DNA from: an uncultured Bacteroidales bacterium | GTDB taxonomy: Bacteria > Bacteroidota > Bacteroidia > Bacteroidales > P3 | Reading direction: 5' to 3' | NCBI GenBank assembly: GCA_900319865.1 | Contig: ONQD01000031.1 | Span: 1 to 33,076, forward strand | DNA length: 33,076 nucleotides | Notes under the pieces: generated by a model | The model's database searches: none | What the model was told of the DNA's origin: nothing | Seen by the model: only the letters and a program-made list of their open reading frames with translations | Shown here: positions 1-33,076 of the stretch, in pieces | How positions within the stretch are numbered: position 1 is the stretch's first letter | Layout: every line of letters begins with the position of its first letter | Position numbers and translations under genes: made by a program

Positions 1-79
1 CCATTCCGAACAGAGAAGTTAAGCCCTTCATCGCCGATGATACTGCACTGGTTTGTGGGAAAGTAGGCCGCCGCCAATC
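1..79 (+). rRNA. rrf: 5S ribosomal RNA, 3' part (5' end outside window)
   Basis: The window opens inside a 5S rRNA gene. The conserved loop-B/helix-III sequence CCATTCCGAACAGAGAAGTTAAGCCC at the very start and the GATGATACTGC...GGGAAAGTAGG segment are characteristic of Bacteroidota 5S genes. The exact 3' end (about 78-80) cannot be fixed, because the partner strand of the terminal helix lies before the window. A terminator-like hairpin follows at once, so this is probably the last gene of an rRNA operon transcribed rightwards. Confidence 0.95.
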
Positions 80-88
80 TTTTACAGA

Positions 89-117
89 GGGAGTCTCATC
101 CGGGGCTCCCTTTTTTT
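89..117 (+). terminator. Intrinsic terminator after 5S rRNA
   Basis: GGGAG (89-93) can pair with CTCCC (106-110), and a run of seven T follows at once (111-117). Its position directly after the 5S end fits the rRNA operon terminator. The stem is short, with a 12-nt loop. Confidence 0.75.
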
Positions 118-121
118 GTTT

Positions 122-175
122 TTGATAGATTTGATAGATTCGATAGAGGGGATAGATATGATAGATGCGATAGAT
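122..175 (+). repeat. Six tandem copies of a 9-nt repeat (NNGATAGAT)
   Basis: Six consecutive nonamers in perfect register: ttGATAGAT, ttGATAGAT, tcGATAGAG, ggGATAGAT, atGATAGAT, gcGATAGAT. Only the first two bases vary, apart from one final base. The array fills the gap between the rRNA terminator and the stop codon of the leftward MGMT-like gene. It looks like a slippage-prone minisatellite. No protein-level function is evident. Confidence 0.85.
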
Positions 176-179
176 ATTT

Positions 180-497
180 TTATTCTATCTGCCAGAGATA
201 TTGTTTTAGGGGGACTTTGCCTGTTTTTGTGATTTCTATTCCCTCGGCCATGAGAAGGTTGGCTTGGGCAGGGAAATGCGGCGCAAGGCGGCCGGAAGAT
301 GACATCACGCGGTGGCAAGGCAGCTGCCCATCGGGAGCTCCACGCATGATTCGACCCACTAAACGGCTGTGGTTGGGGTATCCTGCCAGTCGGGCTATGG
401 CACCATACGTGAGCACCCGCCCTTGTGGAATCTGTGCCACAATCTCATATACTGTCTCCCGCAGGCTTTCTTCGTTTGTCTTTTTGGCCCAGTGCAT
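180..497 (-). CDS. MGMT/Ogt-family DNA-binding-domain protein (alkyltransferase-like, active Cys retained)
   Basis: A 105-residue protein matching only the C-terminal, DNA-binding and catalytic half of O6-alkylguanine-DNA alkyltransferases. Visible motifs are the winged-helix start (GRVLTYGAIARLAGYP, about 27-41), the SRLVGRIM helix (44-51, equivalent to the family's ARxVGxAM) and the active-site PCHRV at 60-64 with Cys61. ATL proteins usually have Trp in place of this Cys, whereas this one keeps Cys, so either alkyl transfer or lesion recognition is possible. The usual N-terminal ribonuclease-like domain is missing, which is normal for this short 'MGMT family' group. It stands alone, ending just after the 9-nt repeat array. 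Family assignment is firm; the reaction is inferred. Confidence 0.9.
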   Translation of the reverse strand: MHWAKKTNEESLRETVYEIVAQIPQGRVLTYGAIARLAGYPNHSRLVGRIMRGAPDGQLPCHRVMSSSGRLAPHFPAQANLLMAEGIEITKTGKVPLKQYLWQIE

Positions 498-564
498 TGA
501 GAGTAAATGTTGTAATACCCAGAATCAGGGGTAAAATGGCTTCAATCCAACCCTTTACGAGGTC

Positions 565-957
565 TTAATCAATCGACAGCACCTCGGTTACCACATACTG
601 GCTGTTGCCCCGCCAGGGCAGTGTGCCCATATAGCGTTTCCACCGCAGTTCCACCTCTTTCCCCGAGCAGCGCATCAATGTGTCTGCAATCTTTTTGTCG
701 GTCACGGAAAACTTAAACTCGTTTGAGCGCAGCGATGTGTTCACTCCGCCGGCATTGGTCTTGAAACCTGTTTGAATCATTTTCCCCTCATAGGTTTTGA
801 AGAGGATGCCTTCTTGTTGCATATAGTTGATGTTCCCGGCATTGACGCCAGTACTATACACAAAGTAGAAATGGAAATAAATGAACAATCCCAGTCCAAG
901 GACGATGATAGAAGATAGAATTGTGATGACTTTTGCTTTGCGCGATATCTGTGCCAT
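565..957 (-). CDS. Small membrane-anchored protein of unknown function
   Basis: A 130-residue protein with one N-terminal hydrophobic segment (about 9-29, preceded by RKAK) and a soluble remainder containing GILFKTYEGKMIQTGF and a C-terminal LPWRGNSQYVVTEV. This pattern resembles a family common in Bacteroidota that is often carried as a hypothetical protein or with an unreliable enzyme name. The frame is open upstream to 996, but I start it at the ATG at 957. A good -7 box (986-993, minus strand) would place transcription start near 980, downstream of the longer candidate start. No catalytic motif is visible. The topology suggests an inner-membrane anchor with a periplasmic beta domain. Confidence 0.75.
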   Translation of the reverse strand: MAQISRKAKVITILSSIIVLGLGLFIYFHFYFVYSTGVNAGNINYMQQEGILFKTYEGKMIQTGFKTNAGGVNTSLRSNEFKFSVTDKKIADTLMRCSGKEVELRWKRYMGTLPWRGNSQYVVTEVLSID

Positions 958-985
958 GTTTTGTGTGATTAGTTGTTTCAGTCCG

Positions 986-993
986 CAAAAGTA
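986..993 (-). promoter_or_regulatory. Bacteroidota -7 box (TAnnTTTG) for the 565-957 gene
   Basis: On the minus strand this reads TACTTTTG, a full match to the Bacteroidota primary-sigma -7 consensus. It lies 29 nt upstream of the ATG at 957. No clear -33 TTG was found. Confidence 0.65.
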
Positions 994-1080
994 CATATTT
1001 TTTTTGGATTATTGTAAAAACTTTTCTCCGATACATGAAATACACTTATAGTTTATTTCCGGTATGTTGTTTTTTTTATG

Positions 1081-1088
1081 TATTTTTG
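1081..1088 (+). promoter_or_regulatory. Bacteroidota -7 box for the TfoX-domain gene
   Basis: TATTTTTG matches TAnnTTTG. Transcription would start near 1094, giving a leader of about 100 nt before the ATG at 1194. It is divergent from the box at 986-993. No convincing -33 element was found. Confidence 0.6.
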
Positions 1089-1193
1089 CAACGTGTTAGG
1101 GGCATAAGGTGAACAGTTTAAAACTAACATCAATTGTTGAAATCACTTCTTTTAAAATGCTTTTATAGCGTATTGTAATATAAGTTATTCATC

Positions 1194-1526
1194 ATGGCAA
1201 GCAATCCCGATTTAGTTCAATACATCGTAGATCAATGTGCCGGTGCGGGCACTATCACTGCACGTAAGATGTTTGGCGATTATGGCCTTTATTGCAATGG
1301 CGTAATTTTCGCCCTCGTCAGCGACAACCGTTTTTATATCAAACCCACAGATGCAGCCCGTCCCTTGCTCCGTTCAGAGGTTTTGGAGCCACCCTACGAA
1401 GGTGCAAAACCCTATTTTTATATTGAGGAAATAGATGACCGCGATTATCTCTCATCTCTTGTTAAAGCCACCTACCAGGCACTTCCTCTCCCAAAACCCA
1501 AAAAGAAAAACAAACAATCGCAGTAA
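1194..1526 (+). CDS. TfoX/Sxy N-terminal domain protein
   Basis: A 110-residue protein. The N-terminal 90 residues fit the TfoX_N fold: TARKMFGDYGLYCNGVIFALV at about 22-42, then a DNRFYIKP strand and GAKPYFYIEEIDDRDYLSSLVKA near the end. A lysine-rich tail (PKPKKKNKQ) follows. In gamma-proteobacteria TfoX/Sxy regulates competence, but the stand-alone N-terminal domain is widespread and its role in Bacteroidota is unknown, so no competence function is claimed. It is monocistronic, with its own -7 box about 105 nt upstream and 338 nt of non-coding DNA after it. Confidence 0.85.
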   Translation: MASNPDLVQYIVDQCAGAGTITARKMFGDYGLYCNGVIFALVSDNRFYIKPTDAARPLLRSEVLEPPYEGAKPYFYIEEIDDRDYLSSLVKATYQALPLPKPKKKNKQSQ

Positions 1527-1662
1527 TTAATTCCCTAAATTCTCCATACCACAAAATAGCCTGTAATCTTTGATAGCAGATGCCTTTCCACCATGAGATT
1601 GACCTACCATATCATGCCGTCTCACATACCAAATAGTCATAAAAAGTGTTAAACTTATGTCA

Positions 1663-1670
1663 CACTTTTG
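1663..1670 (+). promoter_or_regulatory. Weak candidate -7 box upstream of the vWA operon
   Basis: CACTTTTG differs from TAnnTTTG at the first base. If used, the transcript would start near 1676 and carry a leader of about 190 nt containing the folded element at 1743-1802. It is the best match in the 1527-1864 gap. The rest of that gap shows no ORF or tRNA. Confidence 0.35.
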
Positions 1671-1742
1671 CACTTTCTGTGTTATATAGGCAGAGTGCCG
1701 ACCTCGCTTAGCTGTTGTCTCACTCCATCATCCAAACAAGCC

Positions 1743-1802
1743 CTTCCCGCATGTTAATGGGTTCTGTATGCCGGGAAGTGCAACAAGTACATTAACAGAA
1801 CC
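1743..1802 (+). ncRNA. Candidate pseudoknot-forming leader RNA element
   Basis: A hairpin forms between CTTCCCGCA (1743-1751) and TGCCGGGAAG (1769-1778), 9 bp with one bulged C. Its loop (1752-1768) contains GTTAATG and GGTTCTGT. The loop is complementary to two overlapping downstream segments, CATTAAC (1790-1796) with GTTAATG and ACAGAACC (1795-1802) with GGTTCTGT (1760-1767). This gives an H-type pseudoknot with a choice of partners. It lies 63-122 nt before the ATG at 1865. I recognise no named riboswitch class. Confidence 0.4.
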
Positions 1803-1864
1803 TACAGACATAATAATTTAACACATTCTACGTTATTCAAAGTGATTCATTAAACAATAATGTT

Positions 1865-4162
1865 ATGAAAAGCCTCTCATTATTTAGCAAATTCATTGTC
1901 TTGGCCACCTTGTTGTGCGTTGGCGCAGGCTCCCTCCGGGCCCAGAGCGATGAGGACGAAAACAAAACCCTCTCGCCCTATTTTGTTGTCATAAGCCAAA
2001 ACCCCGAGACCGACCAACTACCCTTGAAAGAGACCACTGCACAGGTCACCGTTTCCGGCTCCATAGCCGACGTAACCATACGGCAGGTCTATGTCAACAG
2101 CGGCAAGAACCCGCTCGAAGCCATCTACACCTTCCCCATGTCCACCCGTGCCGCCGTCTACGCCATGCAGATGACCATCGGCAACCGCGTCATCCGAGCC
2201 CAGATTGAGGAGAAGCAGAAAGCCCGTGCCGACTACGAGAAAGCCAAGCAAGAGGGCAAACGCGCCTCCCTGCTGGAGCAGAGCCGACCCAATGTCTTTA
2301 CCATGAATGTATCCAACATCATGGTGGGCGACACCATTGTGGTAGAGCTCCGCTACACCGAGCTCCTTGTGCCCGAAAAGGGACAATACAGCTTTGTTTA
2401 TCCCACCGTTGTCGGTCCCCGCTATTCCAATGAGTCCAAGAGCAAGGCCGGCCCCGACGATGGCTTCGTCTCCTCGCCCTACACCCATCAAGGCGTGATG
2501 CCGGCCTACAAGTTTGATTTCAACCTTACTATCAATGCGGCCGTTCCGGTCAAGAACGTCACCTGCTCCACCCATAAGATGAACATCACCGCGCCCAACC
2601 CCAAGCAGTCTGTTGTACGGCTCGACCGTTCGGAGTCCAACGGTGGCAACCGCGACGTCATCGTCAACTATTCCCTGCAGGGCAACACCATCGAATCTGG
2701 CCTCATGCTCTACGAGGGGCAGGACGAGAACTTCTTCATGCTCATGGTGCAGCCGCCCAAGCGTGTGCAGAAAGATGACATTCCTCCGCGCGAGTACATC
2801 TTCATCGTCGATGTCTCCGGCTCCATGTGGGGCTTCCCGATGGAAATTTCCAAGGAACTGATGCGCAATCTTCTCACCAATCTCAACCCTAGCGATAAAT
2901 TCAATATTGTTCTCTTCTCAAGCAATTCTGCCGTGTTCAGTCCCCATTCCGTCGATGTCTCCACGAAGAATATCGATGAAGCCATGTCCTTTATTGTAGG
3001 AGGCAACCAATGGAGCGGCACCGAAGTCCTCGATGCCCTCAACACCGCCTATGCCCTCCCCAGACCCGACGAGGACATTTCCCGCACCATGGTCATCCTC
3101 ACCGATGGATATGTCACCGTCGAGAGCCGGTGCTTCGAGCTCATCCGCCAAAACAGCGGTCAGGCCAACTTCTTCGCCTTCGGCATCGGCCGCAGTGTCA
3201 ACCGCTGGCTTATCGAGGGCATGGCCTTTGCGGGCAACGGCGAGCCCATGATTGTCACCAAGCAGAACGAAGCTGCTGCCCAGGCCGAACGTTTCCGCCA
3301 GTACATCAACACGCCCGTCCTCACCCGTATCAAGTTTAATCCCGGTAGTTTCCAGGCTTACGACATCGAGCCAGCCTCTGTGCCCGACATGATGGCCGAG
3401 CGCCCCATTCTCATCTTCGGAAAATACAAGGGCAAACCCCAAGGCACCGTATCCCTCACCGGCAAGGTGGGCCGTAAACCCTTCAAGCAGTCCTACAACC
3501 TCTCCAACCTCAAGGCCGACCCGGCCAACTCCGCCCTGCGCTACCTCTGGGCACGCGAGCGCATCAAATATCTCTCCTATCTGGATAATAACCAACCCCC
3601 CACCGCCAAGCAGATTCTCGAGTTGGGTTTGAAATACAACCTTATGACGCAATACACCTCCTTTGTCGCCATCGATGAGGAGATAGTTAACAAAGACGGC
3701 AAGCAAACCACCGTCAAGCAACCCATTCCCATGCCCGAGGGAGTCTCCGACTATGCCGTCGGCCACAGTGCACCAACCCTCTCGGCTACATCCAACAAAT
3801 TAAGAGCAGTTGAGATAGTGGAAGAAGAGGAGGTAGAAGAAGAAATCTTTATGGTTGTAGAGGAAGACCCCGAATTCCCGGGAGGAATAGACTCGCTCTA
3901 CGCCTTTATCCGTCGCAACCTTCACTATCCGGAAGAGGCTTGGAACAACAAGATTGAAGGCACCGTGTATGTCACTTTCAGCATCGAAAAGGATGGCAGC
4001 ATTTCTAATGTCAAATTGCTTCGTGACATCGGCGGCGGTTGTGGTGCCGAGGCTGTCCGCGTGGTGAAACTGATGCCCAAATGGAAACCCGGAAAGCAAC
4101 GTGGAATACCGGTACGCACGCAGTTCAATTTGCCCATCAAGTTTAAGATGTCAGCCAATTGA
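1865..4162 (+). CDS. VIT + von Willebrand A + TonB C-terminal domain envelope protein
   Basis: A 765-residue exported protein. A signal peptide (about 1-26, ending LRAQ) leads into a VIT domain (about 38-170, with the family-typical stretches NPLEAIYTFPMSTRAAVYAM and ARADYEKAKQEGKRASLLEQ). A vWA domain (about 308-490) follows, with an intact metal-site motif DVSGSM (Asp316, Ser318, Ser320). After an acidic Glu/Val linker (about 650-668) comes a TonB C-terminal domain (about 672-762: EFPGGIDSLYAFIRRNLHYP and later GTVYVTFSIEKDGSI). The vWA part suggests metal-dependent protein binding. The TonB-C domain suggests contact with an outer-membrane receptor, but no ExbB/ExbD-anchoring N-terminal helix other than the signal peptide is seen. 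Its stop codon overlaps the next gene's start by 4 nt. The coding strand is notably C-rich. Confidence 0.9.
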   Translation: MKSLSLFSKFIVLATLLCVGAGSLRAQSDEDENKTLSPYFVVISQNPETDQLPLKETTAQVTVSGSIADVTIRQVYVNSGKNPLEAIYTFPMSTRAAVYAMQMTIGNRVIRAQIEEKQKARADYEKAKQEGKRASLLEQSRPNVFTMNVSNIMVGDTIVVELRYTELLVPEKGQYSFVYPTVVGPRYSNESKSKAGPDDGFVSSPYTHQGVMPAYKFDFNLTINAAVPVKNVTCSTHKMNITAPNPKQSVVRLDRSESNGGNRDVIVNYSLQGNTIESGLMLYEGQDENFFMLMVQPPKRVQKDDIPPREYIFIVDVSGSMWGFPMEISKELMRNLLTNLNPSDKFNIVLFSSNSAVFSPHSVDVSTKNIDEAMSFIVGGNQWSGTEVLDALNTAYALPRPDEDISRTMVILTDGYVTVESRCFELIRQNSGQANFFAFGIGRSVNRWLIEGMAFAGNGEPMIVTKQNEAAAQAERFRQYINTPVLTRIKFNPGSFQAYDIEPASVPDMMAERPILIFGKYKGKPQGTVSLTGKVGRKPFKQSYNLSNLKADPANSALRYLWARERIKYLSYLDNNQPPTAKQILELGLKYNLMTQYTSFVAIDEEIVNKDGKQTTVKQPIPMPEGVSDYAVGHSAPTLSATSNKLRAVEIVEEEEVEEEIFMVVEEDPEFPGGIDSLYAFIRRNLHYPEEAWNNKIEGTVYVTFSIEKDGSISNVKLLRDIGGGCGAEAVRVVKLMPKWKPGKQRGIPVRTQFNLPIKFKMSAN

Positions 4163-5361
4163 TTTGCCGCAGGCTTATACTCATGCTTATTGCAGTGGCG
4201 TCTCTCTTTGCCTGTAAGGGTAGGGGAGACGCCCCTGCACTACCTGTTGTTGATACCGTGGCCGATACAGTTGTAATCCTTCCGCGCACCTCGGTTACCT
4301 TCATCATGGGCCGCGACCTCTCGGCCTACAACCCTTACTACTCCCTCGCCAACCAATACTATCGCCTCAACCCCGACGACCGCACTGAGGTGGTTGTCGA
4401 CTCCCTCACCTCTCTCAGCCAGGTGTTCGGCTGGCTAAGCGACAACCCTTCGCCCGATGGCCGCCCTTACGGCATTGTCAACATAGTAAGCCACGGCAAC
4501 GAGTTTGTCGACCTCCAGATGACTGTCACCCCCGGCGGCCCGCGCACCTCGGTCCAAAGCCTTCGTCAGGCCTTGGCCGACTCACTTCTCTCCCCACCCG
4601 ACTGCCATGTGGTCGACCACTTCACCCGCATCTATCTGCATGGCTGCGCGGTGGGGCAGAACCAGCCGCTCCTCGACCTCTTGGCCGAGGCTTTCGGTGG
4701 CCGCGCCGTGGTCCAGGCCTCCAAACTCTTCGAATACTATGCCTACCTCTCCCTCAACCGCAATCCCCAGTCCATCCGCCACTACTTTGCCCGCACCTGG
4801 TACGCCTTCTACCATCCCGACTCCTCCTACAACGAAACAGCCCTTGTCCGCCAACTGCGCAACCGCTATCCTTCCGACACCATCCACTGGCGCGAAGGCC
4901 TCCGTCGCCGTCTGCAGGACAACCCCTCCCAGCTCTACCACTACAGCTTCACTGTGCCTTGCCTTTGGGACGAAGTTTTCACTTCCCTTGCCCAGTTCCC
5001 GGCAGTCAACAGCCTCCAGCAGCGCCGACGCTGGGTAGCGGATAATGCCGCGTTCCGCGCCTTGCTGGACCAGACCCACATCCCGTTGCCTTATTTCCAA
5101 ATCAAGTTCTACCGGCAGACGCTCATTCTCGACAACGACAGTCTTGCCTACGGCCTTCGGGTCCGTGCCCGTGCCGGGGTCATCTGCCTCATTCAGCCCC
5201 TCACCGCTCCCGACTCCATAGGCTCCCCCTTTGCTCCGTTCCGCCCCTCGTTCACCGACACCGCCTTCTTCGCCTTCTCCCGTCCCCGTTACCTTCCGTT
5301 GCCGCCTTCGTTGCGCACCCTCAAAGGTCTGCCCGGCAGTCCGGTGCCGCCTTTTCTGTAG
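4159..5361 (+). CDS. Lipoprotein with caspase-like (DUF4347-type) His/Cys domain
   Basis: A 400-residue predicted lipoprotein: MICRRLILMLIAVASLFAC gives a lipobox Cys at 19. The start is a TTG (4159) overlapping the previous TGA. An in-frame ATG at 4183 is possible but would remove the two arginines before the hydrophobic core. Residues about 45-195 resemble the caspase-fold DUF4347 pattern: GIVNIVSHGN with His112, a strand-turn region, then IYLHGCAVG with Cys163 and AFGGRAVVQAS. A hydrophobic strand ending in H-G, followed by one ending in G-C, is the layout of clan CD cysteine peptidases, so a protease is a reasonable inference but unproven. The C-terminal 200 residues match nothing I recognise. 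The overlap implies translational coupling with the vWA/TonB protein. Confidence 0.7.
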   Translation: MICRRLILMLIAVASLFACKGRGDAPALPVVDTVADTVVILPRTSVTFIMGRDLSAYNPYYSLANQYYRLNPDDRTEVVVDSLTSLSQVFGWLSDNPSPDGRPYGIVNIVSHGNEFVDLQMTVTPGGPRTSVQSLRQALADSLLSPPDCHVVDHFTRIYLHGCAVGQNQPLLDLLAEAFGGRAVVQASKLFEYYAYLSLNRNPQSIRHYFARTWYAFYHPDSSYNETALVRQLRNRYPSDTIHWREGLRRRLQDNPSQLYHYSFTVPCLWDEVFTSLAQFPAVNSLQQRRRWVADNAAFRALLDQTHIPLPYFQIKFYRQTLILDNDSLAYGLRVRARAGVICLIQPLTAPDSIGSPFAPFRPSFTDTAFFAFSRPRYLPLPPSLRTLKGLPGSPVPPFL

Positions 5362-5403
5362 TAGTAAGAATCAAGTGTCAAACCCCTGAAAGAAGCCTCT
5401 TTA

Positions 5404-5419
5404 TCATTCGCACGAATGA
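5404..5419. repeat. 7-bp perfect inverted repeat between genes
   Basis: TCATTCG (5404-5410), a CA spacer, then CGAATGA (5413-5419). It lies 43 nt after the lipoprotein stop and 85 nt before the next ATG. A two-base loop makes a dyad-type protein site as likely as an RNA hairpin. No T-run follows directly. Confidence 0.45.
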
Positions 5420-5503
5420 CAATAAATCGTCGCCAAGTGTAATAAATACCCTTTTTTGGCGTATATTGAAGAAAAGAACTCTCCATCAAAAAACATATCA
5501 GTC

Positions 5504-6565
5504 ATGAAACGAATTGTATCAGTTCTCGCTTTTGTCATTCTTGCCGTCACCCTCTCGGCGCAGAATCTCGTCGCCGTCAGCGGTGCTGTCTGTGAGACTT
5601 CCAATGGCTGCAATCCTGCTCCTTATGCCAAGGTGGAGCTGCTCACCCCTGACGGCAAAATCGTCGTCAACACCCAGTGCGACAACCAGGGGAACTATCG
5701 TCTCCAAGCCCCTGCGGGCAAATACCATCTCCGTGTATCCTCCGTGGGCTATTACCCCACAGGGCGCGACTTGTCGCTCGTGCAGGACATGCAGTTGGAC
5801 ACCATCAAGCTTTTCCCTGACGGGCCTGCTTCTGTATTGGGTGTCGAAATATTCCCTATCAAAGGCATGAACATCCAAGAAATGTACGACTTCAACCGCG
5901 GCCATTGCGTCACCACAACCGAGGGCTTCTATCGCGCCGCCCGCCATGCAGTGTCGTACCGCATGGATGTTTACCATCCTTTCGACCGAGGCCGTCAGAC
6001 AACCCTTTATGCCGAGGCGGGCTACACCTTCCATTTCAAGCCCCGCTTGGGCGGCTGGGGCCTCCATGCCGGCTGGGAGGGTGCCCAGTTTGGTGACCTC
6101 CGCCAAGATGTGTGGAACGCCTATATGGTAGGTGTTGAATATGAGCGTTTCCGTCCCAACGGACACATGTATCATTTCCGTCTGCTCTATCGCTACAGCT
6201 CTAATATTGGAGTCCCCATCTTTTTCTCTTTCGATTGGGACATCCCGCGTCTTTTCGGTATTAAAGGTCTCTCATTCTGCGGCCACCTCGATATATGGGG
6301 TGATGAATACTACTATGGAGGTGAAGATGGGGGTGCTAAGGGCCAGCTGGGCAGTCTGCGCCTTGAACCTCAGGTGTGGTACAACCTCAGCCACCTGTGG
6401 AGTTCGCAGGGCAAAGGCCACTATATGGGGCGCGAAGGGCTCGGGTTTTTCTTCAAACTGCCCATCAATTACTATAATCCTGGAGGCTGGCACTATGGTG
6501 TTACCTACTACCGCAACGGGTATTTCAACGCCACTCCCTGCCTCGGCCTCCGCTGGGACTTCTAA
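5504..6565 (+). CDS. Carboxypeptidase-regulatory-like domain + DUF5020-like barrel protein
   Basis: A 353-residue exported protein starting at the ATG at 5504. An upstream in-frame ATG at 5456 would place 16 hydrophilic residues before the signal peptide, so it is not used. The signal peptide is MKRIVSVLAFVILAVTLSAQ. Residues about 22-105 form a carboxypeptidase D regulatory-like beta-sandwich (APYAKVELLTPDGK, DNQGNYRLQAPAGKYHLRVSSVGY). The C-terminal 240 residues alternate aromatic and small residues and resemble the DUF5020/Tsx-like outer-membrane barrel group (DIWGDEYYYGGEDG, LEPQVWYNLSHLW), ending in LGLRWDF as barrels often do. It is probably an outer-membrane protein with a periplasmic or surface Ig-like plug. 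It lacks the TonB-dependent plug domain normally paired with such a sandwich. Confidence 0.7.
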   Translation: MKRIVSVLAFVILAVTLSAQNLVAVSGAVCETSNGCNPAPYAKVELLTPDGKIVVNTQCDNQGNYRLQAPAGKYHLRVSSVGYYPTGRDLSLVQDMQLDTIKLFPDGPASVLGVEIFPIKGMNIQEMYDFNRGHCVTTTEGFYRAARHAVSYRMDVYHPFDRGRQTTLYAEAGYTFHFKPRLGGWGLHAGWEGAQFGDLRQDVWNAYMVGVEYERFRPNGHMYHFRLLYRYSSNIGVPIFFSFDWDIPRLFGIKGLSFCGHLDIWGDEYYYGGEDGGAKGQLGSLRLEPQVWYNLSHLWSSQGKGHYMGREGLGFFFKLPINYYNPGGWHYGVTYYRNGYFNATPCLGLRWDF

Positions 6566-6579
6566 AAATAGACAATGCC

Positions 6580-7980
6580 ATGCAAATCAAACGCACCATC
6601 GCCCTATGTCTCCTGTTGTTGACGGCACATGCCGCCGCAGCACAGTTTGACTGCACCTATCGCGACATCATCACCGTCTATTCCACCAACGGCGACTACT
6701 GCGCCCGTGCCACCCCCTACTACAATTTCGACCTCTCCCCCTACGGCAAGACAGAGGTCTTCGATGCCCGCACAAACCAGCTGCTCTACACCATTTCCGA
6801 ATGTCTCTCCAAAGGGTTCCTTTTCCTCAGCAACGACGGCACTTCGCTGCTGCACCTTGTCAACTTGGAATACAAAAGTTACGAAGAAGCCTTCTCCCAC
6901 GTCTTGACGCTTTACCATAAAGGCTCAAAAGCCAAACAGGTGTCGCTGCAAGAACTGACCTCCTGCGACGGCTGCGAGGAGGTATCCAGCCTCTTCTTCC
7001 GCATAAAAGACACCGTTGTGTATGAAGAGGGTCGTCTGAAGAGAAAATATAACTACTCCGCCACCCAGTGCGAACAGGCGCTGCACAAACGTCCGGCTTG
7101 CATCATCGGCGACACCGTGCTGCTCTGCACTGCCAACCGCCTCCTGCTAAAAATATTCCTCCCTACAGGTGACATCACTTCCCAGCCGTTCGACACCAAC
7201 TGCTGCGCCCTCATGAGTCAAACCCCGTCACCCCGCATCGACACCGTGAAGTTCAGCTGCCCCAGAGGATATGTGCGGGTGGATGGGTACGACAGCGGCG
7301 AAGAAGCCTTGGCCAAGAAGTTGGGAATGGTGCCCCAAGGCGATACATGGTATCCTCGCTACAAATATTACTATGTCAACATGCTCCTGCGGATTGACCG
7401 TCAGGGCAAGGCAACGATAATGCGGATGAACAACCGCGACTCACTTCCCGAGGAGCGGCTGCGCAAGGTGGTCGCCGACATGACCTTCTACGCCGACAAT
7501 TTCCCCGAGGGTGTGGACTACTGGTATCAAAAACTCTACGGCTCCATGCGCAAGCGCAACCCCTTCGTCGCCCGACGTGAAGGGAAGATAGCACAAGCCC
7601 AACGGCAAGCTGCCTACCAACGCCGTCTTGTGGCCGACAGCATCGACGGCATCTATATCCCCCGCAACCTCGAAGAGAGTTTCCACTTCCTCGACACCAT
7701 GCTCCACGCCGAGACCATCAGCCTCATCCGCTCACTCCCCGACAGGAAGGCGATGAGTGAGTTCCACTTCGTCCTTGGCATGTGGCTGCGCAACAACTGG
7801 GGCTTTTGGGGCGGCTCGCGCCTCCAGCGGTACTTCATCCAGCGCGGGGTAGAGCACCCCGACAACATGTCCGGCATCTTGCTGGAATACTACTACGACT
7901 ACCTCCACGGCAACCACCAAGGCTGGCAGGCATTCGACAAAACCCTAGTCGCCCCATCGTCCGATTCCTCACCCCATTGA
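6580..7980 (+). CDS. Exported protein of unknown function with DUF6794-like C-terminal domain
   Basis: A 466-residue protein with a clear signal peptide (MQIKRTIALCLLLLTAHAAAAQ). The central part is rich in beta strands and cysteines (CDGCEE, NCCALM, SCPRG) and has no recognised fold. The last 110 residues match the short alpha-helical pattern I associate with DUF6794: IPRNLEESFHFLDTMLHAE, then FVLGMWLRNNWGFWGGSRLQRYF and HPDNMSGILLEYYYDYL. The function of that domain is unknown. The gene lies only 14 nt after the barrel protein's stop, so the two are probably cotranscribed. It is the last gene before the composition switch at 8.2 kb. Confidence 0.7.
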   Translation: MQIKRTIALCLLLLTAHAAAAQFDCTYRDIITVYSTNGDYCARATPYYNFDLSPYGKTEVFDARTNQLLYTISECLSKGFLFLSNDGTSLLHLVNLEYKSYEEAFSHVLTLYHKGSKAKQVSLQELTSCDGCEEVSSLFFRIKDTVVYEEGRLKRKYNYSATQCEQALHKRPACIIGDTVLLCTANRLLLKIFLPTGDITSQPFDTNCCALMSQTPSPRIDTVKFSCPRGYVRVDGYDSGEEALAKKLGMVPQGDTWYPRYKYYYVNMLLRIDRQGKATIMRMNNRDSLPEERLRKVVADMTFYADNFPEGVDYWYQKLYGSMRKRNPFVARREGKIAQAQRQAAYQRRLVADSIDGIYIPRNLEESFHFLDTMLHAETISLIRSLPDRKAMSEFHFVLGMWLRNNWGFWGGSRLQRYFIQRGVEHPDNMSGILLEYYYDYLHGNHQGWQAFDKTLVAPSSDSSPH

Positions 7981-8414
7981 CGAAACGATAATACCCCTAA
8001 TAAGCGGAAATGCCATCTGAGCCTTCCCCGCTTGCGCTATTCGCACTCCTCACCCCTTGTGCCTCCTTTTCTGAAACCTTCGCTTCCCAACCGGCATCCC
8101 GTCCGTTCCCGTTCCGTTTCCCGTCCCCGTCATATCCAACTTTGCTCGCCTTCCACCCTCAAAACATCATATAATGAAATCTTTTTCACCTTAGCGGTGA
8201 AGAAAAGCTTGCTAGGAGCTAACTAAGAGCTGAAGAGTAAAGGGAGCTGGAAGGAATGCTGGGATGCAATGGATAGAACAGGAATAGAAGATGTGGCTGG
8301 GGGAGAGGGGCGGGGGCAGACGGTCGGGGTGGACAATAAAGAAGCGGAAATGACGTTTTAGATGATGTGCGACGATGCGAGTGGGAGAGGAGGGGGGCTG
8401 GAGCGAGGGAGGAG
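7981..8414. other. Non-coding strand-composition switch region with hairpin and 11-nt direct repeats
   Basis: There is no credible gene here. From 8016 to about 8160 the + strand is strongly pyrimidine-rich (C and T); from 8207 to about 8420 it is strongly purine-rich (G and A). At the switch an imperfect inverted repeat, TTTTTCACC (8182-8190) and GGTGAAGAA (8196-8204), forms a 9-bp hairpin (one G-T pair) with loop TTAGC. The sequence AAGCGGAAATG occurs at both 8002-8012 and 8342-8352, bracketing the switch. The ORF reading rightwards from 8032 is low-complexity and is rejected. Confidence 0.6.
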
Positions 8415-9221
8415 ATGTATCACGATATGAAAGATGAATGTATGAGCGATAGCGACGACCTGTATGTTAATTGGAATCCGTGGCATGGATGCACCAAGAT
8501 TAGTCCGGGGTGCAGGTATTGCTATGTTTATAGGCAGGATGAGATGTACGGCAGCGAGATAGGGAGCGATTTGGCGAGGCGGACGGCCAACTACAATCTG
8601 CCGGTGAAGCGTGGCCGGAACAAAGAGTATAAGATACCGTCGGGAAGGTTGGTTTTCACCTGTTTCACCTCCGATTTCCTGCTTCAGGATGCCGACCCGT
8701 GGCGTCAGGAGTGTTGGGAGATGATGCGGATGAGGCAGGATTTGCGGTTTTATTTCTTCACAAAGAGGATAGACCGCTTTATGGAGTGCATCCCTTCCGA
8801 CTGGGGCGATGGATACGACAACGTATTGGTGGGTTGCACGGTGGAGAATCAGCCGATGGCCGATTACAGGTTGCCTATCTTCCTCCGGCTGCCGATAAAG
8901 CACAAGTCTATCATTGCCGCTCCGCTGCTGGGTGAGATTCGGCTGTCGGAGTATTTGGACGAAACAATTGAGGAGGTGAGTGTGGGCGGCGAGTCGGGAC
9001 GTTACGCGCGGCCGTGTAATTATGACTGGGTGCTGGAAATGCGCCGCCAATGTGTGGAGAAAGGGGTGCCCTTCCGTTTTCACCAGACGGGGGCTAGAAT
9101 TGTGAAGGATGGTCGACTGTATTATGTGCCCCGCCGGTATCAGCACAGTCAGGCACACAAGGCAAATATAGATTACCGTATTGGCAGCCTGGGCGAGCCT
9201 GAGACTGCCCGATGGGAGTAG
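8415..9221 (+). CDS. DUF5131 family protein (phage Gp37/Gp68-like, Fe-S-type Cys motif)
   Basis: About 268 residues. The hallmark is WNPWHGCTKISPGCRYCY near the N-terminus, giving Cys-x6-Cys-x2-Cys. This is typical of DUF5131 proteins, which are radical-SAM-like in appearance though the spacing differs from the classical Cys-x3-Cys-x2-Cys. Further family signatures are RLVFTCFTSDFLLQDAD, FYFFTKRIDRF, VLVGCTVENQ and the GGESGRYARPCNYDWV segment. The frame is open from a GTG at 8367, but the ATG at 8415 is preceded by GGGAGGAG and leaves the motif about 20 residues in. The reaction is unknown. It often travels with phage or accessory DNA, and here it directly follows the composition switch. Confidence 0.85.
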   Translation: MYHDMKDECMSDSDDLYVNWNPWHGCTKISPGCRYCYVYRQDEMYGSEIGSDLARRTANYNLPVKRGRNKEYKIPSGRLVFTCFTSDFLLQDADPWRQECWEMMRMRQDLRFYFFTKRIDRFMECIPSDWGDGYDNVLVGCTVENQPMADYRLPIFLRLPIKHKSIIAAPLLGEIRLSEYLDETIEEVSVGGESGRYARPCNYDWVLEMRRQCVEKGVPFRFHQTGARIVKDGRLYYVPRRYQHSQAHKANIDYRIGSLGEPETARWE

Positions 9222-9437
9222 GCCATTGCGGACGGGAGGGGAGTAATGCGACAGGGACCGAAAGAAACAGATGGATAAGTGGTTTCTGTTGACGGGGAGG
9301 AAAGAGGTTGTGCGACAGGGGCGTGGATTCGCATTGAGCGGTGATTGATAGTGGGTTTGCCAAGCATGGGACGGGGATAGGGGTTTGACGAAAAGATGTT
9401 TTTTTATATAAAAACTGTTCATGTCAGTTTTTTTTAG

Positions 9438-9445
9438 TATTTTTG
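9438..9445 (+). promoter_or_regulatory. -7 box placed 4 nt before the pqqD-like start codon
   Basis: TATTTTTG is a full TAnnTTTG match, ending only four bases before the ATG at 9450. Normal spacing would put transcription start at or next to the ATG, giving a leaderless or nearly leaderless message. The preceding 25 nt are A/T-rich, with no clear -33 TTG. Confidence 0.55.
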
Positions 9446-9449
9446 CAGC

Positions 9450-9722
9450 ATGAAAATAAATCCGATTTATAAGGTCCGTAAGATTGCGGGCGAGAATATC
9501 ATCCTTTTGCAAGGAAAGACTGGCGGAGACATGACCCGCGTTGTTGCATTCAATGAATCAGCTCTTTTGATGTGGGATTCACTGCAAGGCAAAGATTTTA
9601 CAGTAGACGATGCCGTGGCTGTTCTTTTGGACAACTACGATGTGGAAGAGGCAACGGCCCGCGCCGATGCCGGGAAATGGGTGGAGACAATACGTGAGAA
9701 CGGATTGCTGCTGCCCGAATAA
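9450..9722 (+). CDS. PqqD family peptide-binding protein
   Basis: A 90-residue protein fitting the PqqD fold (RiPP recognition element): an N-terminal beta hairpin (NPIYKVRKIAGENIILLQG), VVAFNESALLMWDSLQGKDFTVDD and a C-terminal winged helix with ARADAGKWVETIRENGLL. In RiPP pathways such domains bind the leader peptide and present it to a modifying enzyme. It is the first gene of a three-gene cassette, 11 nt upstream of the kinase-like ATPase. No precursor peptide ORF was recognised in the 228-nt gap upstream. The start is supported by the family's normal length and N-terminal pattern. Confidence 0.88.
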   Translation: MKINPIYKVRKIAGENIILLQGKTGGDMTRVVAFNESALLMWDSLQGKDFTVDDAVAVLLDNYDVEEATARADAGKWVETIRENGLLLPE

Positions 9723-9733
9723 AAACGTAGGTT

Positions 9734-10603
9734 ATGGCTGACAGTAAAACGTATTTGATTGCCAACCACCGGTTCCGTGTGGTGGGCGACCATGAGGTGG
9801 AGTTGCTCCGCACTATGGCAGGATTCCCCGTGTTTGAGGTGGAGGACGGCGATGCGGAGTGGCAGGTGGTTTTTGGGTGCGGGATAGAGCGTCCGGCCCA
9901 GTGGGAAGACCTGTACGACTTCTCGTTTGAGGAGGTGGTGATGGACAGCATGTTTGCCAAAACCGACGAGGCATACTACTACATCATGGAGCCTCACGAC
10001 AAGACTGTGCCCCCGATGCTGATGCGCTATGCCGGCGGGAATACGGTTGAGGCCACCTACTGCCACGATGCCATGATGCTTCGCTTTGCGTTGTGGATGG
10101 CTTTGAGCATGATGTCGGCTTCGAGCAAGATGCTGCTGGTGCATTCCTCCACGATAGTGCATCAGGGAAAGGCTGTGCTTTTCCTGGGCGAGTCGGGCAC
10201 GGGGAAGAGTACCCACACCCGTCTCTGGCTGAAGTATATTCCCGACTCGCATCTGCTGAACGACGACTGCCCAGTGCTGGCCGTTGAGAATGGTGAGGCT
10301 GTGGTGTACGGTTCGCCGTGGAGCGGCAAGACCCATTGCTACCATCAGCTTCGTTTCCCGTTGGCGGCAGCAGTGCGTTTGTCGCAGGCCCCCTACAACA
10401 AGATACGCAAGCAGAGTGTGGTGGAGTCGTTCTCTTCGCTGCACCCGTCGTGTCCGCCCGCTTTGGCACAGGACGAAAGGTATCAGGATTATATGCTCGA
10501 CATGCTTTCGGACGTGCTGTCCACGGTGCCGGTGTTCCATCTGGAATGCCTTCCCGATGAGGCGGCTGCATGGACCAGCCACGATGCCATATTCAAGAGT
10601 TAG
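9734..10603 (+). CDS. HPr kinase-like ATP-binding protein
   Basis: A 289-residue protein with a P-loop GESGTGKST (residues 152-160) inside the HPrK-type context VHSSTIVHQGKAVLFLGESG, followed by LLNDDCPVLAV (Asp177/178, the acidic pair after the P-loop). The C-terminal helical part (DYMLDMLSDVLSTVPVFHLEC) is typical of 'HprK-related' or PEP-carboxykinase-like proteins found with PqqD and asparagine-synthetase-like genes. HPr itself is not expected to be the substrate. In lasso-peptide and related loci such kinases act on the peptide or on unknown targets. The N-terminal 125 residues are a poorly conserved beta domain. Gaps of 11 nt to pqqD and 43 nt to the peptidase support one operon. Confidence 0.82.
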   Translation: MADSKTYLIANHRFRVVGDHEVELLRTMAGFPVFEVEDGDAEWQVVFGCGIERPAQWEDLYDFSFEEVVMDSMFAKTDEAYYYIMEPHDKTVPPMLMRYAGGNTVEATYCHDAMMLRFALWMALSMMSASSKMLLVHSSTIVHQGKAVLFLGESGTGKSTHTRLWLKYIPDSHLLNDDCPVLAVENGEAVVYGSPWSGKTHCYHQLRFPLAAAVRLSQAPYNKIRKQSVVESFSSLHPSCPPALAQDERYQDYMLDMLSDVLSTVPVFHLECLPDEAAAWTSHDAIFKS

Positions 10604-10646
10604 TGTATCGACTTCGATTGTGTTGTAACCAATAATTCACCTACTT

Positions 10647-11480
10647 GTGGAAACAGTACAGATTTCATTACCCAATAGCCCCGACAATCCTTTGCTGATT
10701 GAGATGTGCGAGCGGCTGGAGGCCGGCATGACGGTGACAATGCTGTTTGGCGGCCGCAGTATGCTGCCCATGATTAACGGCGAGGGTGACAAGATTACCT
10801 TGCGGCCGCTGGAGAAAGAGGAGGCCTGTGTGCCGGGTGAGGTGTATTTGTTTAAGTACTGCAACCATTTTGTTATCCATAGGCTGATGCGGATAGAGGG
10901 TGGAGTGCATGTGTTCCGTGGCGACAACTGCGTTAATTTTGAACGGGTGGGTCGCGAGAATGTGTTGGCTAAGCTGATGACTGTGATACAGCCCAACGGC
11001 AATGAGATAGATTGTGAGGGAGAGTGGTGGCATAAACGGTCGAAACAAGTGTTGCGCCGCAAAAGGTTGCGCACCGCTGTTGTGAGGATGCTGAGCCCCA
11101 AGGCACGCAATGTGTGGTCGGTGCTGTATTTTATTTTGCTTGCAGTATTGATGTGGGCTCCGTTGAACGGGTTGGGTATACCCTTGAACCGTTTCATCTT
11201 CGGATTGAGGCTGGACCACCTGCTCCATGCATCGGTATTTCTGTTGTGTCCGCTGTTTCTGGTTGACTGGATGCGGTGGAAGAAATGGGGGATATTGGTG
11301 GTGGCGCTGCTGATAGGGTTGTTTACTGAATATGTGCAATACTTGTTGCCCTACCGGGGGTTCGATATCAATGACCTAGTGGGCAATTGTATTGGGAATA
11401 CGTTGGGATGGCTGGCCCTGTTGCCCATTCTGGTGTGGCATGCAAGACGGGTGAGCCGTAGACAAAGACCAATGGCATAG
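10647..11480 (+). CDS. S24/S26 signal-peptidase-like domain fused to a VanZ-like membrane domain
   Basis: A 277-residue protein starting at a GTG (10647); no better start lies before the conserved region. Residues about 15-125 are an S24/S26 peptidase: GGRSMLPMI carries the nucleophile (Ser38) and HFVIHRLMRI supplies His78. That is the Ser-His arrangement of SipW/ER-type signal peptidases rather than Ser-Lys. FRGDNC is the later family box. After a basic linker (KRSKQVLRRKRLR) the C-terminal half has about four membrane helices with VanZ marks: APLNGLG, RLDHLLHASVF, FTEYVQYLLPYRGFDINDLVGNCIGN. In the cassette it could cleave or release a PqqD-delivered peptide at the membrane. The fusion is unusual, and both halves look intact. 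Confidence 0.8.
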   Translation: METVQISLPNSPDNPLLIEMCERLEAGMTVTMLFGGRSMLPMINGEGDKITLRPLEKEEACVPGEVYLFKYCNHFVIHRLMRIEGGVHVFRGDNCVNFERVGRENVLAKLMTVIQPNGNEIDCEGEWWHKRSKQVLRRKRLRTAVVRMLSPKARNVWSVLYFILLAVLMWAPLNGLGIPLNRFIFGLRLDHLLHASVFLLCPLFLVDWMRWKKWGILVVALLIGLFTEYVQYLLPYRGFDINDLVGNCIGNTLGWLALLPILVWHARRVSRRQRPMA

Positions 11481-11520
11481 AGAATTATCATTAATCAGAA
11501 CAAGAAATAATTATACAGAG

Positions 11521-12246
11521 ATGTCAGACACGTTAGTAATTACGCCGACTTACAACGAGAAGGAGAATATAGAAAGAATAATCCGCAAGGTGTTTTCGCT
11601 CGACAAGGAGTTCGATATGCTGATTGTTGAGGACAATTCACCCGATGGGACCGCAGATATAGTGAAGCGTTTGATGACCGAGTTTCCGGACCGCCTCTTT
11701 ATCAAGGAGCGCAAAGGCAAACTGGGATTGGGCACTGCCTATCTGGATGGTTTCCGATGGGGACTGGAACACGGGTATGAGTATATGATAGAGATGGATG
11801 CCGACTTCTCTCACAATCCCGACGACCTGCCCCGCCTGTATGAGGCGTGTGCCTCGGGCAAGGGAGATGTGGTGGTTGGATCGCGTTATGTTGATGGCAA
11901 AATCAGTGTGGTAAACTGGCCGATGGGCCGTTTGATGATGTCGTATTATGCATCGGTGTATGTACGCACAGTGACGGGCATGAAGGTGATGGACGCTACC
12001 GCGGGATATGTATGCTATAGCCGCAAGGTGTTGGAGAAAATGAAGTTTGACAAGGTGAAGTTTGTAGGCTATGCGTTCCAGATAGAGATGAAGTATACCG
12101 CCACAAGGCTTGGATTCCATATCTATGAGGTGCCTATCGTGTTTACCGACCGTGTGTTGGGCACTTCGAAGATGAGCATGAAGATATTCAAAGAGGCATT
12201 CTTCGGGGTGTTCAATCTCCGATTCCGCAATTGGCGCAACTATTGA
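11521..12246 (+). CDS. Polyprenol monophosphomannose synthase-like glycosyltransferase (GT2)
   Basis: A 241-residue Dpm1-type glycosyltransferase. It has the N-terminal nucleotide-binding motif VITPTYNEKENIE, LIVEDNSPDGTADI, the catalytic metal motif EMDADFSHNPDDLP, GSRYVDG, and the C-terminal acceptor region DRVLGTSKMSMKIFKEAF. It has no C-terminal membrane helices, as in the short bacterial and archaeal members. The likely reaction is transfer of a hexose, probably mannose, from a nucleotide sugar to polyprenyl phosphate at the cytoplasmic face. In other Bacteroidota as I recall them, this gene lies near the hemD/rnpA cluster, which is also present in this window. It starts 40 nt after the VanZ-fusion gene and may read through from it. 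Confidence 0.9.
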   Translation: MSDTLVITPTYNEKENIERIIRKVFSLDKEFDMLIVEDNSPDGTADIVKRLMTEFPDRLFIKERKGKLGLGTAYLDGFRWGLEHGYEYMIEMDADFSHNPDDLPRLYEACASGKGDVVVGSRYVDGKISVVNWPMGRLMMSYYASVYVRTVTGMKVMDATAGYVCYSRKVLEKMKFDKVKFVGYAFQIEMKYTATRLGFHIYEVPIVFTDRVLGTSKMSMKIFKEAFFGVFNLRFRNWRNY

Positions 12247-12311
12247 GGTAGAACTGTTCTGGCCGACAGCCTTGTGCCAAAACAGGTAATACTATGATGA
12301 AATAAAAACAG

Positions 12312-12343
12312 ATTCCGCATCCTGGACATTCGGGATGCGGGAA
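12312..12343 (+). repeat. Hairpin between glycosyltransferase and DPP4 genes
   Basis: TTCCGCATCC (12313-12322) pairs with GGATGCGGGAA (12333-12343), about 10 bp with one bulged G and a loop of about 10 nt. The A/T-rich sequence TTATTAAAAAAAC follows. It may end the upstream transcript or lie in the DPP4 leader. There is no true U-tract, so a terminator call is uncertain. Confidence 0.45.
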
Positions 12344-12369
12344 TTATTAAAAAAACAATATTGTTACAG

Positions 12370-14514
12370 ATGAAACGTCTATTATTTGCAGCGGCTTTGT
12401 TACTTTCTTTGTCTGTGGCCGCACAGAACAAGATGCTCAGCTCGAAACAGCTGATGTCGCGAAACCTTTATCCCCAGGCTCCGATGCGGGGTTTGCAGTT
12501 TGTGGGCAATACCGACCAGATAGCCTATGTGCAGGATACGGTGCTGTATATGGGTAAACCGGGAAAGACGAAAGCATGTCTCACTCTTAGTGGGCTGAAC
12601 AGGGTGCTGGCTGTATCGGGCGAAGAGTCGATGTCGTATCTTCCCTATTTCAAGGTGCTGAACGATAAAGAGCTCCGTTTTACCGGCAACGGGAAAGTGT
12701 TGTTGTATGACCTTTCGAAGAAAACACTGACCACTGTGGCAAAATTTCCGGTAGAGGGTGCAAGCCATCTGGATATGGAACAGAATAATTTCTGGTCGGC
12801 ATACACAGAGGGCAACAACCTTTATGTGAAGGGTAGCCGACGCAATCCGGTGTTTATCGGATCTACCGACCAGGATGTGGTTTATGGCCAATCGGTGCAC
12901 CGCAATGAGTTCGGCATAGAGAAAGGTACATTTTGGTCGCCGAGGGGCAATTATCTGGCTTTCTATCGGATGGACCAGTCGATGGTGACCGACTACCCTT
13001 TGGTGAACACCACTGCACGCATTGCCCGCGAGCAACCGTTCAAGTATCCCATGGCGGGCATGAAGAGCCATGAGGTCACTGTGGGCGTTTTGAACATGGA
13101 CAATGAGAGAACTGTCTATCTGGACACCCGCAGGGATGAGAGTGTGGAGGAACGTGAGAATTATCTCACCAACATCAGTTGGGACCCCAATGAGGAGTAC
13201 CTGTACATTGCCAAGATAAACCGCGCACAGAACCACATGTGGTTGGAGCGTTATTATGTGGCTGACGGAGAGTTTGACACAGTACTCTTTGAGGAGTCCA
13301 ATCCCCGTTATGTAGAGCCCTGTGACCCCATGATTTTTGTGCCTCAGCATAGCGATCAATTCCTTTGGTTCAGCTTGCGTGACGGATATAAACACCTCTA
13401 TCTCTACAACACCGACGGCAAGATGCTGAAACAGGTGACCAAGGGGAACTATGAAGTGGAAGGATTGATAGGATTTGACAGCAAGGGCGAAAATGTGTTT
13501 ATTTACGCCAATAAGGAAGAGGCCACTGGCCGTGCTGCATACAAGGTGAATCTGAAGAGTGGCGAGATGACCCTTATCACTCCCGCCAAAGGTACGCATA
13601 GTGTGGTTATCAATGCCAAAGGCACCGCACTTATTGATATTTACAGTAGTGTGGAAAATCCGGGATGTGCCCAGGTGCTTGACATGAAAGGCAAGGTGCT
13701 GACAACATTGTACGAGATAGCCAACCCGCTGGCGGAATATGCTATGCCTGGCATTCAGATGGGCAGCATCAAGGCGGCCGACGGTGTTACCGACTTGTAC
13801 TATCGTTTGATTACGCCCCCCAATATGGAAAATGGTAAGAAATATCCCACGTTGGTGTATGTTTATGGCGGTCCCCACAGCCAGTTGGTTACCGACGACT
13901 GGTTGGGTGGCGGAAACCTTTATTTCCTATACTTGGCTCAACAGGGTTATGTGGTGTTTACTGTAGACAATCGCGGTACGGACAATCGCGGCTTCGAATT
14001 TGAGAGCTGCACTCATCGTCAGTTGGGCACCATCGAGATGGCCGACCAGATGGAAGGTGTTAAATTCCTCCAGTCGCTACCCTATGTCGACAAAGACCGC
14101 ATGGGTGTGGAAGGATGGAGTTTTGGCGGATTTATGACAATCACCATGAAACTGGCCCATCCTGAGATCTTCAAGGTGGGATGTGCCGGTGGCCCAGTAA
14201 TCGACTGGAAGTGGTATGAGGTGATGTATGGCGAACGCTATATGGATACCCCGCAGGAGAACCCCGAGGGCTACGAGAACAATTCGCTCCTCAACAAGGC
14301 GAAAGACCTGCAGGGCCGCCTGCTGGTGATTCATGGCGCAGAGGACAACACGGTTGTGTGGCAGAATAGTATCGAGTTTATCGATGCCTGCATCAAGGCA
14401 GGCAAACAGGTGGATTATTTCATCTATCCGCACCATGAGCACAATGTGCGTGGCTACGACCGCATACACCTCTACGAAAAGATGTTTGACTACTACGAGA
14501 CATTTTTGAAATAA
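12370..14514 (+). CDS. Dipeptidyl peptidase IV (S9 family, exported)
   Basis: A 714-residue protein starting at the ATG at 12370, giving the signal peptide MKRLLFAAALLLSLSVAAQ. The N-terminal part is the S9B eight-bladed propeller (WSPRGNYLAFYRMDQS, FSLRDGYKHLYLY). The C-terminal part is the alpha/beta hydrolase with Ser584 in GWSFGG, Asp659 in GAEDN and His691 in HHEHNVRG. The spacing 75 and 32 residues equals that of Porphyromonas gingivalis DPP-IV. It releases X-Pro dipeptides from peptides, probably in the periplasm, feeding amino-acid or peptide catabolism. That would fit an asaccharolytic or proteolytic lifestyle beside the C25 peptidase (inference). A terminator-like inverted repeat follows. 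Confidence 0.95.
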   Translation: MKRLLFAAALLLSLSVAAQNKMLSSKQLMSRNLYPQAPMRGLQFVGNTDQIAYVQDTVLYMGKPGKTKACLTLSGLNRVLAVSGEESMSYLPYFKVLNDKELRFTGNGKVLLYDLSKKTLTTVAKFPVEGASHLDMEQNNFWSAYTEGNNLYVKGSRRNPVFIGSTDQDVVYGQSVHRNEFGIEKGTFWSPRGNYLAFYRMDQSMVTDYPLVNTTARIAREQPFKYPMAGMKSHEVTVGVLNMDNERTVYLDTRRDESVEERENYLTNISWDPNEEYLYIAKINRAQNHMWLERYYVADGEFDTVLFEESNPRYVEPCDPMIFVPQHSDQFLWFSLRDGYKHLYLYNTDGKMLKQVTKGNYEVEGLIGFDSKGENVFIYANKEEATGRAAYKVNLKSGEMTLITPAKGTHSVVINAKGTALIDIYSSVENPGCAQVLDMKGKVLTTLYEIANPLAEYAMPGIQMGSIKAADGVTDLYYRLITPPNMENGKKYPTLVYVYGGPHSQLVTDDWLGGGNLYFLYLAQQGYVVFTVDNRGTDNRGFEFESCTHRQLGTIEMADQMEGVKFLQSLPYVDKDRMGVEGWSFGGFMTITMKLAHPEIFKVGCAGGPVIDWKWYEVMYGERYMDTPQENPEGYENNSLLNKAKDLQGRLLVIHGAEDNTVVWQNSIEFIDACIKAGKQVDYFIYPHHEHNVRGYDRIHLYEKMFDYYETFLK

Positions 14515-14530
14515 ACCTGTTTCTGTTCGG

Positions 14531-14576
14531 CAGTGGTGTCGGCCCGTTCTGTACGATATAGCGGTCGACACCACTG
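14531..14576 (+). terminator. 11-bp perfect inverted repeat after DPP4, probable terminator
   Basis: CAGTGGTGTCG (14531-14541) is perfectly repeated in inverse as CGACACCACTG (14566-14576). CCG and CGG inside can extend the stem across an internal loop. The T-rich TTGTTGTTAG follows. Its place 17 nt after the DPP4 stop fits transcription termination. Confidence 0.65.
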
Positions 14577-14596
14577 TTGTTGTTAGAGGAAATTGT

Positions 14597-15349
14597 ATGA
14601 ATCAAGCAATCATTATTGGTGCCACATCCGGCATTGGGAAAGAAGTGGCCACACGGCTTTTGAAGCAAGGGTGGCGAGTGGGCGTAGCCGGACGGCGGGA
14701 GCAGGCCTTGGCAGCACTGCAGGAGAGCTACGGGGCTGATAGGGTGGTTATAGCTCCGATGGATGTAATTACACAGGAATCGGTTGAGAAATTGGATGAT
14801 TTGCTGAAGGCCGTACCTTCACCCGATTTGTTTCTCTATATGTCGGGGGTTGGATATCAGAATGTCGAATTGGACGAGGAGAAGGAATTGCGCACGGTAC
14901 GGACCAATTGCGAGGGTATGGTGAGAATGGTGGACCATTTTCTCAATTATGTGAAAAGCAACCGTGATTATAGTGCTTCGCGGAAGGCCCATGTGGCTGT
15001 GGTCACTTCGGTGGCAGGCACTGCGGGCATGGGTAGCGCGCCGGCTTATTCTGCCACCAAACGGATGCAGTCCACCTATTTGACGGCGTTGTCTCAATGG
15101 TCAAGGATGGAGCGAGTGCCAGTGGTATTCACAGATATCAAACCGGGATTTGTGGCCACCGATATACTCAACCCGGACAAGCACTATCCGATGTTGATGG
15201 ATAAAGGGAAAGCCGCATCCCATGTACTGAAAGCCATACGTCAGCGCAAGAGGGTGTATGTTTTCGATTGGCGATTCCGGGTGTTGGTATTCTTCTGGCG
15301 TTTGGTTCCCCGCTGCCTGTGGGAGCGTGTCAGAATTGTGAGGAGTTGA
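14597..15349 (+). CDS. Short-chain dehydrogenase/reductase (SDR)
   Basis: A 250-residue classical SDR. It has the nucleotide-binding GATSGIGKE (8-16), RR at 33-34 that could favour NADPH, YMSGVG in place of the usual NNAG (about 81-86), Ser138, and Tyr151/Lys155 in YSATK. FTDIKPGFVATDI follows the catalytic strand. The C-terminus is rich in aromatic and basic residues (YVFDWRFRVLVFFWRLVPR) and may touch the membrane. The substrate is unknown. The PLD-like gene begins 15 nt after its stop, so the two are probably cotranscribed. Confidence 0.9.
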   Translation: MNQAIIIGATSGIGKEVATRLLKQGWRVGVAGRREQALAALQESYGADRVVIAPMDVITQESVEKLDDLLKAVPSPDLFLYMSGVGYQNVELDEEKELRTVRTNCEGMVRMVDHFLNYVKSNRDYSASRKAHVAVVTSVAGTAGMGSAPAYSATKRMQSTYLTALSQWSRMERVPVVFTDIKPGFVATDILNPDKHYPMLMDKGKAASHVLKAIRQRKRVYVFDWRFRVLVFFWRLVPRCLWERVRIVRS

Positions 15350-15364
15350 AAGACGGAAGAGATT

Positions 15365-15886
15365 ATGTTGAAGTATATTGCTGACAAGGACCATTATACA
15401 GAAGTCTTGTCCCACTGTGGGAGTGTGAAGCATGATTTGTGGATAGCCACTGCCGACCTGAAGGATTTGTATGTGCAAGCCAAAAATGATGCAGAGCCTT
15501 TCCTGGCGGTGTTGGACCGTTTGCTGAAACGTGGTGTGGAGGTGCGCCTGCTTCATGCCAAGGAGCCCGGAGAGAACTTTCGGCAGGATTTTGACCGATT
15601 CCCTGGACTGTGGACGAAGTTAGAGCGAAGGCTTTGCCCTCGAGTGCATTTCAAGATTATGATTTTTGACTGCGCAATGGCTTATATCGGTTCGGCCAAT
15701 ATGACGGGTGCCGGCATGGGAATGAAGAGCGAAAACGGACGGAATTTCGAGGCGGGGATACTGACCGACGACCCTGCGTTGGTGGATGCTGCTGCCGACC
15801 ATTTGGAAGGGGTTTGGCAGGGACGACGTTGCGCTGGCTGTAGGCACAAGCATATTTGTGGCGACCGCATTGACAGCAGTAATTAG
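15365..15886 (+). CDS. Phospholipase D-like (single HKD) protein with C-terminal Cys cluster
   Basis: A 173-residue protein with one complete HKD motif: His95, Lys97, Asp102, then Gly109-Ser110 and Asn112 (RVHFKIMIFDCAMAYIGSAN). Single-motif PLD proteins generally act as homodimers and include nucleases such as Nuc. The N-terminal part (LWIATADLKDLYV, LLKRGVEVRLLHA) fits the usual half-domain. The last 20 residues hold Cys156-x2-Cys159-x5-Cys165 with intervening His (CRHKHIC), a possible metal site missing from the standard family. The substrate could be lipid or nucleic acid. There is no signal peptide, so it is cytoplasmic. Confidence 0.82.
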   Translation: MLKYIADKDHYTEVLSHCGSVKHDLWIATADLKDLYVQAKNDAEPFLAVLDRLLKRGVEVRLLHAKEPGENFRQDFDRFPGLWTKLERRLCPRVHFKIMIFDCAMAYIGSANMTGAGMGMKSENGRNFEAGILTDDPALVDAAADHLEGVWQGRRCAGCRHKHICGDRIDSSN

Positions 15887-15938
15887 CAATGGGTTCCGTT
15901 ATCGGGTAGGCGTTTGGTGTTATTTGATTGCCGGGTTG

Positions 15939-15968
15939 TTTGTATGTCGGGGAATTTGAGTATATTTG
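15939..15968 (+). promoter_or_regulatory. Complete Bacteroidota promoter (-33 TTTG / -7 TATATTTG) for LiaF-like gene
   Basis: TTTG at 15939-15942 and TATATTTG at 15961-15968 are separated by 18 nt, close to the -33/-7 consensus. The leader to the ATG at 16031 would be about 57 nt. This is the best full promoter in the window. Confidence 0.7.
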
Positions 15969-16030
15969 CATTTGGAAAGTAATGAATCATGGGCAACCAT
16001 GTACGTATAATTCAATAATATAAATAAGAA

Positions 16031-16720
16031 ATGAATCGTAACAAAGTTATTTGGGGATCGGCGCTGGTGCTATTCGGCATTGCGTGGATTGTGTGCATTG
16101 TTTTTCATATCAATGTTCTGTTTGAAGGATGGTGGACGATGTTCATTATCATACCTTCTATATGCGGGCTGCTGGGAAATAAAGACAAGACAGGCCCTGC
16201 CATTGGACTGGGTGTGGGTGTGCTGTTACTGCTAGCAGAACAGAATGTCATTGATTGGGATATGTTTTGGAAGATAGGCCTGGCCGTGCTTGTCATTGCA
16301 CTGGGTCTGGGTATGATGTTTGGCTCAAGGATAACGTCAAAAAGGAGGGAGGAGGACAATGCCTCACCACTCGAGATACTGAATCGTGATGGGAAAAACA
16401 TCCGCGTGGTGAATGCATCGTTTGGAGAACAGAATCTGAGTTTAGGCGGGGAGATTTTTGAGGGTGCAGACGTGACGGCTTCGTTTGCCTCGGTTCATCT
16501 TGACCTGCGTGGAGCAACCATCAATGAAGATGTGGAAATGAAGGTGGACTGCAAGTTTGCAGGACTGGTTATCTACGCGCCAAACGACTTACTGGTGAAA
16601 GTGACGGCAGATTCGACTTTCGGCGGAGTTGACGACAAGCGGAGGATAATCCTCTCTAACCAGACACGTACGTTATATATCTCAGGCTCGTGTGTGTTCT
16701 CGGGGATTGAGATTAAATAG
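16031..16720 (+). CDS. LiaF-like four-helix membrane protein with C-terminal beta-helix domain
   Basis: A 229-residue protein. Four hydrophobic segments (about 7-25, 31-48, 56-72 and 79-97) are separated by short loops such as GLLGNKDKTGP. A soluble domain follows (about 120-229) with repeated short strands: VNASFGEQNLSL, ADVTASFASVHLDLRGATI, KFAGLVIYAP, DSTFGGVDD, YISGSCVFSGIEIK. This matches the LiaF-type C-terminal domain, which in Firmicutes inhibits the LiaRS cell-envelope stress system. No histidine kinase or regulator lies nearby, so that role cannot be transferred. It has its own promoter, and its gene is followed by 96 nt of uninformative sequence. Confidence 0.85.
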   Translation: MNRNKVIWGSALVLFGIAWIVCIVFHINVLFEGWWTMFIIIPSICGLLGNKDKTGPAIGLGVGVLLLLAEQNVIDWDMFWKIGLAVLVIALGLGMMFGSRITSKRREEDNASPLEILNRDGKNIRVVNASFGEQNLSLGGEIFEGADVTASFASVHLDLRGATINEDVEMKVDCKFAGLVIYAPNDLLVKVTADSTFGGVDDKRRIILSNQTRTLYISGSCVFSGIEIK

Positions 16721-16816
16721 GTTATAGCACCTTATAGAAGTTGGCATTGTAGAATGGCATGGATATGTTGTTGTATGACACGTGCGATTGAGGTTGCCAA
16801 TAAATAGAAATGAAAT

Positions 16817-17308
16817 ATGCAGGATTTTGCAGCCATAGATTTCGAGACCGCCAACGGCGAGCGGAGCAGTGTGTGCAGTGTTGGGGTGGTAGTGGTTCGC
16901 AACGGCGAGGTGCAAGAGTCGTTTTATAGTCTGATACAGCCAGAGCCCAATTATTACAGTTGGTTTTGTCAGCGGGTGCATGGGCTGGGACATGAGGATA
17001 CGGACAGTGCGGAGGTTTTTCCCAAGGTATGGGCGCGTGTGGCTCCGTTGATCGAAGGGTTGCCGTTGGTGGCACATAACTCTCCTTTTGATGAGGGTTG
17101 TTTGCGGGCGGTGATGCAGGTGTATCAGATGGACTGGCCAGGTTATAAGTTTTACTGTACGTGCAGGGCATCACGGAGAAAATTGCGTGGACTGCAGAAC
17201 CATCAGTTGCATACGGTGGCCGAAGCGTGTGGCTATTGCTTAGAGAATCACCACCATGCTTTGGCCGATGCAGAGGCTTGCGCTGCAATAGCAATCAAGT
17301 TATTATAA
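16817..17308 (+). CDS. DnaQ-like 3'-5' exonuclease (DEDDh)
   Basis: A 163-residue protein of the RNase T / DNA polymerase III epsilon fold. Exo I is AAIDFETAN (Asp8, Glu10), Exo II is AHNSPFDEGCL (Asp92), and Exo III is HHALADAEA (His146, Asp151). These are the full set of DEDDh metal and general-base residues. It is slightly shorter than the polymerase subunit and lacks a polymerase-binding tail, so it is more likely a stand-alone nuclease for DNA ends or RNA. The ATG at 16817 places the first motif at residue 6, as usual. It converges with yidD, leaving only 4 nt between the two stop codons. Confidence 0.92.
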   Translation: MQDFAAIDFETANGERSSVCSVGVVVVRNGEVQESFYSLIQPEPNYYSWFCQRVHGLGHEDTDSAEVFPKVWARVAPLIEGLPLVAHNSPFDEGCLRAVMQVYQMDWPGYKFYCTCRASRRKLRGLQNHQLHTVAEACGYCLENHHHALADAEACAAIAIKLL

Positions 17309-17312
17309 ACAA

Positions 17313-17588
17313 TCAGGGGACGGGGTCATAGCCTGAACCGCCAAAGGGGTTGCATCGGAGGATGCGTTTAAATGCTAACCAGCCCCCTTTGAAAGGGCCG
17401 TATTTCTTTATCGCCTCGACGGCATATTGGGAACAGGTGGGTGTGTAGCGGCATGAGGGCGGTTTGAGCGGGGAGATACAGTGCCGATAAAACCAGATAA
17501 GTGCCAGCATGATTTTGGACAATAGGCTACTGAGCATTGTCCACAAGCCATAAGCCCCCTTGCAAAGTGTATCCCACAATTGTTTCAT
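17313..17588 (-). CDS. yidD: Membrane protein insertion efficiency factor YidD
   Basis: A 91-residue protein. The core [35 protein letters not shown] is the YidD signature, followed by [24 protein letters not shown]. It assists YidC-dependent insertion of inner-membrane proteins. It overlaps the end of rnpA by 4 nt, the common rnpA-yidD arrangement, and is the last gene of the minus-strand operon. The first 25 residues form an amphipathic or hydrophobic N-terminal segment expected to lie on the membrane. Confidence 0.97.
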
Positions 17589-17995
17589 GCTTCGGGATTG
17601 CTTTGAAGATGTCCTATTTTTTCGATAAGGGCATCAGTTATCTTGTCGAATTTATGATTGAGGGTATGGAAGTCGAGGATGGATGTGTGAATATAGTTTA
17701 TTGACAGTACTAGATTGATATTCTGTGTTGTGAGGAATTGGTAGAGAGTGGGTTTGTGTAAACGGTAGCACTCTCGTGTGAGCCGTTTGACTCGGTTGCG
17801 GTCGACGGCGTGGTGGAATTTTCTTTTCGAGGTGGCAATAAGAACTTGAGCAGGTACACCCTCGGGAAGAGTCCCGTAGGGGCATACCTGCCAGTGGATA
17901 CTATAGGGAAACACCATGATGCGGTGTCCTGACTGAAACAGAGCGTCAATTCGCTTTTGGCTGCAGAGACGTTCTTGTTTGCAGAAAGTGTACAT
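17585..17995 (-). CDS. rnpA: Ribonuclease P protein component
   Basis: A 136-residue protein. It has the N-terminal [20 protein letters not shown] pattern, [26 protein letters not shown] (the RNR basic box, about 70-95) and a C-terminal helix ([15 protein letters not shown]). It binds the RNase P RNA and helps 5'-mature tRNA precursors. Its start lies 8 nt after the hemD stop and its end overlaps yidD. The VKRLTRE motif is intact. Confidence 0.96.
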
Positions 17996-18003
17996 AGAGG
18001 GTT

Positions 18004-18960
18004 TTATTGTTCTTTTGCCTGCATCTCGGCCAGTTTGGCTGCTTGGCGTTCTGCGCGGCGAGCAGCGGCCTGGGCTTTGCGCTCTTCCTGAAGCTGTTTG
18101 TATTTGGCCTTGTTGGCAAAGACTGATTTAGTCTTTTTTGTTGTGGTAGTAGTGCCACGGCCTCCATGGGACAAGTCCTTTTTCATTGCAGAGGGACGAG
18201 AGATGACCACATCGTCTTGTCCTTTACCATTGATGTAGTTTTCCACGGCCATGGCCATAGAAGGCGAGGTTTTGGTGGGAGCGGCAATGGTAAGCTTGAT
18301 TCCGGCAGCCTTGAGGGCGGCATGGGTTGAGGTTCCGAAAGCGGCAATTGCTACATTCTCTTCGGCCACGTTGGGGAAATTCTTCACCAATGAGCGAACT
18401 CCGATGGGAGAGAAGAGGCAAATCAGGTCATAGTCCTTGAGATTGAACTGAGACAGGTCACGGGGTACGGAGGTGTACATAGTGGCCTTGGTGTATTTGA
18501 ATTTGGCCTTATCCAGCAGTTTGGTGTATTCGGTCTGTTTCTCGTCCGAGCAGGGGAAAAGGAATTTCTCCTCGCGATGTTTGGAAAGGATTTCAATAAG
18601 GTCGGCAAAATACTGGTTGCCGTAGAAAATCTTGCGTTTACGGTATTGGATATAATTCTGCAGGTAGTGGGCAATGGCTTCTGAAGCACAGAAATATTTC
18701 ATGCTGTCGGGAATCACTTCGCGAAGTTCCTTGGCCAGGCGGAAGAAATGGTCGACAGAGTTCTTGCTATTAAAAATAATGGCTGTATATTCGGCAAGAT
18801 GGATTCGTGTTTTCCTGAATTCGGACACGGGTAACCCCACCACTTCGAAAAATTTGTAGAAAGTGATTTCTACTCCATATTTTGTAACTAAATTTCTGTA
18901 AGGGGACTTCTCTAAATCGGCAGGTTCAGGCTGCGAAACTAGAATTTTCTTGACTTTCAT
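18004..18960 (-). CDS. hemD: Uroporphyrinogen-III synthase with basic C-terminal extension
   Basis: A 318-residue protein. The two-domain HemD fold is recognised from KKILVSQPEP, FFEVVGLPVSEFRKTRIHLAEYTAIIFNSKNSVDHFF and the later YDLICLFSPIGVRSLVKNFP plus IAAFGTSTHAALKAAGI. It would cyclise hydroxymethylbilane in haem/tetrapyrrole synthesis. Residues beyond about 250 form an extra tail: a DDVVISRPSAMKKDLSHGG linker, then a Thr/Lys run and a highly charged Ala/Arg/Glu helix (about 285-318) absent from model HemD proteins. The tail may be disordered and nucleic-acid or ribosome contacting (inference). It starts 30 nt downstream of DUF4271. Confidence 0.88.
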   Translation of the reverse strand: MKVKKILVSQPEPADLEKSPYRNLVTKYGVEITFYKFFEVVGLPVSEFRKTRIHLAEYTAIIFNSKNSVDHFFRLAKELREVIPDSMKYFCASEAIAHYLQNYIQYRKRKIFYGNQYFADLIEILSKHREEKFLFPCSDEKQTEYTKLLDKAKFKYTKATMYTSVPRDLSQFNLKDYDLICLFSPIGVRSLVKNFPNVAEENVAIAAFGTSTHAALKAAGIKLTIAAPTKTSPSMAMAVENYINGKGQDDVVISRPSAMKKDLSHGGRGTTTTTKKTKSVFANKAKYKQLQEERKAQAAARRAERQAAKLAEMQAKEQ

Positions 18961-18990
18961 AAATCTTTTGCTTTTTGCACAAATCGCTGT

Positions 18991-19818
18991 CTATGTTGAT
19001 AATACAATCTTAATTACAATGAAAATCGGTACGATTTCGAGGATGCAAAGATAGTAAAATAAAAACAATTTTGGTGTTTTTGAAATTGTTAAAATTAGTT
19101 GTAATCCTCGGAACAGCCTAATTGTAAAGAGAAATCCGAGAGTACCCAAAAGAATGTATAACAGGGTCTGACTTACGTACTCAGTGTATATGATGAAAAA
19201 GGCGAAAGCCGTGGCGACAATCGCATAGAGTAGATGGAAAAGATAGTTGCTGGAGAGGTAGATGTGAATTGACTCGGAGTTGTTGAATGCACTGCCGAGA
19301 AATCGGAATATGCCATTCCTGAAAAAGTACACAATCAAAGCACCCAAAAGCAATAAGAGATATTGTGTTATGTCTGTCCACACATTGCTCACTGTAGGTC
19401 CGTAGGCGTAATAAGCAATCAAGGTCGTTGGCAAGAGCATAAGTAAGGCGATGGGGGCTTGGTTGGAGGATCGGGTGAGGTTAGTGTCACGAAGCAGGCG
19501 GTCCAAGGCCCGGTAGTTTATCGAGGGCATGAGTAAGTCGACCAGCCTTAATTGTTTGCTGCGTAGAAAGATGAATGTAAGGAAAATGGAAAGTACAATG
19601 AAGCCGAAATACCATCCTGGGGCACCTTGATGGTGTATGTCTGTTTCGCCACTGCTGGTCACAGCAAGCGAGTGGTGTGTGAAAAGACTTTTGCGCACAA
19701 CCGGTTCGGACGGTTCGATAGGGGTAAAGATAGTGTCGTACGCGCAAATCACCTGAGAGTCGAGTGACGCGGAGTCCCTGTAGAGGTAATGGGGAGGGAG
19801 TGTGTCTATTTGCTGCAT
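18991..19818 (-). CDS. DUF4271 family membrane protein
   Basis: A 275-residue protein. A soluble N-terminal region (about 1-65) is followed by around six membrane helices: FGFIVLSIFLTFIFL, APIALLMLLPTTLIAYYAY, YLLLLLGALIVYFF, LLYAIVATAFAFFIIY, LLYILLGTLGFLF and LFLFYYLCILEIVPIFIVI. The pattern and the place directly before hemD match the Bacteroidota DUF4271 family as I know it. The function is not established. It starts 1 nt after the stop of the C25 peptidase gene, an obvious cotranscription link. Confidence 0.8.
   Translation of the reverse strand: MQQIDTLPPHYLYRDSASLDSQVICAYDTIFTPIEPSEPVVRKSLFTHHSLAVTSSGETDIHHQGAPGWYFGFIVLSIFLTFIFLRSKQLRLVDLLMPSINYRALDRLLRDTNLTRSSNQAPIALLMLLPTTLIAYYAYGPTVSNVWTDITQYLLLLLGALIVYFFRNGIFRFLGSAFNNSESIHIYLSSNYLFHLLYAIVATAFAFFIIYTEYVSQTLLYILLGTLGFLFTIRLFRGLQLILTISKTPKLFLFYYLCILEIVPIFIVIKIVLST
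19046..19053 (-). promoter_or_regulatory. Candidate internal -7 box inside the DUF4271 gene for hemD-rnpA-yidD
   Basis: On the minus strand this reads TATCTTTG, a TAnnTTTG match within the last codons of DUF4271. It would give an 80-nt leader to hemD, letting the housekeeping genes be expressed apart from the peptidase. A chance match in coding sequence is possible; no -33 TTG at normal spacing was seen. Confidence 0.35.
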
Positions 19819-19819
19819 C

Positions 19820-22672
19820 TTATTTTATGACAATCATTTTATCTGTGAGCGTGTTACCATCGGAATGCAACACTATCATATAGACCCCTAAACGCAAATG
19901 GGTGGTAAAATATTGTGTGGAGCATTCGTTAGATGCAATTTTTATTTTGTCTACCAGTTGTCCTTGGGAATTGTATAGTTCAAGACTCTTTGGTCTATAG
20001 CTTGTTGCGGTATGAATAATCACCTGCCCGTTGTTGGGATTGGGTTGAAGTCGAAGGCTTGGAACTCCCGTTTCGGGTTGCCCTATATGGAGTGTGCTGT
20101 CGTATTCGGGACTTCCTGAGGGCTGTTGCCACGTAGAGAATGGCAGCCGAAGATCGTCCAATCGGGCACAGTCGTCGTGCTGGCTTATCGAGATGTCTTT
20201 TTGGTAAATCCATTGCAATCGGTGTCTGCCTTGACTAACAAAACGGGAATACCGACGCCACCCAAGGTCGCCGCTCCAGTATCCGCACTTGCGGTCGTCG
20301 ATATAGAAATATAGCCAGTCGCTGTTCTCGCTCGAAACGTTGTAGTAGAACGAAATACTGTCGCCGGTGAGTACATCTATGTCCAGCGTCAACACCGATT
20401 TCTGGCTGTCATTCACATTCCCCGAACGTATGCAGTACTGCCCACTGTGGGGGTTGGTGTGGTCAATGGTCCAAGGGTATAGCGGAGCATGTTGCCAAGG
20501 TAGTATACTGAAATCGTTTGTTTCAAATTCTTCGGTGTTTTTCCACGCAGTGATCCATCCCGAGTAGTCTTGTTTCCAATGACCGGCATGAGGTGTGATG
20601 ATGTAGTTTAGATATTGCAGATTCTCCTCGGTGTGGAAAGGAATTTGTATTGGCGTATTAGGTACATCCAGATGGTTGGTGATGGTGGTGGAAACCCCGT
20701 TGAAGGAGGCACAAACCGAGTCTGCTATATCTGAGAGCGTGATGGCCATTCGGTAGTCCCTGTTTGGCGTTATGGCGTTAACTGCGTGGCCATTCAGGTC
20801 AACCACTTCCATGTGTATCAGCCTTGGCCGATGGTCGGGCAGACTGACCTGAAGGTGCATTCTGCTGTATTCTGTTTCGTTTTGGTCCGAAAGGGCTAGG
20901 CTGGCCGAAAGCATGGGTTGCTGACCTTGGATGTAGTTGTTCAGTGTCCATGAAATCAATGTATCGTCTGCGGGGGCAAGGCTATGAATTGTGGCAGAAA
21001 GGGAGTTTGGTAGTTCTGCCCCGATATGGATATCTTCGTTGTCTTGAGTCAGTATTATCTTGTGGTTGGTCACCTCGCCCGAACCGACATTCCTCAGCCG
21101 CAAGACCAACTCGTTTCCGCTGATGGTTCGGGATACTACCGCGCAGCGGGGCTCATGAGCTGGGACCACTGTTATTGTCTGTTCGTTGTAAAGGGCATTG
21201 ACTCGGGTGGCGGTGATGGTGATATTGCTGAGGTCAAGGGCGTTGTCAAACAAGAGTGTTGCGCTTCCGTTGCTGTCCGCAAGAGTGGTGGCCAGCAATA
21301 AAGAGTCCTTTGTGGCACTTACACGTGCATAAGGTGTACAGCCAATAGTTAGTGTGGTTGTGCCTGCTTCCACGCTGTCGGGCACAGATAGCATCAGGCT
21401 GTCGGCTTCACCTATGAATGGTGTCATGCTTGGGTCGCCAAGCAGATTATAAATTTCCCAATAAAAAGCATCGAAAGGCGAACCGGCCATGGTCACCGCC
21501 ATGCATCCGTCGCGCATCATCGACCCAAGGGTTATGTTTTCTCTATGCCGGTAATCTGCTGAGTGCTTTTGTGCGAAAAGGGTGTCGAAAGCACCGGGCA
21601 GGTTTGGGTTATAAACAGGATATTCCACTATGGGATATTGTGCCCCCACTGCCCAATAATAGTCTTCGGTCCAGAGGGTTTCGTTGGTGGCACCAATTAC
21701 TCCTGCAGCCCCTCCGGTGGGGTGGCGCAGCAACTCTTCGCCAAAACAAGTACCGTTAAAGGCATTCGACTTGCAGCAGTTGTTTACATACAGGGTAGGG
21801 GTGGCGTTCTCAAGGGTGTCGATGGTTTGCATTGTTACCAAGGGGTTGTCCCAGCCCCGTTGAGTGCAGTGGGCAGTATAGTTAACCAACGAGTTGGAGT
21901 TGTTCAGTGCACATATTATACTGTCAAATATCTCGATTGGCACCTCGTTGTGGAAACACTTAATCTCCATTTCGGGCAGCAATTGTTCTGCCGCCATCGA
22001 AAGATAGTTTACCTGAGCGTTGGTGGTGAGAGGGGCAATCGATTGTCGTTCGTTTCCTGCAACCAGCAGAAGGTGGTTGTTGTCTTTGGCCCAATTGCCT
22101 TGTTCGTAGGCTATAATTTTAGCGATTACCGTCAGTAGCTCTGCGCTGTCGGTTACCGAGAGCCGCCCCACTTGCACCTCCGGTATGTAGTCTCCCGTAT
22201 ATTCGCCATAATAGAGGTCGGTGGCGTGGCTGCTGAGCCCCGAAGGTGTATTGGTGCCATAAAAAGTGGGAATTCGGTCTACATCTCCAACCAGTATTAC
22301 ATATCGCTGCGCAGGGTTCAGTGTAGATGCGTTGATGTATCGGTTTTTCAGCAGTGCTCTTATCGAGTCTTTGTTGTGGCAGTCGGTGCTGAATGTTTCC
22401 ACCCTAAACCCCTGTTGTTGTTTCCAGTCTCTCAATGAGGCGATATAAGGTCTCAAGTCGGACGTTGTAACAATCAATAGTGTACCCCTTGTGGGGTCAT
22501 CAGATTGTTGGCGTTTGGTAGAGAGTATATTGGGCGTATAGGCAGGAACGTGAGTGGGGGGTAGAACTGGGTTTCCCGATTTTGTATACACGGTTTGCCC
22601 GGTTGACACTGTTGCGAATAATAGAGCAGCAACCAGCAATGGCAATCTTTTTGAGAGTTTGGATATCTTCAT
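19820..22672 (-). CDS. Gingipain-like C25 cysteine peptidase with T9SS sorting domain
   Basis: A 950-residue secreted protein. The signal peptide is about 1-25. The C25 catalytic domain spans about 62-420: TLLIVTTSDLRPYIASLRDWKQQQGF, RYVILVGDVDRIP, then His268 in LVNYTAHCTQRGWDNP and Cys299/Cys300 in YVNNCCKSNAFNG. These correspond to the gingipain His-Cys dyad, with the usual GHG replaced by AHC. Ig-like segments follow, then a MAM/jelly-roll-like region (about 720-860). The last 75 residues are a type A T9SS sorting domain (LRLQPNPNNGQVIIH ... LGVYMIVLHSDGNTLTDKMIVIK). Export and surface attachment via T9SS are inferred. No separate long propeptide is apparent: only about 35 residues separate signal and catalytic domain. 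First gene of the operon leading to yidD. Confidence 0.9.
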   Translation of the reverse strand: MKISKLSKRLPLLVAALLFATVSTGQTVYTKSGNPVLPPTHVPAYTPNILSTKRQQSDDPTRGTLLIVTTSDLRPYIASLRDWKQQQGFRVETFSTDCHNKDSIRALLKNRYINASTLNPAQRYVILVGDVDRIPTFYGTNTPSGLSSHATDLYYGEYTGDYIPEVQVGRLSVTDSAELLTVIAKIIAYEQGNWAKDNNHLLLVAGNERQSIAPLTTNAQVNYLSMAAEQLLPEMEIKCFHNEVPIEIFDSIICALNNSNSLVNYTAHCTQRGWDNPLVTMQTIDTLENATPTLYVNNCCKSNAFNGTCFGEELLRHPTGGAAGVIGATNETLWTEDYYWAVGAQYPIVEYPVYNPNLPGAFDTLFAQKHSADYRHRENITLGSMMRDGCMAVTMAGSPFDAFYWEIYNLLGDPSMTPFIGEADSLMLSVPDSVEAGTTTLTIGCTPYARVSATKDSLLLATTLADSNGSATLLFDNALDLSNITITATRVNALYNEQTITVVPAHEPRCAVVSRTISGNELVLRLRNVGSGEVTNHKIILTQDNEDIHIGAELPNSLSATIHSLAPADDTLISWTLNNYIQGQQPMLSASLALSDQNETEYSRMHLQVSLPDHRPRLIHMEVVDLNGHAVNAITPNRDYRMAITLSDIADSVCASFNGVSTTITNHLDVPNTPIQIPFHTEENLQYLNYIITPHAGHWKQDYSGWITAWKNTEEFETNDFSILPWQHAPLYPWTIDHTNPHSGQYCIRSGNVNDSQKSVLTLDIDVLTGDSISFYYNVSSENSDWLYFYIDDRKCGYWSGDLGWRRYSRFVSQGRHRLQWIYQKDISISQHDDCARLDDLRLPFSTWQQPSGSPEYDSTLHIGQPETGVPSLRLQPNPNNGQVIIHTATSYRPKSLELYNSQGQLVDKIKIASNECSTQYFTTHLRLGVYMIVLHSDGNTLTDKMIVIK

Positions 22673-22680
22673 TATGAATG

Positions 22681-22688
22681 CAAAAATA
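22681..22688 (-). promoter_or_regulatory. -7 box for the C25 peptidase operon
   Basis: On the minus strand this reads TATTTTTG, followed by only 8 nt before the ATG at 22672. The message would have a leader of a few nucleotides at most. It is divergent from the box at 22721-22728. Confidence 0.6.
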
Positions 22689-22720
22689 ATAAAAAAACGT
22701 CATATATAAAAAAAAAAATG

Positions 22721-22728
22721 TATTTTTG
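22721..22728 (+). promoter_or_regulatory. -7 box for the giant surface protein gene
   Basis: TATTTTTG, a full TAnnTTTG match after an A-rich tract. Transcription near 22735 would exclude the upstream in-frame ATG at 22726 and leave about 36 nt before the ATG at 22771. Confidence 0.65.
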
Positions 22729-22770
22729 CATTTTGAAATACTCTCGAATAAACATAAAATACATATCAAT

Positions 22771-25700
22771 ATGAAACGAAATTATCTCTTGTTATTGATG
22801 CTCGCCATGCTTTCGCCATGGCTCTCGAGATCTCAGGCGTATATTGGAGATTACGTTTTCTCATCGTTCGCCGGAACGTTCTCGTCAATTTCGACTACCG
22901 GCACTCAACTCAGTGCTTTAGAGGGAACGGATGCATCGACAACCGTTACGTTGCCGTTTGCTTTCCCGTTTGGCCGTGATACCGTTTCGCAGATTTGGGT
23001 TACCCCCTACGGCCAAATTGGAATGGGGCTTGATGACCCTGCAGATTATGGCTACGAAACCCACACCAATGATATGGACATCATTGTTCCTCTGGGGCAA
23101 TATTATTACCTTTCCTCCGAGACCGGTGGTGGCCATGTCTACTACGAGGTGCAAGGCGCCAGTCCTTACCGCTCAATGGTGATAGAATACAATCATGTCC
23201 GTCTCAACTCTTCCTCGGCTTCCAGCAACTATTACACATTTCAGGTGGTGCTTTACGAGAACGGTGATGTGGATTTCATATACGATACTTGTGTCGCCAC
23301 TCAAAGCTCCACAGCATATGTCTTTATGCGCGAACATGATGTCAACTCTGCCCTAGCAGTTACAGGCAACTGGTCGGCTCTCTCAGCAGGGCATAATGTC
23401 AACTCCATCAGCCTCAGTGGCACCAATGTTCCTACCCCAGGTTTGACTATTAATTTCACCCGGCCCATTAACAACTGCCCCCGTCCCCGCAATTTCATTT
23501 GCCGCTCGTTCACACGGCCCGACAGCGTGGTGATGGCTTGGAACTCGTCCGACATCGCTTCGGTGTGGGAGTTGCGCTACGACACTGTGGGTACTCCTGT
23601 CGACAGCATGACCAATGTCATCTCTACAATCACCGACACCTTCTATATTTGCAACAACTTGTATGCCGGTGGCAGCTATCAGGCTTACCTTCGCACCGAT
23701 TGCGGCTCTGAACAAAGTTTCTGGGAAGGTCCTATCGACATCACTCCTGGCTCCTACAATATGAAAGCCACGGGCACCGACACCATCTATGCCTGTGGTG
23801 GTATCATTTATGATAATGGTGGTGCCATGGCCAACTATACGAACAGCTGCAACTCAGAGCTCATCGTCCGTCCTTCTCATCCCGATTCTGTTGTAAGAAT
23901 CAGTGGCACCCTCAGTACTGAGAGCTGTTGCGACCATCTTTATATTTATGATGGTGTTGGCATCAGCGGCACTTTGCTCTACCAAGGCCAAGGCGTCTCA
24001 CAAACCATACCGCCAGTCCGTTCCTCCTATGGCCCTCTCACCATCCGTTTTGTCTCCGATGGCTCAGTGGTTAATAGCGGTTTCAGCCTCAATGTCTCTT
24101 GCGAACGTGCTCCTCTCTGCCGATACATCATGGGTGTAGATGTCGACAATGTTGTTGGGGCTTCGGCCTTGTTGTCGTGGACTCTTTCGGGCGGTTTGAC
24201 CAATCCAGCCTACTTCCAAGTCACCGTTATCAATATGGACGACTCTACTCAAACACCTTTCATCGATACCACCAGCAACCTCTACTATCTCATCAGCGGC
24301 CTCCAGCCAGGCACTCATTATAAGGCTATCGCCAACAGCTATTGCGATAACGCTATCGTACTGGGCGATTCCATTGAATTCACTACCCATTGCCTGGTGG
24401 GTGGCACCACCAATCCTTCGGGTACTTCCCTCACCAGTGTCACTGGCGTTCCGGTCTGTTCTGGTTGGGGCAATACCTTCTGCCAAAGCATATTCACTGT
24501 ATCCGATCTTCTCGCCATGGGTCTCACCCCTGGCCCCATCAATGGTATTACCTATACATGGAGCTCCGCAGGCTCCTATAACAAGGACCTAGTCATTTTC
24601 TTGGGCACCACCGCCAACAGCACATTCTCCAGCTTCTCACCCCTCACGGGCAGCATGACCCAGGTGTATAGCGGTCAGCGTACCACATCTGATGTCGGTA
24701 CCATTGAGTACTATTTCGATACTCCCTTTGTCTGGGACGGCACAAGCAACATCGTTCTTTCTTCTTTTGTCAACCAACCCGCCGGCGTTACCCACTCTAG
24801 CTCGGGTTTCTATGGCTACAGCTCCAACTGTGGTGTCACCCGTTCTATCTATGGTTATAAAGATAATGTGGCTTACACTATTTCCAATCTTACCACCAAC
24901 AGCAGCTCTTCCACCAGCTCCTACCGTCCTAACGTCAGCTTCATCAAACCTTGCGACACCAATGCCACCTGCGCTGTTCCCAATCTTATTGTCACCGACC
25001 TCAATAGCGACAGCGTAAGTGTTATCTGGGCTCCCGGCTACACAGAGACATCATGGTCTCTCTCCTATAAGGCTCAAACCGCCACTTCATGGACCACGGT
25101 TGAAACTGCTTTCACCGACCGTGCCTATACCTTCACCGGCCTCCTGCCCATGACTACTTATCTCCTTCGCGTCGCTCCCGACTGCGGTGGCGATTCCATC
25201 TTTGCACAAGTAGAGGTAACCACCCCCTGTGTTCCTCTCACCGAACTTCCCTTCACCGAAAACTTCGAGAATTTCGTGGCTTCCAGTACCACTGGCTCGC
25301 CCATCACCAACTGCTGGGCCCGTGGCACCAGTTATTCCTACAATTCCTATCCTTATCTCTCCACCTCCTATGCCTATAGCGGCACTCACTCCATCTATTT
25401 CTACGGCACCACAACCTACTACTCCTACCTTTGTTTGCCTGCCATGGCTGCCTCTATCGACAGTCTCCAAGTCAGTTTTGCACTTCGCAAAACTTCTGCC
25501 AACTATTCTGTCCAGGTGGGTGTGATGACCGACCCCAACGACTTCTCCACTTTCTCCACTGTGGCTAATGTTTCGCCTACAAATATCAATGAGTGGCAAC
25601 TCTTCGAGATTCCTCTCAGCAATTATGTGGGCAATGGCCATTTCATCGCTTTTGCCACTTCCGGCGCCACAAGCTATGTCTATCTCGACGATGTCGAGGT

Positions 25701-28700
25701 GGATTATATCCCCTCTTGCCCCCGTCCCAACAATATCACGGTCACGGGTGTCACCACCTCCAATGCCAGCATTCATTGGAATGCATCCGGCTCCAACTAT
25801 TTCATTATTGAATATGGTCCTGCCGGTTTTGAACATGGAGATGGCATCACTGTCACCAGCAGTGCCGACAGCGTAACCCTTTATGGTCTTGACCACTCCA
25901 CTCGCTACGAGTTTTATGTCCGGGGCATCTGCGGCGGCAGTGACACTTCCAACTGGTCGTTCGTAAATGCTTTTACTACTGCTTGCGGCATTATCGACCA
26001 ATTGCCCTATTCCCAGAATTTCTCTGGCTGGGGTGTAGGCACCTCGGCCCGTCCCGCATGCTGGGCCTGCGGCGGCTACAGCTCTTACCCCTATATCCTC
26101 GCTGTCAACGACAACAACGGGGTAACCATTGGCCACACGCTCTATATGTATTCTTATAGCGCCAATCAGGTCTATGCCTCCCTGCCCGAACTCGACAGCG
26201 TAAGCTATCCCGTCCACATGGTGCAGACTATCTTCCAGGCCTGGGCCAACAATACTACTTCCAACCTCTACTCCCACGATTTGGTTGTGGGCGTATGTTC
26301 TAACCAGGGAGACCTCAGCTCCTTCACCCCGGTCGACACAGTTTTCGTCACAGGCACACCGGCCATCTACGAGGTGGCTTTCGACCCGGCCATCGGTGCA
26401 GGCAAATATATCACCTTTGTCTCTTACCCCACTGCAGGCACCACCAGCTACAACACCGTCTATCTTGACAGCGTTGCGGTAGAGCTTATCCCCGATTGCC
26501 AAACCCCCAATCAGTTGACATCTGACAATGTTAGTTTCAACTCCGTCGACCTTTCTTGGAATGAACGCAACGTGGCCAATCTCTGGCAGGTGGAATATGG
26601 TCCTCATGGCTTCACCCTCGGTTCAGGCACCCGCATTAACGCTACCACCTATCCCATCACACTCAACGGCCTCACCCCCTCCACTTGCTACGATTTCTAT
26701 GTACGCAGCATTTGCAGCGCAACCGACACATCCAACTGGTCGCGCGAAGTAGGCTACTTCTGCACCATGCAGAACCCTGCCACTATCCCCTATTTCTATG
26801 ATTTCGAAACCCCGGCAGAGTGGGATAATTGGCAAACCTCCACCAACTACAGCTCGGTCAATTGGTATCGTGACACAGCTGGCGGAAACGGCACTCCTGG
26901 TTTCTATTCCCCCGGCAGATATTCCATGTTTATCTCGGCCGACACTGGCCGCACCTGCAGCACCGATATGTCAGCCGTTGTCAATGTCTCCGCCTATCGC
27001 GACATCGACTTTGGGCCCATCGACTCCTCGTTCAACCTCACCTTCCGTGCCCGTTCGGGTGGCACCTCCGGCAACGCCTACGATGCCCTTATGGTATTCC
27101 TGGTCGACCCGACCATACCGGTGGTCTCCTCCAATGCTAACCTCACCTCGCCTTGGGGCATGGTCAATGATATGAGACCTCTCTCCATGATTCGTCTCAC
27201 CAACTGGACCACCGTTAGTGTCAATCTCGACTCTGTGGAGGGAGTTCAGCGCTTGGCTTTCTTCTGGTTCAACCAGGCTACCGGCACCGAATCCTTCATA
27301 TCCACCCCCGCCTCTGTCGACGACATCAGCATCGACTATATCGGCTGCCCCACTCCCGCCAATCTCCGTGCCTCCAATGTCACTATGGCATCGGCCCAAT
27401 TGGGTTGGTATGGTCCTGCCGATGGCGACTATCGTGTAACCGTACGCAACAATCATGGTCTTGTTGTGGTTAGCGAGTTAGTCCATTCCAACACACTCAG
27501 CCTCACAGGTCTCAACCCGGCCAGCAACTATACGGTCTATGTGCGTCGCATTTGCAGCAGCACTGACAGCTCCGCTCTCTCGCCCGCCTTCACTTTCACC
27601 ACTGCCATTTGCAACAACAGCTTCGGCGACACCGTTGCCACCACTCCCTCCTCGGTCACTTCCTACTACATCCCCGTCAACAACTACTATGGCTACTCCT
27701 ACTCCCAGCAGATTGTGCTGGCCAGCGAACTGCACGGTAGCGGTGAAATATCGGCCATCGATTTCAAATATGCTTATACCTCTGCTAACACAGCCAAGAG
27801 CAATTGCACCATCTATGTTGGCCATACCACCAAGTCTCAGTTCTCGTCCAACACCGATTTTGTCGACCCCGCAGACATGCAAATGGTCTATGCCGGCACC
27901 CTCAGCTCAACCAATGGCTGGAACCACTTTGTGTTCAACAACCCCTTCCCCTACGACGGTGTCCGCAACCTAGTCATTGCAGTGGACGACAATAACGGCA
28001 ATTACAACGGCACATCTTACACCTACTATGTCGATCAGACTTCGGCACCCATGTCCCTTTCTATATACAGCGACTCGCAGAACCCCAATCCCCGTTCGCT
28101 CGATGACTTGCTCAACTTCTCGGGTACTCCATCCACTTTCGCCTACCGCAACCAGGTGGTCTTGGAATTCTGTCCCAACAACCCCTGTTCCACTCCCATA
28201 CTGCGCAACCCCATCGTGCGCTCCACCAATGCAACTCTCCGCTGGCGCAACACCAGCTCACACTATCAGGTAAGCTATCGTCGCGCATCCACTACCAGTT
28301 GGCTTGCCGATATGGTTGACGTGGAAGACACGTTCTTTGTCATTCCCAGCCTCTATCCCATGACCGACTATGTGTACCGCGTGCGTCAGTTCTGCGACTC
28401 AGTCTCCGTCTCCAACTGGGTGGAGGGTACTTTCAACTCCGCTGATGTACCCTGCCTCTCGCCCATGGGTCTGCATGTCACCAGTGTCACAAACAACAAG
28501 GTGTCCTTGGCTTGGCAGCCCGAAGAGAACAACCTCACCTACACGCTCCATGTGTTCAACAGCTATTTCGATAACTACGCCAACACCATCATAGCCCGCG
28601 GCTCTGTCTCCGGACTCGATGCCGCAATGACCTACTACGCTACCGTCCAGGCCCACTGCCAGGGATTTGAAGAACCCAGCGAATGGAGCGACACCATCAT

Positions 28701-29259
28701 GTTCACTACCGACATCTGCCCCGATGCCACTAACCTTACGGCCAGCAACATCCAGGGCAACAGCGTGGTTCTCGACTGGACCGATGGTGGCCGTGCCGAG
28801 AAATGGGAAATCCAGTATGGCCCCATGGGATTCATCCAGGGTTCTGGTCTCTCGGTCATTGCCGAAAGCCATCCCTACACCCTCACTGATTTGGTCGGCG
28901 AGACCGAGTACGACATATACGTGCGTGGCATCTGCGGCACCAACTTCTACAGCGAACACTGGTCCAACTGTGTCACTATCACCACTCCCTATAGTGGCAT
29001 CTCCATGTCCAACGACGATACCCGCGTGCGTCTGCATCCCAACCCCACCAGCTCCGATGTCGAGCTCATCCTGCCCGCCAATGTGGGTGCTTTCAAGGTT
29101 GAGGTGATCGATGTTGCCGGCCGTGTCCAGCTCTCAGGCTCTTACCCCAGTGGTTCCGAAAACATCATCCTTCCCACCTCCGGACTTGAGCAGGGTGCCT
29201 ACTTCGTCCGAGTGGTTGGCGACCGCATCAATACTGTCAAAAAACTGATAATTAAGTAA
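22771..29259 (+). CDS. Giant multidomain T9SS surface protein (CUB, FN3, jelly-roll modules)
   Basis: A 2162-residue protein with signal peptide MKRNYLLLLMLAMLSPWLSRSQA. In order: an N-terminal beta domain (about 25-230, FAFPFGRDTVSQIWVTPYG); an FN3 (about 232-325); a CUB domain (about 339-446, DHLYIYDGVGISG and the closing SDGSVVNSGFSLNVSC); FN3; a ~190-residue beta module (about 541-727); FN3; a jelly-roll domain (LPFTENFENF to VYLDDVEVDYI); FN3, jelly-roll, FN3, jelly-roll, FN3; a second copy of the ~190-residue module (about 1612-1805); three FN3 domains; and a type A T9SS sorting domain (about 2086-2162, VRLHPNPTSSDVEL ... GAYFVRVVGD). FN3 domains share WxVEYGPxGF and YDFYVRxIC patterns. 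It is probably a surface adhesin or matrix protein. The coding strand is very C-rich with Thr, Ser and Asn codons. Confidence 0.88.
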   Translation: MKRNYLLLLMLAMLSPWLSRSQAYIGDYVFSSFAGTFSSISTTGTQLSALEGTDASTTVTLPFAFPFGRDTVSQIWVTPYGQIGMGLDDPADYGYETHTNDMDIIVPLGQYYYLSSETGGGHVYYEVQGASPYRSMVIEYNHVRLNSSSASSNYYTFQVVLYENGDVDFIYDTCVATQSSTAYVFMREHDVNSALAVTGNWSALSAGHNVNSISLSGTNVPTPGLTINFTRPINNCPRPRNFICRSFTRPDSVVMAWNSSDIASVWELRYDTVGTPVDSMTNVISTITDTFYICNNLYAGGSYQAYLRTDCGSEQSFWEGPIDITPGSYNMKATGTDTIYACGGIIYDNGGAMANYTNSCNSELIVRPSHPDSVVRISGTLSTESCCDHLYIYDGVGISGTLLYQGQGVSQTIPPVRSSYGPLTIRFVSDGSVVNSGFSLNVSCERAPLCRYIMGVDVDNVVGASALLSWTLSGGLTNPAYFQVTVINMDDSTQTPFIDTTSNLYYLISGLQPGTHYKAIANSYCDNAIVLGDSIEFTTHCLVGGTTNPSGTSLTSVTGVPVCSGWGNTFCQSIFTVSDLLAMGLTPGPINGITYTWSSAGSYNKDLVIFLGTTANSTFSSFSPLTGSMTQVYSGQRTTSDVGTIEYYFDTPFVWDGTSNIVLSSFVNQPAGVTHSSSGFYGYSSNCGVTRSIYGYKDNVAYTISNLTTNSSSSTSSYRPNVSFIKPCDTNATCAVPNLIVTDLNSDSVSVIWAPGYTETSWSLSYKAQTATSWTTVETAFTDRAYTFTGLLPMTTYLLRVAPDCGGDSIFAQVEVTTPCVPLTELPFTENFENFVASSTTGSPITNCWARGTSYSYNSYPYLSTSYAYSGTHSIYFYGTTTYYSYLCLPAMAASIDSLQVSFALRKTSANYSVQVGVMTDPNDFSTFSTVANVSPTNINEWQLFEIPLSNYVGNGHFIAFATSGATSYVYLDDVEVDYIPSCPRPNNITVTGVTTSNASIHWNASGSNYFIIEYGPAGFEHGDGITVTSSADSVTLYGLDHSTRYEFYVRGICGGSDTSNWSFVNAFTTACGIIDQLPYSQNFSGWGVGTSARPACWACGGYSSYPYILAVNDNNGVTIGHTLYMYSYSANQVYASLPELDSVSYPVHMVQTIFQAWANNTTSNLYSHDLVVGVCSNQGDLSSFTPVDTVFVTGTPAIYEVAFDPAIGAGKYITFVSYPTAGTTSYNTVYLDSVAVELIPDCQTPNQLTSDNVSFNSVDLSWNERNVANLWQVEYGPHGFTLGSGTRINATTYPITLNGLTPSTCYDFYVRSICSATDTSNWSREVGYFCTMQNPATIPYFYDFETPAEWDNWQTSTNYSSVNWYRDTAGGNGTPGFYSPGRYSMFISADTGRTCSTDMSAVVNVSAYRDIDFGPIDSSFNLTFRARSGGTSGNAYDALMVFLVDPTIPVVSSNANLTSPWGMVNDMRPLSMIRLTNWTTVSVNLDSVEGVQRLAFFWFNQATGTESFISTPASVDDISIDYIGCPTPANLRASNVTMASAQLGWYGPADGDYRVTVRNNHGLVVVSELVHSNTLSLTGLNPASNYTVYVRRICSSTDSSALSPAFTFTTAICNNSFGDTVATTPSSVTSYYIPVNNYYGYSYSQQIVLASELHGSGEISAIDFKYAYTSANTAKSNCTIYVGHTTKSQFSSNTDFVDPADMQMVYAGTLSSTNGWNHFVFNNPFPYDGVRNLVIAVDDNNGNYNGTSYTYYVDQTSAPMSLSIYSDSQNPNPRSLDDLLNFSGTPSTFAYRNQVVLEFCPNNPCSTPILRNPIVRSTNATLRWRNTSSHYQVSYRRASTTSWLADMVDVEDTFFVIPSLYPMTDYVYRVRQFCDSVSVSNWVEGTFNSADVPCLSPMGLHVTSVTNNKVSLAWQPEENNLTYTLHVFNSYFDNYANTIIARGSVSGLDAAMTYYATVQAHCQGFEEPSEWSDTIMFTTDICPDATNLTASNIQGNSVVLDWTDGGRAEKWEIQYGPMGFIQGSGLSVIAESHPYTLTDLVGETEYDIYVRGICGTNFYSEHWSNCVTITTPYSGISMSNDDTRVRLHPNPTSSDVELILPANVGAFKVEVIDVAGRVQLSGSYPSGSENIILPTSGLEQGAYFVRVVGDRINTVKKLIIK

Positions 29260-29317
29260 ATTATATTATTTTCTTTGTTGGATAGTTTTTCTATCCTGGT
29301 TTATGCAGTTATTTTGG

Positions 29318-29346
29318 GGACGGCGCCGCGGCGCCGTCCTTTTTTT
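29318..29346 (+). terminator. Strong intrinsic terminator after the giant surface protein
   Basis: GGACGGCGCC (29318-29327), a central GC, then GGCGCCGTCC (29330-29339): a perfect 22-nt palindrome followed by seven T (29340-29346). It lies about 58 nt after the stop codon. Confidence 0.93.
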
Positions 29347-29415
29347 GTTCCATTCTTCAGTTTTCCTTGATTGCCTATTTCTGGCTGTATTTTTTTAGGG
29401 GGACTTCTATTAATT

Positions 29416-29510
29416 GCCTCGAGAGGCACACTCTCAATAACCCCGCACGTAGTGTGGGGATAATAAGCAACATAGAAACAGCGTCCCGGAGGGACGCGCT
29501 CTCAAAAGAG
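29416..29510. repeat. Cluster of small hairpins, candidate REP-like element or ncRNA
   Basis: Four adjoining inverted repeats occur: GCCT/AGGC around 29416-29427 (alternatively GAGAG 29421-29425 with CTCTC 29431-29435), CCCCGCAC/GTGTGGGG (29441-29448, 29452-29459), GCGTCCC-GGA-GGGACGC (29481-29497, perfect), and CTCT/AGAG (29499-29510). The arrangement resembles intergenic palindromic repeats of REP type. A short ORF crosses it on the minus strand but has no protein-like features. Confidence 0.5.
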
Positions 29511-29855
29511 AATTTCTAGACGATTCGGGATTAGGACTATCTGCATGCCTGCCGTTCAGTGATGTGCTAAGGTGGAGTGGCGCAGGATGGGCAGTGACTA
29601 TCGGAATAGAGCAATGAGAATGAGTGCAGCAGTAGGTTCGGGAGAAAGACAAAAAAGTGTTCAAAATTGATTTTAAAGCCGCAAAATGATGATTTTAGAT
29701 AGCTTTTTTCTCTTCTTAGATTTAGTCTGTCTATTAAAGTGTTTTATGTTGTATGTCCCGTAATGTCAGTTTGTTGTATAGCTTTTTAGTATGTGAATTG
29801 TTTCTTAAAAATACTTGTTTTTTTATTAAATGCCTGTTTTATGAGGAAAAATGTG
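29511..29855. other. Non-coding stretch before the second surface protein gene
   Basis: The segment separates the hairpin cluster from the next promoter. The left part (to about 29650) is purine-rich; the right part is strongly A/T-rich. I find no ORF with a recognisable product, no tRNA and no terminator in it. Confidence 0.5.
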
Positions 29856-29863
29856 TACTTTTG
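29856..29863 (+). promoter_or_regulatory. -7 box for the second large surface protein gene
   Basis: TACTTTTG matches TAnnTTTG. Predicted transcription start is near 29870, about 22 nt before the ATG at 29892. The sequence between is A/T-rich, without a Shine-Dalgarno. Confidence 0.65.
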
Positions 29864-29891
29864 TAGTTCAATTTTTAAAAACTAAATTGTT

Positions 29892-32800
29892 ATGCAAATG
29901 AAAAAATTACTAATCTCGATGCTATTGGCAATCCTACTCCTGCCATTGGCATCACAGGCACAGACACATTACAATGTGTCTGTGGGTTCTGGGACATCAA
30001 CCAACGAGTATGTTCCTGACCACACCTACTACAGCTACTCCCTCGTGCAGACCATTTACCCTGCGAACGAAGTGGGCATAGCTGGTGTGATCGACACCCT
30101 GTCGTTTCAGGTAAACGATTATGGTGCAACACGTAATGTGGCCATCTACATGGCCGAGGTGACCACCTCCCCCTTCTCCTATTCTTCGGGATGGGTGGCT
30201 GGTTCTCACTTCCAGCTGGTGTACACGGGCAATGTCTCGTTCACCACAGGTTGGACCAACATTGCACTCACCACTCCCTTTACCTACAGCGACACTGGCG
30301 ATTTGATTATCGCTGTTATTGACAACACGGGTTCTTATGAAGATGACCCGACCGAGTTCTTGGGTACCAACGTGTCAACCAACAGGTCGATTTATGACTA
30401 TAATGACGACGACCCCTATTCGATCACCTCTCCTGGTACATACTATTCTTTATCCTCTTTTGTGCCTAACATCCGTTTGGGCATCACCTCTACTGCTACT
30501 TACTGCGCTGCTCCAAGCGACGTGACCATCCACAATATTGTGAACGATGAGGCTACCATCACTTGGCACGAAAACGGCACTGCTACCTCTTGGGAACTTG
30601 TGGTGTCCGATGTGCCCGTAACCGATTTCTCCTCTGCTACCGTAATTACTGTTTACGATACTTCTTATAATGTTACCGGACTTAGTGGCAACACTCTGTA
30701 CTATGTGTACGTACATGCCGTGTGCGACGCTTCAAGTTCCAGCGCATGGACCAGTGCCACTACCTTCACTTCCTCTTGTCTGGGCTTTACTTCCTTGCCC
30801 TACTCTGCCAACTTCGAGGGCTTGTCTACCGGTCAGTTGCCTAACTGCTGGCTTCAGCTGACTCAGGGCACGAGCGGTGCAGGCACTTTCCCTGCCGCTT
30901 ATGCCTATGCACCCAATGCTCGCAACAGCAGTGTGTATTTCGAATTTGAGAGCAACAGCGGTCAAACCGAAGTGGCAGCATTGCCTGCAATGAATGACAT
31001 TAACCTCTTGCAGCTTAGTTTCTATGCTTCGGTAATGAACACTAACTTCACTCTCGAAGCAGGTGTAATGGAAGACAGTCTCTTTGTTCCTGTCGACACG
31101 GTGGCTCTCACCGCCGGCAGCGGTAACAACTGGGGTGGCTCCTACTATCCTTATACTGTTTATTTCAACAACTATTCCGGCACCGGTAACCGTATTGCTT
31201 TGCGTGTTACTTGCCCCACCACGTCTTCCTACACTTTGATGATGGAAGATTTTGTGGTCGATTATATTCCGAACTGCTTACCTCCCAGCAACCTGGTGAT
31301 GGACAGTGCCAGCGTTGACTGGATGGCTATCAGCTGGACTGAGAACGGCTCTGCCAGTTCGTGGGTTGTGGAGTATGACACCGTTGCCATTCCCGCCTCT
31401 CAACTTGGGATGGGCGTTGCCAATATGGTGACTGTGACCGGCACCCCCAACACCGTGCTCACCAATCTGGACACCGCTACCACTTATTACATCTATGTCT
31501 ATGCCAACTGTGGTGAATATAGCACTGCCGTTTCTCTTACTGCCTCCACACTTTCCGGTCTTGCAGCCACAGTGCCTTACTTCTGCGACTTCGAGCAGGA
31601 TGGACCCAACGGGTGGGAGCTTGTCAACGGCACCCAGACCAACCAATGGCATGTGGGCACTGCCACCAGCAACGGAGGCAGTCGCAGCGTTTATGTATCT
31701 AACGACAACGGCTCTTCTAACAGCTATACCACCGGCACCATTTCCTATACCTACGCCCTGCGTACGATTAACTTTAGCGAAAGCGGCGAATACTCGTTCT
31801 CCTACGACTGGAAATGTCAGGGCGAAAGCCATTATTACGACTTTGGACGTGTGTTCCTTGCCCCTTCGAGCTATCAGTGGAATGCCGGTGTGAACCCTGC
31901 AAGCAGTACTTACTCTTTCGCTACATGGAGCACCCCTGCCGGCTGGATTGAGCTGACCGAGAATTTTTCCTCTCCCCGCACGATGTCGCAGTCGAGCAGC
32001 TGGAGAACGGCTTCGGGCACTTTTATCCTGACCTCTGCAGGCACCTATAATCTTGTTCTCGCATGGGCCAACGACGCCAGCGGCGGCACCCAGCCTCCCC
32101 TGGCTGTGGACAATGTGTCCATCTTGCGCAACACTTGCCCTGCTCCCTACGGTCTTACTGTTACCAATGCCCAACCCTATGAGGTTACTCTGAGTTGGAA
32201 CGCTGGCGGTACAGAGTCCGAGTGGATGATATCCTACGGTGACCAGGTTGAATATGCAACCGACACTACCGCCACCATCTATGGCCTCACCCCCGACACC
32301 ACCTACCACTTTGTTCTGCGTGCTGTTTGCGGTGTTGACGATACCAGCCGGCCCATCTCCATCAATGTTACCACTCCTCCCACTTGCCCCGCCCCCAGCA
32401 ACTTCGCTGCAACAGGCAGCAGTGTTGACTGGATTACCCTTACCTGGCAGGAGACCGGTGAGGCTACGTCCTGGGTGGTTGAATACGACACTGTGCCTAT
32501 TCCCGCTTCACAGCTGGGTCAAGGTGTAGCCGGTCAAGAAATAGTGTCAGGAGTGCCCAGCACTACCATTAATGGTCTTGACACCGCTACGACCTACTAT
32601 TTCTATGTCTATGCCGACTGCAGCGGCGACTACAGCAGTGCCGCTTCGTTGACTGCTACCACCCTGGCAGCTCTTCCCGCCGAAGTGCCCTATAGCTGCG
32701 ACTTTGAGCAGGCAGGCCCCAATGGTTGGGATCTGATCAATGGTTCGCAGACCAATAAATGGTATGTGGGCAGTGCCACCAACCATGGCGGCAACCAGAG

Positions 32801-33076
32801 CCTTTATATCTCCAACGACAATGGCACTTCAAATAGCTATAGCACTAGCAGTACCTCTTACACCTACGCTATCCGTTCCTTCGACCTTACTGACTCTGGC
32901 GAATATGCCTATGGATACGACTGGAAGTGTCAGGGCGAAAGCCACAATTACGATTTCTGCCGTGCATTCCTTGCTCCTGCTTCCTATCAATGGACAGCAG
33001 GCGTGAATCCTGCAGGCAGCACCTATAGTTTTAGAAACTGGGAAATACCTTCCGGATGGATTGAACTGACCGAGGA
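29892..33076 (+). CDS. Large repeat-containing surface protein, C-terminus beyond window
   Basis: An open frame of 1061 codons runs off the right edge with no stop. ATG 29892 and ATG 29898 are both possible; the second gives the classic signal peptide MKKLLISMLLAILLLPLASQAQ. Domains: a ~190-residue beta module (about 25-205, YNVSVGSGTSTNEYVP ... WTNIALTTPFTYSDTGDLIIAV); an FN3 (about 204-296, ITWHENGTATSWELVV); a jelly-roll domain (about 297-461, LPYSANFEGL ... FVVDYIPNC); then two ~370-residue units, each FN3 + jelly-roll (CDFEQ, WKCQGESH) + FN3, the second cut by the window edge. The first module resembles modules in the upstream giant protein. A T9SS sorting domain is expected but would lie outside the window. 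Confidence 0.88.
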   Translation, partial: MQMKKLLISMLLAILLLPLASQAQTHYNVSVGSGTSTNEYVPDHTYYSYSLVQTIYPANEVGIAGVIDTLSFQVNDYGATRNVAIYMAEVTTSPFSYSSGWVAGSHFQLVYTGNVSFTTGWTNIALTTPFTYSDTGDLIIAVIDNTGSYEDDPTEFLGTNVSTNRSIYDYNDDDPYSITSPGTYYSLSSFVPNIRLGITSTATYCAAPSDVTIHNIVNDEATITWHENGTATSWELVVSDVPVTDFSSATVITVYDTSYNVTGLSGNTLYYVYVHAVCDASSSSAWTSATTFTSSCLGFTSLPYSANFEGLSTGQLPNCWLQLTQGTSGAGTFPAAYAYAPNARNSSVYFEFESNSGQTEVAALPAMNDINLLQLSFYASVMNTNFTLEAGVMEDSLFVPVDTVALTAGSGNNWGGSYYPYTVYFNNYSGTGNRIALRVTCPTTSSYTLMMEDFVVDYIPNCLPPSNLVMDSASVDWMAISWTENGSASSWVVEYDTVAIPASQLGMGVANMVTVTGTPNTVLTNLDTATTYYIYVYANCGEYSTAVSLTASTLSGLAATVPYFCDFEQDGPNGWELVNGTQTNQWHVGTATSNGGSRSVYVSNDNGSSNSYTTGTISYTYALRTINFSESGEYSFSYDWKCQGESHYYDFGRVFLAPSSYQWNAGVNPASSTYSFATWSTPAGWIELTENFSSPRTMSQSSSWRTASGTFILTSAGTYNLVLAWANDASGGTQPPLAVDNVSILRNTCPAPYGLTVTNAQPYEVTLSWNAGGTESEWMISYGDQVEYATDTTATIYGLTPDTTYHFVLRAVCGVDDTSRPISINVTTPPTCPAPSNFAATGSSVDWITLTWQETGEATSWVVEYDTVPIPASQLGQGVAGQEIVSGVPSTTINGLDTATTYYFYVYADCSGDYSSAASLTATTLAALPAEVPYSCDFEQAGPNGWDLINGSQTNKWYVGSATNHGGNQSLYISNDNGTSNSYSTSSTSYTYAIRSFDLTDSGEYAYGYDWKCQGESHNYDFCRAFLAPASYQWTAGVNPAGSTYSFRNWEIPSGWIELTE
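31275..33076 (+). repeat. 1.11-kb in-gene tandem repeat (one full unit, one partial)
   Basis: Unit 1 spans 31275-32384 and unit 2 begins at 32385 and leaves the window. Matching landmarks lie 1110 bp apart: the TGC opening each unit (31275 and 32385) and the codons for SWVVEYDTV (about 31359 and 32469). The distance rises to 1113 bp at the SGEY segment (31785 and 32898), so the copies differ by a one-codon indel. Protein similarity is high in DFEQxGPNGW, YTYAxR and DWKCQGESH, while synonymous sites have diverged. Confidence 0.85.

Follow-up and report, generated by a model that had tools for sequence, protein, structure and literature searches.

The closest described systems to the locus analysed here are the gene clusters for phosphorylated and phosphoglycosylated lasso peptides such as paeninodin and pseudomycoidin, which bring together a PqqD-like B1 protein, a kinase homologous to HprK, a nucleotidyltransferase, a transporter and a precursor (PMC8498205, PMC7533575, both in part). 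According to the same portions of these papers, the HprK homologues phosphorylate lasso peptides, the nucleotidyltransferases add hexose, and the PqqD-like B1 proteins bind leader peptides. In the available portion of a study of the lipocone superfamily, the VanZ-1 and Skillet families carry ExxQ and Asp motifs that resemble those of the VanZ domain in our locus; its main text names neither S26 nor HPr, and the available portion describes no signal-peptidase fusion (PMC12419801). The S26 signal peptidases, SPase I and SEC11, share the fold of the peptidase domain to which this VanZ is joined. HPr-rel-A systems (TIGR04352) have the broad kinase superfamily in common with the locus and include a PqqD partner; to our knowledge, they have no S26 fusion.

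In the literature searched, we found no published description of a system built from PqqD, HprK and S26-VanZ components. The parts consulted of a survey of Bacteroidales RiPPs (PMC10352776) make no mention of a nucleotidyltransferase, S24, a signal peptidase or phosphorylation, and those of two papers on RREs (PMC7470986, PMC12710340) mention neither HPr nor a kinase. An apparent reference to S24 as a peptidase in PMC12257519 was rejected because, in the text available, it is figure numbering.

The locus lies in a stretch of 33,076 nucleotides from an uncultured Bacteroidales bacterium, which we refer to as the window. It is a cassette of three genes with the following features:

9438..9445, + strand: putative promoter-like element TAnnTTTG, 12 nt 5' of the PqqD start
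9450..9722, + strand: PqqD-family protein, cassette gene 1, stop included; PF05402, 48.9 bits (cut-off 23.4), E 8.2e-13
9734..10603, + strand: HprK/PEPCK-superfamily kinase, cassette gene 2, stop included; assigned by fold models and motifs
10647..11480, + strand: S26-type peptidase-VanZ fusion, cassette gene 3, 277 aa, stop included
10647..11012, + strand: S26/S24-fold peptidase domain of the fusion, residues ~1-122, with Ser38 and His78; predicted cytosolic
11019..11117, + strand: basic linker of the fusion by charge count, residues 125-157, preceding the first membrane helix
11118..11435, + strand: VanZ membrane domain of the fusion, residues ~158-263; PF04892, 38.4 bits (cut-off 30.1)

We class the system with RRE-dependent peptide maturation, as a variant, and not as a category of its own. 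It has the HprK-homologue kinase and nucleotidyltransferase of the lasso accessory set, which are accessory and do not define a lasso pathway. By contrast with the lasso clusters, the candidate precursors in the window's genome are multicopy, lie on other contigs and are paired with lipoprotein genes.

Domains of the cassette proteins

A sequence-only reading had described these genes as a PqqD, HprK-like kinase and signal-peptidase-VanZ cassette, and the description was confirmed: PqqD and VanZ scored above the cut-offs of curated Pfam models, and the kinase and peptidase, which fell below the cut-offs of such models, were both recovered by fold models. The PqqD protein is the only one above the cut-off in its genome. 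Aligned in 25 rows, the family matched TfuB1 in a profile comparison with the PDB (E 2.2e-7), which we take to be a lasso B1 protein, and the cassette PqqD is predicted to be a leader-binding RRE. The element upstream of its gene fits TAnnTTTG, presumably the promoter consensus. A similar element occurs at the equivalent position in 6 of 42 relatives, and the motif lies within 80 nt of the PqqD start in 12 of the 42, compared with 2.0 expected from shuffling.

The kinase motifs, a P-loop (GESGTGKSTH), NDDxP and YGSPWSGK, are invariant or nearly so across 24 rows. Its predicted model (pLDDT 95) matched ATP-PEPCK over the full length and also matched HprK/P. The protein has the fold and P-loop of the HprK/PEPCK superfamily and falls short of both HPr kinase proper (PF07475, 11.1 bits against 33.3; TIGR00679, 12.2 against 240) and the HPr-rel-A kinases (TIGR04352, 18.3 against 200).

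The fusion model had a pLDDT of 91 overall, and its N-terminal part resembled signal peptidases and LexA; among the fold matches listed, the S26 part alone was covered and none was informative on VanZ. The peptidase domain combines the fold of S26 signal peptidases with a catalytic Ser and a His, which we take to be a SEC11-type pair. In the VanZ domain, residues D190, H191, E228, Q231, R237, D240, D243 and N247 were conserved in all 28 rows. The 17 window proteins scanned contained no further van-type families. As the sequence-only reading had stated, the cassette holds no precursor: among the small ATG ORFs listed between ~7900 and 12400, none carried the leader motif described below.

Conservation inside and outside the genus

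A search with the fusion protein gave matches in 118 of 190 genomes, comprising 115 of the 120 genomes of the window's genus and three from another genus that matched in the S26 part only. S26 and VanZ were co-located in 109 of the 120, a count that takes in 13 alignments given as two pieces; six genomes had VanZ only and five had no match. The presence of both parts in so many genomes refutes the idea that the fusion is a single-genome accident. Ten of the 109 had an in-frame stop inside the reported match. Across the phylum, we sampled 395 genomes including the window's own and scored the best candidates, up to six per genome; none of the 394 others had a match spanning S26 and VanZ.

The order PqqD-kinase-fusion was kept in 41 of 45 related loci, which come mainly from gut metagenome assemblies, with one from Candidatus Colimorpha pelethequi. 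The exceptions were L076, where just PqqD and VanZ were present, and L069, L071 and L074, without an adjoining PqqD and kinase. The PqqD and kinase genes overlapped (-1 or -4 nt) in 17 of the 41 loci. Genes 5' of the trio vary from clade to clade, and a conserved upstream partner was rejected because these neighbours are not constant. That the trio stays together while its upstream neighbours vary also speaks against the possibility that the cassette is tied to an unrelated housekeeping pathway. DUF5131 (8367-9218) was rejected as a radical SAM partner, none of the 45 related loci carrying it. The downstream GT2 and DPP4-like genes were likewise rejected as members of the cassette, though they are mostly syntenic: they are separated from the trio or inverted in L046, L052 and L062, and at a number of further loci the search did not recover them.

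Related cassettes occur elsewhere in the order, where a search with the kinase alignment matched 62 of 295 genomes, 18 of them strongly (E <= 1e-30, the window's own included). At the 29 non-genus loci fetched, the ~1.5 kb around the kinase contained S26 in 24 cases, PqqD in 19 and VanZ in none, and the S26 protein is a stand-alone, unfused protease. We surveyed 111 neighbour proteins near 20 non-genus loci, considering the best 25 of 88 families and, among these, the ones occurring in at least two proteins. ABC_tran (14) and NTP_transf_5 (PF14907; nine) were recurrent. In this same scope no shared family was radical SAM, Asn-synthetase-like lasso cyclase or transglutaminase-like B2 protease, and an S26-type protease stands in place of the lasso-forming enzymes. 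NTP_transf_5 is also encoded in the window's genome (E 2.8e-27), beside one of the peptide-lipoprotein pairs described below. No clear orthologue of the cassette exporter was present among the four ABC matches in that genome, the best of which is an MsbA-like ORF adjoining an apparent suf gene, as judged by eye.

Orphan peptides, lipoprotein genes and the kinase

Candidate substrates came from a YxxP small-ORF filter and inspection by eye of the 29 non-genus loci, spanning 6.5-17 kb at 20 loci and ~1.5 kb on each side at the remainder. One small-peptide family lay within 4 kb of the cassette at seven of the 29: inside or directly against it at L123, L126, L101 and L109, and 2-4 kb away at L111, L115 and L120. 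Eight further rows from the filter were put aside by eye as chance. In the window's genome, a model built from these seven peptides picked out three ORFs (E 0.0019, 0.027 and 0.043), and when these three were added the extended model matched 107 of the 120 genus genomes at E <= 0.5, with up to 24 matches per genome. The search of the window's own genome for orphan precursors, which the sequence-only reading had proposed, yielded 11 matches at E <= 0.1; ten were fetched, and they lie on eight contigs, none of them the window's. The peptides of this genome include ones of 51, 57 and 69 aa.

The peptides share a leader, YxxP...ExGFxxS. Across 23 leaders, the Tyr, Pro and Glu of YxxP...E never varied, and conservation was at least 90% at the Gly and Ser of ExGFxxS. 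Among 42 peptides, a set that includes near-copies, the core was net negative in all, contained Cys in one and, in 40, carried an aromatic residue at one of its three final positions. We placed the leader/core junction at the nearest Ser within a six-residue span, and its presence in 42 of 42 is not evidential because the Ser was picked in this way; position -3 was A, G or V in 27 of the 42. The family thus has the conserved leader and variable core of precursors in RRE-dependent RiPP pathways, and its members would be the substrates.

In the window's genome, all ten peptide genes fetched lie 12-61 nt upstream of, and on the same strand as, a gene with a lipobox-type start, as seen both by eye and by script. 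Each of the ten paired lipoproteins has a BLAST match (E <= 1e-3) to one or more of the rest, and together they form one homologous family. At 30 genus loci classified by script, the next gene was of lipoprotein type in 16 (including L133 from the window's own genome), no ORF was found in four, and ten had another or no gene, two of these ten being cases in which the wrong ORF had been chosen. Of 23 peptide loci outside the genus, 16 were readable by script and six of those had a lipoprotein-type next gene (G301, G395, G400, G417, G445 and G463); at five of the other seven, family-like ORFs were found on reading. The pairing is firm in the window's genome; elsewhere it is frequent, not universal. 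The lipoprotein family was present in 116 of the 120 genus genomes, counts that may be inflated because some matches are confined to the model's C-terminal half. It was kept in all 13 kinase-less genomes, and therefore it is the peptide, not the lipoprotein, that tracks the cassette.

The kinase was detected in 107 of the 120 genus genomes, one of them by a weak partial match (G010). Kinase and peptides were both present in 103 and both absent in nine, with the kinase alone absent in four and the peptides alone absent in four (p 4e-8). Among the 62 high-quality genomes, the corresponding counts were 55, six, zero and one (p 1e-7), so that no peptides were detected in any of the six kinase-less genomes and peptides were found in 55 of the 56 with a kinase. 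These Fisher p values disregard relatedness. An rpoB tree of 60 genomes grouped the high-quality genomes that lack the kinase into two clades, which leaves only two independent contrasts; both went as predicted, and significance is out of reach with that number. In one comparison, G033 carries the kinase together with ten peptide matches, and its sister clade (G024, G027, G092 and G110) is kinase-less with zero peptides detected. Peptide matches do occur in G087 (77% complete), the remaining kinase-less genome on the tree. Discordant genomes were of both kinds. G021, G031, G055 and G116 had the kinase with no peptide detected; G031, with a completeness of 94%, carries the full cassette. Conversely, peptide matches occurred without a kinase in G038 (1), G043 (3), G087 (2) and G123 (21), all 72-80% complete.

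The peptide models were drawn in part from cassette-bearing genomes, and at the level of the order we made eight comparisons, with two thresholds each for kinase and peptide, both on the full set and after removal of the eight genomes whose peptides had gone into the first models. With these source genomes removed, strong kinase matches and peptides at E <= 0.01 gave four genomes with both, five with the peptide only, nine with the kinase only and 269 with neither (one-sided p 3e-4); the association was weaker when all kinase matches at E <= 1e-5 were admitted (5/4/49/229 in the same order, p 0.014). With peptides at E <= 0.1, the counts were 7/14/6/260 (p 5e-6) for strong kinase matches and 9/12/45/221 (p 0.007) for kinases at E <= 1e-5. 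Four genomes (G273, G354, G426 and G479) had peptides at E <= 0.01 and no kinase match; family-like ORFs were readable in all four, two of which, G273 and G354, have a completeness of 99%. Collectively, where the kinase is present the multicopy peptides largely are too, and where it is absent they largely are not. This result and the location of the peptides on contigs other than the window's support one half of the sequence-only reading, that of a peptide process whose substrate is encoded elsewhere; the other half, an envelope or glycopeptide-type process deduced from VanZ, found no support, as described below.

The place of VanZ and the proposed pathway

Of the 13 kinase-less genus genomes, four (G024, G054, G092 and G110) kept the fusion, five (G027, G032, G035, G038 and G084) had VanZ alone, and four (G007, G043, G087 and G123) had no match to the fusion protein. 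All four retained fusions have Gly in place of Ser38 and Arg in place of His78, with the VanZ motif residues preserved. GT2 and DPP4-like genes still lie downstream of the decayed fusion in G024, the arrangement seen in the window; this suggests a loss of the genes for kinase and PqqD at that site. Judged from sequence, this pattern ties the protease residues to the kinase and peptides, with VanZ apparently separate, and it comes mainly from one lineage.

Mean net charge was +8.9 ahead of the first membrane helix (26 rows); the three loops carried -0.6, +2.5 and -1.0, and the tail +3.4. By the positive-inside rule, these charges predict a cytosolic S26 domain and outward-facing VanZ motif residues. 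The highest mean hydropathy within residues 1-140 was 1.01. Unlike SPase I and SEC11, which have an exoplasmic domain on an N-terminal anchor, the fusion lacks such an anchor, is predicted to hold its peptidase in the cytosol and is joined to VanZ. The stand-alone S26 relatives listed had no N-terminal membrane segment by eye. Given this predicted cytosolic topology and the unanchored relatives, we read VanZ as the anchor of the protease. The sequence-only reading had taken VanZ as the sign of a joint peptide-and-envelope process. Such a joint role, though possible, fits less well than an anchor, because VanZ does not adjoin the cassette at the 29 non-genus loci and outlives the kinase, the detected peptides and the protease residues. 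VanZ is thus probably mainly an anchor here, with an activity of its own that would be separate and probably older.

We put the probability at about 0.57 that a RiPP-like system of peptide maturation with trans-encoded substrates has this cassette at its centre, with VanZ serving as an anchor and the product acting with a lipoprotein. In this pathway, PqqD would bind the YxxP...ExGFxxS leader of the small orphan peptides, the HprK/PEPCK-fold kinase would phosphorylate Ser or Thr in the acidic core, and the S26 domain, tethered by VanZ to the cytosolic side of the membrane, would cut off the leader at a putative site near the conserved Ser. NTP_transf_5, which is encoded elsewhere in the genome and near the cassettes of relatives, would probably tailor the phosphopeptide. 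We propose these four steps because of the protein families involved and the lasso precedent. The product would then be exported and may work with the surface-type lipoprotein encoded directly 3' of its gene.

A different account, which we hold to be unlikely, makes VanZ a working partner that acts on the product at the outer face in the manner of lipocones, joining it to lipid or releasing it, and so couples processing to envelope chemistry. The co-occurrence of S26 and VanZ in 109 of 120 genomes, the invariance of the VanZ motif and the pairing of peptides with lipoprotein genes in the window's genome would suit it, as would the proposals, in the available part of PMC12419801, of headgroup transesterification for the superfamily and of serine lipidation for a sister family. 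However, the absence of VanZ beside non-genus cassettes and its retention in genus members without kinase, detected peptides or protease residues argue against it, and the active sites of S26 and VanZ are predicted to lie on opposite faces of the membrane. A further step along this line, in which the kinase phosphorylates the core, S26 frees the peptide and VanZ uses the phosphate to join it to a membrane or polyprenyl lipid for display beside the lipoprotein, strikes us as a long shot.

It is also improbable, in our estimation, that the peptides are short intracellular regulators of the downstream lipoprotein genes, with PqqD, kinase and protease as a switch that reads or destroys them. The position of all ten peptide genes examined directly before a lipoprotein gene would be expected of such regulators, no dedicated exporter was found in the window's genome, and the S26 fold is near LexA-type domains as well as signal peptidases; but ABC exporters recur beside related cassettes, and a conserved leader joined to a variable acidic core is how precursors are usually built. 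Finally, cassette and peptides may be unrelated and brought together by shared ancestry and model bias, the target of the cassette being some unknown protein. With only two independent contrasts and several genomes in disagreement, of which two are 99% complete and hold readable peptides in the absence of a kinase match, this has something in its favour, but we think it rather unlikely, given the peptides within 4 kb of the cassette at seven of 29 non-genus loci, the order-level association that survives removal of the source genomes, and the contrast between G033 and its four-member sister clade.

If the maturation pathway is correct, it would be an unreported peptide-maturation system of gut Bacteroidales, and it would supply a testable function both for the large group of very small acidic peptides that these bacteria encode and for PqqD/HprK/S26 gene sets with no known maturase. 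The likely substrates are dispersed, and each one examined in the window's genome is tied to a lipoprotein gene, so cluster-based mining would miss them. The lineage with the decayed protease would be a natural knock-out that separates the role of S26 from that of VanZ.

The paired lipoproteins were suspected by eye of being fimbrillins, an identity that was rejected when searches of Pfam, NCBIfam and PDB sequences gave no fimbrillin match. Separately, weak sub-threshold matches to bacteriocin-like and pore-forming families were seen, each in one of seven of these lipoproteins.

An apparent fusion and split forms of the cassette

Both the kinase and S26 models match a single long open frame in genome G009 (locus L207, near 7846-9515), and a PqqD match overlaps this stretch in a different frame. 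L207 is apparently a kinase-S26 fusion. In the same genome, PqqD adjoins a stand-alone VanZ at L205, and a further kinase is encoded at a separate locus, L206. Three further genomes (G036, G071 and G106; loci L209-L214) retain the kinase and the S26-VanZ fusion on separate contigs, and PqqD had no match within these fetched stretches, indicating that linkage of the trio is not strict.

Outside the window's genus, L110 and L111, cassette loci from two genomes of one family, share a protein encoded between PqqD and the kinase:

L110 7788-8540 and L111 7021-7761, protein of ~250 aa

A Pfam search with the L111 copy gave no match. At two other such loci, L120 and L121, the cassette adjoins polysaccharide export-like and sugar transferase-like genes.

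The region 5' of PqqD

Two features precede the cassette in the window:

8367-9218, +, DUF5131 protein directly upstream of the cassette, carrying the Cys cluster CTKISPGCRYCY
9438-9445, TAnnTTTG promoter-like element, exactly 12 nt 5' of the PqqD start

The DUF5131 protein is matched below threshold by a radical-SAM mobile-pair model, and tblastn found no copy of its gene in the 45 related loci. TAnnTTTG also lies at -12 from PqqD in L032, L033, L034, L035, L046 and L055. At this spacing, the 5' leader of the mRNA would be very short.

Other genes in the window

A divergent gene pair encodes proteins that both end in a C-terminal Por_Secre_tail sorting domain:

19823-22672, -, C25 (gingipain-type) peptidase
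22726-29256, +, fibronectin-type-III protein of 2177 aa

At 1865-4159 (+), the window encodes a VIT-VWA protein whose C-terminal domain is TonB.
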